Positions 1 to 64,000 of a DNA stretch of 64,000 bases are shown here, piece by piece. The stretch is from Sphingopyxis sp. LK2115 (GTDB lineage Bacteria; Pseudomonadota; Alphaproteobacteria; Sphingomonadales; Sphingomonadaceae), in contig NZ_JABWGQ010000023.1 in assembly GCF_014595975.1 (NCBI RefSeq), positions 1 through 64,000 on the forward strand, given 5' to 3'. Every line of letters begins with the position of its first letter. Position 1 is the stretch's first letter. The position numbers and the translations under genes were made by a program. A model generated the notes under the pieces. That model had not been told where the DNA came from and searched no databases. It saw only the letters and a program-made list of their open reading frames with translations.

Positions 1-315
1 GATGGCCCACGGCCACAGCCGAAATTACACCACCTTGACGGACGCGACCGCGTTGGCTTCCCCGTGTGGCCTGCGCAACTATCAAGCGCATTTCTTGCCG
101 CCTGGCCCGTTCGCAACAGCGCCCCGCACGAGCCAGCACCGGAGGCTGGCAGGTCAGGACCGAAGGCGTTGAGGCCCCGCTGTTGGCTCCGATGCTCTTA
201 ACGATGGTCGGTGGCCTTGCTCGATCAGGGCCAGCCGGGAATCAAAATCGGCCACCCACATTCCCGGCGCTTGTATCCGTTGCATCTTCGGGCGAAGCCT
301 CGCCCCGTGGCCTTG
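1..315. other. Stretch without a recognisable gene
   Basis: The first 315 bases lie downstream of korB and hold no ORF that I recognise. The reading frames here are rich in Arg, Ala and Pro, have no convincing ribosome binding site and show no motif. A short hairpin close to the korB stop is listed separately. The stretch could be the intergenic end of a neighbour outside the window or a decayed gene. Confidence 0.5.
290..305 (-). terminator. Possible hairpin terminator after korB
   Basis: GGGCGA and TCGCCC form a perfect 6-bp stem around a 4-nt loop, 11 bases past the korB stop codon. No T-run follows on the minus strand, so it is only a weak candidate for an intrinsic terminator. Confidence 0.3.
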
Positions 316-1353
316 CTAAAGCTCCGGCCCGCTTGGGGTCACCGTCCAGGTTTGCCCTTTCTTGAGCAGACTCTGCAAATTGGCCTTCTTGCCTTCGGCC
401 GCAGCCTGGTTCTGCCGCACGACGTCGGCCTCGAAGGTCGGGCGCGGATCGTCATACAGCACCCCCAGCGCCATCGGGAACTCCCCGAAGCGCATCTCGA
501 CCAGCATGTGCGCGACACTGCGATTGGTGACGTCGTGAACGATCACGCCCGCCGTCTGCCAGTCGCCATCGACGACATCGACGGTCTTCAGATGCAGCGC
601 CTCGGCGTCGAGCGCGATGCCTTTCGTCCCCTTGGCATAAAGCATCGGTTCGCCATGCTTCAGCCATAGCTGGCGATCCTCCGCGCCCTTGGGCGCTGCG
701 AAATCCTCGAACACGTCTTTATTATAGACGATACAGTTCTGGAAAATCTCGATAAAGGCAGCGCCCTTGTGCGCATGTGCGGCCTTCAGCACGTTCGGCA
801 ATTCCTTCGACACGTCAAAGCCGCGCGCGACGAAGCGGGCGCCCGCGCCGAGTGCAAAAGCGGCGGGCTGCGCGGGACGATCGACCGAGCCATAGGGCGT
901 CGACGGGCTTGTCGTGCCGACGCGGCTGGTCGGTGAATATTGCCCCTTGGTCAGCCCGTAAATCTCGTTGTTGAACAGCATGATCTGGCAATCGAGGTTG
1001 CGGCGGATCAGGTGCATCGTGTGGTTGCCGCCGATCGACAGTCCGTCGCCGTCGCCGGTGACGATCCAGATGTCGAGGTTCGGGTTGGCGAGTTTCAGCC
1101 CCGTCGCGAACGCCGGCGCGCGGCCATGGATCGTGTGAAAGCCATAGGTTTCCATATAATAGGGGAAACGCGAAGAACAGCCGATGCCGCTGATGAACAC
1201 GGTGTTCTCCGGCGCCGTGCCGATCTCGGGCATCGTGCGCTGCACCGCCTTCAATATCGCATAGTCGCCGCAGCCGGGGCACCAGCGGACTTCCTGATCG
1301 CTTTCCCAATCCTTGAGCGTGGTGGCGCGGGTGATCGGAGTAACCTGGTTCAC
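316..1353 (-). CDS. korB: 2-oxoglutarate:ferredoxin oxidoreductase, beta subunit
   Basis: This is the thiamine-diphosphate-binding subunit (345 aa) of the enzyme that oxidatively decarboxylates a 2-oxoacid, most likely 2-oxoglutarate, to an acyl-CoA while reducing ferredoxin. It acts in the cytoplasm. Visible marks are the N-terminal CPGCGD motif (about residues 25-30), the ThDP/Mg motif GDGDG (100-104) with NNE at 128-130, and GLTKGQ just after it. The start is GTG: its GTGA overlaps the korA stop by 4 nt, and a GGAGG sits 7 nt upstream, so the two subunits are translationally coupled. Length and motifs fit the two-subunit KorAB type. The exact 2-oxoacid specificity is inferred from family likeness. 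Confidence 0.93.
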   Translation of the reverse strand: MNQVTPITRATTLKDWESDQEVRWCPGCGDYAILKAVQRTMPEIGTAPENTVFISGIGCSSRFPYYMETYGFHTIHGRAPAFATGLKLANPNLDIWIVTGDGDGLSIGGNHTMHLIRRNLDCQIMLFNNEIYGLTKGQYSPTSRVGTTSPSTPYGSVDRPAQPAAFALGAGARFVARGFDVSKELPNVLKAAHAHKGAAFIEIFQNCIVYNKDVFEDFAAPKGAEDRQLWLKHGEPMLYAKGTKGIALDAEALHLKTVDVVDGDWQTAGVIVHDVTNRSVAHMLVEMRFGEFPMALGVLYDDPRPTFEADVVRQNQAAAEGKKANLQSLLKKGQTWTVTPSGPEL

Positions 1354-3215
1354 TTCAATGCCTCCTCGATGGCGGCTTCGATTTCGGCGATGGTGAAGGG
1401 CTGACCCGACACCTTGTTCACCGGCTGCGCATCGACCAGATATTGGTCGCGCAGCACAGTCTTCAATTGCCCCGTATTCATTTCCGGCACGATCACCTTG
1501 TCATAGCTTTTCAGAAGCTGCCCCAGATTGGCAGGCAACGGCCAGATATGGCGGATATGAACGTGGCTCACGTCGAGCCCTTCGGCGCGTTTGCGCCGCA
1601 CGGCCTGATGGATCGGGCCAAAGGTCGAGCCCCAGCCGACAACCGCCAGCCTGCCGCCCTCGGCGCCCAGCTCGACGAGCTGGTCGGGCACCTTGATCCC
1701 GTCGATCTTCGCCTTGCGGATATCGGTCATCGCCTGGTGGTTCGCGGGCGCATAGTTGATATGGCCGGTTTCAACCTCCTTCTCGATCCCGCCGATACGG
1801 TGGAGCAGCCCCGGCGTGCCGGGCTTGACCCACGGACGCGCGAGCTTCTCGTCGCGGCCATAGGGCTTGAAGCCGCCTTCGGGCACTTCGGTCAGGAACC
1901 GGGCCGGAAACGCCTCATAGGCCGCCAGATCGGGCACTTTCCACGGCTCGGCCGCATTGGCGATATAGCCGTCGGTCAGCAACATCACCGGGGTCATATA
2001 TTGCACCGCAATGCGGCACGCCTCGATCGCGCAGTCGAACGCATCGCCCGGCGAGCGGGCGGCAATCACCGGCATCGGCGCGTCGCCGTTGCGTCCGTAC
2101 ACCGCCTGATAAAGGTCCGACTGTTCGGTCTTGGTCGGCAGGCCGGTCGACGGCCCGCCGCGCTGCGAATTGACGATCACAAGCGGCAGCTCGGTCATGA
2201 TCGCAAGACCCATCGCCTCGCCCTTGAGCGCGATGCCGGGCCCTGACGAACTGGTCACGCCGAGCGATCCGCCATAGCTGGCGCCGATCGCCGAGCAAAT
2301 GGCCGCAATCTCGTCCTCGGCCTGAAAGGTCGTGACGTCATATTCCTTGAGCCGCGACAGGTGATGCAGGATCGCCGATGCCGGAGTGATCGGATAGCCG
2401 CCAAAGAACATCGGCAGCCTGGCGAGCTGCGCACCCGCGACGAGTCCGAGCGCAATGCCTTCGGCGCCGGTCAGCGTGCGATAGAGGCCGGGTTCGGCGG
2501 GCGCGGGGTCGACATGATGCTGCTTGAGCGGCCCCGCCAGCTCGGCGGTCTCGCCATAGGCGTGCCCCGCATTGAGTGCCGCGACGTTCGCCGCCGCCAG
2601 TTCGGGCGCCTTCGCGAATTTGGCATTGAGCCAGTCGATCAGCGGCTGGCGGTCGCGGTCGAACATCCACAGCGCCAGCCCCAGCGTCCACATATTCTTG
2701 CAGCGCAGCGCTTCCTTGTTGCCAAGGCCAAAGGGTTTCACCGCGTCCATCGTCAGCTGGCTGATATTCAGTTTCAGCAGCTGCCATTTGGCAAGGCTGC
2801 CGTCGTCGAGGGGATTGGCTTCATATTTCGCCTTGGCGAGGTTGCGGTCGTTGAACTCGCCCTCGTCGGCGATGATGAGGCCGCCATGCTTCAACTGCGG
2901 CACATTGGTCTTGAGCGCCGCGGGGTTCATCGCGACCAGCACGTCGGGCGCGTCACCCGCCGTGTCGATCGCCGACGATCCGAAATTGATCTGGAACGCC
3001 GACACGCCGAACAAGGTGCCCTGCGGAGCGCGGATTTCGGCAGGAAAATCCGGGAAAGTGGCAAAGTCGTTGCCCGCAAGCGCCGACGACAAAGTGAACT
3101 GGCCGCCGGTCAGCTGCATCCCGTCGCCGCTGTCACCGGCAAAGCGAACCACCACTGCATCCGAAAGGGGGGACTGCCGCGCGCCGTCGGCCTGGTCCTC
3201 TACCACTGTCGCCAT
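1350..3215 (-). CDS. korA: 2-oxoglutarate:ferredoxin oxidoreductase, alpha subunit (gamma-alpha fusion)
   Basis: This 621-aa partner of KorB carries a fused gamma domain at the N-terminus (roughly residues 20-205, with AGDSGDGMQ near 26-34) and the pyrimidine-binding alpha domain after it (GGYPITPAS at 272-280). The ATG at 3215 is chosen because homology begins right after it. An in-frame extension upstream to 3617 is only the antisense of the divergent esterase gene. A purine-rich AGAAGAAAA stretch precedes the ATG. It forms an operon with korB and faces a divergent esterase gene across about 185 bp. An oxygen-tolerant KorAB used in or beside the TCA cycle is known in aerobic actinobacteria and is plausible here. 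Confidence 0.92.
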   Translation of the reverse strand: MATVVEDQADGARQSPLSDAVVVRFAGDSGDGMQLTGGQFTLSSALAGNDFATFPDFPAEIRAPQGTLFGVSAFQINFGSSAIDTAGDAPDVLVAMNPAALKTNVPQLKHGGLIIADEGEFNDRNLAKAKYEANPLDDGSLAKWQLLKLNISQLTMDAVKPFGLGNKEALRCKNMWTLGLALWMFDRDRQPLIDWLNAKFAKAPELAAANVAALNAGHAYGETAELAGPLKQHHVDPAPAEPGLYRTLTGAEGIALGLVAGAQLARLPMFFGGYPITPASAILHHLSRLKEYDVTTFQAEDEIAAICSAIGASYGGSLGVTSSSGPGIALKGEAMGLAIMTELPLVIVNSQRGGPSTGLPTKTEQSDLYQAVYGRNGDAPMPVIAARSPGDAFDCAIEACRIAVQYMTPVMLLTDGYIANAAEPWKVPDLAAYEAFPARFLTEVPEGGFKPYGRDEKLARPWVKPGTPGLLHRIGGIEKEVETGHINYAPANHQAMTDIRKAKIDGIKVPDQLVELGAEGGRLAVVGWGSTFGPIHQAVRRKRAEGLDVSHVHIRHIWPLPANLGQLLKSYDKVIVPEMNTGQLKTVLRDQYLVDAQPVNKVSGQPFTIAEIEAAIEEALK

Positions 3216-3399
3216 TTTTTCTTCTGCCTCAAATCTTGCGAACCTGTAACATGGGCCTAGGCCTCTGCGCGCCAAGCCGCAATTGAGAAAAAATTGTGCG
3301 CCGCAAAGGGCAAGGCGGCGGTCGGTTGCGATTTGCGATTGAATTTGCCTCGCCAATCCCGAATAGCATGACGAAAATCGCGACCAGGGAGAGACGCAG

Positions 3400-4347
3400 A
3401 TGACCGATGGCCCCGCCCATTTTACGCGCCCCGACGTGGCGGCTTTCCTGGCCTTCCTGAACGCGCAGGAAGGACCGAAGATGGAAGAAATGCCGCCCGA
3501 AGGCGCGCGCGAGATGTTCCGGGCAATGGGCCAGCTTGCCGACGCCCCGCGCGGGGAAATCGCGCATGTCGAGGATCGCGCCATCCCCGGACCCGCGGGC
3601 GATATTGCGATCCGCATCTACGACAATCGCCCCGACCGCGAGCCTGGCCCGGTCATGGTCTTTTACCACGGCGGCGGCTGGGTGATCGGCGATCTCGACA
3701 CGCATGATCCTTATTGCGCCGAAACCGCGCGGCAGCTCGACATGCCCGTGATCGCGGTCGATTACCGTCTCGCCCCCGAACACCCCTTCCCTGCCGCGCC
3801 GGAGGATTGCGAAGCGGCGACGCGCTGGGTCGCCGACAATATCGCCTGCACCGCCCTTGTGCTTTCCGGCGAAAGCGCCGGCGGCAACCTTACCATCGCC
3901 ACGGCGCTGACGCTGCGCGACAAACCCGCGTCGAAACCGGTGATTGCGATCCATCCCATCTATCCCGCCGTGACGACGCACAACGACTGGCAAAGCTATC
4001 GCGATTTCGGCGAAGGTCATTTGCTGACCAACGGCAGCATGACCTGGTTCGGCAATCATTATGCCGCGGATCCCGCCGACTATCGCGCCTCGCCGCTCGA
4101 TTTTCCGGCCGAGGGTCTGCCGCCGACGTTGCTGGTCACCGCGGGGCTTGACCCGCTGCGCGATCAGGGCCGCGCCTATGCCGCCAAGCTTATCGAGGCA
4201 GGAGTGCCCACCAGCTTTCGCGAGGCAAAGGGCAATATCCACGGCTATATCAACCTGACGCAAGCCATTCCGAGCGCAAAGGAGGACATTCGCGGCGCGC
4301 TCAACATGTTGAAAATGATCGTCGCCGAAGCTAGCCGATCCGCATGA
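3400..4347 (+). CDS. Alpha/beta hydrolase, hormone-sensitive-lipase (HSL) family esterase
   Basis: This 315-aa cytoplasmic carboxylesterase-type enzyme has the HSL oxyanion-hole motif HGGGW (residues 90-94) and the nucleophile elbow GESAGG with Ser159. Asp251 in DPLRD and His281 in the NIHGY context are the likely rest of the triad. No signal peptide is seen. GGAGAG sits about 9 nt before the ATG. Its stop overlaps the rppH start by 4 nt (ATGA), so the two are probably co-transcribed. The natural substrate cannot be read from the sequence. Confidence 0.88.
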   Translation: MTDGPAHFTRPDVAAFLAFLNAQEGPKMEEMPPEGAREMFRAMGQLADAPRGEIAHVEDRAIPGPAGDIAIRIYDNRPDREPGPVMVFYHGGGWVIGDLDTHDPYCAETARQLDMPVIAVDYRLAPEHPFPAAPEDCEAATRWVADNIACTALVLSGESAGGNLTIATALTLRDKPASKPVIAIHPIYPAVTTHNDWQSYRDFGEGHLLTNGSMTWFGNHYAADPADYRASPLDFPAEGLPPTLLVTAGLDPLRDQGRAYAAKLIEAGVPTSFREAKGNIHGYINLTQAIPSAKEDIRGALNMLKMIVAEASRSA

Positions 4348-4820
4348 TCGATCACGACAAGCTGCCCTATCGCCCCTGCGCGGGCGTGATGCTCGCCAAC
4401 CGCCATGGCCGCGTTTTCGTCGGCCAGCGGCTCGATACGTCAAGCGAGGCGTGGCAGATGCCGCAGGGCGGGATCGACGCGGGCGAGGACGCCGAAGAAG
4501 CCGCGATCCGCGAGCTTGGCGAGGAAACCGGCGTGCATGGCGGGCTCGTCGATATCATCGCACGCAGCCGCGAGGAGTATTTCTATGACCTGCCCGACCA
4601 TCTGATCGGCAAGATGTGGGGCGGCAAATATCGCGGGCAGCGCCAGCATTGGTTCCTGATGCGCTTCATGGGCGAGGACAGCGACATCAACATCCACACC
4701 AGGCATCAGGAGTTCCGCGCTTGGAAGTGGGTCGATCTGAACGAGATCGAAAAGCTGATCGTCCCCTTCAAACGCGCACTTTATCGCGGGCTGGTCGAGG
4801 AGTTTGGACCGCTGGTTTGA
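4344..4820 (+). CDS. rppH: RNA pyrophosphohydrolase (Nudix)
   Basis: RppH removes pyrophosphate from the 5' triphosphate end of RNAs and so starts 5'-end-dependent decay; related alphaproteobacterial enzymes also hydrolyse dinucleoside polyphosphates. The Nudix box is complete at residues 42-64 (G-x5-E-x7-REL-x-EE-x-G-V). The N-terminal YRPCAGVML and the RQHWFLMRF strand are typical of this family, and 158 aa is the usual length. The ATG overlaps the esterase stop (ATGA). The last 40 bp overlap the 3' end of the convergent uracil-DNA glycosylase gene. Confidence 0.92.
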   Translation: MIDHDKLPYRPCAGVMLANRHGRVFVGQRLDTSSEAWQMPQGGIDAGEDAEEAAIRELGEETGVHGGLVDIIARSREEYFYDLPDHLIGKMWGGKYRGQRQHWFLMRFMGEDSDINIHTRHQEFRAWKWVDLNEIEKLIVPFKRALYRGLVEEFGPLV

Positions 4821-5470
4821 TCCTTGAACGCCAGCGCCGTGCGAAAAACATCGGCGAACATTTCGGACGTCAGCCGCCCGGTGTTCATATTGTAGCGCGA
4901 GCAGTGATAGCTATCGATCAGGCACCGCCCATCGGGCAGCGCATGAACCGCACCATGCGCGAATGGGTGCGCGGCAAGGCGCACCTCTGCGGCGCGCAGC
5001 ACCGCATCATGCGCGATCCGCCCGATCGCGATGATCACCCGCACTTTCGGCAGAGCCGCAAGCTGTCGCTCGAAGAAGGGCCTGCAATTGGCGATTTCGG
5101 CAGGCGTCGGCTTGTTCTGGGGCGGCAGGCATTTGACGCTGTTGACGATGATCGCACCGTCGAGCGCCAGCCCATCGTCGATCCGCGCGTCGTAAAGGCC
5201 CCGGCTCAACCCGAAGCGGGCGAGCGTCGCGAACAGCAGGTCGCCCGCATGGTCGCCGGTGAACGGCCTGCCGGTCCGGTTGGCGCCATGCTTGCCCGGC
5301 GCCAGCCCCGCCAGCATCAACCACGCATCGGCATCGCCAAAGGCATGGACCGGCGCGTTCCACCAGTCGGGATGTTCGGCCTGACACGCGCGGCGCAGCG
5401 CGACCAGCCGCGGGCAACGCGAACAATTGCGCGGCGGTTCGGTTCCGGGCAACGGGCTATCAATTTTCAT
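4781..5470 (-). CDS. Uracil-DNA glycosylase, family 5 (UdgB-like, Fe-S)
   Basis: This 229-aa protein excises deaminated bases from DNA as the first step of base excision repair. Cys16 and Cys19 (C-x2-C), Cys114 (in VKC) and Cys129 match the 4Fe-4S ligand layout of family 4/5 glycosylases. The motif GLAPGKHGANRTGRPF (55-70) lacks the acidic catalytic residue of classical enzymes, as expected for family 5, and YHCSRYN near 188-194 is the distal His-containing motif. I chose the ATG at 5470; an in-frame start at 5506 would overlap folK. Only 23 bp separate it from divergent folK. Its 3' end overlaps rppH by 40 bp. Confidence 0.87.
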   Translation of the reverse strand: MKIDSPLPGTEPPRNCSRCPRLVALRRACQAEHPDWWNAPVHAFGDADAWLMLAGLAPGKHGANRTGRPFTGDHAGDLLFATLARFGLSRGLYDARIDDGLALDGAIIVNSVKCLPPQNKPTPAEIANCRPFFERQLAALPKVRVIIAIGRIAHDAVLRAAEVRLAAHPFAHGAVHALPDGRCLIDSYHCSRYNMNTGRLTSEMFADVFRTALAFKDQTSGPNSSTSPR

Positions 5471-5493
5471 GCGGCTGCGATAGGCGCGGCGCG

Positions 5494-6015
5494 ATGAACA
5501 ACGCAATCCCGCTGCCCCTCTATGCGATCGGCCTTGGGTCGAACCGGCGCCATGCGCGCCATGGCGAACCGCGCGCGGTGCTGCTCGCGGCGCTCGCCGC
5601 GCTGGAGAGCGACGACATCGAGGCGGTCGACGCCAGCCCGATCATTACCAGCGATCCCGTCGGCCCATCGCGCCGCCGCTACGCCAATGCCGTTGCGCTC
5701 GTCGCCTCGAAGCTCAGTCCGCCCGAAATGCTCGAAAGGTTGCAGGCGATCGAGGCGCGATTCGGTCGCCGCACCGGCCAGCGCTGGAGCACACGCACGC
5801 TCGACCTCGACATATTGCTCTGGTCGGGCGGCATCTGGTCCGACGCGGCGCTGACCATCCCGCACCCTGCGCTTGCCGATCGCGCCTTTGTGCTTGGCCC
5901 GCTCCGCACGATCGTGCCCGATTGGCGGCACCCGCTCCACGCACGCAGCATCCGCCAGCTCGCCGCGCGGCTCGTCCGTCCAAAGCCGGTTGACCGGCGC
6001 GCCGCGGCGCACTAG
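5494..6015 (+). CDS. folK: 2-amino-4-hydroxy-6-hydroxymethyldihydropteridine diphosphokinase
   Basis: FolK transfers pyrophosphate from ATP to 6-hydroxymethyl-7,8-dihydropterin in folate synthesis. Typical marks are GLGSN (residues 13-17), the RWSTRTLDLDIL segment with metal-binding Asp104 and Asp106, and IPHPALADRAFVL. Length (173 aa) is normal. The gene is divergent from the glycosylase gene with a very short gap. Its TAG stop lies inside the putative -10 box of the following tRNA promoter. Confidence 0.92.
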   Translation: MNNAIPLPLYAIGLGSNRRHARHGEPRAVLLAALAALESDDIEAVDASPIITSDPVGPSRRRYANAVALVASKLSPPEMLERLQAIEARFGRRTGQRWSTRTLDLDILLWSGGIWSDAALTIPHPALADRAFVLGPLRTIVPDWRHPLHARSIRQLAARLVRPKPVDRRAAAH

Positions 6016-6018
6016 GGC
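5990..6018 (+). promoter_or_regulatory. Putative sigma-70-type promoter of tRNA-Lys
   Basis: TTGACC and TAGGGC are spaced by 17 bp and end 39 bp before the first base of the tRNA. The same layout (TTGACA-N17-TAGCGC) occurs upstream of rpoZ in this window. The -10 box covers the folK stop codon. It is a pattern match only. Confidence 0.42.
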
Positions 6019-6057
6019 GACGGCTCACTTCGCGCGCCGCAACATCCCGGCGCCGAT

Positions 6058-6133
6058 GGGCCCTTAGCTCAGTCGGTAGAGCAACTGACTTTTAATCAGT
6101 AGGTCGCTGGTTCGAATCCAGCAGGGCTCACCA
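6058..6133 (+). tRNA. tRNA-Lys (anticodon UUU)
   Basis: A full cloverleaf of 76 nt can be drawn. The acceptor GGGCCCT pairs with AGGGCTC (one G-U). The anticodon stem ACTGA/TCAGT encloses the loop CTTTTAA with anticodon TTT at 6091-6093. The T arm is GCTGGTTCGAATCCAGC. Discriminator A is followed by an encoded CCA. No repeat of the 3' end that would mark an integrated element was seen downstream. Confidence 0.97.
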
Positions 6134-6212
6134 CATTTAAACCACTATGATTCCATAAGCTGCCTCTCCGCGCGAACTGTCGCAGCGGATCGGGTGCGAT
6201 GGAGGAAAATCA

Positions 6213-7220
6213 TTGTCGACGCTGATTACGGGCGCTGCCGGATTCATCGGGATGCAGGTCGCGGCGGCCTTGCTTCGCCGCGGCGAGGCGGTTGTCGGCA
6301 TCGACAATTTCACGCCCTATTATTCGGTTGAGCTTAAACGCGCGCGCGTGGCGCGGCTCGATGCCGATTTTGGCGGCCTGTTCACCTTCCTCGACGTCGA
6401 CTTTGGCGATGCTGCGGCGCTCGATCATGCCCTGGGGGACCAAAGGATCGACCGGATCGTCCATCTCGGCGCCCAGCCCGGTGTCCGCTATTCGCTCGAA
6501 AATCCCGCCGCCTACGTCCACTCGAACGTCGCCGGCCATGTCAACATCCTTGAACTCGCGCGGCATTGCGCGATTTCGCATCTCGTCTATGCCTCCTCCT
6601 CCTCGGTCTATGGCATGCGCGCCGATACGCCCTTCCGGGTCGCCGACCGCGCGGACACGCCGATCTCGCTCTATGCGGCGACGAAGCGCGCCGACGAATT
6701 GCTGAGCGAAACCTATGCGCATCTGTTCCGCATTCCCCAGACCGGCCTGCGCTTTTTCACCGTCTATGGCCCGTGGGGGCGCCCCGACATGGCGGTATGG
6801 AAATTCACCGAGGCGGTGCTGCAGGGGCGACCGATCGACGTCTATAATCATGGCGATATGCGCCGCGACTTTACCTTTATCGACGATATTGTGAACGGCG
6901 TGGTGCTGGCGCTCGACAATCCGCCGTCCGATGATCATCGTGAAAAGCCAGGCGGTTTCACGACGCCGCACCGGCTTTACAACATCGGCAACAACCAGCC
7001 GGAAAAGCTGACCGATATGATTGCCGCCATCGAACAGGCGTGCGGGCGCAAGGCCAAGGTCAACCTGCTGCCGATGCAGGCGGGCGACGTCTGTCAGACC
7101 GCAGCCGATATCGGCGATATCCAACGCGATCTCGGCTTTGCGCCGACAACGCCGATTTCGGCCGGGATTTCCGCCTTTGTCGAATGGTATCGGAAAGACT
7201 GGCTGCCACGAAACGCCTGA
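6213..7220 (+). CDS. NAD-dependent epimerase, UDP-glucuronate 4-epimerase type
   Basis: This 335-aa extended short-chain dehydrogenase interconverts sugar nucleotides at C4, most likely UDP-glucuronate and UDP-galacturonate, to supply acidic sugars for surface glycans. The Rossmann motif GAAGFIG is at residues 7-13, the catalytic Ser region is ASSSSVYG, and YAATK carries Tyr and Lys. FTVYGPWGRPDMA and FTFIDDIV are typical of this subfamily. The start is TTG with GGAGGA 6 nt upstream; no in-frame ATG fits. galE follows 154 bp downstream on the same strand, and the matching UDP-glucose dehydrogenase gene lies near 16-17 kb. Confidence 0.85.
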   Translation: MSTLITGAAGFIGMQVAAALLRRGEAVVGIDNFTPYYSVELKRARVARLDADFGGLFTFLDVDFGDAAALDHALGDQRIDRIVHLGAQPGVRYSLENPAAYVHSNVAGHVNILELARHCAISHLVYASSSSVYGMRADTPFRVADRADTPISLYAATKRADELLSETYAHLFRIPQTGLRFFTVYGPWGRPDMAVWKFTEAVLQGRPIDVYNHGDMRRDFTFIDDIVNGVVLALDNPPSDDHREKPGGFTTPHRLYNIGNNQPEKLTDMIAAIEQACGRKAKVNLLPMQAGDVCQTAADIGDIQRDLGFAPTTPISAGISAFVEWYRKDWLPRNA

Positions 7221-7374
7221 ACATCACCACCGCGGGACAGCGCGGCCGCGTCCGGGGTTCGCGGCTGTGCAGCGAAAGGTTACGCGGCGCAGCAGCGGGA
7301 ATTGGCAGGTGGGCGCCAATCGCCTAGGAGCGCAGGGCCGATCGCAAGACGAACAGAACAGGATAACGCAGGCG

Positions 7375-8403
7375 ATGAACATCCTTCTGACCGGCGGTGC
7401 CGGATATATCGGCAGCCATGTGGCGGCGACGCTCGCGGCGGCGGGGCACCGCGTGACATGTTTCGACAATCTTTCGAACAGCGACGTGGCGGTGATCGAC
7501 CGGCTGGAAGCGATCACTGGCGCGGCGATCCCGCTGGTGGTCGGCGACGTCCGCGACGGCGACGCGCTGCGCCGTGCGATGCGCGACCACGCGATCGAAG
7601 CGGTGATCCATTTCGCCGGGCTGAAGGCCGTGGGCGAATCGGTCGCCGAACCGATCCGATATTATGACAATAATGTCCGCGGCACCCTGTCGCTGATCGA
7701 GGCGATGATCGACTGCGACGCCAGACGGCTGGTCTTTTCGTCGAGCGCCACCGTTTACGGCCAGCCGCAATATCTGCCGCTGGACGAGGATCATCCGACA
7801 TCGGCGACCAACCCCTATGGCCGCACCAAGCTGATGATCGAAGCGATGCTGGGCGACATCGCCGCCGCTGATCGCGACTGGCGGATCGCGATCCTGCGCT
7901 ATTTCAACCCCGTCGGCGCGCACGACAGCGGGCTGATCGGCGAGAACCCGGCCGGCATACCGAATAATCTGATGCCCTTCATCAGCCGCGTCGCCGCCGG
8001 CAAGCTCAGCGAATTGTCGGTATTCGGCGACGATTATGACACGCCCGATGGCACCGGGGTGCGGGATTATATCCATGTCGTCGACCTGGCGGCCGGGCAC
8101 GCGGCGGCGCTCCACGCCATTGCCGCGACCGACCGGCCGCTGTCGATCTGGAACCTCGGCACCGGTCAGGGCTATTCGGTGCTCGACATGGTGAAGGCGT
8201 TCGAGCGCGTGAACGGCGTCGCCATCCCCTATCGCATTGCGCCGCGCCGCGCGGGCGACATTGCCAGCTGCTTCGCCAGCCCCGACCGCGCCGCGCGCGA
8301 GCTGGGCTGGACGGCAGAGCGCGACCTCGACGCCATGTGCGCGTCGGCCTGGCGGTTCGAGCGGATGCTGGCGACGCGCAACACGGAACAGGGTCCGCGA
8401 TAA
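7375..8403 (+). CDS. galE: UDP-glucose 4-epimerase
   Basis: GalE interconverts UDP-glucose and UDP-galactose with bound NAD. The 342-aa length is standard. GGAGYIGSH (residues 7-15), the SSSATVYG segment with the catalytic Ser, YGRTK, and RYFNPVGAH are all GalE signatures. The in-frame ORF extends far upstream, but homology begins at the ATG at 7375, where AGGA lies about 13 nt before. It probably shares a supply role with the preceding epimerase and ends 31 bp from the convergent exporter gene. Confidence 0.93.
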   Translation: MNILLTGGAGYIGSHVAATLAAAGHRVTCFDNLSNSDVAVIDRLEAITGAAIPLVVGDVRDGDALRRAMRDHAIEAVIHFAGLKAVGESVAEPIRYYDNNVRGTLSLIEAMIDCDARRLVFSSSATVYGQPQYLPLDEDHPTSATNPYGRTKLMIEAMLGDIAAADRDWRIAILRYFNPVGAHDSGLIGENPAGIPNNLMPFISRVAAGKLSELSVFGDDYDTPDGTGVRDYIHVVDLAAGHAAALHAIAATDRPLSIWNLGTGQGYSVLDMVKAFERVNGVAIPYRIAPRRAGDIASCFASPDRAARELGWTAERDLDAMCASAWRFERMLATRNTEQGPR

Positions 8404-8412
8404 GGTCATTGG

Positions 8413-8428
8413 CTGTGCCGCCGCACAG
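8413..8428. terminator. Hairpin between convergent galE and GDT1-family gene
   Basis: CTGTGC and GCACAG form a perfect 6-bp stem with a 4-nt loop in the 31-bp gap between two convergent genes. It may act in both directions. No clear T-run follows on either strand, so intrinsic termination is unproven. Confidence 0.4.
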
Positions 8429-8434
8429 GTGTGA

Positions 8435-9010
8435 TCACGACCCCAGCCACCCCGCCGTCTGAACCAGCACCCATATGCCGATGGCGAGGAATAACGCCGC
8501 CGCAACAAGGCGGATCCTGCCAATGTCGACCCGCCTAAGCAATTCGTTGCCAAGGAAGATCGCGGGCACATTGGCGATCATCATGCCCAGCGTCGTGCCC
8601 GCCGTGACCAGCGCGACCGCCTGATATTGTGCGCCGAGCGCAATCGTCGCCACCTGCGTCTTGTCGCCCATTTCAACGAGGAAGAAGGCAACGAGCGTCG
8701 TCAGGAAGGCGCTGAAGCGCGGCCTGGGCGCATCTTCGTCATCGAAAGTGTCGGGCACCAGTGTCCACGCCGCCATGGCGATGAACGAAATGCCGATCGC
8801 ACAGCGAAAGACCGGGCCGTCGAGAAAGGCGGCCGCCTGCGCGCCGAGCAGCGCCGCGAGCGCATGGTTCGCGAGCGTTGCGGCCAATATGCCCAGGATG
8901 ATCGGCAGCGGGCGGCCGAAACGCGCCGCGAGCAGGATCGCGAGCAACTGCGTCTTGTCGCCGATTTCGGCGAGCGCGACGATGGCGGTCGAGGTAAAGA
9001 GGGCTTCCAT
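8435..9010 (-). CDS. Manganese exporter, GDT1/TMEM165 (UPF0016) family
   Basis: This 191-aa inner-membrane protein has about six membrane segments and two copies of the family motif E-x-G-D-K-T: EIGDKT at residues 15-20 and EMGDKT in the second half. The acidic residues of these repeats form the cation path in GDT1 proteins. Bacterial members (such as MneA of Vibrio) export Mn2+, and the manganese riboswitch directly upstream supports that role here. The ATG at 9010 is where homology starts; the in-frame extension to 9121 would run into the riboswitch. A GGA 7 nt before the ATG sits in the foot of a strong hairpin, so ribosome access is probably controlled. Confidence 0.9.
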   Translation of the reverse strand: MEALFTSTAIVALAEIGDKTQLLAILLAARFGRPLPIILGILAATLANHALAALLGAQAAAFLDGPVFRCAIGISFIAMAAWTLVPDTFDDEDAPRPRFSAFLTTLVAFFLVEMGDKTQVATIALGAQYQAVALVTAGTTLGMMIANVPAIFLGNELLRRVDIGRIRLVAAALFLAIGIWVLVQTAGWLGS

Positions 9011-9017
9011 GACAATT

Positions 9018-9072
9018 CCGGGGCCGGGCGGCGTGCGATTCCAACGGACATCGAACCCGCCGCCCGGCCCGG
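9018..9072 (-). promoter_or_regulatory. Putative riboswitch expression platform hairpin
   Basis: A 15-nt GC-rich arm (9058-9072) and its near-perfect complement (9018-9033, one extra base) enclose a loop of about 24 nt and end 7 nt before the exporter ATG. The hairpin can trap the GGA used as ribosome binding site. It lies between the aptamer and the start codon, so it is the natural candidate for the switching element, acting on translation or on Rho access. Confidence 0.6.
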
Positions 9073-9084
9073 ACGGAAGCTCGA

Positions 9085-9200
9085 CGCCATTGGTCTCGCC
9101 CAAGCGGATTCCCGCTTCCACCGCACCATGACCTCTCGGCCAAGCATGTTGACGCGGCGGCCCGTCGCAAGCGACGGCTGGCTACTCCCCAGATGACGCG
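9085..9200 (-). promoter_or_regulatory. yybP-ykoY manganese riboswitch (aptamer)
   Basis: Read on the minus strand, the aptamer has the conserved L1 sequence GGGGAGTAG (9190-9182), the L3 sequence GTCAACATGCT (about 9153-9143) and the closing GAGACC (9097-9092). P1 forms from CGTCAT and ATGGCG. P2 is capped by CCGTCG-CTTG-CGACGG. P3 pairs CCGCCGC with GCGGTGG, and another arm is AAGCGG-GAAT-CCGCTT. This is the layout of the Mn2+-sensing yybP-ykoY class, which typically switches on Mn exporters. It overlaps the 3' end of the upstream lipoprotein gene, whose TAG stop is part of the L1 core. The call rests on reading the motifs by eye. Confidence 0.9.
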
Positions 9201-9397
9201 GCGGCGGTAGACGGATCGGTCGCCTCTGGCAAGGGCGAAGCCGCAGCGGCGGCCTTTTCGGCCTCGGCGATGTCGGCATCCATGGCCTTTGCGCGTGCCT
9301 CGATCTCCCTGGCCGCCTGGTCGTAGCGGGTATCGAAATCGGGGTCGTCCTGGCAGGCCGCGAGCAGAAGCAAGGGGATGAAGAGGAACGCGCGCAT
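9182..9397 (-). CDS. Small lipoprotein of unknown function
   Basis: This 71-aa protein has a lipoprotein signal peptide with lipobox LAAC (Cys15), followed by an acidic, Ala-rich segment with heptad-like spacing that may form a short coiled coil. Its ATG overlaps the tamB stop by one base (TGATG); a TTG one codon upstream is an alternative start. It is therefore probably the third gene of a tamA-tamB operon and sits in the periplasm or on a membrane. Its TAG stop codon lies inside the manganese riboswitch core. I do not recognise the family; a helper role for TamAB is only suggested by position. Confidence 0.72.
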   Translation of the reverse strand: MRAFLFIPLLLLAACQDDPDFDTRYDQAAREIEARAKAMDADIAEAEKAAAAASPLPEATDPSTAAASSGE

Positions 9398-12300
9398 CAA
9401 TAATCCTTGCGATAGCGGATCGACAGGTTCGACTGGCCCGACCCGCCCGCCTGGCTGAGCAGCGAAAGCGCGCGGGTCAGGCTGATCTCAAGCTGCGTCG
9501 CGGTATAGCCGCGCGCGTCGGTAATGACCTCCAGATAGATATCCTTGGTGATATATTGCCCTGCTGCGAGCGCGGCGCCGCGACCGATCGTGTCGTCGGG
9601 GCCGAGGACGCGCAAGCGGTCGATACCCGCGGCCGACTGGAGTGCGCCGAGCGGGCTCAATCCCCTGCCCCCGCTGCTCAGCGTGTTGAGCGAGGAAGCG
9701 AGCTGCACCGCCTGAAGCGGCGACAGCGTCGTGATCGAATCGCCGAACAGGATGCGCGAAACGATCTCGTCCTGCGGCAGTCCCGGCACGCTGGAGAATG
9801 CGACCTGCGGGTTGCTGGCGCGCCCCGTCACGCTCACGCTCACCGTCACCGTTTCGATCGTGTCGCTGGCGATCAGGCGGATCGCGGGGTCGAACGCATC
9901 GCCGGTCGGGAAGGTCACACGCCCCTCCTCCAGATCGAACGAGCGTCCGGCAAAACCCAAGGTGCCACGCACCAGCTCGATCTCGCCGGTCACGCGCGGT
10001 GCCAGGGTTGTGCCGCGCAAGGCGACATCGGCCTGCCATTCCGATTCGAGCCCCATGCCGCGGACATAGATTTCATCCGAGGCCCGCAGGCGAATATCAA
10101 GCCGGATCAGGTCAAAGAGGCTGCCGCCGAGCGCGGCCAGCCCATCGCCGCTGATCCGCGTCCGTCCCGCAGGCGCCTTGCGCCGCACGCCGGTCAGCAC
10201 GGGCACCTGCGCCGCGCCTTCGCGCACGATGCGATAGCGCGTTTCGGGGAGGCGAAGGTCGCCCGACAAGAGCGCGGTTTCACCCGCGGACTTTTGCAGC
10301 CGCAAATTGCCCGTCGCGCGCGCGGCGATATTCTCGCTGCGCGCGAGCCGCGCATTGTCGAGCGTCGCGGCGAGGTCCATCGGATACCCATCGGCCTGCG
10401 ACAGGCTGATATAGCCACTGGCCTTGACCGTGCCTTCGCCGGCCTTTGCGGTCAGTTCGGCGATTTCCAGCCGGTTGCCGGAAAAGCGGCCATTCACCAT
10501 CATGCCGGTCAGCCGCGTGCCATAGGTCTGGTTTTCGTAAACCATGTCGCGGCCGCGGACGACGCCGGTAAGGCACGGATCGGCAACGCGGCAACCGAAA
10601 TCGGCGGCAACCGCGACCGGCCCCGACACATGCTGGTCGGCAGGGCCGAAGAAGGAATAGAGCGTATCGGCGGGGCCGTTATAGCGGACGCCGCCGCCGA
10701 GCGGTGCGGCGCGCAGCCGGTCGGTCCACGCGCCCGCAGCGGGACCGAGCGGGCGCAGCGATGCCTGGATGCGTCCGACCACCGTGCCGCGCCTGCGCAT
10801 CACCGCGCGCGCTTCGCCGCCGTCGGCAAGCAGCTTGCCCGCGAAATTGACATCGACCGGCTGGCTGACCGAGGCGGCGGTGGTGCGCGTGAAATTGCGG
10901 ATCGTCAGCCGCGCGTCGGCGCGCGGAAAGGCGTCGGCATTGGCTTGCTCGAAATCGAGGCTGCCGCTCGCGCGGCCGCCGATCCCCATGCCGGGATAGA
11001 CGGCATTGAGGATCGCCATATTGACGCGGTCGAGCCGCGACTGGAGCCTGATCCCCTCGCCGAAGCGCCCGGCGACGCGCGCGCTGCTGCGGCGGCCGAG
11101 GTCGATGTTGGTCGGCAGCAACTCATAGCCGTCGGGGCCGGGAATGATCCGCGCGGGCGATGTGGTGCGGAAATTGATGCCCGTCGCACGCCCCTGCACC
11201 GCTGCACGCCACAGGTCGGGCTTGAGATCGGCGTTGGCCGCGATGCGGAAGGGCACGCCGCTGACCCCTTCGATGAGCGCTTGCGCCTTGCCGCTGCCGC
11301 CGCGATAGTCGACCTTCACGCGCGCGACGGCGATGTCATAATCGCGGATCTGAGTGTTGGCGACCTGGATGTCGGCGACGATGTGCGGCCTATCGTACAG
11401 CGTTACATCGGCATCGACCACCGCCGACCCGACCGCGAGCCGCGCCGGGCCGGGAAGCACCACATTGTTCGCGCGCACGTTGATCGCTGCCGCCTGATGC
11501 TCGCCGGCGGCGGAAAGCCGCACGAGGCCCCCAAGGCCCTGCCCCGAAGCGTCGAGTCGTCCGGTGAACGGCCCGGCTTGGCTCTGGACGAGCCGCCCGC
11601 TGAACCCGATGCCCGACAGATCGCCGCGCTCGACGTCGATCGTCAGCGGCCCCGCGGCTGTCAGCAGCACGACATCGGCGGCGAGCGGACCATAATCGGT
11701 ATCGCCCGTCGCGGCGAGGCGATAGCCCTGGGGGGCGCCGGTAACACGCGCGACGAGATTGGCAAGACCGATACCCAGCCCCGGCCGATCGGCGGTGACC
11801 ACCGCGCGCGGATCGCTGATCGTGCCAGCCAGTTGGACGCCCAAGGGGCCATAGTCCGTCGAGGTTGCCCGCGCGGCGAGGCGTATCTGGCCGCCCGGCG
11901 CATAGCTCCCCTGCCCGCCGGTGACGCGCAGGCGCGGCGCCGTCAGGCGCAGGCCCGAAAAGCGCACCACGCCGTCGGTGCCATATCGCACATTGCTGGT
12001 CGCCGTGGCGTTGCCGCCAAGCACGTCGCGCACCCCGGCGTTGAACAAGCGCGTCGAACGCGCGCGAACGCGGCCCGCGATTTCAAAGCCGCCGCGCGGC
12101 GCGGTCTTGAGGTCGGCGTCGGTTTCGATGTCGAATATGCCCACGCTTTCGATCCGGTAATCGTTCACCCGTCCGTCGATTGCGCCCGTGTAGAAGCTGC
12201 GGCGCAAATCGGCGACGACGATCGCGCTGGCATCGATCCGCGGCGAACGGAGGCGCAGATTATCGCTCAGAATCCGCCCATCGGCATAAGCGAGGTCGCC

Positions 12301-13620
12301 ATCGAGCCGCACGTCGGCCAGCGTCCCGCCCGCAACCGTATCGAGCCCGCGAATGCGTGCCGCGCGGCCGGCGACCGGGATGAGGATCTGGTCGGCATCG
12401 ACACGCGCCTTGCCCGCAAGGCGGAGCCGATCGACGATGATGTCATTCACCGCAAGGCTGGCGGCGTTGGCCCGATAATCGACCGTCGGGTTTGCAAATT
12501 CACCGTCGAGCGTCGCCCGCGCGCGAAGCCCGGTCGCGCGGAGCGCGGGCGCGATCGCACCGGGGCGGAGGATATGGACCGCGAGCGTCAGCCCTTCATA
12601 GCGATTGGCCCCCAGATCGACGCCGCCACTGACCCCCAGCGCGGCCGCGCTCGACGACAGGCGCCCGTCGAGCACCGCCTTGCGTTCCGCCAGCATCGCC
12701 TTCAGGTCTATCGCGGTTTCGGGTGCCAGCAGTTCGGCCGTCGGGCCGCTGAGCAGTCGCGACGGCTGCGCCGTGCCCTTGGCGGAAAAGCTGCCATCGC
12801 GGGCGCTCAGTGCAATCCGCGCCAGCGGTGCGGTGCCAAGGTTCGCGGTCAGCTTGCCGTTCCAGACCGTCCAGTCGCCGCGCCCGTCAAGCCTGGCGGT
12901 CAGCGTCTCCTCGAACCCGCCCATCGCCGCGAGCACGCCGCCGGCAGGCGCGGTCATATCGAGCGTCATCGCGAGCCGGTTCGCATCGGGCACCGCATCG
13001 AGGATCAGCTTCAGCCTGTCGCCCTTGCCGCCGGCGCCGATGGTTTCGGCGCTGGCGCCGATTTGCGCACGGCGATCGGCGATCGCGACGCGGCCGTCCA
13101 GCGTTGCGACCTGCCGCTCACCCGCCACCGCCGGCTCGAATATAAAGCGGTCGACGCGAAGCCGCCCGACGTCGATGTCGAGGTCGGGGAGCAGCGGTTC
13201 GCCGCTGTCGGGCACCGGCTTGAACTCCGGCAGCTTTTCCATGACCAGCGTTCCGGCGGTTGCCGAGCGGATGTCGATGTGGCTCGCCAGATAGCGCAGA
13301 GGGCGCCAGTCGATGCGCAGTTCGGGCGAGCGCAGGAAAACGCCTTCGGGATCGGAAAGCGTGAAATCGCGGACGATCATCCGGCTGTAGAGCGAGCCGT
13401 CGAGCCGACCGATGCCAATCTTCATCCCGTTCTCGAACTCATATTTTTCGATCTGGGTGACGACGAAACGCCGCCCGGCATCGCTATTGAGCCCGATAAG
13501 GAACAGCGCGAAAAGAAGGATCAGGCCGAGCAGCGCATACCCCGTGCCGCGCAGGATCGCGCGCGGCCAGTTCCGCGCCGCGACCGGCGCCGTTTCGGTC
13601 GCGGGCGGTTCATCGGCCAT
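9397..13620 (-). CDS. tamB: Translocation and assembly module inner-membrane component TamB
   Basis: This 1407-aa protein has one N-terminal membrane anchor (about residues 24-44), a long beta-rich periplasmic body and a C-terminal DUF490/TamB domain (about the last 340 residues, ending in a Tyr after alternating hydrophobic residues). TamB-like proteins bridge the inner and outer membrane and are linked to autotransporter assembly and phospholipid transport, working with the BamA-like TamA. The start overlaps the tamA stop by one base (TGATG), so translation is coupled. Length is within the family range. Confidence 0.93.
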   Translation of the reverse strand: MADEPPATETAPVAARNWPRAILRGTGYALLGLILLFALFLIGLNSDAGRRFVVTQIEKYEFENGMKIGIGRLDGSLYSRMIVRDFTLSDPEGVFLRSPELRIDWRPLRYLASHIDIRSATAGTLVMEKLPEFKPVPDSGEPLLPDLDIDVGRLRVDRFIFEPAVAGERQVATLDGRVAIADRRAQIGASAETIGAGGKGDRLKLILDAVPDANRLAMTLDMTAPAGGVLAAMGGFEETLTARLDGRGDWTVWNGKLTANLGTAPLARIALSARDGSFSAKGTAQPSRLLSGPTAELLAPETAIDLKAMLAERKAVLDGRLSSSAAALGVSGGVDLGANRYEGLTLAVHILRPGAIAPALRATGLRARATLDGEFANPTVDYRANAASLAVNDIIVDRLRLAGKARVDADQILIPVAGRAARIRGLDTVAGGTLADVRLDGDLAYADGRILSDNLRLRSPRIDASAIVVADLRRSFYTGAIDGRVNDYRIESVGIFDIETDADLKTAPRGGFEIAGRVRARSTRLFNAGVRDVLGGNATATSNVRYGTDGVVRFSGLRLTAPRLRVTGGQGSYAPGGQIRLAARATSTDYGPLGVQLAGTISDPRAVVTADRPGLGIGLANLVARVTGAPQGYRLAATGDTDYGPLAADVVLLTAAGPLTIDVERGDLSGIGFSGRLVQSQAGPFTGRLDASGQGLGGLVRLSAAGEHQAAAINVRANNVVLPGPARLAVGSAVVDADVTLYDRPHIVADIQVANTQIRDYDIAVARVKVDYRGGSGKAQALIEGVSGVPFRIAANADLKPDLWRAAVQGRATGINFRTTSPARIIPGPDGYELLPTNIDLGRRSSARVAGRFGEGIRLQSRLDRVNMAILNAVYPGMGIGGRASGSLDFEQANADAFPRADARLTIRNFTRTTAASVSQPVDVNFAGKLLADGGEARAVMRRRGTVVGRIQASLRPLGPAAGAWTDRLRAAPLGGGVRYNGPADTLYSFFGPADQHVSGPVAVAADFGCRVADPCLTGVVRGRDMVYENQTYGTRLTGMMVNGRFSGNRLEIAELTAKAGEGTVKASGYISLSQADGYPMDLAATLDNARLARSENIAARATGNLRLQKSAGETALLSGDLRLPETRYRIVREGAAQVPVLTGVRRKAPAGRTRISGDGLAALGGSLFDLIRLDIRLRASDEIYVRGMGLESEWQADVALRGTTLAPRVTGEIELVRGTLGFAGRSFDLEEGRVTFPTGDAFDPAIRLIASDTIETVTVSVSVTGRASNPQVAFSSVPGLPQDEIVSRILFGDSITTLSPLQAVQLASSLNTLSSGGRGLSPLGALQSAAGIDRLRVLGPDDTIGRGAALAAGQYITKDIYLEVITDARGYTATQLEISLTRALSLLSQAGGSGQSNLSIRYRKDY

Positions 13621-15950
13621 CAGAAAGCCTGCCCGATCGACACATAGACGCTGACCCGCGCCTCGCCGGGTTTGCGCGCGATCGGCGTCGCGATGTCGAA
13701 GCGCATCGGCCCGAAATTGGTATAATAGCGTGCACCAAGGCCGACGCCGAACCGCAGATCCTGAAAGGTCGGGGCGGAGCTGCGATAGACCTGCCCCGCA
13801 TCGACGAAGCCGACGACGCCGAAATTGCCGAAACGATAGCGCGCCTCGACCGCGACCTCGTTGACGCTGCGGCCACCGATCGGATCGTTATCGGGGTCTT
13901 TGGGGCCGAGTTCCTGATAGCCGAAACCGCGCACAGACCCGCCGCCACCTGCATAGAAGCGCCGCGACGGCGCCAGCCGTTCGCGCGCTGCCCCCAGAAT
14001 CGATCCCAGGCGAAGCCGGCCGGCGAACACGACATTGTCCGTCACCGGATAATAAGCGCTGATGTCGGTGCGAAGCCGCGCATAGGGCGAGAAGCGGCCC
14101 GCCAGCGACCCTTCGGGCTGGATCAGCGAGGTGATACGAAATCCTCTGGTCGGGTCGAGCAGGCTGTCGGTGCGATCCATCCCGACCTGTCCGCTCAATC
14201 CCAGGATGGTATAAAAATCAAAGGATCGCTCGCCAGCGGTGAAATCATAGTCATCCTCGCGCGTCGCGATGAGCTCGACACCATAGGCATAGGTGAGTTT
14301 CTTCTGCCAGATCGGTGTCGAATCATAGCTGATACGCGCGCCGACGCGGCCCGTCAGCGCCTCGAACGCGTCATAGTTGCTGCGCGTCGCTTCGGCGACA
14401 AGTTCGAAGGTCCGGTCGCGGCGCCCGGCGTTCGACCGGCGGAGCGTCGCGCCGATTCCCTGTTCCTGGGTGCCGATCACGCCGCGAAAGGTCAATGCGC
14501 CCTCTGGCGGGAACATATTGCGGTGCGTCCAGCTGCCCTCAATCCGCAACCCCTCTCCCGTGCCATAGCCCGCGCTCGCGGCGATGGTGCGCGGCGGTCC
14601 CGCCTGCTGCGTCACCAGCATCGTCACATATTCGGTGTCGTCGCCGGCGCTTTCGCCCGTCGGTTGCGGCTCGGCGGCAACGGTCGAGAACAGCCCGGTA
14701 GCGACGAGCGCCTGTCGCAAATCATCGACCTTGCGGCTGTCATAAAGATCGCCGCGCTTGAAGCGCGCAAGCACCGCGACATGATCGGCGTCGAAGGCCA
14801 GGTCGCCCCTGGTCTCGATTCCGCCGAATCGCGATCGTTTGCCGATGTCGATGGGCAGCGTATAGACGCCGTCGCCGGTCGCCGGGTCGAGCAGGATGTC
14901 GCGCTGTCCCACCTCGGCGAAGGGGTAGCCCTCTTCGGGCAGCTTGAGCGCGATGGCCGCCTCGGCGCCCTGAATCCGCTGCGCGACGATGGGCTCGCCG
15001 ACGCTGATCAGGAAATTGTCGGCGATCAGGCCGGGCGGAACCGTCGGCGCGGCGTCGATGACAATATCCGACAGCCTGTATCGCTGTCCGGGCGTCACAT
15101 CGATGATCGCGGTGATCGGACGACGGCCCTGCCCCTCCTCGCGCGGCCCGCGCTCGATGCGCGTGCTGACGATCGCGTCATAATAGCCTTCCGACGCAAG
15201 GATGCGCTGCATCAGCTCGCCGTCGGCCGACAGGCGCGCGCGGATCATCGCCGCATTGTCGGCTTTGCCATCGCCATCGTAAAGCGCCGAGAGATCGCCG
15301 AACAGGTCGGCAAGGTCGATGTCGCTGCTGTCGTCGGCGGCCTCCAGACCGTTGATCTGAACAAGGTAGGCCAGCTCGCGATTATCGTCCGCCTCTTCCG
15401 CCTCGGCAAATTCGACGGGTTCGACGTCGAACTTGTCCAGCGGGGGGAGCGGTGCGGCCAGTTCGCTGTCGCTGATCGGCGCATCGCCGATCGCCTCGAC
15501 GGCATCGCCGTCGGCCAGCGCGGGAACGGGAATGTCATCGACCACAGGCGGCGCAGCGTCTTCGGCAGCCTCGGCATCCGCCTCGCCTTCCGCTGGGCGC
15601 GTCGCTGCTTCGACCGTCTGACGCCGTTCAAACTCGGCAATCGATTCGAGCGGGCGGTCGAGTTCGGGATCGTCCTCGGCGCTGATCGGCGGGATCGCCT
15701 TTTCAAACTCATCATCGCCGATAATCGGTTCGACGTCCGGAAGCGCCACGCCGGGCGGAGGCGGCGATGGCGATGCGATGCGATCTTCGGACGACCGTTC
15801 GGCCACGGCCTCCGAAGCGGCGGGTTCGCCCTGTTGCGCGACGACCGGCTGTGCGACCATCCATGCTGACGGCGCCGCCGCACCGATCAACAACCCCCGG
15901 ACCACCCGTCGGCGGCACGCATGATCGCGGTTTATGTCAGATTTTCCCAT
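13620..15950 (-). CDS. tamA: Outer-membrane assembly component TamA (BamA/Omp85 family)
   Basis: This 776-aa Omp85-type barrel protein has an N-terminal signal peptide, then an unusually long acidic and Pro-rich segment (about residues 45-200) before the POTRA repeats (about 205-460) and the 16-strand barrel. The conserved VRGFGYQ segment of loop 6 and a C-terminal Phe are present. It forms the outer-membrane half of the Tam system with TamB. The start at 15950 has no strong ribosome binding site; a GTG 15 codons later would leave a shorter signal peptide, so the exact start is uncertain. Confidence 0.9.
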   Translation of the reverse strand: MGKSDINRDHACRRRVVRGLLIGAAAPSAWMVAQPVVAQQGEPAASEAVAERSSEDRIASPSPPPPGVALPDVEPIIGDDEFEKAIPPISAEDDPELDRPLESIAEFERRQTVEAATRPAEGEADAEAAEDAAPPVVDDIPVPALADGDAVEAIGDAPISDSELAAPLPPLDKFDVEPVEFAEAEEADDNRELAYLVQINGLEAADDSSDIDLADLFGDLSALYDGDGKADNAAMIRARLSADGELMQRILASEGYYDAIVSTRIERGPREEGQGRRPITAIIDVTPGQRYRLSDIVIDAAPTVPPGLIADNFLISVGEPIVAQRIQGAEAAIALKLPEEGYPFAEVGQRDILLDPATGDGVYTLPIDIGKRSRFGGIETRGDLAFDADHVAVLARFKRGDLYDSRKVDDLRQALVATGLFSTVAAEPQPTGESAGDDTEYVTMLVTQQAGPPRTIAASAGYGTGEGLRIEGSWTHRNMFPPEGALTFRGVIGTQEQGIGATLRRSNAGRRDRTFELVAEATRSNYDAFEALTGRVGARISYDSTPIWQKKLTYAYGVELIATREDDYDFTAGERSFDFYTILGLSGQVGMDRTDSLLDPTRGFRITSLIQPEGSLAGRFSPYARLRTDISAYYPVTDNVVFAGRLRLGSILGAARERLAPSRRFYAGGGGSVRGFGYQELGPKDPDNDPIGGRSVNEVAVEARYRFGNFGVVGFVDAGQVYRSSAPTFQDLRFGVGLGARYYTNFGPMRFDIATPIARKPGEARVSVYVSIGQAF

Positions 15951-16085
15951 CTGCTGGCCACCGATGAAAACTTGTGGCCCCGGAAAGCTGGCCGCGCAAC
16001 CCGATTCTCCCCTTCGTCATTGGGCCAACGTCCTGATCCCCGGTCGGTTCCCGGCGCTGCGGCGGGCCGCGTCGCGCGCGTCGGA

Positions 16086-17255
16086 TCAGCTGTCGGCGCC
16101 GAACAGGTCGCGGCTGTAAACCTTGTCGGCGACGTCGGCGAGATCGTCGGTGATGCGGTTCGCGATGATCACGTCCGCCTCGGCCTTGAACGCATCGAGG
16201 TCGCGGATCACACGCGAGTTGAAGAGCCGGTCCTCCTCGATCAGCGGTTCATAGACGATCACCTCGATCCCCTTGGCCTTTACGCGTTTCATCACGCCCA
16301 GGATGCTGCTGGCGCGGAAATTGTCCGAACCCGCCTTCATCGCAAGGCGGTGGATGCCGACGACGCGCGGGTTCCGTTTGATGACTTCCGACGCCACAAA
16401 ATCCTTGCGCGTCGTGTTCGACGAAACGATCGCCTGAATCAGATTCTGCGGCACATCCTTGTAATTGGCGAGCATCTGCTTGGTATCCTTGGGCAGGCAA
16501 TAGCCGCCATAGCCGAAGGACGGATTGTTATAGAAACTGCCGATCCTGGGATCGAGGCACACGCCTTCGATCACCTGTCGTGAATCGACCCCGTGTGCGG
16601 CCGCATAGGTGTCAAGCTCGTTGAAGAAGGCGACGCGCATCGCAAGATAGGTGTTCGCGAACAGTTTGATCGCCTCGGCCTCGGTATTGCCCGTCTGGAG
16701 GATCGGCGTATCGGGCTTCAGCGAACCTTCGAGGAGCAGCCGCGCGAAATCGGCGGCGCGCGGGTGCGTGTTGCCGACGATGATCCGCGAAGGATAAAGA
16801 TTATCGTGGAGCGCGCGGCCTTCGCGCAGGAATTCGGGCGAAAAGACGATATCGTTGCTGCCGTGCTCGGCGCGCATCCGTTCGGTGAAGCCCACCGGGA
16901 CGGTCGATTTGACGACGATCAGCGCGCCGGGCGCCAGCTTCAGCGCGTCGGCGATGACGCTTTCGACGCTGCTCGTGTTGAAATAATTGGTATCCGGATC
17001 ATAGTCGGTCGGGGTCGCGACGATCACGAAGTCCGCACCGGCATAGGCCGCCTGCCTGTCGGTCGTCGCGACAAGATTCAGCGGCCTGTTCGCCAGATAA
17101 TCCTCGATTTCGGGATCGACGATCGGCGATCGCCGCGCGTTGATGAGATCGACCTTGCGCGCGTCGATGTCGAGTGCGGCGACCGCATTATGCTGCGCCA
17201 GCAGCACCGCGTTGGAAATGCCGACATAACCCGTGCCGACGACGGCGATCTTCAC
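16086..17255 (-). CDS. ugd: UDP-glucose 6-dehydrogenase
   Basis: Ugd oxidises UDP-glucose to UDP-glucuronate with two NAD+, feeding UDP-GalA and UDP-xylose made by other enzymes of this window. The 389-aa form matches the short E. coli-type Ugd. GTGYVG lies near residues 7-12, and the catalytic Cys is in [11 protein letters not shown]. The start is a GTG at 17255 with AGGAG 7 nt upstream; an in-frame extension to 17318 lacks homology. It stands apart from the main glycan locus, which is common for core precursor genes. Confidence 0.93.
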
Positions 17256-17341
17256 GGGCGACTCCTGTTCTGCTGTCAATGGCTTATCCTTTGGCCGATG
17301 CGGCGCCGTCCGTAGCAACGGCCCGGCGATCGCTCAATGCC

Positions 17342-18805
17342 TCATGTGCCGCAAAAGGTCGTATAGGGTGCTGCGTCGACGGGGGCGGGCTCGGCGAAGC
17401 GTTCCAGCCCCGCCCTGGCCGCGAACGGGTGGCGTACGACGTCGAGCAGGTCGAGCCAGGGGTCAAGATCGCCCCCTTCGGCCGCATCGAGCGTCGCCTC
17501 GACGATATGGTTGCGCGGGATGTAGAGCGGGTTCACCCCGTCCATCGCGTCGGCAAGCTCGATCGGATTGGCCGCACCCCGTTCGATGCGCCGCCACCAG
17601 TCGGCGATCCACGGCGCCATGGCGTCGGGTGCGGGCAGCAGCGCCTGCATCGTCGCCCCGTCGCCGCGGAGCAGCATCGCAAGCGCGCGAAAGAAGGAGG
17701 TGAAGTCGACGCTGTGCTTTTCCAGCTCGTCGAACAGGCCGTCGATCAGCCCGGCATCGTCGCCCGCCCCTTCGGCAAGACCCAGCTTTAGCCGGACCTG
17801 CGCTTCCCAGGCCGTCCGGAACCGCGCCGGAATGGCATCGACAAGGGCCTTTGCCGCTTCGACGTCGGCCGGCGCAACGCGGTGGATCGCTGGCAACAGC
17901 GCCTCGGCAAAACGCGCCATGTTCCAGTGCATGATCTGTGGCTGGCGGCCATAGGCGTAGCGGCCGTTCGCATCGATCGAACTGAACACCGTATGCGCGG
18001 CGAACCGGTCCATGAAGGCGCAGGGGCCATAATCGATCGTCTCGCCGCTGATCGCGACATTGTCGGTGTTCATCACGCCGTGAATGAAGCCCACGCCCAG
18101 CCAGCGCGCGATGAGCGCGCATTGCAGGTCGATCACCCGGTCGAGCAGCGCAAGGTGCGGATTGGGCGCATCGGCCAGATCGGGGAAGTGCCGCTTGATG
18201 CTATAGTCCGATAGCTGGATCACATGATCGGCGCCGAAATGCGCGGCAAAGAATTGAAAGGTGCCGACGCGGATATGGCTGCTCGCGACGCGTGTGAGCA
18301 CCGCACCCGGATGCGCCCGTTCGCGCTGCACACGGTCGCCCGTTGCCACCGCAGCGAGCGCCCGCGTCGTCGGCACCCCCATCGCCGCCATCGCCTCTGA
18401 CACAAGGAACTCGCGCAGCACCGGACCGATCGCCGCCTTGCCGTCGCCGTTGCGCGAAAATGCCGTTGGGCCCGACCCTTTGAGCTGAATGTCGAAGCGC
18501 GCGCCATCGGGCGCGATGATTTCGCCCAGCAGCAACGCGCGCCCGTCGCCAAGCTGCGGCGAAAAATGGCCGAACTGATGCCCGGCATAGGCGAGCGCGA
18601 TGGGGGCGGCGCCTTTGGGAATATCCTGTCCCGAAAACAGCCGCGCAAGCTCGTCGGCATCGGTTCCGTCGCGATCGAAACCAAGCCTTTCGGCCAGCCG
18701 ATCGTTGAACGCGAGAAGCCGGGGCGCCGATGGCCTCAGGGCCTCGGCCGGCGCATAAAAGCCTTGCATGTCGGCATGAAAACTATTCTCGAACGCAAAA
18801 TCCAT
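17342..18805 (-). CDS. selO: Protein adenylyltransferase SelO (YdiU)
   Basis: SelO is a pseudokinase-fold enzyme that transfers AMP from ATP to Ser, Thr or Tyr of target proteins, with a role in redox stress shown for the E. coli and eukaryotic forms. At 487 aa the length is normal. YAGHQFGHFSPQLGDGRA and LKGSGPTAFSRNGDG are strong family signatures, and the metal-binding segment is HGVMNTDN. The C-terminus ends FCGT, so there is Cys rather than selenocysteine. GGAG lies 8 nt before the ATG. The gene follows ugd's upstream region on the same strand but no functional link is evident. Confidence 0.92.
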   Translation of the reverse strand: MDFAFENSFHADMQGFYAPAEALRPSAPRLLAFNDRLAERLGFDRDGTDADELARLFSGQDIPKGAAPIALAYAGHQFGHFSPQLGDGRALLLGEIIAPDGARFDIQLKGSGPTAFSRNGDGKAAIGPVLREFLVSEAMAAMGVPTTRALAAVATGDRVQRERAHPGAVLTRVASSHIRVGTFQFFAAHFGADHVIQLSDYSIKRHFPDLADAPNPHLALLDRVIDLQCALIARWLGVGFIHGVMNTDNVAISGETIDYGPCAFMDRFAAHTVFSSIDANGRYAYGRQPQIMHWNMARFAEALLPAIHRVAPADVEAAKALVDAIPARFRTAWEAQVRLKLGLAEGAGDDAGLIDGLFDELEKHSVDFTSFFRALAMLLRGDGATMQALLPAPDAMAPWIADWWRRIERGAANPIELADAMDGVNPLYIPRNHIVEATLDAAEGGDLDPWLDLLDVVRHPFAARAGLERFAEPAPVDAAPYTTFCGT

Positions 18806-18898
18806 TGCCGCCGCTCCAGAATCGCAGATTGAATGGCGTTGACGTGACGCCCAGCTTATCTCCAGTTGGGATATCGCCCGGCTTGCGTCGACGACGAC

Positions 18899-20515
18899 CT
18901 ATAATCTGGTCAGATCGCGACGCTGAACAAACTCGATTTTTCCGTTCCTGCCACGCGAATGGATTAAGGGTTGCTCAATGACGGACGCCTCGGCCCCGGC
19001 GCCGATCCGAAAGGCGAACTCTTGCGTCGAATCCCTTGCAACGCCTTTCAATCCGAACTGGCCGCGAACGATACGGCAGCGCCTTGATGTGCCCACATGA
19101 ATCCCGGCCGCGTCCCTGAAAGCGGCATCCCGACCATTGCCGTATACACGGGCGCCTTCGATGACGATATCTTCCGGCGGATATAGGGGGTGATGCACCA
19201 GAATACCCTCGTGCGCGCAATCGTAACAGGCGACATTTTCGATCCGAACGCCAAACGCCCGTTCATCCACCAGAATGCCTTCGCGGAATCCCGACAGATC
19301 GGCGTTGCGAATGACGCCGCCCCGTATCTGAAGAGCGCGCCCTCCCGGACTATTCGCCCCGATCCCCGGTCCGGATCCCGCGACCCCGTCGAAAACGACG
19401 TCGCATTCCACCAGCGGATCGACCATATTATCATAGCCGTCGGCCATGGCCCGGCCGATATTGTCCGCATATCCGCGCAGTTCAAAGACCTGACCGGTCG
19501 CGCTGTTTCCAATGCGGCAATTTTGGAACCTGATGCGCTTGCCCAGCAGATGGCGATCCATGGGCAACACAAACTCCGCGCCAAGATCGCCAACCTCATG
19601 CACATATGCCTGATAAGTCACGCTTTCGGCATAACAGTCCGCGACCGTGACCGAATGGGCGCCCGATATCCGAACGCAAAAACTGCCCCGATCGGTACCG
19701 GTTGATGGCGCCGACAATGCGCCGGCCCGAATATTCCTGATGACGCCATGGCGTGATGGGATGACACAGGCCGTGCCCTCCAGATAGGCTTTCCTGTTCA
19801 TCGCCTGGGTGCGCGCGCTGTCGATCGTCGAAATCGGTCCGATATGTCCCCAGTCAACATGAACGGCGCCATACATACGGTCTGACGACGGGACCTCGAT
19901 ATTCTCGATCCGATAATGGCTGCAACCGATGATCTGGATCGCAGGCGCCCCAAGGTGCCCCCCGTTCCCATCCGGCGCCCACTTGTCGCTCTGAATCACA
20001 AGGTCATATATTTCAAAATCATGGGGATCATTATCGGGATTGGGACGGGCAACCTCATTGGGATCTCCCAGGCGGCATCCTGCCGACACGCCGCAATGCG
20101 CGGCAGCCTGAAGCCCAGGCTGGCCGGTCGAAACGACCTTCACCCTCCCGCCGAACAGCGCCGAACGACTTCGCATCCTGAACGCGCTATGGTTGCCGCT
20201 GTCGAAACACCCGATGACCGACGATCCACGCAGGTCCAGCCGAACGCCCTCCTTCACGATCAGATCCGACGAGATCCTGTAAACTCGTCCCGGATCAAGG
20301 CGAACCGTTCCACCGCCGATCGAGGCGGCGAAATCAATGGCGGCCTGAATGGCTGATCCGTCGTCGGACCCGCGACCGAGCCGTTCGTCCCAATCGCCTG
20401 CCGCGCCAAAACGACCAGCGGCGATGACGGGCGGCTCCGAACCGAACGCATGGGCGAAAAGCATCGATCCCGCACTCAGCACATTCGACAGAAAATGCCT
20501 TCTCAGGATCGTCAC
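18899..20515 (-). CDS. Exported right-handed beta-helix protein (pectate-lyase-like), Tat signal
   Basis: The protein (about 538 aa) begins with LRRHFLSNVLSAGS followed by a hydrophobic stretch, which fits a Tat signal (RR-x-F-L). The mature part has a lyase-type N-terminal beta-helix turn (DDGSAIQAAIDFAASIGGGTVRLDPG) and then many short IxN-V-type turns of a parallel beta-helix. Such proteins cleave or bind polysaccharides. I chose the GTG at 20515, just before the Tat motif, with GGA upstream; an ATG at 20539 is the alternative. It lies beside the UDP-xylose synthase gene at the edge of the glycan locus, so a polymer-trimming role is plausible but unproven. Confidence 0.75.
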   Translation of the reverse strand: MTILRRHFLSNVLSAGSMLFAHAFGSEPPVIAAGRFGAAGDWDERLGRGSDDGSAIQAAIDFAASIGGGTVRLDPGRVYRISSDLIVKEGVRLDLRGSSVIGCFDSGNHSAFRMRSRSALFGGRVKVVSTGQPGLQAAAHCGVSAGCRLGDPNEVARPNPDNDPHDFEIYDLVIQSDKWAPDGNGGHLGAPAIQIIGCSHYRIENIEVPSSDRMYGAVHVDWGHIGPISTIDSARTQAMNRKAYLEGTACVIPSRHGVIRNIRAGALSAPSTGTDRGSFCVRISGAHSVTVADCYAESVTYQAYVHEVGDLGAEFVLPMDRHLLGKRIRFQNCRIGNSATGQVFELRGYADNIGRAMADGYDNMVDPLVECDVVFDGVAGSGPGIGANSPGGRALQIRGGVIRNADLSGFREGILVDERAFGVRIENVACYDCAHEGILVHHPLYPPEDIVIEGARVYGNGRDAAFRDAAGIHVGTSRRCRIVRGQFGLKGVARDSTQEFAFRIGAGAEASVIEQPLIHSRGRNGKIEFVQRRDLTRL

Positions 20516-20737
20516 GCATCCGTCCCGCGTTGCCTGCATCCAAGGGGCCGGCCAGCACGCAACCGGCCGAATATGCCATCGGGCGTCGGCGATTGCGAAG
20601 GGCCATGCGCGGCCCGCACGCGCCGATTGCGCATCGCGCGGACACCGCATCGGACGCCTCCCGTTTCACAAACGGACCATGTCCACGCTACGACGGTCAC
20701 GAAGGCGCTGCTCCCGATCAGTCTGCAACACCCAGGC

Positions 20738-21697
20738 TCAGATATCCAGCTTTTTGCGGAAATAGGCAATCGTGCGGTCAAGCCCTTCATCGAGATCGAC
20801 GGCAGGCTCCCAGCCCAGCTGCGCCTTCGCGCGGCTAATGTCGGGTTGACGCTGCAAGGGGTCATCCTGAGGCAGGGGCTGACGAACGAGCTTCGAGCTG
20901 CCGCCAACCTTGGACAATATCTTCTCCGCAAGTTCGAGAATCGTGAACTCTGCCGGATTCCCGATGTTTATCGGCCCGTGAACCTCCGGCCCCGCATCCA
21001 TGAAGGCAACGAATGCCGAGATCAGATCGTCGACGTAACAGAAGGAACGGGTCTGCGATCCGTCGCCATAGATGGTGATGTCTTCGCCGTGCAGCGCCTG
21101 AACGATGAAATTGGACACAACGCGACCGTCGGACGCGTGCATCCGGGGACCATAAGTGTTGAAAATGCGCGCGACCTTGATGTCGAGTTGATGTTGGCGA
21201 TGATAATCGAAGAACAGTGTTTCGGCGCAACGCTTGCCTTCGTCATAGCAGCTGCGAATGCCGATCGGGTTGACATTGCCCCAATAGCTCTCCTGCTGCG
21301 GGTGCATCGTCGGGTCGCCATAGACCTCGCTTGTCGAAGCCTGAAAGATCGGCACCTTCAGCCGCTTGGCCAGGCCCAGCATATTGATCGCGCCATGGAC
21401 GCTTGTTTTCGTCGTCTGGACGGGATCATGCTGGTAGTGAATCGGCGATGCTGGACATGCCAGATTGAAGATTGCGTCGACCTCCACGAACAGCGGGAAG
21501 CAAACATCGTGGCGCATGAACTCGAACAACGGATTGCCAGCCAGATGGTCAAGATTGCTCTTGTCACCCGTGAACAGATTATCGACGCAAAGCACCTCGT
21601 CACCGCGGGCCAGCAGGCGGTCGACAAGGTGCGAGCCCAGAAAGCCGGCTCCACCGGTGACCAATACGCGCCTACGTCCAAATTTCATTTTCTGCAC
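20738..21697 (-). CDS. UDP-glucuronate decarboxylase (UDP-xylose synthase)
   Basis: This extended SDR enzyme converts UDP-glucuronate to UDP-xylose. [10 protein letters not shown] follows the N-terminus. STSEVYGDP, the [11 protein letters not shown] segment (catalytic Tyr and Lys) and [10 protein letters not shown] are diagnostic for UXS. The ATG at 21688 begins the conserved part, but a GGAG is spaced 6 nt from a GTG three codons earlier (21697), so I chose the GTG; the product is then about 319 aa. The gene is divergent from the capsule-type gene at 21903 across about 205 bp and probably supplies a pentose to the polymer. Confidence 0.9.
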
Positions 21698-21902
21698 AAC
21701 AAGCTCCCAGCGAGATTGGCGGCTCTGTATGGCATGCCCCGAAACCTGTCCAGCGCAAGGGTTGCAACCTGCTGGATTGGCGCGGCGATTTGTGCGCACC
21801 GCATGGACAGGCCGTCGAAACTACATTAGGGGTCACCGCCCGTCCGGCGGCGTTCCGGCGAACGAGCCTTTAACGAAACACCGATGTCCTGCTGGAGCGA
21901 CT

Positions 21903-23312
21903 GTGAGTTACGCCGACAAACGCCGCAGAATCGGGCTTATCGTCGACCATCCGACGCGCGACCTGCCTGGCATGGTGTTGCTGGGCTTTCACCTGGCGCG
22001 GCACGACATCGAGACGGCGCTGATTCCCATGTATCAGCAGGGCATCGACGTGCCGCTCCTCGATCTCGATGCGCTGGTGATGAACTTCGCGCGCCCGGTG
22101 AACCTGCCGCTTGCGAGGCAGTATCACGCGCTGGGAACCCGGCTCTTCGTGCTGGATACGGAAGGCGGTGTGCTGTCAAGGGAAGGCAGGGCATCGCCCC
22201 AAGCCATCGCCGACTATACCGCGACGAGCGGTTTTTCGGACCTGTTGTCAGGTTATTTCTTCTGGGGTGAACGGCTTCGCGATGCCTTTGACAAGGCTGC
22301 CGTCCTGCCAGCGGACCGGCTTTTCCTGACCGGCTGTCCCCGCTTCGATTTCTACACTGGCGTTCTGCGCGAATGCAGTCCGCCGAAGCGACGCGGTCAC
22401 ATATTGATCAACACCAACTTTCCCATGGCGAATCCGCGCTTCGTCAACGGGCGTGGCGACGATCGCGCGGCGCTCCACGAACTTGGCTTTTCCGCGGACT
22501 ATATCGACGAACTGCTTTCGGAAAACCGTCGGATAATGACGGCGATCATTGCCCTTGTCGACGATCTTGCTCGTGACCTGCCGGAAACAGAAATTGTCCT
22601 GCGCCCACATCCTTTCGAAAGGTTCGAGACCTATCGCTCGCATTTTTCAGGCCGCGGCAATATTGTGGTCGATGGCGACGGTCCGGTCCTGGAGGCATTG
22701 AACGGCGCCCGTGCGCTTGTCCACCTCAATTGCGGCACAGCCGTCGAAGCACTGATGTCTCGCGTTGCACCGCTGGCGCCTGACTGGATCAACAGCGATT
22801 TTATGCGTCGACACGTCGAACTTCCCACGCGCGCCAGCCATCTGGTGGGCTCTTACGCGGAAATGCTGGATATTCTTCGATCCGATGCGCCAGCCCGCGA
22901 CGTCGATCTCGACGGGCTGTACCGCCGCGTTGCCCATCCTTATTTTCACCATAACGACGGCAAGGCCGCGGAGCGCGTTGCCGCAATCCTCGCCCAGAAG
23001 GTCGACCGATCGGGCGCAAGCCATCGAAGCCTGAGGATGGCGTTGAATGGTTCGCATCCGCGCCCCAGCCCCTGGCAAAAGATGCAGGCGCTTGCCGGCA
23101 ATATGGTCGGCACGGCGATCGTTCGCGATGTGCGCGCACGATCGCGGCCATCGCGCAAAGCCAAGATATTCCGCGCACAGAATGTCCAGCCGCTGATCGA
23201 ACGATTGAGCGCGCTGCTCGGCTGGTCGGGACCGCATGCTGCAAGCGCCTCGCATCCCGCCACCGGGCTTCCGCTCGCCAGCATCCTCATGACTCCGGGG
23301 GCAAAGTGCTGA
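21903..23312 (+). CDS. Surface carbohydrate biosynthesis protein (capsule transferase-like)
   Basis: This cytoplasmic protein of about 469 aa has the two-lobed look of glycosyl- or polyol-phosphate transferases: an N-terminal Rossmann-like half (RIGLIVDHPTRDL) and a C-terminal half with LRPHPFERF, then LNCGTAVEALM. It resembles a family annotated only as surface carbohydrate biosynthesis protein, often found beside sialic-acid-type genes. The start is GTG with GGAG 7 nt upstream; the in-frame extension before it is antisense to the UXS gene. It overlaps the next gene by 7 nt. The donor and acceptor cannot be told from the sequence. Confidence 0.7.
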   Translation: MSYADKRRRIGLIVDHPTRDLPGMVLLGFHLARHDIETALIPMYQQGIDVPLLDLDALVMNFARPVNLPLARQYHALGTRLFVLDTEGGVLSREGRASPQAIADYTATSGFSDLLSGYFFWGERLRDAFDKAAVLPADRLFLTGCPRFDFYTGVLRECSPPKRRGHILINTNFPMANPRFVNGRGDDRAALHELGFSADYIDELLSENRRIMTAIIALVDDLARDLPETEIVLRPHPFERFETYRSHFSGRGNIVVDGDGPVLEALNGARALVHLNCGTAVEALMSRVAPLAPDWINSDFMRRHVELPTRASHLVGSYAEMLDILRSDAPARDVDLDGLYRRVAHPYFHHNDGKAAERVAAILAQKVDRSGASHRSLRMALNGSHPRPSPWQKMQALAGNMVGTAIVRDVRARSRPSRKAKIFRAQNVQPLIERLSALLGWSGPHAASASHPATGLPLASILMTPGAKC

Positions 23313-24703
23313 CAACAATCGCCTTTGTTTTTGCGGCGCTGTTCCTTTTCCTGCTCTGGAAAAAGCAGCGACACATATTTTTCGCCGCATTCATCATTCT
23401 TTTTGGTCTGATCTATCGCATCATCGACGTCACCTATCTCGACCTCTTTGGCCCGGTGTATGCGATCGAACTCGAACGCTATGTCGGCGGCAATGCGGCG
23501 GCGCCTGCGTTCATATTTTCCTGCTTCGCTTTCCTGTTACCGCTGGCCTTGCTGCTTCGCCGGGAACGGCTGGTCCGCGGCATCGCAGGGCGGCAGGCAG
23601 AAACGACCTATCACATCATCATTCGCAAGGCGGCCTTTGTCGGCCTTAGCGCGCTGGTTCTCTTTCTTTATGTCGACATGCTCCGGATCGGAACGATCCC
23701 GCTTTTTTCGGGCATGGACCGTCTCGAATATAATCGGGTTGCGGGCTATCTCCACGGTCCGGCTTATGAAATGAACTTCCTGATCAGCGCGACGATCGGT
23801 GTGTTTGCCTTTCTGCCACGCCTTTTCGGAAAACAATATTCCCTGAGCTGTATCGGCTTGATGATCGCCCTGCTCTGCTATTGGGCGCTGACGGGGAATC
23901 GCTTTTCTCCCTTCTTCGTCACGCTCAGTTTCTTCTTCATTCCCTATGCCGCCATAGTGGCCCTGGAAAGTGCGGGCACCATTCGCCGCGAAACGACAAA
24001 AAACGTATGGAGTGTCCTTATATCGTCGCGCGTCCTGTTGCTGTTGGGCGGAGTCGCCGCCAGCGTCGCGATCGTCGGCCTTCTTCTCAACAGCTATTAT
24101 GACGTTCGCAATTATGCCGACCCCTTCTTCCACATAAGACAGCGCATATTTGTTCAGCCGATCCAGATATGGGCATCAACCTGGGACACCATCCGTTTCG
24201 GCCTGACCGAACGGGTGAACTGGCTGGCGATCGATCAGGTTTTGATCAATCCGGCGCGGCCAGAAGGCAACACGACCATCTATTATCTTATGGAAAGAGA
24301 GCTTGGCTTTTTCCGCGCAGAAGAATTGATCGATGCGGGGCAGCAATATGCAGGCGGCTATCCTGAGATATTTTTCCTGTTGCTTGGTTCCTGGTTCGCC
24401 ATCCCGGCGATGATATTTTTCGGGCTCCTGACAGTCCTTACCCTATATTTCGCGGTCAGATCATTCGCTCAAGGTCGCCCGCTGACCTGCGTTATGGCGC
24501 TCTATGTCTTTTACGGGTTCAGCCTTTGCTACATCGGCGGAATGTTGAACTTCATCATCGCTCCGACGTTTCCGATCAAGATTATGCTGATGTGGACAGC
24601 GTGGATGATGGAGAAATATTTTATCGCGCGCGAGCCGATGTCAGTCCGCAGTTGGCCATTGACGGGGCGTACGCCCCATCCACGACGGCCTTCTCCTTTC
24701 TAG
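23306..24703 (+). CDS. Polytopic membrane protein, Wzy-like polysaccharide polymerase candidate
   Basis: This 465-aa protein has about ten or more hydrophobic segments and a larger hydrophilic loop in the second half (around residues 275-350), as in O-antigen and capsule polymerases. The GTG start overlaps the previous stop (GTGCTGA). Only 11 bp separate it from the next gene. Base composition is clearly poorer in GC than the flanks. The sequence is not diagnostic, so Wzy is inferred from topology and from the neighbours wzx, wzc and wza. A second candidate (42812-44200) is in the same locus. Confidence 0.6.
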   Translation: MLTTIAFVFAALFLFLLWKKQRHIFFAAFIILFGLIYRIIDVTYLDLFGPVYAIELERYVGGNAAAPAFIFSCFAFLLPLALLLRRERLVRGIAGRQAETTYHIIIRKAAFVGLSALVLFLYVDMLRIGTIPLFSGMDRLEYNRVAGYLHGPAYEMNFLISATIGVFAFLPRLFGKQYSLSCIGLMIALLCYWALTGNRFSPFFVTLSFFFIPYAAIVALESAGTIRRETTKNVWSVLISSRVLLLLGGVAASVAIVGLLLNSYYDVRNYADPFFHIRQRIFVQPIQIWASTWDTIRFGLTERVNWLAIDQVLINPARPEGNTTIYYLMERELGFFRAEELIDAGQQYAGGYPEIFFLLLGSWFAIPAMIFFGLLTVLTLYFAVRSFAQGRPLTCVMALYVFYGFSLCYIGGMLNFIIAPTFPIKIMLMWTAWMMEKYFIAREPMSVRSWPLTGRTPHPRRPSPF

Positions 24704-24714
24704 TTGGCGGTCAC

Positions 24715-26082
24715 ATGGAAATTGTTCCGATTATCACCACTCTTGCCGAGTATCAGACGCGTTTCTGGCGGCTCGTCGGCGACGATCTGCGTCAGCGCGG
24801 TTTTGCGCCGCATTTCATTTCATTCGACGACCGGTCGTGTGACATGTTGAACGGCAGCGGCTTTGCAGTCACCGCGGCGAATGACGTCGCCGAGCCGCAG
24901 GGAAGCGCGCTGGACGCGACGCTGAACAGCGTGCACGTCACGAACCTTGCCTATTGGACCTCGCACGAACGTTTCGCATTCGGGCGGGCGGACGACCAGG
25001 CGATGAAGGCAAAGCTCGCGCGCAGCATCATTGCGGCGCAGTCGGCCATCGCCGACGCGCAAGGACGTGGTCAGCCGGTCATGGTGCAGGAGGTCGGCGG
25101 CTTTCTTTCGGTGGTTGGATCGTGGTTTGCCGCGCGCAGCGCCGGGATTCGCCACTTTTTCATCGAGCCGAGCTTTTTTCGGGGCCGGTTGCTGTTTCGC
25201 GAGGGCGATTTCTCGGCTCCCGTGATCCCCGCCGACGCCCGTGCGCCTCATGCAGCCGATTTTTCGGAATATCTTCACAAAACGCTCGAAGGCGGGCAGA
25301 TCGTCATTCCGAAGAAGGATGCCCACCATTATAGTGCGGCGTGGAAAAAGGTGATCAACCTCAGAAACGCAAGGCGTTTCGCCGAAAAGGCGTATGACAA
25401 ATATATTCTCGGAAAGCGGCAGGAGTTCGGCTTCATCGGGCAGCATGCCGCGACGCATCTGAAAGCGCTGGTGAACTCCCGCAAGCTTGCGGGTCACTAT
25501 ACGTCGCTCGACGATATCGGCGATTTTCTCTATTTCCCCTTGCACGTGCCCGGCGACATCGCGCTCACACTTCGGTCGCCCGAATATCTCGATCAGCTGG
25601 CTCTGGTCGACTATATCTGCCGCAACCTTCCCGACGGAATGCGTCTGGCCATCAAGGAACATCCCGCAATGGTCGGCATGATGCAGCCGGACCGGCTCAA
25701 GGCCATGCTGCGGCGCTACCCGCGCCTGGCACTGATTGATCCCGGGACCAATAATTATGCGGTTATGCGACGCGCCAGGGGGATTGTGACAATCAACAGC
25801 AAGACGGGTGCGGAAGCCGGCCTGATCGGTTTGCCCGTTATCGTGCTCGGCGACGCATTTTACCGTGAAGCGCCCTTCGCCCGTGCGCTGGGCAATCTCG
25901 TCGAACTGCCCGCCGCGCTGCAACAACTGGCCAATGGCGAGGATCGCCGTTGCAGCGATGCCGACCGCATCGACTGGTTCGCAGGCGCATGGGAACTCAG
26001 CAAGCCTGGCGAACTCTATGTCACCGGCGCAGATGAGGTGCGCACATTTACCGACACGCTGGTGTCATATCTTCGTTGCTGA
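24715..26082 (+). CDS. Capsule polysaccharide biosynthesis family protein (KpsS/KpsC-like)
   Basis: This 455-aa protein resembles the capsule-synthesis family of KpsS and KpsC, which are Kdo transferases in group 2 capsules. The C-terminal half has the typical order YFPLHVPGD, RLAIKEHP, and INSKTGAEAGLIGLPVIVLG. The ATG at 24715 follows the previous stop by 11 nt; the upstream in-frame extension overlaps the membrane protein and is not real. It may add an acidic keto-sugar, which would suit a locus making nonulosonates, but this is inference. Confidence 0.72.
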   Translation: MEIVPIITTLAEYQTRFWRLVGDDLRQRGFAPHFISFDDRSCDMLNGSGFAVTAANDVAEPQGSALDATLNSVHVTNLAYWTSHERFAFGRADDQAMKAKLARSIIAAQSAIADAQGRGQPVMVQEVGGFLSVVGSWFAARSAGIRHFFIEPSFFRGRLLFREGDFSAPVIPADARAPHAADFSEYLHKTLEGGQIVIPKKDAHHYSAAWKKVINLRNARRFAEKAYDKYILGKRQEFGFIGQHAATHLKALVNSRKLAGHYTSLDDIGDFLYFPLHVPGDIALTLRSPEYLDQLALVDYICRNLPDGMRLAIKEHPAMVGMMQPDRLKAMLRRYPRLALIDPGTNNYAVMRRARGIVTINSKTGAEAGLIGLPVIVLGDAFYREAPFARALGNLVELPAALQQLANGEDRRCSDADRIDWFAGAWELSKPGELYVTGADEVRTFTDTLVSYLRC

Positions 26083-26127
26083 ACAGGCGCGATTGCAATG
26101 ACGATTTCTGGGTGAAGCAAGGCATCA

Positions 26128-26886
26128 ATGTCCGACAATCTCGTTTCGATCATCACCCCGGCATACAGGGCCGCACAGATTATTCCCGAGACGATACGCT
26201 CGGTTCAGTCACAGACCCATGGCGAGTGGGAAATGCTGATCGCCGAGGATTGCGGCCCCGACGAGACACGCGAAGTCGTGCGCGAGTTTGCTCGCGCGGA
26301 CTCCCGGGTCAAACTGCTCGAAATGCCTGCAAACGGCGGGCCCGCCGCCGCCCGCAATCTGGCCCTTTCGGCCGCCAGGGGCCGATGGCTTGCCTTTCTC
26401 GACAGCGACGACCTCTGGCTCCCCGAAAAACTGGAGCGACAACTGGCCTTTCATCGCGGCCGTGACGATGCCGTCATCAGCTTTACGGGTTTCCGCCGCA
26501 TCAACGCGGACGGTTCCGAGACGGGTCGCTACATCGGCGTGCCGCCGGTCATGGGTTACAAGGCGTTGCTGGGAAACACGGCGATCGCCACCTCGACAGT
26601 GATTGTGGACCGCCGCCAATCGGGCGAGTTCACGATGAAGAAGACCTATTATGACGACTTCGCGTGCTGGCTGGCGCTGCTGCGTGGGGGGAAGCTTGCG
26701 ATCGGGCTCGACCAGGACCTGATGCGCTATCGCGTCATGGCGCAGTCGGTAAGCCGGAACAAGGGGAACAGCGCCAAACAGGTTTGGCTCGCCTATCGGA
26801 ACATCGAAAAGCTGCCACCCGTCATCGCGGCATGGTATTTCGCGCAATATTCAGCGCGCGCGTTCCTCAAATATCGGAAGTTTTGA
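26128..26886 (+). CDS. Glycosyltransferase family 2
   Basis: This 252-aa GT-A fold enzyme starts with VSIITPAYRAA and has the EDCGPD nucleotide-binding turn, the NGGPAAARN segment and the metal-binding FLDSDDLW motif near residue 90. No membrane segment is evident. AAGG lies 6 nt before the ATG. It is the last gene of the plus-strand block and converges on the dioxygenase gene with a 14-bp gap. It likely adds one sugar of the repeat unit; the donor is unknown. Confidence 0.85.
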   Translation: MSDNLVSIITPAYRAAQIIPETIRSVQSQTHGEWEMLIAEDCGPDETREVVREFARADSRVKLLEMPANGGPAAARNLALSAARGRWLAFLDSDDLWLPEKLERQLAFHRGRDDAVISFTGFRRINADGSETGRYIGVPPVMGYKALLGNTAIATSTVIVDRRQSGEFTMKKTYYDDFACWLALLRGGKLAIGLDQDLMRYRVMAQSVSRNKGNSAKQVWLAYRNIEKLPPVIAAWYFAQYSARAFLKYRKF

Positions 26887-26900
26887 TTGGACGATCGACG

Positions 26901-27788
26901 TCATGGAGTAAGCAAGGCCCGCTGGATCTCGTCCACCGCACGATCAACCCTGAAAAAGGTGCGGGTTGGCTCCGGAAAGACGCGAGGCGGCGCGAAATAG
27001 GTCGCGGTATACATCAGCCGCTCATGCCCCGCTGCGACCCTGCTGCCCATGTGCAGGCAGCGCGACGTTTCGACCATGAAGCAGGTGAGACGCGGGCCGA
27101 GAATCTCCTTCTTTGCGTCGACGATGTTGATGGCCCCCGGCATTTGGTCGTCGCGGCGGTGGCTTTTTAATGAAAAGCCGATCCTGTCCGAACAGGGACC
27201 AGGAAGGAATGAAAAAGGCCCGTCTTCGACACTGTTCACGTCGGTCAGGTAAACGAACAATTTGATTACCTTCACATCGTCATGGTCTCGGTGCCAGAGC
27301 TGCGAATAGGCCGGTTCGCCTACCATCGGCGCCGAATGGGTGACGGTGACATAATCCAGACGGGGAACCACGCCGAACAAGCGCGTCACAAGACGGATGA
27401 TTTCGCCCTGCAACGCGAACTGTGCATAGAAATGGCCGGACGGTAACTGGCCATTTTCCATCGCACGTTCGACAAGATGCGACCACAAGCCGCTCTTGGT
27501 TTCGGCAAAAACGCTCTCGGACGCCTTTTCCGCAGCGATGAGGTCGTCGGTGACGTCCCGCAGACAAGCCCTCTGCGCCACGGGAATATAGTCATCGAGC
27601 ATCACAAAGCCATCGCGCTCAAAATCAATCGCTATTCGTTCGGCACGCTCGTCAGCGGCAAGTTGTTGGGCAAGGCGCATCCGACGGGGCAGATCGCCCT
27701 GTCCCGCCAGCCGTTTGGCCGCCTTGACGCCATGTTTGAGCGGCGACCTGTTGATATGCCAGAGCAACCTTTTCGACAGAGACGCCAT
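26901..27788 (-). CDS. Phytanoyl-CoA dioxygenase (PhyH) family protein
   Basis: This 295-aa protein has the facial triad of Fe(II)/2-oxoglutarate dioxygenases: His and Asp in LWHRDHDD, the distal His in CLHMGSR, with an Arg shortly after. FERDGFVMLDDYI at the N-terminal side fits the PhyH family. AAGGAAG sits upstream of the ATG. It is the last gene of the long minus-strand series and is separated from wzx by 46 bp. PhyH-type enzymes in polysaccharide loci may hydroxylate a sugar or a lipid intermediate; the substrate is unknown. Confidence 0.78.
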   Translation of the reverse strand: MASLSKRLLWHINRSPLKHGVKAAKRLAGQGDLPRRMRLAQQLAADERAERIAIDFERDGFVMLDDYIPVAQRACLRDVTDDLIAAEKASESVFAETKSGLWSHLVERAMENGQLPSGHFYAQFALQGEIIRLVTRLFGVVPRLDYVTVTHSAPMVGEPAYSQLWHRDHDDVKVIKLFVYLTDVNSVEDGPFSFLPGPCSDRIGFSLKSHRRDDQMPGAINIVDAKKEILGPRLTCFMVETSRCLHMGSRVAAGHERLMYTATYFAPPRVFPEPTRTFFRVDRAVDEIQRALLTP

Positions 27789-27834
27789 AATCCGCTTCTT
27801 CCTTCACGATATAGTGCACGTCCACCTTATATAT

Positions 27835-29343
27835 TCACGCCGTCCTGACTCGCAGCAGCGACCAAAGGCGTTTCAAAACCCGCACGCGCTCGTCGGGCTT
27901 GATCATCAGGGCGATGAGCGCTGCCGTCCACACCATAGTGGCGCCGCCCAGGATCAGGACCAGATCGATGAAGCCCGGCACGGGAACGAATGCACGGCAC
28001 AGGAGCGCCACGCCAAGCGAACTGACCAGGATGATCGATAGCCATCGGAACAGGCCCGAATCAATGCTCAGCTCGCGCCGGATCAGATCAATCTGGAAAG
28101 GATAAATGACAAACATGCTGACGACCTGCCCGATCACGAAGCTCCATGGCGAAACGAATGGCAGCAGCGCCAGCGACACGCCGATTTGCAGAACAATCTG
28201 AACCGTTACCAAACGATTCAGCCGCTTAACCGCGGCATGGTTTGCAAGCAGCATCGAACCGCCAAAACTTGTTGAAACGCTCAGCAGCGGCACGAACAGC
28301 ATCAGGCTCAACCAGTACCAGTGGGGCTGGATCGCGCTTCCAAGCCAATGGTGGATGATCGGCTCGGCAAAAACCATGGCCATGACCGTCACCGGCGCAA
28401 ACAGCGCGAACGCCGTCAACGTCCCCACCAGTCCGAGTTTTGACACCGCTCCAGTCTCGTCACCGGCCTGCAGGCGCGCGGCAAGCGGCACGACCGTGCT
28501 GCTTGTAAGGGCAAAGATCGACTTGGCGAACCGCGGAATCCTGACAATCGCATCAAAAAGGCCGACCGCCGCCGGTCCGACCAGCAGGCCGAGCAACGGC
28601 GAGGCAATTTGCGTTTGCATAGTGCCGAGAATCTTGTTCGAGAACATCGTTCCCGACCAGGCGAATATGTCCTGACGCACCGATCGGTCATATCGCGCAA
28701 GCCGAAGGCCGTTTGCGCGGCAGAGGCCAAAGGCAAAAAAGGTCGCCATCGCGGCGCGTAACGTGACGCTCGACAAAAAGGCCAGGCAAATGGCGTTCGC
28801 ATCATAACCGCCATCCACAAGCATCAGCGTCGCCCCCCCAAAGGTCAGTGCGGACGCAACCTCGCAGCTGCGCAACTGCCCAAAATGTTCAAAACCCTTG
28901 ATGATCCCTTCCGCGATGAGCGAAAGGAACAGAAAGGGAAGCAATGCGGCGGTAATCCTCAATATGTTCGCAAAACCGTTCTGCTGGGCGGAGGGGATCG
29001 ACAGCCAGCCCGAAATATGTCCGGCGGCCAGGGCGATCGCTGATGCAGCCACAATGGACGTCGCGAGTGAAATGACGCACAGCACGGTGATGCCCTGTCC
29101 CGCGGCCAGCCACCCCCCCTTTGCACGGGCGGTTGCGACCAGGCGGGTGGCATTCTCGCCGACGCCAAGATCGAGAAACCCGAATGCCGCGCTAGGAAGA
29201 AATATCCGCGCCAGAATGATCTGACCATAGCCCGCCACACCATAGGCGGCGATCAGGACCGGCGCGAGCAGCAGCCCGACCAGGCTCACGATGAAATAGG
29301 CGATGCCGGTCAGGGCAACATTACGGGCCAGAGAAGCAAACAT
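27835..29343 (-). CDS. wzx: Polysaccharide flippase (Wzx/MOP family)
   Basis: This 502-aa inner-membrane protein has about twelve to fourteen hydrophobic segments spread over its length and the layout of the MOP/RfbX flippases that move undecaprenyl-linked repeat units to the periplasm. The ATG at 29343 follows the aminotransferase stop by 13 nt; an in-frame extension to 29400 overlaps that gene and is not conserved-looking. Its place after the nonulosonate genes fits export of a unit that contains this sugar. Confidence 0.85.
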   Translation of the reverse strand: MFASLARNVALTGIAYFIVSLVGLLLAPVLIAAYGVAGYGQIILARIFLPSAAFGFLDLGVGENATRLVATARAKGGWLAAGQGITVLCVISLATSIVAASAIALAAGHISGWLSIPSAQQNGFANILRITAALLPFLFLSLIAEGIIKGFEHFGQLRSCEVASALTFGGATLMLVDGGYDANAICLAFLSSVTLRAAMATFFAFGLCRANGLRLARYDRSVRQDIFAWSGTMFSNKILGTMQTQIASPLLGLLVGPAAVGLFDAIVRIPRFAKSIFALTSSTVVPLAARLQAGDETGAVSKLGLVGTLTAFALFAPVTVMAMVFAEPIIHHWLGSAIQPHWYWLSLMLFVPLLSVSTSFGGSMLLANHAAVKRLNRLVTVQIVLQIGVSLALLPFVSPWSFVIGQVVSMFVIYPFQIDLIRRELSIDSGLFRWLSIILVSSLGVALLCRAFVPVPGFIDLVLILGGATMVWTAALIALMIKPDERVRVLKRLWSLLRVRTA

Positions 29344-29356
29344 TGTCCGATGTGCG

Positions 29357-30859
29357 TCACGCGACCCGATGGGCCAGATTTGCCCGCGCGATCGCCGCAC
29401 GAAGCGCCTCGGCGACCCTGTCGACCTGTGTGGCCGTCATGTTGGAGCCGGAGGGCAGACACAGACCACGCGCGAAAATATCGGCTGCAACATCGCGATT
29501 ACCCCCGGCTGTCACATAACGACAACCAGCGAAGATCGGCTGCATGTGCATGGGCTTCCAGACATGTCGCGCCTCGATGTCGAGCCTGGCAAGCTCAGCA
29601 ATCAGATCGCCCGGATTCAATCCGTCAGCCAGCGTTGCCGTGGTCAGCCATCGATTGGATCGACTTCCTTCAAACTCGGGCATCCAGACAAGACTCTCAA
29701 CATCCGCCAAAGCCTCGCGATAGCGTTCGAAAACGGCGCGGCGCGCGGCAACACGTTCTTCCAGTCGTGCAATCTGACCCCGGCCGATTCCTGCCAGGAC
29801 ATTGCTCATCCGGTAATTGAAGCCCAGTTCGACATGCTCGTACCAGGGAACATCCTCACGGGCCTGCGTCGCCAGCTTGCGCGCGTGCGCCGTGATCGCC
29901 GGATCATCGGCGACCAACATTCCGCCGCCCGATGTCGTGATGATCTTGTTGCCGTTGAAACTGAAAATGCCGATGCGGCCGAAACTGCCGCACGACCGTC
30001 CGCGAAGGCTCGATCCAAGTGATTCAGCGGCATCCTCGATCACCGGCACAGCGTATCGATCGCAAATCGGCAGGAGGCGGTCATAATCGGCCGGCTGGCC
30101 ATAAAGGTCGACGATGATGACGGCCTTGGGCATATGGCCTTCGCGTCGACATTGATCGAGCGCTCTCTCCAGCGCAATCGGGCACATGTTCCAGCTGCCA
30201 TCTTCGGCGTCGACAAAAATGGGCTCGGCTGCTTGATAAAGGATGGGGTTGGCGCTTGCTGCAAAGGTCAGCGACGAGCAAATGACCCGGTCTCCACGCC
30301 CGACTCCGAGCAGGATGAGCGCCAGATGGATCGCAGCGGTTCCCGACGACAACGCCGCCGCGCTCGCAACGCCAGTGACAGCCGCAACCTCGCGCTCGAA
30401 CGCATCGACATTGGGTCCCAGCGGCGCAATCCAGTTCGATTCAAAGGCTTCGCGAACAAAGTCCATTTCATCGCCGCTCATATGCGGGGCGGACAGGAAA
30501 ATCCGCGCGGCAAGGTCACGGCGCAGATACAGTCCGGCGACCTGTCCGTCCTCGTCCAGCAGCGGGAGTTGGTCGATCGAGTGCCGGTCCATCAGCGCCA
30601 GCGCGGCTTCGCCGCCGAGGCCGTCGGGAGCGGTGATGGATGGCGAATCGCGCACATCGTCAATCGGCGAATCGAGCGTCCGGCCAGCAATCAGCAGTCG
30701 CCGGACATCGCCGTCGGTCACGGTCTGGAGGAACCGTCCGGACGCATCGACATGAAACAGAACGCCAAAGCCCGTTTCATTCAGACGCCCCAGCGCGTCG
30801 CGCAGGGTCATGCCGCTTTGCAGAAGCAGATTGGCGACTTGTCGGCGAGGAACGCTCAC
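29357..30859 (-). CDS. CBS-domain pair fused to DegT/DnrJ/EryC1 aminotransferase
   Basis: This 500-aa protein joins a tandem CBS module (about residues 10-120, with TDGDVRR at 48-54) to a full PLP-dependent sugar aminotransferase (about 122-495). Lys305 in SFNGNKIITTSGGG is the PLP lysine, and EDAAES (275-280) is the cofactor ring motif. The transferase should aminate a 4-keto-6-deoxy sugar nucleotide made by the dehydratase at 44205-46157, a LegC/PglE-type step. The start is GTG, overlapping the acetyltransferase stop (GTGA). CBS pairs bind adenine nucleotides, so allosteric control is possible. The fusion is unusual for this enzyme class. Confidence 0.88.
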   Translation of the reverse strand: MSVPRRQVANLLLQSGMTLRDALGRLNETGFGVLFHVDASGRFLQTVTDGDVRRLLIAGRTLDSPIDDVRDSPSITAPDGLGGEAALALMDRHSIDQLPLLDEDGQVAGLYLRRDLAARIFLSAPHMSGDEMDFVREAFESNWIAPLGPNVDAFEREVAAVTGVASAAALSSGTAAIHLALILLGVGRGDRVICSSLTFAASANPILYQAAEPIFVDAEDGSWNMCPIALERALDQCRREGHMPKAVIIVDLYGQPADYDRLLPICDRYAVPVIEDAAESLGSSLRGRSCGSFGRIGIFSFNGNKIITTSGGGMLVADDPAITAHARKLATQAREDVPWYEHVELGFNYRMSNVLAGIGRGQIARLEERVAARRAVFERYREALADVESLVWMPEFEGSRSNRWLTTATLADGLNPGDLIAELARLDIEARHVWKPMHMQPIFAGCRYVTAGGNRDVAADIFARGLCLPSGSNMTATQVDRVAEALRAAIARANLAHRVA

Positions 30860-31509
30860 AACAGGAACTCGTCAAGCCGTCGGCGTTCGGTCGCGGGGTT
30901 GCCGAGCCACAGGCTGTTGGCGGGGACATCCTTGGTCAGCGTGCTCCCCATCCCGATCATGCACCCCTGCCCCAGCGTCAATCCCTGCCTTATGCTGGCC
31001 CCCGTTCCGATCTCGACCCCCGCACCTGCGGTGACGCCGCCCGAGCAGGCAACGAGCGGCGCGAGGGTATTGAAATCGCCCAGCTCTGTATCGTGCCCGA
31101 CAGTGGTGTTCAGGTTGACAATCACATGCCGCCCGATGCGTATCTGCGTCGTGATCGACACATTCGCGCAGACAAGACTGCCTTCGCCGATCGACACATA
31201 GCCGGACAATGCCGCACTGCGATGCACCACGGTGCCGAAACGGGGATTTCCGGTCTTCATCATGCGGCGCACGACGGCCTGTCTTGAACGCGGAGCGCCG
31301 ATGGCCACGAGGAAATGATGATCGGCGAAGCGGTGCCAGTCGTCGACGCGGCCAAGCACCGGAACGTCGCAGACCGATTGTCCCTGCACGCCATCGTCAT
31401 CGTCCAGAAATCCCGTCACAGCCCATCCCTCGCGCGATTCACGCGCGGCCCAGAGCGCCTCGCGCCCAAGGCCCCCTGTGGCGACTATGATGATCTTCGA
31501 TTCAGCCAT
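30856..31509 (-). CDS. Sugar O/N-acetyltransferase, NeuD/PglD family
   Basis: This 217-aa protein has an N-terminal Rossmann-like half (IIIVATGGLGREAL) that binds the sugar nucleotide and a C-terminal left-handed beta-helix of hexapeptide repeats. His at VGHD is the likely catalytic base. The family includes PglD and LegH, which acetylate the 4-amino group of UDP-sugars, and NeuD, which O-acetylates sialic acid. Given the aminotransferase just downstream, the N-acetylation step is the better guess. The ATG at 31509 has a GGGGG stretch upstream. Confidence 0.85.
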   Translation of the reverse strand: MAESKIIIVATGGLGREALWAARESREGWAVTGFLDDDDGVQGQSVCDVPVLGRVDDWHRFADHHFLVAIGAPRSRQAVVRRMMKTGNPRFGTVVHRSAALSGYVSIGEGSLVCANVSITTQIRIGRHVIVNLNTTVGHDTELGDFNTLAPLVACSGGVTAGAGVEIGTGASIRQGLTLGQGCMIGMGSTLTKDVPANSLWLGNPATERRRLDEFLL

Positions 31510-31519
31510 GGACGGCCCC

Positions 31520-32662
31520 CTAATATGCATTGACCTTCATCCGCAGCGCGGGATCGGAAAAATCGGTCTTTTCCAGTATTTCGCAAATCCTGACGTCGGC
31601 ATGCGGTTCGCCATAAACATTGCGCAAGCCGTGCGAATCGAAAGTGATCGCCTTCGCTATCGCGCGACCGATCGCATCGCGTTCGGGCGGAGCGTCGAAA
31701 ATGTTCGCGCTCCGCAGCCTGCCAACCTGCCTTTCGCCGACGTTCACGACCGGCGTTCCGAATGTCGCCGCCTCGACAATACCGCTCGAAGAATTGCCAA
31801 TCAGGAAACGGCATTCGGCAAGCATGGCGAGATAATCCGCCCTCGGCATGTGATCAATCACCGCGAGCCGCCCCGCATCCTGCATCGATTCGATTTCGTT
31901 CCGAATGGCCGTGGTGCCATGGTCGGCGTTCGGCATCAACGCCACGCATCGGAACGGATGGTCCGCCAGCGCGTCGAAAATGGCTCGCCATTGCACTCCC
32001 GCTTCGGCAGCCTGCTGAACGACGGGGTGAAAAAGCAGCAGGACAAATGGCTCGTCCTCCGTGACCCCATAACGATTGCGAACGGTCACGGCAGTCGCAC
32101 GATCCGGCGCCGCCAGACCGACAAGCCCCGGTGCGCCCACATCGAATATCCGGTCGGGGTCCTCCCCCATGCGAATCAGGCGCTGGCGCGCATCGTCGTT
32201 CGACACACAATGGATATGCGCCAGTTTGGAAATGGCGTGGCGGATGGATTCGTCGACCGAGCCCGATCGGTCGCCCCCCGCAACATGAACGATCGGCACA
32301 TCTGCAAAGAGCGCAGCCGTCGCCGCGCCCAGCATCTCGCCGCGATCGCCCAGCAGCAACAGCGCGTCGCAACAATTTTCCGCCAGATAGTCGGCAACGC
32401 CGCAGGTAATGAGGCCGGCCGACAGGCCCATGCCGTGACCGCTGTCATTGTCGATCGGGACCGGGATCGTCCGGTCGACTGCAAGACCGGACGCGCTGAC
32501 CTCCCGCTCGGTGCGACCGAACCGGTCCGACAGATGCATTCCCGTGACGATCAGTCGCAGTTCCAGGCGCGGCGATTGGTCGATCGCCCGGAGTGTGGGC
32601 AGCATCAGGCCGAAATCGGCCCGCGTCCCTGTCAGATAGACGATGCGTTTCGATCGGGTCAC
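31520..32662 (-). CDS. neuC: UDP-N-acetylglucosamine 2-epimerase, hydrolysing (NeuC/LegG type)
   Basis: This roughly 380-aa enzyme epimerises C2 and releases UDP, giving a free ManNAc-type sugar for the NeuB step. TGTRADFGLMLP at the N-terminus, LLLGDRGEML, HVAGGDRSGSVDESIRHAISKLAH and GNSSSGIVEA are hallmarks of the hydrolysing type rather than the WecB type. The GTG start overlaps the neuB stop (GTGA). With the acetyltransferase and aminotransferase next to it, the likely substrate is UDP-2,4-diacetamido-2,4,6-trideoxyglucose (legionaminate route), but UDP-GlcNAc is possible. Confidence 0.88.
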   Translation of the reverse strand: MTRSKRIVYLTGTRADFGLMLPTLRAIDQSPRLELRLIVTGMHLSDRFGRTEREVSASGLAVDRTIPVPIDNDSGHGMGLSAGLITCGVADYLAENCCDALLLLGDRGEMLGAATAALFADVPIVHVAGGDRSGSVDESIRHAISKLAHIHCVSNDDARQRLIRMGEDPDRIFDVGAPGLVGLAAPDRATAVTVRNRYGVTEDEPFVLLLFHPVVQQAAEAGVQWRAIFDALADHPFRCVALMPNADHGTTAIRNEIESMQDAGRLAVIDHMPRADYLAMLAECRFLIGNSSSGIVEAATFGTPVVNVGERQVGRLRSANIFDAPPERDAIGRAIAKAITFDSHGLRNVYGEPHADVRICEILEKTDFSDPALRMKVNAY

Positions 32663-33711
32663 CCGATGTCGTCCTGACACAGCTTGCTGCCCCGCGCGAT
32701 GTCGCGCGTCGCCGTGCGCCCGAAAAGCCAGTCCGCGCGTTCAGGGCCGATACCGTCACCAGGCCGCAGAAAGGCGATGGTCGCAGCGGTCAGCCTGTCC
32801 CCTTTTTTGATATCGGCCCGCGCGAAAGCACTGCGGCGAACCAGGGTGCGCGTCGGAATCTCGACCGGCATGGGACGCTTGACGCCGTCGCCGAGAGCAA
32901 GTTCGACATGACGAATGGCGTCGATCATCGCGCGCAACTGCCGGGGTTCCAGCGACGCCGCATGATCGGGGCCGTGATCCCGGCTGTTTTCCGTAAAATG
33001 CTTTTCAATCACCGTTGCGCCGCGCGCGACCGCTGCGACCGCAATCTCTGTTCCCAGGCTATGATCCGAATAGCCCACCGGCAGGTCAAGTTCCGCGGCC
33101 AATGTGTCCATTGCGCGCAGGTTCACGCTCGCTGCCGGAGCCGGATATTCGGATGTGCAGTGCAGAACAACCAGGTCTCCCGGCGAAGCGGACACACCCG
33201 CCGCGCCCTGCGCCGCGCGAATCCAGTCCACGGCCCGGACGACCTCGGCAAGATCGGCCATGCCCGTCGACAGGATGATCGGACAGCCGACGCTTGCGAC
33301 CTTGTCGATCAGCGGCTTGTTCACAATCTCGCCGGAAGCGATCTTGATCCTTTTCATCCCCAGGCCGATCAGCATGTCGACCGCCCAGGGCGCAAAGGGC
33401 GTCGACATGAACTCGATCCCCCGCTCGGCGCAATGACGCGCGATCCGTTCATGCGCGGCATCGTCCAGTTCGAGTGCCCGGATCATCTCATATTGCGTGC
33501 CCGCGCCGGTTTGACGCTGTTGATAGGCCGCCTTCTGCGCATCGGGGGTGACGACTTCATCGGTTCGAAATGTCTGGAACTTGACCGCATCGGCTCCTGC
33601 GTCGGCGGCAATGTCGACCAGGCGCAACGCCTTGTCCAGCGATCCGTCGTGGTTTACGCCCGCTTCCCCGATAACGAATGTTCGCCCGCCGGAACCTTCG
33701 CCGCTCACCAT
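32659..33711 (-). CDS. neuB: Nonulosonic acid synthase (NeuB/LegI type)
   Basis: NeuB condenses a mannosamine-type six-carbon sugar with phosphoenolpyruvate to form a nine-carbon nonulosonic acid. The 350-aa protein has the TIM barrel (IGEAGVNHDGS, VKFQTF, KIASGEI, STGMADLAEV, VGYSDHS, IEKHFT) and the C-terminal SAF domain (from about residue 285, RRSAFARADIKKGD). Its ATG overlaps the SDR gene stop by 7 nt. It is the simpler of two synthases in the locus and sits with neuC, a cytidylyltransferase and an SDR as in legionaminate clusters. Confidence 0.93.
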   Translation of the reverse strand: MVSGEGSGGRTFVIGEAGVNHDGSLDKALRLVDIAADAGADAVKFQTFRTDEVVTPDAQKAAYQQRQTGAGTQYEMIRALELDDAAHERIARHCAERGIEFMSTPFAPWAVDMLIGLGMKRIKIASGEIVNKPLIDKVASVGCPIILSTGMADLAEVVRAVDWIRAAQGAAGVSASPGDLVVLHCTSEYPAPAASVNLRAMDTLAAELDLPVGYSDHSLGTEIAVAAVARGATVIEKHFTENSRDHGPDHAASLEPRQLRAMIDAIRHVELALGDGVKRPMPVEIPTRTLVRRSAFARADIKKGDRLTAATIAFLRPGDGIGPERADWLFGRTATRDIARGSKLCQDDIG

Positions 33712-34502
33712 GCCGTCAATCCTCCGTCAACCACGATATTCTGGCCATTGATATAAGAGGCACCGTCGCTCGCAAGAAACAGCATGGCGTCCGCGATCTC
33801 CTCGGCTTTCGCCATGCGCCCCATCGGCACTCGCGCCGAATAGCGACCCACGAACGTCTCGTTCTGACCGCTGAACACGCCTCCGGGTGTCACGGCATTC
33901 ACCCGCACGCCCTTTGAACCCCAATAAGTGGCGAGATATTTGGTGAGGCCCCAAAGACCCGCCTTGGCAGCGCTGTAGACCGCAGGTGAATTGATCGCGC
34001 GCCCCTCATACTCCGCGCCTTCGTAAATGCGCTGGTCGGGGGCAACGATGCCGTAAATGGACAGCGTATTGACGATCGTTCCCCGGCCCCGCGCCGCCAT
34101 GAGCGGGCCGAAATGCTGACAGCACAGCATGGCCGTCGTCAGGTTTATCGCCATCACTTCATTCCACTCGTCCAGCGGGAAATGCTCGAACGGCGCAAAG
34201 ATGTTCTTCGATTTGCCGGCGACATTGTTGAACAATGCGTCGACCGGGCCATGTCTGGCCTCGACACTCGCAGCCAGCTCGGCCACCTGCCCGGGGTCGG
34301 TCAAATCGCAGGGCATGGCGAATGCGGCCGCCTTGTCCTCCTGCAGCGCGTCTCGCGCGGCTTCCAGGGCCCGCTCGCAGCGGTCGACCATCACCAGGCG
34401 CGCGCCATTGCGGACGAACCGTTCGGCCGCGACGCGCCCGATGATGCCGCCCGCGCCCGTCAGCACGACAAGTTTTCCCGACAACGGACGATCCTTGTTC
34501 AC
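33705..34502 (-). CDS. Short-chain dehydrogenase/reductase (PtmA-like)
   Basis: This classical SDR of about 265 aa has TGAGGIIG near the N-terminus, NNVAG, catalytic Ser and the YSAAKAGLWGLTK motif with Tyr and Lys. In Campylobacter and related legionaminate gene sets an SDR (PtmA) lies beside the cytidylyltransferase and synthase, as here, but its exact step is not settled. The start is a GTG at 34502 with AAGGGG upstream, overlapping the previous stop (GTGA); the longer in-frame ORF to 34643 is antisense-like and overlaps the neighbour. Confidence 0.87.
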   Translation of the reverse strand: MNKDRPLSGKLVVLTGAGGIIGRVAAERFVRNGARLVMVDRCERALEAARDALQEDKAAAFAMPCDLTDPGQVAELAASVEARHGPVDALFNNVAGKSKNIFAPFEHFPLDEWNEVMAINLTTAMLCCQHFGPLMAARGRGTIVNTLSIYGIVAPDQRIYEGAEYEGRAINSPAVYSAAKAGLWGLTKYLATYWGSKGVRVNAVTPGGVFSGQNETFVGRYSARVPMGRMAKAEEIADAMLFLASDGASYINGQNIVVDGGLTAW

Positions 34503-35191
34503 TGGCCCGCCCCTTCCCGCATCAAAAGTTCGACGAGCTTGAAGTCCAGCTCGGAATCGATGTCGATGGATCTTTCGCGCGGCATGACATGGAGCCGCGG
34601 CTCGCTGTCCCAAAGGACGGTGCCGAGCGCGTGACGTTTCCACACATAGATGGACGCATTCATCGCATAAACCGGCGGCGCCGCCTGACGTGCGACCACA
34701 TGCCCCGATTCCGACCGCTTCGAAAGCCGGGCAATCCCGGTTTCGTCAACCTCAACCATATTGAAATAAGGGTTCTTTTCGGCCTCGAAAGCCGTAATCA
34801 CCGCTTCGGCGCCCGCATCGACCAGATCAAGACAGGCATCAATGTCGGCGGACAGTCGCAGGGGCGACGTCGGGTCCAGATCGACAATCCGGTCCACGTC
34901 ACAACCGGCGGCCTCGACATGTTCGACCAGATGCCGAATGACCGGAAGCTTTCCGGCCGTATCGGTCGCGAGTTCAGCCGGACGCCGATAAGGAACGGTT
35001 GCCCCCGCCGCCCGCGCAATATCGGCAATCGCTTCGCTGTCGGTCGACACAAAGACACGATCGATGCGCGAATGCGCCAACGCCATTTCGATCGTATGGA
35101 CAATCAACGGCTTGCCAAGCAGCGGGCGGATATTCTTTCCCGGCACGCCCCGCGACCCTCCGCGCGCGCAAATCGTACAGATGGTGCTCAA
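34499..35191 (-). CDS. neuA: Acylneuraminate (nonulosonate) cytidylyltransferase, first copy
   Basis: This 230-aa enzyme activates a nonulosonic acid with CTP to the CMP-sugar. ICARGGSRGVPGKNIRP at the N-terminus is the nucleotide-binding signature. DLDPTSPLR and DIDSELDF carry metal and sugar contacts. The start is TTG, its TTGA overlapping the stop of the oxidoreductase gene. Together with the SDR and neuB it forms a tight block. A second copy (38426-39112) has clearly different sequence, so the two may act on different nonulosonates. Confidence 0.92.
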   Translation of the reverse strand: MSTICTICARGGSRGVPGKNIRPLLGKPLIVHTIEMALAHSRIDRVFVSTDSEAIADIARAAGATVPYRRPAELATDTAGKLPVIRHLVEHVEAAGCDVDRIVDLDPTSPLRLSADIDACLDLVDAGAEAVITAFEAEKNPYFNMVEVDETGIARLSKRSESGHVVARQAAPPVYAMNASIYVWKRHALGTVLWDSEPRLHVMPRERSIDIDSELDFKLVELLMREGAGQ

Positions 35192-36189
35192 TTCCCGTCC
35201 CCGCCCTGATCGACAAATGCGTGCGCCGCGATAGCGAGCCGGGTGGCCTTCAAACCCTCGTGCAGCGGCAACCGCGTCATGCCCCGCCCATGCGCCGCAT
35301 CGAGCAGTTCCGCAAGCTCAAGCCGATAGGCCGCATCAGCCGATGCAGCGCCGACAACCCGCTGCTCTTCGCCGCTGGCACCGTGCAAGACGAGCGTTGC
35401 AGCGCGGAAATCGAGCGTCGCCGTCGCTTCCTCGCCAATGACGCGGATCTCGCGCCGCGGCGTGCGCGACACATAGTCAAGCGCGATCTCGACCGGCAAT
35501 CCGTCGGCCGCGCGCAGATGGAGCAGCGCGACGTCCTCGCTCGTGATGTGAAGCGAGCTTCGCTGGTCCCGCACGGCGTGCAACAATGTGCAATCGCCGA
35601 AGAACATCACCGCCAGGTCGATTTCGTGGACAAGATCAAAAATCACGCCGCCCCCACGCTCCCGCGAGGCCGAATAGGATGTGCGATAATCGCTGCCGGG
35701 GCGCCAGTCGGGCAGATATTGGCCGCATTCGAAACGGGCGCGGATCAGCCTTCCGAGCCGACCTTCATCGAGCCAGCTTTTGAGACGGACCACCAGGTCG
35801 GTGAACCGCAGAACACAGCCCACCTGCGTTGGAGGCAGGTCGACGCGTCGCAATCCTTCCAGATAGGCGCAATCCTCCGCGCGGATCACCACAGGTTTTT
35901 CGATGAACGTGGGGATCCCCGCGGCGAGGAGTGTCGGCAGCGTATCGAAATGGCGGTCCGACGGCGACGCGACGATCGCCATGGCAGGGCGCCATTCGAT
36001 GGCCTGGTCCAGTGCCCGGAACACATGAGCCTGCATCATCGACGAATAATCGTCGGCCCCGCCCTCGTGACGAAGAAACGCCAGCCGCCCACCCGGGACC
36101 AGGCCCTTCAGGTTTGCGACGTGCCGCCGACCGATTGACCCTGTCCCGATGACAAGAAATCGCGGGGAATCGGCGTCGTTCAAAACCAT
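35188..36189 (-). CDS. Gfo/Idh/MocA family NAD(P)-dependent oxidoreductase
   Basis: This 333-aa protein has an N-terminal Rossmann motif (IGTGSIGRRH, residues 14-23), the EKP motif that marks the active site of this family, and a C-terminal alpha/beta domain. It probably oxidises or reduces a hydroxyl of a sugar or sugar nucleotide. The ATG overlaps the stop of the trifunctional synthase by 10 nt and the TGA overlaps the next start. Its place between two nonulosonate modules suggests it tailors one of these sugars, but the substrate is unknown. Confidence 0.85.
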   Translation of the reverse strand: MVLNDADSPRFLVIGTGSIGRRHVANLKGLVPGGRLAFLRHEGGADDYSSMMQAHVFRALDQAIEWRPAMAIVASPSDRHFDTLPTLLAAGIPTFIEKPVVIRAEDCAYLEGLRRVDLPPTQVGCVLRFTDLVVRLKSWLDEGRLGRLIRARFECGQYLPDWRPGSDYRTSYSASRERGGGVIFDLVHEIDLAVMFFGDCTLLHAVRDQRSSLHITSEDVALLHLRAADGLPVEIALDYVSRTPRREIRVIGEEATATLDFRAATLVLHGASGEEQRVVGAASADAAYRLELAELLDAAHGRGMTRLPLHEGLKATRLAIAAHAFVDQGGDGN

Positions 36190-38429
36190 TGTTCGAGGCG
36201 GTCCAGCGCCTGCCAGAACCCCGCGCCGTCATCCTTGTGGCCTTGCCATATCTCTGGAATAAAGCTGGCATCGGGTGCCGTTTCGCGCAGAACGTCGGCG
36301 ACCATGGCGAAATCGACGGTGCCGTCGCCGATCTGAAGGCCTTCGCCGTCGATACCCGCAGCGTCGACGATATGAATGTGGCGCGTATACGGTCCGACTT
36401 GCCGCAACAATTCCTGAAAACTGGTCTTGAGATGGGTTGCCGCCAGCGCCGAGTGCGATACGTCAAGGCAGACCCGATACCCATGTTTCGAGCAGAAGCC
36501 GACAATGTCCTCGGCCGACAGGAACAGGTTGTGATACCGTTGTCCGCCGAAATGCCACGGATAGGGCGGCATCGTCTGGGGAATGATTTCCACCCCTTCG
36601 CTGTCCAGCCGCGACAGCGCATCGGCGATACGGTCATACATCGCCGGCCGCTTGTCCGCGGTGATCGGACCGTCTGCGGAAAAGCCGCCTGCATTGATGA
36701 TGATCGGCGGACGACCGGATTTTGTGAAATAGGGTTTCAGCGCCCGCGTAATGTCGATCACGCGCTGCAGCTCATCCATCGATCGCTGGCGATAGGCCTG
36801 ATCCTCCGAACACAGATCCATGATATGGTCGCCGGCGAACAGTTCGGGGCTATGCACGACGAGTGCGACAGCGAATTGCTGGCCATCCAGAATCTTGCCG
36901 GGGTCAAGCTCCATATCCTTGTAGCTCAGATGAAACTCGACAAGGTCGAGATTGGTGGCGTCGACCAGCTTGCGCAGGTCGTGGTATCGCACGGGAACAC
37001 CGAAAGGACGATCGAACCGATATTCGCGCGCCTTGGCCACCGCATCCACCAGGTCGCTCTGGAAGAAAAAATCGCCCTCGATCATGTCGCGCTTCGCGGT
37101 TCGCCCGACCAGTTCGCCGCGGAAATATGGTTGCAACCCCTGCCCCGGACTGCGGATCTGGACATCCTCGTCGGCGATGATCTGACCGGCCCTGATCGGC
37201 CGCGCGGCGACCAGGCTCTTGGCCAGAACTTCGCGGTTCATCATTTCGCCCTGCGTGATGCCGCGCGCGCCGCCATATCCCATGGCTTCCTCGACCTCCC
37301 GGATGGCGCGCACCATCGCCGCGAATTCGTCGGGCAGCAGGCTGACCCGATGATCATTTCCTTCCATTCCCCGATCGACGGTGAAATGTTTCTCGATGAC
37401 CTTTGCCCCCATCGCCACGGCCGCGACGGGAACGGAATAGCCGCGCTCGTGCCCCGAATAGCCGACAACCCCGCCCGAAAGTTTCTGCAGCCTTTTGATA
37501 TAGGCCAGGTTGATATCCTTGAACGGCGCCGGATAGGTCGAGTTGCAGTGGAGCAGCACATAGGGGGCGGTGTGACGCTTCAACACGGCAATCGCGCTTT
37601 CGATCTCGCTCTGCGTCGACATGCCGGTCGAACAGATCAGCGTCTTTCCGGTCCGGGCCATGGCGCTCAACAACGGGTGGTTGGTCAAATCGGCCGACGC
37701 CAGCTTATAGGCCGGCATGCCATAACTCTCCAGCCGGGCCAGGCTCGCTTCGTCCCAGGGGGTGCACAGCGGCTGGATGCCCAGTTCCCGGCAATAGTCG
37801 AACACTTCCAACAATTCATCGACGGGCAGTTGAAAGCGCGACAGCAGGTCCAGCGTATATTGGGCGCCCAGGTCCGCGCTTGCGTCATCGGAATCGCCTT
37901 CGTTGCGGTAAAGGCTCGACATGTCACGCATCTGAAACTTCGCGCAGTCGGCCCCCGCCTCGACCGCAAGTTCGACCAGACGCTTCGCCAGTTCGATGCT
38001 GCCATTGTGATTATTGCCGATTTCGGCGATGATATAGGACGGGCTGTCCGGGCCGATTGACCGGTCGCCGATCCGGACAACCGGCCGACCCTTGAACGCG
38101 ACGGCGCGCAGATGATGCTGTCCATCGACGATGGGAACGAAGGTCACCCTTTCGGAAAACAGGTCGTTCACCTCATCATCGCTGGCTCCGTCGCGCGCCG
38201 CGACAAATTGTTTGTTCGCCACCATCGCCGCGCTGACGCTGAAATCGAACCGGCCGCCGTCGACGAGCCAGCGGCGCACGTCGCCGTCCGTCAATACCGC
38301 TTCGAGCTTTCCCGACGCCGAAACGCACAGCACGAACCCGCGCTGGTTGACGCTGATCTTGCGAAGAGCCGATACAATATCTTCTTCGGCAAAGACGATC
38401 AGCGGCGCAATATTCCGTTCGATAATCAC
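36180..38429 (-). CDS. Trifunctional CBS - NeuB/SAF - xylose-isomerase-like barrel protein
   Basis: This 749-aa protein has three modules. Residues about 1-118 form a CBS pair with TDGDVRR (47-53). About 120-465 is a complete NeuB-type synthase (IAEIGNNHNG 134-143, EKHFT 346-350) with a SAF domain (RPIRAGQ, 410-416). About 472-749 is an AP-endonuclease-2/xylose-isomerase-like barrel with metal-ligand-type segments VEFHLS, CLDVSHS, HIHIVDA and PEIWQGH. The synthase makes a nonulosonic acid from PEP. The barrel may isomerise or epimerise its six-carbon substrate, which is inference. The start is GTG, overlapping the second cytidylyltransferase stop (GTGA). The upstream in-frame extension overlaps that gene. 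Confidence 0.9.
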   Translation of the reverse strand: MIIERNIAPLIVFAEEDIVSALRKISVNQRGFVLCVSASGKLEAVLTDGDVRRWLVDGGRFDFSVSAAMVANKQFVAARDGASDDEVNDLFSERVTFVPIVDGQHHLRAVAFKGRPVVRIGDRSIGPDSPSYIIAEIGNNHNGSIELAKRLVELAVEAGADCAKFQMRDMSSLYRNEGDSDDASADLGAQYTLDLLSRFQLPVDELLEVFDYCRELGIQPLCTPWDEASLARLESYGMPAYKLASADLTNHPLLSAMARTGKTLICSTGMSTQSEIESAIAVLKRHTAPYVLLHCNSTYPAPFKDINLAYIKRLQKLSGGVVGYSGHERGYSVPVAAVAMGAKVIEKHFTVDRGMEGNDHRVSLLPDEFAAMVRAIREVEEAMGYGGARGITQGEMMNREVLAKSLVAARPIRAGQIIADEDVQIRSPGQGLQPYFRGELVGRTAKRDMIEGDFFFQSDLVDAVAKAREYRFDRPFGVPVRYHDLRKLVDATNLDLVEFHLSYKDMELDPGKILDGQQFAVALVVHSPELFAGDHIMDLCSEDQAYRQRSMDELQRVIDITRALKPYFTKSGRPPIIINAGGFSADGPITADKRPAMYDRIADALSRLDSEGVEIIPQTMPPYPWHFGGQRYHNLFLSAEDIVGFCSKHGYRVCLDVSHSALAATHLKTSFQELLRQVGPYTRHIHIVDAAGIDGEGLQIGDGTVDFAMVADVLRETAPDASFIPEIWQGHKDDGAGFWQALDRLEQWF

Positions 38430-39112
38430 TTGGAGAGTTCCTGTTTCATCAGCGCTTCGACGATCTCGAAGTCGATTTCGGAGTCGATTTCCCAGCCTTC
38501 GCATTCGCGCATGCGGTAGAGGGCGATGCGCCCCGCCAGGCGATTGCGTTTTTCCAGGAGAATGTCCCTTTTTGTCAAATATAAGGAGCCCGTTTCGCGA
38601 TAATGACGATCTGTTTCGGCAATATCCTGGCGTCGCGGGCGATTGGTATAGTCATAGGATGCGCGGACCGGATCCGTCTGCCAGAAAAAGGCGTGGCTTT
38701 CGACGACGCCAAGCAGACTGTCGGCATTATCCGCCGCAAAGGCACCGAGCGCCCCGTCGATCGTTCCCGGCAAACGAAGCGGCGACGTCGGTTGCAGCAG
38801 CAGGATCGTTTCGTACCGCTTCCCCCCCATCGCCTCCATCCGTTCAACCGCATGCAGCATGACGGGTTCGGTCGGGGCCGTGTCGGTCGCCAGTTCGGCG
38901 GGACGCAGAAATGGCACGTCGGCGCCAAAGGACCGCGCAACATCGGCTATGTCCTCGGCGTCGGTCGACACAAGCACGTCGGACACACCCTTCGCCGCCA
39001 GCGCCTGCTCGATGCTCCAGGCAATCAGCGGCTTTCCGGCCAGCGGCCGCAGATTCTTTCCGGGGACACCCTTGGAACCGCCGCGGGCCGGAATGATCGC
39101 CAGAACCGACAT
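38426..39112 (-). CDS. neuA: Acylneuraminate (nonulosonate) cytidylyltransferase, second copy
   Basis: This 228-aa protein has the signature IIPARGGSKGVPGKNLRP at its N-terminus, LLQPTSPLR in the middle and EIDSEIDFEIVEAL near the end, as in CMP-sialate and CMP-legionaminate synthetases. It is directly coupled to the trifunctional synthase (GTGA) and to the unknown gene before it (TGATG). It therefore most likely activates the product of that synthase. The acceptor pocket region differs visibly from the copy at 34499-35191. Confidence 0.92.
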   Translation of the reverse strand: MSVLAIIPARGGSKGVPGKNLRPLAGKPLIAWSIEQALAAKGVSDVLVSTDAEDIADVARSFGADVPFLRPAELATDTAPTEPVMLHAVERMEAMGGKRYETILLLQPTSPLRLPGTIDGALGAFAADNADSLLGVVESHAFFWQTDPVRASYDYTNRPRRQDIAETDRHYRETGSLYLTKRDILLEKRNRLAGRIALYRMRECEGWEIDSEIDFEIVEALMKQELSK

Positions 39113-40404
39113 CAGTTTCCGGGGGCGGCGGCCGGGGCCGGTTCGCGCGACAATGAGAAGGAGTCGAGCAACGCCGCGGCCGAGTCAAGTTCGGCCCCGA
39201 CACCCAGAATGAGCCACTGGTAACTGCATCCCGTCGTCGGCACGCGATAATCGAAACGCAGCCTGCCCTGCCGCAATGGCAGGCTGAGCGACGCACCCTG
39301 GCTTTCCTGTTTGCCCTGAAGACACAGCATATTGAACGTCAATCGCCCTTCGGCCGATTCGACGTCACGCACACGCAGGGCGAAGCGGTAGTTGCCGGGA
39401 GGCGACCGCATCAGAATCCGCGCGACCTCTCCCTGACGCCCCGGGCTTGCAAATATATCCGCTTCGCGTTCGGACAGTTCGCGGCCACCGGCGTCATAAT
39501 TATCGGTCAACTGCCAATCAATCGGTCTGAAGGCACCCCGGCCGATGTGCGCTACGGCCTGACGGGCGGGCGAATAGACATCATAGACCTCGAAAGCGGC
39601 GCGATATTCGCGCGCGCCGACGAGGATGTCGATCAACTGCTGCCCATAGCCTGGCGCGCGCGCCGTCGAACGCGCCGGGATCGCCGAAACGATGTCGGCA
39701 ACACGCGGCGCAAAGGCCGGATTGTCGATACCGTAGCGAACAAGACGTTCGATCCACAGGGGATTTCTCGCCACACGACGCTTGATCTGCGCGCGTGCCT
39801 GGGGATCGCTCGACGCTTGCAGGATGATCGGCAGGACAAGATCGTCGGCTTTCACGGAAACGGTGAGCGCACGATCGAGATCGGCCAGTCCGGCGTCCGG
39901 TCTATTGTCGAGAAACTTCATCTCGGCCGACTGCACACCGGCCAGCACGTCGCGGCGCGACACCTGCAAGGCAAGGTCGAGCAGGCGTTTCCGCTTTATT
40001 TCGTCCTTTTCCAGAAACGCCAGCTGGCGGAGCGCTGCGCTGTTGAGTGCCGATTGCGACAGCCCGTCGAGCGCAAGTTTTCGTATCGGCGCCGCTTTTT
40101 CCGCAGGCAAGGATGGCCCGACGCGACTCAGCAGCGCGGTCATCCGCGCGGCCAGTTCGGCGTCGCGCCCTCCTGCCTCGCGAAACTTTTCCTGGGCCAC
40201 GGCCACCATCAGCTTGTCGGCGACATCGGTCGGAGCCGTGCTGTGCCATGGCACGATGGCCATTGTGACGAATGGCTGCTGGCCCGAAAAGATGATCGCG
40301 AACGAGAAGGCCGCTGCATAAAGGGCAAGCACCCCGCCCGCCGCCAGCACGAGCAGCCGGCCCACGCCAAGCGATCTCAACGAAACAGCGCGCAGTCCGG
40401 CCAT
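39112..40404 (-). CDS. Membrane-anchored protein of unknown function in the wzc operon
   Basis: I do not recognise this 430-aa protein. One membrane segment lies near the N-terminus (about residues 14-38). A long Ala- and Leu-rich helical part (about 60-280) looks like repeated helical hairpins, and a C-terminal beta-rich domain (about 300-425) resembles a carbohydrate-binding jelly roll in pattern (YRFALRVRD, LRFDYRVPTTGC). It is probably periplasmic. The ATG at 40404 is 5 bp after the wzc stop with AAGG upstream, and its stop overlaps the next start (TGATG). Position suggests a role in polymer assembly or export. Confidence 0.72.
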   Translation of the reverse strand: MAGLRAVSLRSLGVGRLLVLAAGGVLALYAAAFSFAIIFSGQQPFVTMAIVPWHSTAPTDVADKLMVAVAQEKFREAGGRDAELAARMTALLSRVGPSLPAEKAAPIRKLALDGLSQSALNSAALRQLAFLEKDEIKRKRLLDLALQVSRRDVLAGVQSAEMKFLDNRPDAGLADLDRALTVSVKADDLVLPIILQASSDPQARAQIKRRVARNPLWIERLVRYGIDNPAFAPRVADIVSAIPARSTARAPGYGQQLIDILVGAREYRAAFEVYDVYSPARQAVAHIGRGAFRPIDWQLTDNYDAGGRELSEREADIFASPGRQGEVARILMRSPPGNYRFALRVRDVESAEGRLTFNMLCLQGKQESQGASLSLPLRQGRLRFDYRVPTTGCSYQWLILGVGAELDSAAALLDSFSLSREPAPAAAPGN

Positions 40405-40408
40405 CGGG

Positions 40409-42625
40409 TCAGCCCTTGGCCGGTTCGGCGTCGGCGCCCCGGCTCGCATACTCATAGGAATAGGCATAGCCATAGCCATATTCCGAATCGCGCTTGTCGA
40501 GCTTGGTCAAGATGACACCGATAAGCGGCGCGCCCGCCGAGCGCAGTCGCGATAGCGCCGAGTTGATGCCGCGAAGCGGAACGCGGCCCGCTTCGATCAC
40601 AACCACCACCGCTTCCACCGTCCGGCTGAGCAGCGGCGCATCGGCCAGTCCGATGATCGGCGCCGAATCGACGATGACATGGTCATAATGTTTCTCAAGC
40701 GTGCGCACGAAGTCGGCCATCCGATCGCCGCTCAGCAGCTCCGCCGCACTCGGCACCGATGGCCCCGCGGGAATGAAGTCGAAGTTCGGCATCACTTCCC
40801 TGATGAGCGGACGATAATCATCCTCACCCGCAAGATAGTTGCTGACACCCCGATCGCGCTTCACCCCGATATGTTTGTGCAGCGACGGTTTGCGCATGTC
40901 CACGTCGATCAGGATTACCTTCTTGCCGATCCGCGCGAGCACGGTGGCGAGCGACAACGACGATATGCTCTTGCCCTCCGCCGGCTGCGAACTGACGACC
41001 ATCAGCGACCGCGGGATACCGTGCGAGGTCGAGAAGGCGAGGCTCGACTTGATCGCGAAATAGGCTTCCGACACGTTCGATTTCGGATCGCGGATCGCTT
41101 CGGTGATCGCCACATCCTCTTCGATCTTGGGCACGCTGCCCAGCAGCGGCAGTCCCAACTGGTCGGGGATCCGCGACGGGTCGCTGACACCTTCCTGCGA
41201 CTGTTCCAGGATGAACACCAGCACAAGTGCCGCAATCGATCCCAGCACCAGCGCGATGAACAGGTTGACGAACAATTTTGGCGACGACGGCAGACGCGGC
41301 GGTTCGGCGCGGTCGATGACGGCGATATTGTTCGCCGAAACGCCCGCCACGCCGATTTCCTTATAGCGTTGCAGCAACGCGTCATAAAGCTGCCGGTTGG
41401 TGTCGGCCTCGCGCTGATAGATGTTGTATTGGATGGCGTCGCGGCGCTGATCGAGCACCTGACTCGACAATGCGGCCACGCGCGCTTTCAGATTTTCCTC
41501 GCGTTCCACGGCTGCGTGATAATCCTCGCGGGCCTCACGCGCGATGCGCTGTTCCTCGCGCGCGATCGACTGGTCCAGCTCGTCGATGCGGCGCTGCAAC
41601 GCCAAGGCCACGGGATAGCCGGGATCGAACTGTTGCATCAGTTGCGCATATTCGGCGGCATCCTTCGCACGCTGTTCGCGCAGTCGCGAAAGCGTGTCGT
41701 TGGTCCGCACCGCGCCGACCGCCCGGGTTCGCGATTCCATAAGGACACGATCGGCCGTCGCCTTCACCAATTCGCTGTTCAGCGAACTCAGGCTGTCGGC
41801 CGCCAGCGTCCGTTCGCGAATCTGCGCCGTTCCGTTTCCGCCACCATTTTCGTTGCTCCCGATCGTGACGATGTTGCGGCTCGACGCAAAATCGACCAGC
41901 GCACGCTCCGAATCTTCGACCCGCTGCCGCAGTTCGGCAAGGCGGCGCTCAAGGAAACTGCGCGCCTCGGCCGTCGAATCGAACTTTCTGGCGATGCTTT
42001 GCGCGATGAACTCATTGGCCCAGGCGTTGGCGATCTGCGCGGATATTTCCGGATCATAGGACGAATAGCTGACGTCGACGAGCGCCGACCCCCTGGTCGG
42101 GCTGATCACAACATTCTCAAGCAGCGTATCGACGGTAATGCGCAACCGTTCGCTCGATCCGCGCGACGGCCGGGCCGCCCCGGCCTCGGCGCCCGGAATA
42201 TCGGACATGTCGATGCCATGCGCGGCCCAGAAATTCTCGTTCGTTTCAAGACGCAGACGCTTGGCAACACGCTCGGCCAGCGAACGCGCTTCCATCAGCG
42301 AATATTGCGTCTGATAAAACTCAAGATTGCGGCCCGTCGCTTCGGAATCGACGCCGGCAACATTCGTGATATTCTTCTGTTCGCGGCTGATTTCTATCTC
42401 GGTCGTCGCCGTATAGACGGGGCGCATCAGCAGCGTCACGACGAGCGCGAGAATCAGCGCGCTGCAAATCGTCGACGCGATCCACCATTTCCGCCGTTTG
42501 AAAATATGCAGATATTCGATGACGATCGGCTTGAGAGAGCCTTGCGGCTGACCAGCGACCGGCTCATCACCGGCAAGGGTTGCCAGCGGTCGCGGCGAAG
42601 GACGCGAAGTTTCGATATGGTTCAT
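40409..42625 (-). CDS. wzc: Polysaccharide co-polymerase with tyrosine autokinase domain
   Basis: This 738-aa inner-membrane protein controls chain length and export of the polymer. It has an N-terminal Wzz domain with two membrane segments (about residues 48-68 and 443-463), a long periplasmic coiled-coil region between, and a cytoplasmic BY-kinase domain. That domain has Walker A (SSQPAEGKSISS), Walker A' (ILIDVDMRKP) and Walker B (VIVDSAPI). The C-terminus carries a Tyr cluster (EYGYGYAYSYEY), the autophosphorylation tail. No Wzb-type low-molecular-weight phosphatase gene is present nearby. Confidence 0.95.
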   Translation of the reverse strand: MNHIETSRPSPRPLATLAGDEPVAGQPQGSLKPIVIEYLHIFKRRKWWIASTICSALILALVVTLLMRPVYTATTEIEISREQKNITNVAGVDSEATGRNLEFYQTQYSLMEARSLAERVAKRLRLETNENFWAAHGIDMSDIPGAEAGAARPSRGSSERLRITVDTLLENVVISPTRGSALVDVSYSSYDPEISAQIANAWANEFIAQSIARKFDSTAEARSFLERRLAELRQRVEDSERALVDFASSRNIVTIGSNENGGGNGTAQIRERTLAADSLSSLNSELVKATADRVLMESRTRAVGAVRTNDTLSRLREQRAKDAAEYAQLMQQFDPGYPVALALQRRIDELDQSIAREEQRIAREAREDYHAAVEREENLKARVAALSSQVLDQRRDAIQYNIYQREADTNRQLYDALLQRYKEIGVAGVSANNIAVIDRAEPPRLPSSPKLFVNLFIALVLGSIAALVLVFILEQSQEGVSDPSRIPDQLGLPLLGSVPKIEEDVAITEAIRDPKSNVSEAYFAIKSSLAFSTSHGIPRSLMVVSSQPAEGKSISSLSLATVLARIGKKVILIDVDMRKPSLHKHIGVKRDRGVSNYLAGEDDYRPLIREVMPNFDFIPAGPSVPSAAELLSGDRMADFVRTLEKHYDHVIVDSAPIIGLADAPLLSRTVEAVVVVIEAGRVPLRGINSALSRLRSAGAPLIGVILTKLDKRDSEYGYGYAYSYEYASRGADAEPAKG

Positions 42626-42811
42626 AATACCCGATCTGCATGAAACGAAGGAAATGAAACGCGCCCCGCATCACGCCATCGGGCGGTCGTTCGGCACCCT
42701 GTATGCGGACCCGCTCGTCGCGTGGGCCGGACCGCGATTAACAGTCGTTCTTTTGATTGCCAACGAAAAGACTGTGCCGCGGGGGCGACACCGGACGGAT
42801 CGGCCATTGCA

Positions 42812-44200
42812 TCAAGTCCCTTCATTCAGCGACCGATCGGCGCCGGCGCGGCCCGCGGTCCACACCAGCGCAAGCGCGAAAATCGCCGCCATCAGCGGCG
42901 TCCGCAGCGGATAATCATAGATGCTCGCCAGAAACAGCAGCAGCAGGATGACCGCGCCGAGCCGCCGGAACATCCGCGAGCCTTCCGTGCGATCCTCGGC
43001 CGACCCGCGAAAATAGTTGCGCACGACAACGGCCAGGCTCACGACCAGAAGCAGGACAAATGGCAAACCGCCGGTCAGAAAAAGTTCCACGAAGTCATTG
43101 TGGGCATGGTTCATATATTGCGGCCGCAACATGAAATCGGGTTCGACAATGCGATACGCCTCGACGAACGTTCCCATGCCCGTTCCGAACGGCAGATTTT
43201 CAAACGCAAGTCTGACCGCCGCGGGCCAGGTGTTGAAGCGGAGCGACGTTTCCGTGCCGACACCGGACGCAAACAGCCGATCGAAGGAATTGGACGCGGT
43301 CATCTGGACGGTCAGGATGGCAACGGCGACGAGCGCGACGAAAGCGAGCGCCGTTTTCCACGTCGCGTTCCGGCCGCCGCTTCCCGCGATCCGGAACGGA
43401 GAGACTTTCAGAACGAACAGCACGGACGCCAGACCGACCAGACCGACCAGAATCCCCGCTCGCGACTGGGAAACCAGCAGGGACGGCAGAAGCAGCGCCG
43501 CAAAGGAAAGCCCGCCCCATTGCAACGCGCCCGCACGCTCCTCGGCCATCCGCGTGGCCAGCACGACGAGCGCGGCTGTCAGGGGAAAACCCATCGCCAG
43601 CGCGACCGCGTGGTGATTGCGGTTGGCGAACAGGCCAACCGCCGACCCGTCATTGGTGATCCGATACAGATAGAAAGCATTGCCTTCGCCGCCGATGATC
43701 TGAAGAAGACCCAACAGGGTGGACGCAAACAGGCCCGCCAGAAGCAGCAGTGCGATACGGAACTGACGTTCGCGCTCGATTGTCAGCGCGAGCAAAAGAA
43801 CCGCGAGCGGCAGCGCCAGCGCCATCAGCGCGTTGACGGTGCGATAGGGAACCAGACTGATCGGTCGCCATAGGTCGGCCATCCCCGCCGCGCGGTCGAT
43901 TTCGACCACAAGGTCGCGCCCGGGCAGCGCTTGCCAGATTGCAGGAGGAAGCGGCACCAGCTGAAGGGCAACGAGCAACACCGACGCGAAAGCACATGCA
44001 AGCAACGCCTTGTTCCGTTGCCACACGTCGCCGGGCAGCAGGCAAAGGGCGACCGCGAGCGCCAGAACCGAAATCGGGCGCAGAACGACCAGCGAGGCGA
44101 CGTCGTCGCGCCCGCTGCCGCCGAGCAGCAGCGCCATCAGCAGGACAGCGGCAAGCACCAGTTCAGACGCCGAACTCGAACGAAAGATATTCTTTTTCAT
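42812..44200 (-). CDS. O-antigen ligase/polymerase family protein (Wzy_C)
   Basis: This 462-aa inner-membrane protein has about twelve hydrophobic segments and the family's periplasmic loop, including SQSRAG, a GTGMGTF turn and HAHNDFVELFLTGG. These fit the O-antigen ligase/WaaL-Wzy family. It sits between the dehydratase gene and wzc, so polymerisation of the exported unit is the likeliest job. Whether it or the protein at 23306-24703 is the true polymerase cannot be told; one of them could be a ligase. A 186-bp gap before wzc may hold a promoter. Confidence 0.82.
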   Translation of the reverse strand: MKKNIFRSSSASELVLAAVLLMALLLGGSGRDDVASLVVLRPISVLALAVALCLLPGDVWQRNKALLACAFASVLLVALQLVPLPPAIWQALPGRDLVVEIDRAAGMADLWRPISLVPYRTVNALMALALPLAVLLLALTIERERQFRIALLLLAGLFASTLLGLLQIIGGEGNAFYLYRITNDGSAVGLFANRNHHAVALAMGFPLTAALVVLATRMAEERAGALQWGGLSFAALLLPSLLVSQSRAGILVGLVGLASVLFVLKVSPFRIAGSGGRNATWKTALAFVALVAVAILTVQMTASNSFDRLFASGVGTETSLRFNTWPAAVRLAFENLPFGTGMGTFVEAYRIVEPDFMLRPQYMNHAHNDFVELFLTGGLPFVLLLVVSLAVVVRNYFRGSAEDRTEGSRMFRRLGAVILLLLFLASIYDYPLRTPLMAAIFALALVWTAGRAGADRSLNEGT

Positions 44201-44204
44201 CTGG

Positions 44205-46157
44205 TTAATGTTCCGGCGCAGGGGCGGTTACGGGGGTCGGCTCTTGCAGGGTGGGCACTAGCCGTTTCAATGCGGCCCGGCAACCGCCCGTATCGGCGGC
44301 TGAAATCGCCGCCTCGATCGCGGCGATGTTCGCATGGAGACATTCATGGCTGACGCATTCCTCGCGCGCCTGCATGATCCGTGGATGCGCGGTCTGCTGC
44401 GATTCCTCGCCGACAAGAAGTTCCTCGTAGAGTTTCTCGCCCTTGCGCAACCCGCGTTCGACGATCTCGATGCTTCCGTCCGGATTGGCGGGCGTGCGGA
44501 TCGTGAGGCCGGACAATCGCACCATGGTTTCGGCAAGATCCCAGATGCGCACCGGTTCGCCCATGTCGAGCAGAAAAACCTCGCCGCCGACAGCCATGCT
44601 GCCTGCCTGGATCACCAGTTCGGCCGCCTCGGGGATCGTCATGAAATAGCGTGTGACATCGCGGTGGGTCACCGTCACCGGACCGCCGCGCTCGATCTGC
44701 TGCCGAAAGGTCGGAACGACCGATCCGCTCGATCCGAGCACATTGCCGAAGCGAACCATCGAGAAAATCGTGCCGTCGGCTTTTTGCGACCGGCTCATGT
44801 CCTGAAGCAGCATTTCGCAGACGCGCTTGCTGGCCCCCATGACATTGGGAGGGCGCACGGCCTTGTCGGTGCTGATCAGGATGAAGCGCTCGACCCCCTT
44901 GACCACCGCCATCTCGGCGACGTTACGCGTTCCCCGGATATTGTTCGCGACGCCATCCAGCGGATTTTCCTCCAAAAGCGGAACATGCTTATAGGCCGCC
45001 GCATGATAGATGGTGTCGGGCGCCTCGTCGGCGAACAGCCGCTCGACCGCCGCGGCATCGGCCACATTCGACAATCTGGCCCTAAGCGCGGGCCGGGCGC
45101 CATCGGGCAAACGGTCGAGGATCGCTTCCAGTTCATTCTGAAGCCGGAAGAGCGAAAATTCGCTGGATTCGACAAGGGTAAGCGACTGCGGGGCCAGCCG
45201 CAGAATCTGTCGACACAATTCGCTGCCGATCGAACCGCCGGCGCCGGTCACCATCACCCGCTTGCCCTTTACCGATCGCGACAGCAGTTCGCGGTCGGCC
45301 TTCACGGGTGGGCGGCCAAGCAGATCCTCCACCTCGATCGGCCGGATCGCGCTCGCCGAAATCTTGCCTTCCAGAATGTCGCGAACCGGCGGGAGCGTCT
45401 GGACGTTGATGCTGAACTGAGCGAGATGTCGGATAATTTCCTTGCGCCGGGCGTCCCCGACCTGCGTCATCGCCAAAATGATGTCGGTGATGTCGAGCTG
45501 GTTCAGCACGCTGGCGATATCGTCGGTGTGAAAGATGCGGACGCCGTCGATCCGCTTGCCCCGCTTGGTCCGGTCATCGTCGACAAAGCCGGCAAGCCGC
45601 AGGCCGCCTTCAGAGCTCAATGACGCTGCCAGTCGCTGACCGGTCGTGCCGGCCCCGTAGATCAGGACATTTCGTTCCCGCCCGACAAAGTCGCGCGAAT
45701 GGAAAAGATCGACGAGCACATATCGGCCGACGATACGCGCGACACCGATGAGCATGAGAAACAGGATCGGGCCGAGAATGGCGACCGTCCGGGGCACGCC
45801 GGGATAACCGACATACATATAGACGACGACCAGCGGCACCGTCATCATCGCGACGGCCACCGCCAGCGAAATCAAGACGCCGCGACCTGCATAGCGAAAT
45901 ATGGCCGAATAAACGCCGCGCCAGTAAGCGATCGGGAACCATAGCAGCAACATGGTGAGGCCAAAGCGCAGCACCGGCCAGTCGTCGGAGCTCCATTCGC
46001 CCATCCGAATGGAAAAGGCCATCGCGGAGGCAACCAATCCCAGGATCGCGTCGCAAATGAGAACAAGCAGGAGCTTCGCCCACCGCGGCCAGAAAAGCAT
46101 GCGCGCGGCAGACGTGATCAGATGGGTCGAAACATCGGTGAAGAAACGCTCAAACAC
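44205..46157 (-). CDS. Membrane-bound nucleotide-sugar 4,6-dehydratase (FlaA1/WbpM/CapD family)
   Basis: This 650-aa protein has four N-terminal membrane segments, a first Rossmann-like domain (IYGAGTTGQRLA) and a catalytic SDR domain starting at TGAGGSIGSEL. The motif STDKAVRPPNVMGASKR has Met in place of the usual catalytic Tyr, as in WbpM-type enzymes. It should convert UDP-GlcNAc to UDP-4-keto-6-deoxy-GlcNAc, the entry compound for bacillosamine- and legionaminate-type sugars. That product would feed the CBS-aminotransferase. It follows the initiating transferase gene by 57 bp. Confidence 0.92.
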   Translation of the reverse strand: MFERFFTDVSTHLITSAARMLFWPRWAKLLLVLICDAILGLVASAMAFSIRMGEWSSDDWPVLRFGLTMLLLWFPIAYWRGVYSAIFRYAGRGVLISLAVAVAMMTVPLVVVYMYVGYPGVPRTVAILGPILFLMLIGVARIVGRYVLVDLFHSRDFVGRERNVLIYGAGTTGQRLAASLSSEGGLRLAGFVDDDRTKRGKRIDGVRIFHTDDIASVLNQLDITDIILAMTQVGDARRKEIIRHLAQFSINVQTLPPVRDILEGKISASAIRPIEVEDLLGRPPVKADRELLSRSVKGKRVMVTGAGGSIGSELCRQILRLAPQSLTLVESSEFSLFRLQNELEAILDRLPDGARPALRARLSNVADAAAVERLFADEAPDTIYHAAAYKHVPLLEENPLDGVANNIRGTRNVAEMAVVKGVERFILISTDKAVRPPNVMGASKRVCEMLLQDMSRSQKADGTIFSMVRFGNVLGSSGSVVPTFRQQIERGGPVTVTHRDVTRYFMTIPEAAELVIQAGSMAVGGEVFLLDMGEPVRIWDLAETMVRLSGLTIRTPANPDGSIEIVERGLRKGEKLYEELLVGEESQQTAHPRIMQAREECVSHECLHANIAAIEAAISAADTGGCRAALKRLVPTLQEPTPVTAPAPEH

Positions 46158-46214
46158 GGCTGGCCTTCGAACGGGGGTAAGAATATCGGAAATCCAGACT
46201 TCTGGATGCGGTCA

Positions 46215-46778
46215 TTAATGCGAAATGCTGCGACGATCCAGAACCCGCCACACTGTCAGGATCAGGATTTTGAGGTCGAAGACGAAGTTCATCCGGTCCA
46301 GATATTCGCGTTCCAGCACCACTTTCTCGTCGATCGTCAGTTCATCGCGACCGTTAATCTGAGCCCAACCCGTTATTCCCGGCCGAAGTGCGGCAACCCC
46401 GGTTTCCGTCCTCAAACGCATCAGATCGTCCTGATTGAACAGCGCCGGTCGCGGTCCGACCAGGCTCATGTCGCCAAGGATCACGCTGAAGAACTGCGGC
46501 AGTTCATCAAGGCTCGTTCGCCGCAGGACGCGTCCGATCCGCGTCACCCGGCTTTTCCCGTCCTGCAGCAAATGCGTCGGCAGCAGCGGCGTGTCGACAC
46601 GCATCGTGCGAAACTTGGGCATCAGGAACAACCGGCTGTCGCGACCAAAGCGTTGCGACCAGAACACCGCAGGCCCCGGCGAGTCCAGACGGATCGCCAG
46701 CGCCACGCAAAGCATCAGCGGAGCCAGAAGAACAACGGCAAGCGAAGCGAAGATCAGGTCGAACATGCGCTTTATCAT
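46215..46778 (-). CDS. Initiating undecaprenyl-phosphate sugar phosphotransferase (PglC-type)
   Basis: This 187-aa protein is the small monotopic form of the bacterial sugar transferase family, which moves a sugar-1-phosphate from a UDP-sugar onto undecaprenyl phosphate to start the repeat unit. One N-terminal re-entrant hydrophobic helix precedes KFRTMR, LRRTSLDELPQ, DMSLVGPRPAL and RPGITGWAQINGR. The ATG at 46778 has a perfect GGAGG 7 nt upstream and overlaps the preceding epimerase stop (ATGA). Given the dehydratase next door, the first sugar may be a 6-deoxy amino sugar. Confidence 0.92.
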   Translation of the reverse strand: MIKRMFDLIFASLAVVLLAPLMLCVALAIRLDSPGPAVFWSQRFGRDSRLFLMPKFRTMRVDTPLLPTHLLQDGKSRVTRIGRVLRRTSLDELPQFFSVILGDMSLVGPRPALFNQDDLMRLRTETGVAALRPGITGWAQINGRDELTIDEKVVLEREYLDRMNFVFDLKILILTVWRVLDRRSISH

Positions 46779-47707
46779 TTGTTCGCCTCCGCCATCATGC
46801 CAATCGCCCCGTCGAGCGTCACATCGGGTTCCCACGCGAAAAGACGCGCGAACCGCTTGCCATCATAGGCCGCGTTGCCAAGCAGGCTTTGCGCCCGCTT
46901 GCGCAGAACAATATGTGCGCATCCGCTCACCAGTGCCGGCGGCCAGTTCCACACAAGATCCGGGCGCCCGAAGCGGTTCAGCAGTTTGCGGTAAAGCGCG
47001 GCCGTTGACAGCGGCTCGCTGTCGGTAACGATGAAACATCCCGACCGATCCTGCCCGACGGCGGCCGCAACGGCATCCGCCACATTGCCCACGAAAGCAA
47101 AACTGCGGCGATTGTCTATCCGTCCGACCGGGAGCGGCACGGCGAAGCGAGCCGCCTTTGCAAGCGCGGCGAACCAGGCCGTCACGCCCGGCCCGATCAG
47201 CGCCGGTGGCCGGAGCGATACGGTCCGAAACCCCTCGCGATCGCGTTCGGCGAGCCCGATGTCGGCCAGCAGCTTGCTTTTTCCATAGGGGGTCGTCGGT
47301 TCGGGCGACCAGTCATCGTCGACAACGCTGCCTGCCGGGGTCAGCGATCTGACGGCCGCAACGGAACTCAGCTGAACAAAACGCGTCGCTCCTGCGCGCT
47401 GCGCGACGTCGGCAAGGCGCAGGGGAAACTCGCCATTGACCAGCCGATACTGCCGCTCGGCGAGCACCGGATCCTCGCGCCGCAGAATGTGGACGCGCGC
47501 CATGCAGTTGACGACGACGTCGCATCCATCGACGAGCCGCATGAGATCCGCCCCGATAAGATCGCCCGTCGCAAGCGACTCGGTGGCCGAGGCTGGCTTT
47601 GCTCCCGATCGGGTCAGCGCGCGAACCCGATATCCCGATGCGGCAAGCCGTTCGACGACATGCCGCCCCAGAAAGCCCGATGCGCCGGTGACAGCAACCG
47701 TCGTCAT
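46775..47707 (-). CDS. NAD-dependent sugar-nucleotide epimerase/dehydratase (WbpK-like)
   Basis: This 310-aa extended SDR has TGASGFLG near the N-terminus, a catalytic Ser in QLSSVAAV and YGKSK with Tyr and Lys. Such proteins pair with an initiating transferase and a WbpM-type dehydratase, as in the wbpK-wbpL-wbpM set of Pseudomonas, where they make the first sugar (4-keto reduction or C4 epimerisation). The order here is the same. The ATG at 47707 follows a GGAGAA stretch, and the stop overlaps the transferase start. Confidence 0.85.
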   Translation of the reverse strand: MTTVAVTGASGFLGRHVVERLAASGYRVRALTRSGAKPASATESLATGDLIGADLMRLVDGCDVVVNCMARVHILRREDPVLAERQYRLVNGEFPLRLADVAQRAGATRFVQLSSVAAVRSLTPAGSVVDDDWSPEPTTPYGKSKLLADIGLAERDREGFRTVSLRPPALIGPGVTAWFAALAKAARFAVPLPVGRIDNRRSFAFVGNVADAVAAAVGQDRSGCFIVTDSEPLSTAALYRKLLNRFGRPDLVWNWPPALVSGCAHIVLRKRAQSLLGNAAYDGKRFARLFAWEPDVTLDGAIGMMAEANK

Positions 47708-47761
47708 GGCTGAGTTCTCCGGCCCCACCTTGCCAGCTGTCAGCGCCGGAACAGCACCGGA

Positions 47762-48535
47762 TCAGTTGTTCTGCAGCGCGACGACGATGGGCGTCGTCAA
47801 CAGGGGGACGACCTGCAAGACATCACGGAACAGACGACGCGATGCAGAATCGCCAACAACCACCACGTCGTTGGCATGAATGTCGGGATCGGCGTAGGCG
47901 CCGCGACGAATGGCCTTCAGATTGAACAGCGCAGCATATTTCTGCCCTTCAACCGTCCTGAACACGACAACCTCGTCCAGGCGCGCAAACTCCGCCGTTC
48001 CCTCGGCCGTGGCGATCGCCCGCAGCAAGGTCATCCGACCGACCACCGGATAGAGTCCGGGCTTGCGGACCTGCCCTTCGACGGTCACGAACTGGCTGCC
48101 TGTTTCCTTAAGGTTCACAGTGACTTGCGGATCGCGAATATGCGCCAGCATCAGCTTGGAACGAAGATCCTGCTCCACTTCGGCCGGCGTTTTTCCCGCT
48201 GCCTGGATCACCCCGGCCAAGGGGAAAGAGAACCGCCCGCTCGCGTCCGTCTGCACTTCGCGCTTGCTGAGTTCAAGAATGCCGAACACGTCGATCGTAA
48301 GCCGGTCGAAAGGCCCGATCAGATAGGGTCGCTCGTCCGACAGCGTGTCGCCGCCGCCGGGTTCGGGCAGGCTGTCGGCCGGAATGACACGGACGTGCGG
48401 CGAACCGCCCAGTTGCGGTGCGGCGCATCCGGACGTCATCGCCACCAGCGGCAGTGCGGCAAGCAAGGCCGCCCAGGTCGCCGGACGCAGCCTCCGAACT
48501 CGCCCGGAACGTCGCGGAGATGCGTGAACCGGCAT
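47762..48535 (-). CDS. wza: Polysaccharide export outer-membrane lipoprotein
   Basis: This 257-aa precursor has an N-terminal positively charged region, a hydrophobic stretch and a lipobox ending in Cys37 (TSGC). The polysaccharide-export domain follows (YLIGPFDRLTIDVFG to VTVNL) and then one SLBB-type domain (VTVEGQVRKPGLYPV). It is shorter than E. coli Wza (379 aa) and closer to GumB-type proteins. It forms the outer-membrane channel partner of Wzc. AAGGAAAAT precedes the ATG. It heads the main glycan operon after a 185-bp upstream gap. Confidence 0.92.
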   Translation of the reverse strand: MPVHASPRRSGRVRRLRPATWAALLAALPLVAMTSGCAAPQLGGSPHVRVIPADSLPEPGGGDTLSDERPYLIGPFDRLTIDVFGILELSKREVQTDASGRFSFPLAGVIQAAGKTPAEVEQDLRSKLMLAHIRDPQVTVNLKETGSQFVTVEGQVRKPGLYPVVGRMTLLRAIATAEGTAEFARLDEVVVFRTVEGQKYAALFNLKAIRRGAYADPDIHANDVVVVGDSASRRLFRDVLQVVPLLTTPIVVALQNN

Positions 48536-48720
48536 ATATTTTCCTTCAGATTACATATTCCAGGCAAATCCAACCGGCACGAACCGGCTTGCGGATTCGT
48601 GTCCCGGACGCGTTCGGCCGGGTGATTAGTCACATTCGGATTCAAGCACAAGTTGCTTCCCGATGAATGCGCCGAACCGTTGCCTTGCCGCGAGTGACGC
48701 GCCTGCCTCGGACGCGCCGC

Positions 48721-49488
48721 CTATCTGGTCTGCAGATACCAGCGTTCGGTGCCCAACAGGCCAATGGCGGTCAGGCGGCCGCTGCGATAGGCGCCCGTAT
48801 CAATACCGATGCGGTTTGGGCGCTCTTCGATGTCCGCGGTGATCGTGTGCCCGTGCACGATCATCGCGCCATGGTCCATGCGGCTGGACAGAAACTCCTC
48901 CCGAATCCAGCGGAGATCGGTCAGCTTCTGGCGTTCAAGCGGCACCGAATCCCTGACCCCCGCATGCACGAAGACATAGTCGCCGTAACGGACCATGTCC
49001 TCCCCCCGGGCAAGGAAATCAACATGCGACTGGGGAACGGCATCGGCGAAAACGCCCGCCAGTTCCTCGAACGTCAATCGATCATAGAGCGCGTCGTCGC
49101 GCAAATAGCTCCTGACCGTCGCATCGCCGCCGATACGCACGAAAAAGCGAAGCGCGCGAACATCGTTCGCAAGCGCTGCGAGCATGGATTCCTCGTGGTT
49201 GCCGATCAGATGATGGACGCGATCGAAGTGGGCCCGAAGCGAAAGCGCCCGTTCGATGACCCGATCGGAATCAGGACCGCGATCCACAAGATCGCCAAGC
49301 AGTACCAGCACGCAAAGCTCATGCGGCCGGTTTCGACGGTCGGCGGCGATCCGGTCCAGCAGATCGGCAAACAGATCGTCGCGACCATGAATATCGCCGA
49401 TCGCATAGAGCAATATGCCATCGGCCATCGCGCGCTGGTCTGAAGCGGATGCGCGCCCACCCCGCCTGAACCTGGAAAGAAAAGTCAT
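48721..49488 (-). CDS. PPP-family metallophosphatase (serine/threonine protein phosphatase type)
   Basis: This 255-aa cytoplasmic phosphatase has the three metal-binding motifs GDIHG (31-35), GDLVDRG (65-71) and GNHE (96-99), then HAGV and HGHT with the distal His residues. Bacterial members dephosphorylate proteins or small molecules and often lie near exopolysaccharide genes. It stands just upstream of wza on the same strand with 185 bp between, and is divergent from wecB. It may act on a phosphorylated component of the export machine, but this is inference. Confidence 0.85.
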   Translation of the reverse strand: MTFLSRFRRGGRASASDQRAMADGILLYAIGDIHGRDDLFADLLDRIAADRRNRPHELCVLVLLGDLVDRGPDSDRVIERALSLRAHFDRVHHLIGNHEESMLAALANDVRALRFFVRIGGDATVRSYLRDDALYDRLTFEELAGVFADAVPQSHVDFLARGEDMVRYGDYVFVHAGVRDSVPLERQKLTDLRWIREEFLSSRMDHGAMIVHGHTITADIEERPNRIGIDTGAYRSGRLTAIGLLGTERWYLQTR

Positions 49489-49714
49489 CGGCCCGCAGAA
49501 AACCTTGCCATGAACGAATGCGAATATCGGGAAACGCCGCCCTTAGCGAAGTCGCCGATGGTTGGCCAGCCAAAGGAGCCGGGCCGTTCGCCGACCGCGT
49601 TTGGCCTGCGGAGCACGATGTTCACGCGCCGATCAAAGGTTAAGACAACGACAACCCTTTGCGTCTAGAAACCCGACACTTGCCTTTTCGACCGGCTTTC
49701 AGGATCGTACCGAC

Positions 49715-50836
49715 GTGGCCGACCATATCATCACCACCTTCGGCACCCGCCCGGAAGCGATAAAAATGTTCCCGGTCGTTCACGCGCTCGCGGCTCGCGA
49801 CGACGTCCGGGTCAGCGTCTGCGTCACCGCCCAGCATCGCGAGATGCTCGACCAGGTGCTCGATATCGCCCAGATCGTGCCCGATATCGACCTGGACGTC
49901 ATGACGCCCAACCAGTCGCTCGACGCGCTGCTTGCCCGGCTCGTCACCGGCCTTGGCGAAACATTCGACGCCGCAAAGCCCGACCGCATCCTGGTGCATG
50001 GCGACACGCTGACGACGATGGCGGCGACGCTGGCCGCCTATTTCCGCAAGATCCCGGTGGGGCATGTCGAGGCGGGGCTGCGCAGCGGCAACATCTATCA
50101 CCCCTGGCCCGAAGAGGTGAACCGCAAGGTCACGGGCGCGGTCGCCGACCTTCATTTCGCGCCGACCGAAACCGCGGCGGCGGCGCTGCGCGCTGAAAAT
50201 GTGCCGGCGGACCGAATTCACGTTACAGGCAACACGGTGATCGACGCGCTGCTCGCGACGCGGGCGCGAATCAAGGATGAGCCGTCGCTGGCGGGGGGTC
50301 TCGACCCGCTCGCACGCCGCTTTGCGGGCAAGCGCATCATCGCCGTCACCTCGCACCGGCGCGAAAACTTCGGCGACGGCATGACCGCCATTGCCGAAGC
50401 CATCGCCGGGATCGCCGCGCGTCCTGATGTGGCGGTGATCTTTCCCGTTCATCCCAATCCGCATGTTCGCAGCGCGATGGAGCCGATCCTCGGCGCGCTC
50501 CCCAATGTCGCGCTGATCGACCCGCTCGACTATCCGCATTTCGTGCGGCTGCTCACGCTGAGCACGCTGGTGCTCACCGACAGCGGCGGGGTGCAGGAGG
50601 AAGCGCCTTCGCTCGGCAAGCCCGTGCTGGTGATGCGCGAGACGACCGAGCGCCCCGAAGGCGTCGCGGCGGGCACCGCGCGGCTCGTCGGCACCGATAA
50701 AAATCGCATCGTTTCGGAAATATTCAGCCTTTTGGACGATGAAGGCGCCTATAACGCCATGGCGCGCGCGCATAATCCCTTCGGAGACGGCCGCGCCGCG
50801 CAGCGAATTGCGGAGATTGTAGCGCGTGCCCGTTGA
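49715..50836 (+). CDS. wecB: UDP-N-acetylglucosamine 2-epimerase, non-hydrolysing
   Basis: WecB reversibly converts UDP-GlcNAc to UDP-ManNAc. The 373-aa protein has FGTRPEAIKM at the N-terminus, VHGDTLTTMAA, HVEAGLRSGN, TSHRRENFG and TDSGGVQEEAP, all typical of the non-hydrolysing type. The start is a GTG at 49715 with AGGA upstream; the longer in-frame ORF has no homology. Its 3' end overlaps wecC by 11 nt. It differs clearly from the hydrolysing neuC-type enzyme of the same window. Confidence 0.92.
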   Translation: MADHIITTFGTRPEAIKMFPVVHALAARDDVRVSVCVTAQHREMLDQVLDIAQIVPDIDLDVMTPNQSLDALLARLVTGLGETFDAAKPDRILVHGDTLTTMAATLAAYFRKIPVGHVEAGLRSGNIYHPWPEEVNRKVTGAVADLHFAPTETAAAALRAENVPADRIHVTGNTVIDALLATRARIKDEPSLAGGLDPLARRFAGKRIIAVTSHRRENFGDGMTAIAEAIAGIAARPDVAVIFPVHPNPHVRSAMEPILGALPNVALIDPLDYPHFVRLLTLSTLVLTDSGGVQEEAPSLGKPVLVMRETTERPEGVAAGTARLVGTDKNRIVSEIFSLLDDEGAYNAMARAHNPFGDGRAAQRIAEIVARAR

Positions 50837-52121
50837 CAGCGACCAGAATGTTACCGTCCTTGGCCTGGGTTATATCGGCCTGCCCACCGCCGCGCTGATC
50901 GCGCGTTCGGGAAGCAAGGTCACCGGCGTCGACGTCAGCGAGCATGTCGTTGAGACGGTCAACAGCGGCAAGGTGCACATCGAAGAGGTCGATCTCGACG
51001 GTCTGGTCCAGGGCGTCGTTGCCCGTGGCGCGCTTGTTGCATCGACCGAAGTGGCCCCCGCCGACGTGTTCGTGATTGCCGTGCCGACCCCGCACGATGA
51101 CGAGCATCGCCCCGATATCGGCCATGTGCTGTCGGCCGCCCGCGCGATCGCGCCGAAACTGAAGGCGGGCAATCTCGTCATCCTCGAATCCACCTCCCCC
51201 GTCGGCACGACCGAAACGCTCGCGGCGCTGCTCGCCGAGCTGCGCCCCGACCTGAAAGTTCCCGGCGCCTGCGTCGGCGCCGCCGACATCTTCGTCGCTT
51301 ATTGCCCTGAACGCGTGCTGCCGGGGCGCATCCTGGTCGAGCTGGTCGACAACGACCGCTGCATCGGCGGGATCACCCCGCGCTGCGCGCGCCGCGCGAT
51401 GACCTTCTATCGCCAGTTCGTGCGCGGGGCCTGCGTCACAACCTCGGCACGCGCCGCCGAAATGGTGAAGCTCGTCGAAAACAGCTACCGCGACGTCAAC
51501 ATCGCCTTTGCCAACGAACTGTCGATGATGGCGGAGCATCTGGGCGTCGATGTGTGGGAGGTAATCCGTCTCGCCAACCGCCACCCGCGCGTCAACATCC
51601 TCCAGCCCGGCCCCGGCGTGGGCGGCCATTGCATCGCCGTCGATCCCTGGTTCCTCGTCCATGGCGCGCCCGATCACAGCCGCCTGATCCGCACCGCGCG
51701 CGAGGTCAACCTCGCAAAGACCGCGCATGTCATCGGCGCCGCCGAAATGCTCGTGTCGCAGCATCCCGAAGCGCGCGTCGCCTGCCTTGGCCTGGCGTTC
51801 AAGCCCAATATCGACGATTTCCGCGAAAGTCCCGCGGTCGAGGTCGCCGCCGCGCTCGCCCGGCGTTTCGGCCAGCAGATCCGCATCGTCGAGCCTTATG
51901 CGCGCGGGCTGCCCATGGACTTCGCCGGCACGGGCGCCGAGCTGATCGACCTCGACAGCGCGCTCGCCAGCTGCGACCTGCTCATCGTCCTTGTCGACCA
52001 TGAACTGTTCAAGTCGATCCCGATCGAGGAACGCGGCGACAAGATCGTTTACGATACGCGCGGGCTGTGGCCCGATCAGCCAAGTATCGAAAACGGCAAC
52101 CGTTTCATCCGCGCCGCCTGA
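50826..52121 (+). CDS. wecC: UDP-N-acetyl-D-mannosamine dehydrogenase
   Basis: WecC oxidises UDP-ManNAc to UDP-ManNAcA with two NAD+. The 431-aa protein has the N-terminal GLGYIGLP motif, ESTSPVGTTE, and the catalytic Cys in GVGGHCIAVDPWF, followed by the C-terminal UDP-binding domain. The start is GTG, inside the last codons of wecB, so the two are coupled. The product would serve a surface polymer made by genes outside the immediate pair, since no ManNAcA transferase lies next to it. Confidence 0.93.
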   Translation: MPVDSDQNVTVLGLGYIGLPTAALIARSGSKVTGVDVSEHVVETVNSGKVHIEEVDLDGLVQGVVARGALVASTEVAPADVFVIAVPTPHDDEHRPDIGHVLSAARAIAPKLKAGNLVILESTSPVGTTETLAALLAELRPDLKVPGACVGAADIFVAYCPERVLPGRILVELVDNDRCIGGITPRCARRAMTFYRQFVRGACVTTSARAAEMVKLVENSYRDVNIAFANELSMMAEHLGVDVWEVIRLANRHPRVNILQPGPGVGGHCIAVDPWFLVHGAPDHSRLIRTAREVNLAKTAHVIGAAEMLVSQHPEARVACLGLAFKPNIDDFRESPAVEVAAALARRFGQQIRIVEPYARGLPMDFAGTGAELIDLDSALASCDLLIVLVDHELFKSIPIEERGDKIVYDTRGLWPDQPSIENGNRFIRAA

Positions 52122-52166
52122 CCGATCGCCCTTGACGCCCGGCGAGCGGCCCAACAAGGTGGCGCG

Positions 52167-52973
52167 ATGTGGACTCGCCTTGAAACGATCGTCGTCGACA
52201 AGCCGTGGGGACGCACCGACATTCCGCGCGCCTTTGGCGATTTCGGCGGTCGCCGCGTCGGCGAGATATGGTTTCTGCACCCCGACGGCGATGATGCGCC
52301 GATCATGGTCAAATTCCTGTTCACTTCCGAACGGCTGTCGATTCAGGTCCATCCGGGCGATGAGGCTGCGGCTGCCGCGGGCTATCCCCGCGGCAAGGAA
52401 GAGTGCTGGCTTGTCCTCGATGCCGAACCGGATGCCGAGCTGGGCGTGGGCCTCACCGGCGCGACGACATGCGATGCGCTGCATGCCGCGGCGCTCGACG
52501 GCTCCATCGTCGACATGGTCGACTGGCGCGCTGCCCATGTCGGCGATTTCGTCTATAATCGGGCAGGCACAATCCACGCCATTGGTGCGGGGTTAACGGT
52601 CGTCGAGGTGCAGCAGAACGTCGACTGCACCTATCGGCTTTACGACTATGGCCGCCCGCGCGAGCTGCATCTGGACGCCGGCCTTGCGGTTTCGATGACC
52701 GCGCCTTGCCCTGACCCGCGCGATCGCAAGGTCGCAGCGACCGACAATCATCTGCTCGTCGATGGTCCGCATTTTCGCCTGCTTCACCTCGCGGGGACCG
52801 ATGCTGCCGCACATCTGCCCAAGGGCAGCGCGGACTATATCTTCACGCCGCTGTCACAAGGCTGCACCATTGGCGGCGAGGTAGTCAGGCTTGGCGAATG
52901 TGCGGCAACCGACAGCGCCAACGGCATCGTGCTGGCGCCCGGCGCTCGCGCGTTGCTGAGCTGGCCCGTCTGA
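52167..52973 (+). CDS. manA: Mannose-6-phosphate isomerase, class I type (short form)
   Basis: This 268-aa cupin enzyme interconverts fructose-6-phosphate and mannose-6-phosphate, the first step to GDP-mannose. SIQVHPGD and GKEECW supply the Zn-binding Gln, His and Glu. YNRAGTIHAIGAG holds the distal His, and VVEVQQNVDCTYRLYDYGR is also typical. It is shorter than the E. coli enzyme, like other alphaproteobacterial forms. AAGGTGG lies 5 nt before the ATG, and manC follows 22 bp downstream. Confidence 0.88.
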   Translation: MWTRLETIVVDKPWGRTDIPRAFGDFGGRRVGEIWFLHPDGDDAPIMVKFLFTSERLSIQVHPGDEAAAAAGYPRGKEECWLVLDAEPDAELGVGLTGATTCDALHAAALDGSIVDMVDWRAAHVGDFVYNRAGTIHAIGAGLTVVEVQQNVDCTYRLYDYGRPRELHLDAGLAVSMTAPCPDPRDRKVAATDNHLLVDGPHFRLLHLAGTDAAAHLPKGSADYIFTPLSQGCTIGGEVVRLGECAATDSANGIVLAPGARALLSWPV

Positions 52974-52995
52974 TGTCCTTTTCCAAGGGTCTTTT

Positions 52996-54069
52996 ATGAA
53001 CATCATCGTCCCCGTCATCCTCTCCGGCGGCTCCGGCACGCGCCTCTGGCCCGTATCGACCGGCGAAGCGCCCAAACAATTCCAGCGCTTGACGGGTAGC
53101 GCCAGCATGTTTTTGCAAACCCTGGAGCGCGCAAGCGATCGGACCCGCTTCGCCGCGCCGCTGGTCGTGTGCGGCCCGGCGCACGTCGCGCATGTCGAGG
53201 CCGATCTGGCGACGGCGCGCATCGACGACGCGCGGATCATCGTCGAGCCCGCCGCGCGCAACACCGCTCCGGCGATTGCCCTCGCCGCGCTGACCGCGCT
53301 GGCCGATGATCCCGCCGCGACGATCCTTGTCATGCCCGCCGATCATGTGATGACCGACGTGCCGGCCTTCCTCGCGGCGGTCGAAGCCGCGCGTCCCGCG
53401 GTCGGCGGCGGCGCGCTCGCGACCTTCGGCATCGCACCGTCGCATCCCGAAACCGGCTATGGCTATATCGCGGCGGGCGCGCCGGTGACGGGCGCGCCGG
53501 GCGTCCACCTGGTGCAACGTTTCGTCGAAAAGCCGCCCCGCGAGCGCGCCGAGGCGATGCTGTCCCAAGGCGGCCATTACTGGAACGCCGGCATCTTCCT
53601 GATGCGCGCCGACCGCTTTCTGGCCGAACTGGAACGGCAGCAGCCCGCCATGGCGTCCGCCTGCACCGCGGCGATGAACGCTGCGCAGGCCGACGGTGCA
53701 AAGCTCCATCCGGGTGCCGAGGCCTTTCTTGCCAGCCCATCGGACTCGATCGACTATGCGGTGATGGAGGGCGCCAGCCATGTCGTCGTCGTTCCCGTCG
53801 ATCCCGGCTGGTCCGACGTCGGCGGCTGGGCCGCGCTCCACGCGCTGGGGGACAAGGACGCGGCGGGCAATGTCCGCATTGGCGACGTTATCGCACTGGA
53901 CGCAAACGACAATTATCTGCGCGCGGGCAATGGCAAGCGGGTTGCCGTCGTCGGCGTTTCGGACCTGGTGGTCGTCGCGCATGGCGATGACGTCCTTGTC
54001 ATTCCGCGCGAACGCGCGCAGGAGGTCAAGGCGATCGTCGAGGCGCTCGCCAAGCCGCCGCTGCGCTGA
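52996..54069 (+). CDS. manC: Mannose-1-phosphate guanylyltransferase
   Basis: ManC makes GDP-mannose from GTP and mannose-1-phosphate. The 357-aa single-domain form has the pyrophosphorylase signature [13 protein letters not shown] near residues 9-21, [19 protein letters not shown] and FVEKPP. It lacks the C-terminal isomerase domain of the longer ManC enzymes, which fits the separate isomerase gene just before it. AAGG sits 7 nt before the ATG. No phosphomannomutase gene is in the window. Confidence 0.93.
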
Positions 54070-54084
54070 GCGCACGCCCCTCCC

Positions 54085-54113
54085 CTTGCACCCCCCGCCG
54101 CCATCGCCCATAT
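54085..54113 (+). promoter_or_regulatory. Putative heat-shock (RpoH) promoter of hslVU
   Basis: CTTGCAC and CCCATAT are spaced by 15 bp, close to the RpoH consensus (CTTGAAA, N11-16, CCCATNT). The -10 box ends only 8 bp before the hslV ATG, so transcription should begin at or within a few bases of that codon. hslVU is a classical RpoH operon in proteobacteria. The match is by eye. Confidence 0.5.
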
Positions 54114-54121
54114 CGCGCGGC

Positions 54122-54688
54122 ATGACCCACCCCCACGCGCAAAGTGCCGCGCCCTGGCACGGAACCACCATTCTTTCGGCCCGCAACGACGGCAAGGTCG
54201 TCGTCATCGGCGATGGCCAGGTGTCGATGGGCCAGACGGTGATGAAGCCCAACGCCCGCAAGGTCCGCCGCCTGCACGACGGCAGCGTGATCGGCGGCTT
54301 CGCGGGCGCGACCGCCGACGCCTTTACCCTGTTCGAGCGGCTCGAGGCCAAGCTCGAACGCCACAACGGCCAATTGCTCCGTGCGGCGGTCGAGCTGGCG
54401 AAGGACTGGCGCACCGACAAATATCTGCGCAACCTGGAAGCGATGATGATTGTCGCCGACAAGGATGTCACGCTGGTCATCACCGGCAACGGCGACGTGC
54501 TCGAACCCATGGGCGGCATCGCGGCGATCGGTTCGGGCGGCAATTTCGCGCTGTCCGCGGCGCGCGCGCTCGCCGATTATGAAAAAGACCCCGAAGTGCT
54601 GGCGAAAAAGGCGATGGCCGTCGCCGCCGAAATCTGCGTTTACACCAACGACCAGTTCACGCTCGAAACCATCGACATCCGGGCATAA
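54122..54688 (+). CDS. hslV: ATP-dependent protease, peptidase subunit HslV
   Basis: HslV forms the two-ring peptidase core of the HslUV (ClpYQ) protease. The 188-aa precursor has a 14-residue propeptide, and the mature protein begins at Thr15 in HGTTIL, the nucleophile. [18 protein letters not shown] and [15 protein letters not shown] are typical. Here the ATG at 54122 has no Shine-Dalgarno sequence and lies right after the putative RpoH promoter, so the message may be leaderless. hslU follows 5 bp after the stop. Confidence 0.95.
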
Positions 54689-54693
54689 TTCCC

Positions 54694-55995
54694 ATGAACA
54701 AAGATTTGACCCCAAAGGCGATTGTCGCCGCACTGGACACGCATATCATCGGTCAGGATGCGGCGAAGCGCGCGGTCGCGGTGGCGCTGCGCAATCGCTG
54801 GCGCCGCCAGCAGCTGCCCGCCGAGCTGCGCGACGAGGTGACGCCGAAGAATATCCTGATGATCGGTCCCACCGGCTGCGGCAAGACCGAGATATCGCGC
54901 CGCCTCGCCAAGCTTGCCGACGCGCCTTTCATCAAGGTCGAGGCGACCAAGTTCACCGAGGTCGGCTATGTCGGCCGCGACGTCGAACAGATTGCGCGCG
55001 ACCTAGTCGAGGAAGCCGTACGGCTGGAAAAGGACCGCCGCCGCGATGCGGTGCGCGCCGCCGCCGAAGAGGCCGCGATGGAACGGCTGCTCGACGCGCT
55101 CACGGGCAAGGGCGCAAGCGAGGCGACGCGCCAGAGCTTTCGCCAGCGTATCCGCGAAGGCCATCTCGACGACAGCGAAGTCGAAATCGAGGTCGCCGAA
55201 GCGCCCGGCCTGAACTTTGAACTGCCCGGCCAGCCGGGGCAGATGAGCATGATCAACCTGTCCGACATGCTTGGCAAGGCCATGGCCGGCCTGCCCAGGA
55301 AGCGCCGCAAGATGAAGGTGATCGACGCCGCGACGCGGCTGATCGAGGAAGAGCAGGACAAAAGGCTCGACCAGGATGATGTCGCGCGCGTCGCGCTCGC
55401 CGATGCCGAGGCGAACGGCATCGTCTTTCTCGACGAAATCGACAAGATCGCGGTCAGCGATGTACGCGGCGGCTCGGTCAGCCGCGAGGGGGTGCAGCGC
55501 GACCTCTTGCCACTGATCGAGGGCACGACGGTCGCGACCAAATATGGGCCGATGAAGACCGACCATATCCTTTTCATCGCCAGCGGCGCCTTCCACGTCG
55601 CCAAGCCCAGCGACCTGCTCCCCGAATTGCAAGGCCGTCTGCCGATCCGCGTCGAACTCAGCGCGCTCACCGAAGCCGATTTCGTCCGCATCCTGAAAGA
55701 GACGAAGGCGGGCCTTCCCGAACAATATGCGGCGCTGCTCGGCACCGAGGGCGTGACGCTGAACTTCACCGACGACGCGATCGCGCGCGTCGCGAAACTT
55801 GCGGCGGAGGTCAACGAAAAGGTCGAGAATATCGGCGCGCGCCGCCTTCAGACGATCATGGAGCGGCTGGTCGAGGAGATCAGCTTCACCGCCGAAGACG
55901 CATCCGGCACCACGCTCGACATCGACGCTGCCTATGTCGACAGGCAGCTTGCCGATGTCGTCGGCGACACCGACCTCAGCAAATATGTGCTTTAG
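54694..55995 (+). CDS. hslU: ATP-dependent protease, ATPase subunit HslU
   Basis: HslU is the AAA+ unfoldase that feeds proteins to HslV. The 433-aa protein has Walker A GPTGCGKT (residues 58-65), the family insertion (I domain, about 110-245), Walker B IVFLDEID, and the conserved C-terminal tail ending DLSKYVL that docks into HslV. A hairpin (ATGTGC-TTTA-GCACAT, 55985-56000) spans the stop codon, and a palindromic element follows 40 bp later; either could end the transcript. Confidence 0.96.
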
Positions 55996-56039
55996 CACAT
56001 GAAGGCGGGGTTTGGCCGATCGCGGCCTCGCTCATCGTC

Positions 56040-56060
56040 ATCCCGGACCTGATCCGGGAT
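56040..56060. repeat. REP-like palindromic element
   Basis: ATCCCGGA and TCCGGGAT form a perfect 8-bp stem with the 5-nt loop CCTGA. This type of palindrome is scattered between genes in many alphaproteobacteria. It lies in the 266-bp gap between hslU and the RodZ-like gene and may protect or end the hslU message. I saw no second copy in the window. Confidence 0.55.
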
Positions 56061-56261
56061 GGCGAAGGCGCGTAATGGTCTGGTGGCTTCCAAACCATCG
56101 CCCACGCCCCGCACCAACAATCCAGGCCCCTCATCAACAAACCCAAACCGGCATCTTTTCCTCCGTCCATTTACCGAACTCCATTTGACTTTCGCGCGCC
56201 CGCAATGCGATGAACGGACGACACGGCCGATCTGGGTCAAACGGCCGGCACGGAGACAGCA

Positions 56262-57119
56262 ATGACGGACGAGGACGTCGCCCCGCAGCAGGGCGAGCTG
56301 GCGATCACGCGCACAGGCGATCGGCTTCGGCTGGCGCGCGAGGCCGCGGGATTGTCGCTGGCCGACGTGGCGACGCGCACACGCATCACCCAGCGCCATC
56401 TGGCGGCAATCGAAAGAAGCGAATTTTCGGAGCTTCCCGGCCGCACCTATGTCACCGGCTTCGCGCGCGCCTATGCCCGCGCGGTCGACCTGCCAGAGGC
56501 AGAAATCGGCGCCGCGATCCGCCAGGAACTCGAAGAGGATGAATATGGCGCGCGGCCGCTTTACGAAGCCTATGAGCCGACCGATCCCGCGCGCCTGCCG
56601 ACCGCGCGGCTGACCTGGACGCTTGTGATCGTCACGCTGCTGCTCGCGTCGGCCTATGGCGTCTGGCGTTTCCTGTCGGTCGAACCCGACGAGGCGCTCA
56701 TCGCCGCGCAGAACCGCGACGCCGAAGCATCCGAAGCCCCCGAAAGCGCAGCGAGCACGACGCCCGCGGCTAAGGTCGGCGGCTCGTCCGCCGAGGTTGC
56801 AGCGAATGCGCCCGTCGTGCTGACCGGCCTCTCCGAAGTCTGGATCGGCTTCGATGACGCCGAGGGCAAGACCGAAAACTGGCGCACGCTCGACCCCGGC
56901 GAAACCTATGAAGTCCCACCCGCCTATATCGAGCAGTTCACGCTGCGCACCAGCATACCGCAAGCGCTGAAAGTCACGGTCGGCGGCCGCGACGTTGGCC
57001 CCGTCGGCCCCGCCGACACGCTGGTCAAGAATATCTCGCTGAAACCCGCCGACCTGATCGCGCGCGCCGGGGGAACCGGCGCAGCGGGCAACACCGCGCC
57101 GACCCGCCCGCAGGGCTGA
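56262..57119 (+). CDS. RodZ-like membrane protein with N-terminal helix-turn-helix
   Basis: This 285-aa protein has a cytoplasmic HTH_25 domain (about residues 18-90, with LRLAREAAGLSLADVATRT), one membrane segment (about 118-138), a low-complexity linker and a periplasmic DUF4115 domain (about 185-265). This is the RodZ layout, in which the HTH binds the actin-like MreB and helps set cell shape. GGAG lies 8 nt before the ATG. It precedes cpoB by about 115 bp. A transcription-factor role is less likely given the membrane anchor. Confidence 0.85.
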   Translation: MTDEDVAPQQGELAITRTGDRLRLAREAAGLSLADVATRTRITQRHLAAIERSEFSELPGRTYVTGFARAYARAVDLPEAEIGAAIRQELEEDEYGARPLYEAYEPTDPARLPTARLTWTLVIVTLLLASAYGVWRFLSVEPDEALIAAQNRDAEASEAPESAASTTPAAKVGGSSAEVAANAPVVLTGLSEVWIGFDDAEGKTENWRTLDPGETYEVPPAYIEQFTLRTSIPQALKVTVGGRDVGPVGPADTLVKNISLKPADLIARAGGTGAAGNTAPTRPQG

Positions 57120-57234
57120 TCGACCGGTCGGCCGGGCCGGTCGCCGCGACAGCGCACCTAAATGGGTTTGCGCTGGCGCGGCTTCGCGCGTTATGGACGG
57201 GAAAACTGGTTAACGAATGGGGACCGAAAAGCAG

Positions 57235-58176
57235 ATGAGGATGCGTCAGATCTCTATCCTGGGGACGGCGGCGATCGCGCTGGTCGCGCCAGTGTCGGCC
57301 GCGGCCCAGGACGCGGCGCTCGGCAAGCGCGTCGAGCGGCTCGAAAAGGAAATGCGGGCGGTCCAGCGCACCGTCTTCCCCGGTGGCAGCCCGACCTTTT
57401 TCGAAGGCGAGATCGCACCCGACAACACGCCGGGCGAGCGCGCACGCGCCAACGCCCCGGTGATCGACCTGACCGCGCGCGTCGACGCGCTGGAGAGCCA
57501 GTTACAGGCCTTGACGGCGCAGACCGAGCAAAATGCCTTCCAGCTGCGCGAGCTGGAAAAGAAGGTCGCCGCCTATAAGGCGGAGATGGACAAGCGTTTC
57601 GCCGACCCGGCGGCTGCCGAAGACACGGCAACCCCCGCCAGCCTTGCGCCCACGATCAAGGCGCCCGCCGCGGCTACGGCGACCGCGACGCTGGCCACCA
57701 GGCCGGTCAGCAAACCCGCGGCCAAGCCCGCCGGGCCCGACGCCGCCCGGCTTGCGCTCGTCAAGGCGGTCGAGGTTCCGGCGACCGGTAACGAGACCAA
57801 GGACGCCTATGACTATGGCTATCGCCTGTGGGACGCCAAACTTTACCCCGAGGCGCAGGCGCAATTGAAAAGCGTCGTCGCCAAATGGCCGCAAAGCAGC
57901 TATGCAAGCTTTGCGCAGAATCTCCTCGGCCGTGCCTATCTCGACGAAGGCAAGCCCAGCCTTGCGGCGGTCGCTTTCTACAATAATTACAAGGACCGCC
58001 CCAGCGGGCCGCGCGCGCCGCACAGCCTGATGTACATGGGCGTGGCGCTCGACCGGCTCGGCCGCAAGGCCGACGCCTGCAAGGCGTTCCGCGAGCTTGA
58101 CGAAGTCTATGGCGACAAGGCGCCGCAGGATGTTCGCACCGATGCTGCCGCCGCAAAAGCAAAAGCAGGCTGCTGA
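57235..58176 (+). CDS. cpoB: Cell division coordinator CpoB (YbgF, Tol-Pal system)
   Basis: This periplasmic protein of about 313 aa has a signal peptide (cleavage near AAAQ), an N-terminal trimerising coiled coil (VERLEKEMRAVQ and later ALESQLQALTAQ), a Pro/Ala-rich linker and C-terminal tetratricopeptide repeats (about residues 195-310: YDYGYRLWDAKLYPEAQAQL). It coordinates the Tol-Pal complex with septal peptidoglycan synthesis. The start could be 57217, 57235 or 57241; I chose the middle ATG, as none has a clear ribosome site. The following tilS overlaps its end, as often in alphaproteobacteria. Confidence 0.88.
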   Translation: MRMRQISILGTAAIALVAPVSAAAQDAALGKRVERLEKEMRAVQRTVFPGGSPTFFEGEIAPDNTPGERARANAPVIDLTARVDALESQLQALTAQTEQNAFQLRELEKKVAAYKAEMDKRFADPAAAEDTATPASLAPTIKAPAAATATATLATRPVSKPAAKPAGPDAARLALVKAVEVPATGNETKDAYDYGYRLWDAKLYPEAQAQLKSVVAKWPQSSYASFAQNLLGRAYLDEGKPSLAAVAFYNNYKDRPSGPRAPHSLMYMGVALDRLGRKADACKAFRELDEVYGDKAPQDVRTDAAAAKAKAGC

Positions 58177-59146
58177 GCGCGATGTCGCGGGGCGCCTTGC
58201 CGGCGACCTCGCCGCGCTGCTCGGCGCCGACTGGCATCGGCTTCATTATGGCGTCGCGGTGTCGGGCGGACCCGACAGCATGGCGCTGCTCTGGATGATG
58301 GTGTCGCTGCTGCCCGGCCAGGTCTGGGCGGCGACGGTCGATCACGGCCTGCGCAACGGGTCCGACGACGAAGCGCGCATGGTCGCCGCCTTCTGCGCGC
58401 GCGAACATATTCCGCATTCGACGCTGAAACCGCCCACCCCGATCCGCGGATCGTTGCAGGCAGCAGCGCGCAACGAACGCTATCGCCTGCTCGAACAATG
58501 GCGCGAAGCCCATGCGCTCGACCATATCGCCACGGCGCATCACGCCGACGACCAGCTGGAAACGATCGTCATGCGGCTCAATCGCGCGAGCGGAGTCGGC
58601 GGGCTTGCCGCAATCCGCGCGACCAATGGCGCGGTTCTGCGACCGCTTCTTGGCTGGCGGCGCAGCGAACTGGTCGAAGTCGCGCTCGACAATGATCTGC
58701 CCTTCATCGACGATCCCTCGAACAGCGACGACCGCTTCGATCGCGCACGGCTGCGCCATGCGCTGCGTTCACAGACCGTGCTGGATCCCGTTGCGGCGGC
58801 GAAATCGGCCGCCTGTCTTGCCGAAGCCGACGAGGCGCTCGATTGGGCGGTTGAACGACTGATCGCGGGCTGGCCCGACGCTTCGGACATTGCGGTGATC
58901 CGCGACGACGCCTATCCGCCCGAACTGTTCCGCCGCGTCGTCGCGCAGCGGCTGCGCGCCAATGCGCCGCAACTGGTGCTGCGCGGCGCCGCGCTCGACG
59001 GGGTGATCGCCGCGATGCGCGCCGGGCGGCGCGCGATGGTCGGCGCACTGCTGATCGATGCTGTGCGCGGGCCCGATGGGACGATCTGGCGCATTTCCGC
59101 GGCGCCGCGCCGGAAAACCGGGGCGATGGCTCCGAAAAAGACCTGA
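58142..59146 (+). CDS. tilS: tRNA(Ile) lysidine synthetase
   Basis: TilS attaches lysine to C34 of the CAU-anticodon tRNA-Ile so that it reads AUA, an essential step. The 334-aa protein has the PP-loop SGGPDS at residues 41-46, then TVDHGLRNGSDDEA and ATAHHADDQLETIVMRL. The C-terminal part is short, lacking the full substrate-binding domains of E. coli TilS, as in other alphaproteobacteria. The ATG at 58142 lies 35 bp inside cpoB; upstream in-frame Met codons are also possible. Confidence 0.9.
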   Translation: MLPPQKQKQAAERDVAGRLAGDLAALLGADWHRLHYGVAVSGGPDSMALLWMMVSLLPGQVWAATVDHGLRNGSDDEARMVAAFCAREHIPHSTLKPPTPIRGSLQAAARNERYRLLEQWREAHALDHIATAHHADDQLETIVMRLNRASGVGGLAAIRATNGAVLRPLLGWRRSELVEVALDNDLPFIDDPSNSDDRFDRARLRHALRSQTVLDPVAAAKSAACLAEADEALDWAVERLIAGWPDASDIAVIRDDAYPPELFRRVVAQRLRANAPQLVLRGAALDGVIAAMRAGRRAMVGALLIDAVRGPDGTIWRISAAPRRKTGAMAPKKT

Positions 59147-59153
59147 TTGCCTC

Positions 59154-59188
59154 ATTGTCATTTAACCCGAACATCCTATCTTGTTCGG
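59154..59188 (+). promoter_or_regulatory. Putative heat-shock-type promoter and inverted repeat of ftsH
   Basis: CCTATCT (59175-59181) matches the alphaproteobacterial RpoH -10 box, and ATTGTC (59154-59159) is a partial -35 match. A perfect inverted repeat, CCGAACA and TGTTCGG with an 8-nt gap (59167-59188), covers the -10 box and may be an operator or a 5' hairpin. Confidence 0.45.
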
Positions 59189-59228
59189 ACAGAAGCGCAC
59201 CGCTTGCGCCGTTGAGGAAAGAATCCGA

Positions 59229-61172
<1,944 letters not shown>

Positions 61173-61198
61173 CTTTTACGCCTGTCGGGTTCGATGTG

Positions 61199-61603
61199 AT
61201 GGGCGGGGCCCCGTTTCGGCACATGACCCTTCATGTGCGAATCCTGCTCCTCGGCCTTTGCGCGCCTCTGCTGTGCGCCATGGCGCCGGGCGACATGAGC
61301 GTCGCCGCCTTTCTGGCGCGTGCAGGACCGCTCGAACGGCTGGGACCGCTGGCGCTTGCGACGCCGCAGGGCCTTGAGCTCAGGAATGAGGTGATCGCGG
61401 CGGGCAAGCGCTACAAGGCGCGCATCGACGCCGAGCGCCGTGCCGGCCGGAGGACGACCAGCTGTCCGCCCGAGTCGGGCAGCCTCTCTCCTGAACAATG
61501 GCTGGCGCATCTGCGCAGCTATCCGGCAGGCGTGCGCGGGCGGGTCAGCATCTACACCGCATTCGACGCGCTGATGAAGAAACGCTATCCCTGCCCCGCC
61601 TGA
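61199..61603 (+). CDS. Exported protein of unknown function
   Basis: This protein of about 134 aa begins with a hydrophobic signal-peptide-like segment (HVRILLLGLCAPLLCAMA). The mature part is small, with SVAAFLARAGPLERLG, a conserved-looking CPPESGSLSPEQWLAHLRSYP stretch and a Cys near the C-terminus that could form a disulfide with the first. Starts at 61199 or 61223 (ATG) are both possible, and neither has a strong ribosome site. It lies 26 bp after ftsH on the same strand. The second half reminds me of Rap1a/Tai-type small periplasmic proteins, but I would not assign it. Confidence 0.6.
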   Translation: MGGAPFRHMTLHVRILLLGLCAPLLCAMAPGDMSVAAFLARAGPLERLGPLALATPQGLELRNEVIAAGKRYKARIDAERRAGRRTTSCPPESGSLSPEQWLAHLRSYPAGVRGRVSIYTAFDALMKKRYPCPA

Positions 61604-61642
61604 TCCGCCAGGGATGCCGCAACAACGGATAAAGGAGCGATC

Positions 61643-61732
61643 ATGCGGTCAGGTTTAGCGTCCAAGGCCCTGTCGGCACCGACCCGGCCCGCCCCGGCGG
61701 CGACGCGGGGTCCGGCAGCAGGCGCGCGATGA
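61643..61732 (+). CDS. Possible 29-codon leader ORF coupled to the DUF3800 gene
   Basis: An AAAGGAG is placed 5 nt before an ATG at 61643, one of the best ribosome binding sites of the region. The ORF encodes a 29-aa Ala-, Pro- and Arg-rich peptide and ends with a TGA that overlaps the DUF3800 ATG (ATGA). The peptide has no recognisable motif. It may be a true small gene, a leader that drives coupled translation, or chance. Confidence 0.38.
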   Translation: MRSGLASKALSAPTRPAPAATRGPAAGAR

Positions 61733-62334
61733 CGATTTATTGCGACGAATCGGGCGGACTCAACGCCGGCGCGATGACCTTTTCCGCGGTGATGCTGACG
61801 CCCGAGGCCGCCGCCGACATCCACGCGCGCTTTCGCAGCGTCACCGGGCTGCGCGGCGAGCTCAAAGGCAGCCGCATCAGCCTTGTCGAACGCGCCTGGT
61901 TGCTCGAACTCTTCGACCGCGCGGGCGGCCGCGCATGGGTCGCGGTGGCCGAACGCGACCGGCTTGCGCAGAGCTCCGGCGGCAGGCTGCCGAGCGACCT
62001 CGATCTCTATGCCGCGCTGCTCGACCTCGCGATCGGCCGCTGGCTGCCCGAAACGGGCGGCGTCTGCACCGATGTCGTGATCGACGACGGACGCTACGAT
62101 CCCGATATCCTGGGCCGTGTCCGCGCCGAGATCCAGGCGGGGCTCGGCCAGTGGGGCCGCGCCTCGCTCGCCGACAGTCGGCGAAGCGAAGGCGTCCAGA
62201 TCGCCGATGTCATCGCCAACAGCCTGTTCAACATCGCTGTCAAATCGCCACGCGCCCGCCGCATACGGACGATCCTGAATCCGCTGATCGAGACAGGGGC
62301 GATCCGCGTCGCCAACCTCACCGCCATGCCATAG
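61729..62334 (+). CDS. DUF3800 domain protein
   Basis: This 201-aa protein belongs to the DUF3800 family. YCDESG at residues 4-9 holds the first acidic pair. DVVIDDG supplies another acidic cluster and the C-terminal QIADVIAN motif is typical. The pattern of acidic residues suggests a ribonuclease-H-like, metal-dependent fold, but no activity is firmly established. Members occur in mobile and defence contexts as well as in stable chromosomal places like this one. The start overlaps the stop of a 29-codon ORF with a strong ribosome site, so its translation may be coupled. Confidence 0.8.
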   Translation: MTIYCDESGGLNAGAMTFSAVMLTPEAAADIHARFRSVTGLRGELKGSRISLVERAWLLELFDRAGGRAWVAVAERDRLAQSSGGRLPSDLDLYAALLDLAIGRWLPETGGVCTDVVIDDGRYDPDILGRVRAEIQAGLGQWGRASLADSRRSEGVQIADVIANSLFNIAVKSPRARRIRTILNPLIETGAIRVANLTAMP

Positions 62335-62339
62335 CAAAA

Positions 62340-62361
62340 GGGCCGCAGTTTCCTGCGGCCC
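62340..62361 (-). terminator. Intrinsic terminator of rpoZ
   Basis: GGGCCGCAG and CTGCGGCCC form a perfect 9-bp stem with a 4-nt loop. On the minus strand it is followed by TTTT, so it is a normal Rho-independent terminator for rpoZ. It lies 24 bp past the rpoZ stop and just after the stop of the convergent DUF3800 gene, which it may also serve. Confidence 0.85.
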
Positions 62362-62385
62362 CGTTGGCGATCCATTCGCTTCGAT

Positions 62386-62730
62386 TTATTCGAAGTCGCC
62401 GCCGCCGCCGGCGGGGCTGCGCGGCGGCGCCGCTGCGGTCAGGCGCAGCGCTTCGGCCGAGCGGCTGATCGAGCTGATTTCATCGGGCGTATCGTCGTCG
62501 TCAATGACGACCTTCTGCATCGACCCGACGAGCGCTTCCTGCAAATCCTTCGGACGGATCGTCTGCTCGGCGATTTCGCGCAGCGCGACGACGGGATTCT
62601 TGTCGCGGTCGCGGTCGACGGTCAGCTCCGAGCCGCCCGAAATTTCGCGGGCGCGATGCGCGGAGAGCAGGACCAGGTCGAAACGGTTGGGAACTTTGTC
62701 GACGCAATCCTCGACGGTAACGCGGGCCAT
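62386..62730 (-). CDS. rpoZ: RNA polymerase omega subunit
   Basis: Omega helps fold and assemble the beta' subunit and is part of the (p)ppGpp site 1 in proteobacteria. The 114-aa protein has [30 protein letters not shown] at its N-terminus (written here as the conserved segment of residues 1-30), followed by [14 protein letters not shown]. The C-terminal third is acidic and then Gly/Pro-rich, as in other alphaproteobacteria. AAGGAAATATC precedes the ATG. It has its own promoter upstream and its own terminator, and is divergent from the phospholipase gene. Confidence 0.95.
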
Positions 62731-62787
62731 GATATTTCCTTAAACGGGAGAGGCCAGCCCTGTATGGGGCATGGCGGCAAGCGCTGC

Positions 62788-62816
62788 GCGCTAGCAGGCT
62801 CGGCTTCGCCTGTCAA
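62788..62816 (-). promoter_or_regulatory. Putative sigma-70-type promoter of rpoZ
   Basis: On the minus strand a perfect TTGACA (62816-62811) is followed after 17 bp by TAGCGC (62793-62788). The start site would fall about 50 bp before the rpoZ ATG. The same box pattern is found before tRNA-Lys. Confidence 0.55.
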
Positions 62817-62865
62817 CGAACGCGCCGCCCTTGCGGCACGTGACGATGCCGGCCTATGAACGGGC

Positions 62866-64000
62866 ATGACCGCCCCCTGCCCCACCGCCGATCCGATGCA
62901 AGGGCTGACGGCAGAGGTCGCGGAGCACCGGATCGAACTGATCCTCGATGGCGGCGAACGGCTGGCGCGGCTGATCGCGCTGATCGACGGCGCCGCACGC
63001 AGTATCGACCTGATCATGTATATTTTCGAAAGCGACGCGGCCGGCCTGCATGTGCTGCGTGCCCTGACCGCCGCCGCACGCCGGGGGGTGCGCGTGCGTG
63101 CACTGATCGACAGCTTCGGGTCGGGCGACACCCCCGACGCCATGTTCGCGCCGCTGCGCGAAGCGGGCGGCAGCGCAACCTTCTTCTCGCGCCGCTGGCG
63201 CTCGACCTATCTCATCCGCAATCACCAGAAGCTGATCCTGATCGACGACGCCATCGCCATCACCGGCGGCTTCAACATCGCCGACGATTATCTGAGCCCG
63301 CCGCGTAGCGATTGCTGGTTCGATATCGGCATGGTGATTGAGGGACCAAGCGTCGCGCGCGCGGTCGACTGGTTCGCCGAAATCCACGATTATACCGTCC
63401 ATCACGACGGCAAGCTCCTGATTCTGCGCCGCCTGATCCGCGAATGGCCGGTCAATGGCGGCCCGGTATCCTGGCTCGTCGGCGGGCCGACACAGCGTCT
63501 GTCCCCATGGGCGCGCGCGGTGCGCGCCGACCTCGACGGCGCGCGCCAGCTCGACATGGCGATGGCCTATTTCTCGCCAGGACAAGGCCTGCTTCGCCGC
63601 CTCGGCCGCGTCGCGCAGCGGGGCCGCGCGCGCCTTGTCATGGCGGGCAAGTCCGACAATGGCGCAACCATCGGCGCGTCGCGCCTGCTTTATGGCTATC
63701 TGCTCCGCAAGGGGGCCGAAGTCTGGGAATATCGGCCGTGCAAGCTGCACATGAAGCTGATCGTCGTCGACGACGTCGTCTATATCGGCTCGGCCAATTT
63801 CGACGTGCGCAGCCTGTTCGTCAATGTCGAGCTGATGGTGCGGATCGCCGATGCGGGCTTTGCGGCGCAGATGCGGCACTTCGTCGCGGATCTCCGGCCC
63901 GATTGCGAGCTTATTACGGCCGAAGCGCACAAAGGGCGCGCAGGCTGGTGGACGCGGCTGCGCTGGACGCTCGCCTGGTTCGTCGTCGGCGTCGCCGATT
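62866..64000 (+). CDS. Phospholipase D/cardiolipin synthase-like protein (partial, runs off the window)
   Basis: At least 378 residues are encoded and the frame is still open at the right edge. Two HKD motifs are present: His120, Lys122 and Asp127 in NHQKLILIDD, and His295, Lys297 and Asp302 in LHMKLIVVDD, each followed by GGFN or GSANFD. This is the two-motif layout of bacterial cardiolipin synthases and related phosphatidyltransferases. No N-terminal membrane segment is present, unlike ClsA, so it looks more like ClsB. A hydrophobic stretch begins at the very end. The ATG at 62866 has no strong ribosome site. Confidence 0.88.
   Translation, partial: MTAPCPTADPMQGLTAEVAEHRIELILDGGERLARLIALIDGAARSIDLIMYIFESDAAGLHVLRALTAAARRGVRVRALIDSFGSGDTPDAMFAPLREAGGSATFFSRRWRSTYLIRNHQKLILIDDAIAITGGFNIADDYLSPPRSDCWFDIGMVIEGPSVARAVDWFAEIHDYTVHHDGKLLILRRLIREWPVNGGPVSWLVGGPTQRLSPWARAVRADLDGARQLDMAMAYFSPGQGLLRRLGRVAQRGRARLVMAGKSDNGATIGASRLLYGYLLRKGAEVWEYRPCKLHMKLIVVDDVVYIGSANFDVRSLFVNVELMVRIADAGFAAQMRHFVADLRPDCELITAEAHKGRAGWWTRLRWTLAWFVVGVAD

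What the first reader, a model, noticed from the sequence alone, without database searches (positions are those of the whole stretch)
36180..38429. Three-module protein: CBS pair, sialate-type synthase with SAF, and a xylose-isomerase-like barrel
One 749-aa chain carries a possible nucleotide sensor, a nonulosonate synthase and a second metal-type TIM barrel. The barrel could make or correct the six-carbon substrate, giving channelling, and the CBS pair could sense energy or CTP/CMP. This layout is not the classical NeuB and suggests a regulated and possibly different nonulosonate.
Basis: partly seen in the sequence, partly recalled or inferred. Interest (0 to 1): 0.72.

Follow-up and report, generated by a model that had tools for sequence, protein, structure and literature searches.

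The report
Fused synthase, probably for Kdn sugar
This gene encodes a three-part enzyme, found in many unrelated bacteria, that most likely builds the sialic-acid relative Kdn for surface sugars, with a built-in helper enzyme and a probable feedback sensor.

Summary
The three modules are real. The gene runs on the minus strand, 36180-38429, from a GTG start that overlaps the upstream CMP-sugar synthetase (38426-39112) by four bases. The layout is not unique: the 120 relatives listed carry both NeuB and the barrel, and named isolates span several phyla. A NeuB with an extra isomerase/epimerase domain is already in print for Serratia marcescens, where neuB is needed for sialic acid and the capsule holds mostly Kdn (PMC9000132); whether that protein belongs to this clade was not tested. 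The synthase keeps its catalytic core but lacks the SAF arginine (Arg314) that holds the N-acetyl group of ManNAc: Ser in 65 of 66 and 238 of 241, against Arg in 30 of 38 NeuB rows. I infer a substrate without N-acetyl (mannose or mannose-6-phosphate) and a Kdn-type product. The barrel is a well-predicted epimerase-like fold with Gln in place of the first expected Glu ligand; its reaction is unproven. In four loci the CBS pair sits on a nearby kinase instead, which fits a pathway sensor; its ligand is unknown. The window seems to carry two nonulosonate gene sets. Ordinary in kind; the barrel step is an open, testable question.

The parts
36180..38429 (-). CBS-NeuB-SAF-xylose-isomerase-like barrel protein, 749 aa (GTG start at 38429)
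38085..38429 (-). CBS pair (residues 26-140 of the 774-aa reading); only the first repeat has the TDGDxRR motif
37272..37979 (-). NeuB catalytic domain
37047..37220 (-). SAF (antifreeze-like) domain
37149..37151 (-). Ser452 codon, at the place of the N-acetyl-binding Arg314 of Neisseria NeuB
   Evidence: role of Arg314 from PMC6795526 (passages)
37926..37928 (-). Arg193 codon (FQMR motif), invariant in the family; Phe, Tyr, Ala, Leu or Thr in the Arg314-bearing NeuBs compared
36183..37037 (-). Xylose-isomerase-like TIM barrel (residues 490-774)
36576..36578 (-). Gln643 codon, end of barrel strand 5, where sugar epimerases have a Glu metal ligand (recalled)
36462..36464 (-). Asp681 codon, end of strand 6 (putative metal ligand)
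36372..36374 (-). His711 codon, end of strand 7 (putative metal ligand)
   Evidence: (65 of 66)
36252..36254 (-). Glu751 codon, just after strand 8 (putative metal ligand)
38426..39112 (-). CMP-sugar synthetase, the usual partner (4-bp overlap)

Best explanation
The gene encodes a regulated nonulosonate synthase for a sugar without N-acetyl at C5, most likely Kdn. The NeuB-SAF part condenses phosphoenolpyruvate with a mannose-type aldose (mannose or mannose-6-phosphate), and the coupled CMP-sugar synthetase activates the product for a surface polysaccharide. The fused barrel is an active metal enzyme of the sugar isomerase/epimerase fold. It most likely acts before the condensation, making the aldose from a ketose such as fructose or fructose-6-phosphate, because the product has no hydroxyl at C3 for a ketose-3-epimerase-type reaction. 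The CBS pair is a portable sensor of a nucleotide or of the CMP-sugar end product, acting by feedback. Shown by computation: architecture, family-wide conservation, loss of Arg314, partnership with the synthetase, CBS pair on a nearby kinase in some loci. Inferred: substrate, product, barrel reaction, CBS ligand.
Against: No substrate was tested. It was not checked that the Serratia protein belongs to this clade or has CBS. Serratia also makes some Neu5Ac. A two-Glu epimerase mechanism is unlikely with Gln643. The member next to heptose-type genes (L054) may use another sugar. Arg193 and Arg354 hint at an acidic substrate but were not modelled. Fifteen of 78 loci show no CMP-sugar synthetase within reach, five of them with over 3 kb on both sides. 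The 240 proteins are the best hits of two searches and biased to near relatives; in the more diverse 66 some barrel residues vary slightly (Asn604 58, His709 64, His711 65 of 66).
Confidence: 0.55

Rival explanations
1. The barrel is the missing phosphatase: the synthase makes Kdn-9-phosphate from mannose-6-phosphate, as in Bacteroides and algae, and the barrel removes the phosphate before CMP activation.
Against: The best fold matches are sugar epimerases. The His that binds the third zinc in endonuclease IV (recalled) seems to be Gly722, by my uncertain reading. A general phosphatase could do the job: P. parvum itself shows no recognisable Kdn-9-P phosphatase.
Confidence: 0.17
2. One reading: a sialate/legionaminate-type synthase for ManNAc-like sugars, with the barrel making or correcting the amino sugar.
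For: The synthase part scores highest with the NeuB_NnaB model, and a Leg-like gene set follows in the window.
Against: It scores below the NeuB_NnaB cut-off (325.6 vs 399.65 bits); Arg314 is lost; the window already has a NeuB with Arg and a score above the cut-off (32659-33711); NeuC-type genes lie near in only 3 of 78 loci.
Confidence: 0.13
3. The product is not C9: members use another aldose, such as a heptose phosphate, and the neighbourhoods decide.
For: L054 has an HddA-like kinase upstream and a GmhA-like isomerase downstream; L144-L146 have the CBS-HddA-like kinase upstream. All these score below the curated cut-offs.
Against: Seen only in the side branch without CBS; homologues of this kinase were found in none of the other loci searched.
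Confidence: 0.1
4. The barrel is a catalytically dead scaffold.
For: First metal ligand Glu replaced by Gln.
Against: Glu523, His525, His551, Asn604, Gln643, Asp681, His684, His709, His711, Asp714, Glu721, Glu751 and His756 are invariant in 241 of 241; in the 66 all but Asn604 (58), His709 (64) and His711 (65) are invariant.
Confidence: 0.05

Closest known systems
Serratia marcescens KL1/KL2 NeuB (PMC9000132)
   Same: NeuB with an added sugar phosphate isomerase/epimerase domain, next to neuA; two neu genes described in the passages read
   Different: CBS pair not mentioned in the passages read; sequence not compared here
Neisseria meningitidis NeuB (NmeNANAS; 1xuu, 2wqp)
   Different: Arg314 is Ser, Phe112 is Trp or Phe, Asn184 is Ser; extra CBS pair and barrel
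Kdn-9-phosphate synthase (Prymnesium parvum; Bacteroides BT1714)
   Same: Proposed product class without N-acetyl
   Different: Uses mannose-6-phosphate; separate phosphatase in Bacteroides; sequences not compared here
MJ1311 (3wqo) and Thermotoga L-ketose-3-epimerase (5h1w)
   Different: Sequence identity 15-19%; Gln at strand 5 (against the recalled Glu); fused to a synthase
CBS pair of arabinose-5-phosphate isomerases (KpsF/GutQ, 4o9k)
   Same: CBS part matches GutQ/KpsF models; profile match to 4o9k E=6.9e-12
   Different: Attached to a synthase here; the second repeat lacks the motif. That 4o9k binds CMP-Kdo is recalled, not looked up

Membership tests
NeuB/SAF synthase family (PF03102 + PF08666) | Domains above Pfam gathering scores | tested here: met
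   286.4 vs 22.1 and 45.4 vs 21 bits
NeuB/SAF synthase family (PF03102 + PF08666) | Active-site residues Glu25, Gln55, Thr110, Lys129, Tyr186, Ser213, His215, Glu234 (Neisseria numbering, PMC6795526) | tested here: met
   All eight kept in 241 of 241; of the same list Asn74 and Phe288 were not mapped
N-acetylneuraminate synthase (TIGR03569 equivalog) | Score above the curated cut-off | tested here: not met
   325.6 vs 399.65 bits
N-acetylneuraminate synthase (TIGR03569 equivalog) | SAF arginine (Arg314) that positions the N-acetyl group | tested here: not met
   Ser452 here; Ser in 65 of 66
Pseudaminate synthase (TIGR03586) | Score above the curated cut-off | tested here: not met
   239.8 vs 340.25 bits
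Kdn / Kdn-9-phosphate synthase | Uses mannose or mannose-6-phosphate | not testable with these tools
   Needs an assay; indirect support only, from Arg314 loss and PMC9000132
Kdn / Kdn-9-phosphate synthase | Sequence relation to BT1714 or the P. parvum enzyme | not tested
   Neither sequence was fetched
Xylose-isomerase-like barrel (PF01261) | Domain above gathering score, and the fold | tested here: met
D-tagatose/ketose 3-epimerase | Glu-Asp-His-Glu metal set (recalled) | tested here: not met
   Gln643-Asp681-His711-Glu751 by position in the model; Gln in 66 of 66 and 241 of 241
CBS pair | Two CBS repeats by profile | tested here: met
   Profile of 24 sequences, both repeats aligned, best E=2.6e-17; Pfam CBS itself not reported for the window protein at E<=1e-3
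CBS pair | Binds a nucleotide | not testable with these tools
   Only the first repeat has the TDGD motif

The most novel reading that the evidence does not exclude
A two-gene, self-contained and feedback-controlled Kdn factory that runs from central metabolism: the barrel supplies the one missing step (ketose to mannose-type aldose, or removal of the 9-phosphate), the NeuB part makes Kdn, the coupled synthetase makes CMP-Kdn, and the CBS pair shuts the enzyme down when CMP-Kdn builds up. This would make Kdn one of the more widespread bacterial nonulosonates, hidden in databases under the name N-acetylneuraminate synthase.
Probability: 0.3. Interest if true: 0.6.

Novelty: new member of a known kind. 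Interest (0 to 1): 0.42.

Why it matters
The sequence signature (Ser instead of Arg314, an FQMR motif, SGHERG, and a fused barrel) separates a large group of proteins, many now labelled N-acetylneuraminate synthase, from the Arg314-bearing synthases. If the Kdn reading holds, it gives a simple way to predict Kdn in cyanobacteria, marine bacteria, rhizobia and enteric bacteria, and it poses a sharp question: what does the fused barrel do?

Tried and rejected
A 1073-aa form in L002 and L003 looked like a fusion with the CMP-sugar synthetase; by my reading of its N-terminus it is an out-of-frame read-through of the upstream gene. The Shewanella SfmA and Vibrionaceae nab papers (passages) show no such fusion in what I saw. 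My first ORF caller missed some CMP-sugar synthetases (46 of 67 loci within 6 kb; one search found missed ones); tblastn replaced it (63 of 78 within 8 kb). Of the 15 loci without one, 10 have under 3 kb on at least one side; L017, L024, L027, L067 and L068 have more on both sides and still lack it. A profile search for the barrel alone listed mostly proteins with parts of SAF or NeuB or on short contigs (best 120 of 838); P0161 and P0208 have the barrel only and sit on long contigs, and may be true stand-alone barrels or broken genes; their context could not be seen. The single-module sister group (L148-L150) showed no barrel by BLAST and no phosphatase among seven ORFs annotated. Paper searches for the CBS-NeuB-barrel layout gave nothing on it except PMC9000132, listed; the library lacks most subscription journals. 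Search for the CMP-Kdo/CBS link gave no usable paper (listings only). Plasmids: one of 102 matching records covers over 80% of the query; its stretch has no annotation. Foldseek 'viral' and plain 'pdb' were not used. Residue-level comparison of the model with epimerase structures was not possible, as no coordinates were given out. The tree's long-branch warning concerns rows outside the group of interest.

Full report

How common it is. The 120 best hits of the first protein search carry NeuB and the barrel (7637 proteins passed E 1e-3, but these include ordinary NeuBs). A genome scan gave 79 loci, among them isolates of alpha- and gammaproteobacteria, Synechococcus and Cyanobium, Brachybacterium and Sporolactobacillus, and draft genomes labelled beta-, delta- and epsilonproteobacteria, Nitrospirales and others; the last six loci hold ordinary NeuBs. 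One draft labelled Actinomycetota (L002) is base-for-base equal to Sphingomonas L003 over 3219 bases, so labels of drafts are not safe. Another search listed full-length members in Vibrio, Colwellia, Pseudoalteromonas, Klebsiella pneumoniae and K. aerogenes. Within the window's phylum it is rare: 5 of 398 genomes, the window's own included, have a barrel match above 400 bits, and none of the 18 other genomes of the same genus or family listed there has a match. So it is patchily spread. In a tree of 75 NeuB domains the 27 barrel-bearing rows form one side of a branch (support 91/94); next to them come one protein cut off by its contig end (L071) and single-module NeuBs that share the KFQ.R and SGHE motifs.

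Substrate. The active-site list for Neisseria NeuB in PMC6795526 (passages) includes Arg314 from the SAF domain, which positions the N-acetyl group of ManNAc; R314A is inactive, R314K active. The aligned residue here is Ser452: Ser in 65 of 66 family members, Gly in one (the 66 include the equal pair L002/L003), and Ser 238, Cys 2, Ala 1 of 241. Among 38 NeuB rows from loci L083-L121, 30 have Arg; the 8 others are three barrel-bearing members (Ser), three single-module relatives of the sister group (Asn) and one FAD-oxidase-NeuB fusion fetched twice (Gly). The 38 were chosen by best score, hold one more gene fetched twice (L089/L092) and include the window's own second NeuB. Eight of the other listed residues are kept in 241 of 241, Phe112 is Trp (223) or Phe (18), Asn184 is Ser, and Asn74 and Phe288 were not mapped. 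Arg193 is invariant in the family and absent from the Arg314-bearing rows; Arg354 is invariant in the family but also occurs now and then elsewhere. I infer that the aldose has no N-acetyl group.

Literature. PMC9000132 (passages, Discussion) reports that S. marcescens KL1 and KL2 capsule loci start with neuA and neuB, that NeuB contains an additional COG1082 sugar phosphate isomerase/epimerase domain, that loss of neuB lowers sialic acid fourfold and abolishes capsule, and that the polysaccharide contains Kdn and Neu5Ac at about 20:1. The Arg314 change was in my notes before that paper was read, so the two lines are independent. PMC12077157 (passages) reports a capsule-null neuB mutant in KL2. 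I could not test whether that protein lies in this clade. Kdn in a Klebsiella capsule (K. ozaenae K4) is cited in PMC9000132, and Klebsiella has full-length members with the signature residues (P0260 and P0265, 55-57% identical to the window protein). PMC6200933 (passages) describes a P. parvum Kdn-9-P synthase that converts only mannose-6-phosphate among the sugars tested, and a Bacteroides route with a separate phosphatase.

Neighbourhood. Other genes of the window's cluster are near far less often: NeuB2-type 7, NeuC 3, NeuD 3, LegC-type 16, SDR 16, Gfo/Idh 6, LegB-type 7. Many cyanobacterial loci are close relatives of each other. The core module therefore seems to be the pair synthetase plus fused synthase; the legionaminate-like genes in the window look like a second, separate set.

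Barrel. In the model, Gln643, Asp681, His711 and Glu751 sit at or just after the C-terminal ends of strands 5, 6, 7 and 8, where ketose epimerases carry Glu, Asp, His and Glu (recalled). Gln643, Asp681, His684 and Glu751 are invariant in 66 of 66 and 241 of 241, His711 in 65 of 66 and 241 of 241, so this is a kept active site and not decay. A two-Glu epimerase mechanism would lose one base. As a 3-deoxy product offers no C3 hydroxyl, an epimerase/isomerase reaction should come before the condensation. Isomerisation of fructose(-6-P) to mannose(-6-P) fits two-gene loci best; removal of the 9-phosphate is the main rival.

CBS pair. Three NeuB-SAF-barrel proteins from one unnamed genus (L144-L146) and one from a draft labelled Oxalobacter sp. 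(L054) lack the CBS pair. A CBS-plus-HddA-like kinase gene (below the HddA cut-off) lies next to them upstream in L145, L146 and L054 and 0.9 kb upstream in L144; two further proteins without CBS as called (L063, L065) showed no such kinase (L063 has little upstream sequence). The kinase's CBS part also matches the CBS parts of LegC-type aminotransferases in L003 and L005 and of 348-aa proteins in L074 and L076. A regulator that sits on several enzymes of such pathways fits sensing of a shared nucleotide or CMP-sugar. Only the first repeat holds the TDGD motif, which argues for one site per pair.

Verdict. The layout is an established, widespread family, and a NeuB with the extra barrel domain is already noted in print. 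What I did not find in print (searches named in Tried and rejected) are the Arg314-to-Ser signature linking it to Kdn-type substrates, the two-gene core across phyla and the CBS pair's change of place. The barrel reaction is the open question.

Noticed in passing
window 29357-36189 (-): A second nonulosonate gene set: CBS plus LegC-type aminotransferase, NeuD, NeuC, NeuB with Arg314 and a score above the Neu5Ac-synthase cut-off, SDR, second CMP-sugar synthetase, Gfo/Idh oxidoreductase, resembling the Campylobacter legionaminate set (recalled). The window may make two nonulosonates.
   Followed up: partly
window 29357-30859 (-): The LegC-type aminotransferase also carries an N-terminal CBS part that matches the KpsF/GutQ models.
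   Followed up: partly
L054:7833-14842: CBS-HddA-like kinase, NeuB-SAF-barrel, GmhA-like isomerase, pyruvyl transferase, CMP-sugar synthetase and Gfo/Idh in one run; possible link of heptose and ulosonate pathways.
   Followed up: partly
L108:1288-3678 (-): 797-aa protein: FAD amine-oxidase/UDP-galactopyranose-mutase-like part fused to NeuB-SAF, with Gly at the Arg314 place.
   Followed up: no
L086, L087, L090: Single-module NeuBs with KFQKR/SGHE motifs and Asn at the Arg314 place; near the fused family in the tree.
   Followed up: partly
L026, L028-L032, L035, L037, L039-L042, L059, L072, L073: In these 15 loci, most labelled Synechococcus or Cyanobium, the gene stands near a cluster whose representative is a DUF6716 putative glycosyltransferase; sulfotransferase-type clusters (15 and 9 loci) and a Capsule_synth cluster (8 loci) recur in an overlapping set.
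   Followed up: no
L002:1045-4263 and L003:7092-10310: A draft genome labelled Actinomycetota and Sphingomonas corticis share 3219 identical bases here, which suggests a mis-binned contig.
   Followed up: no
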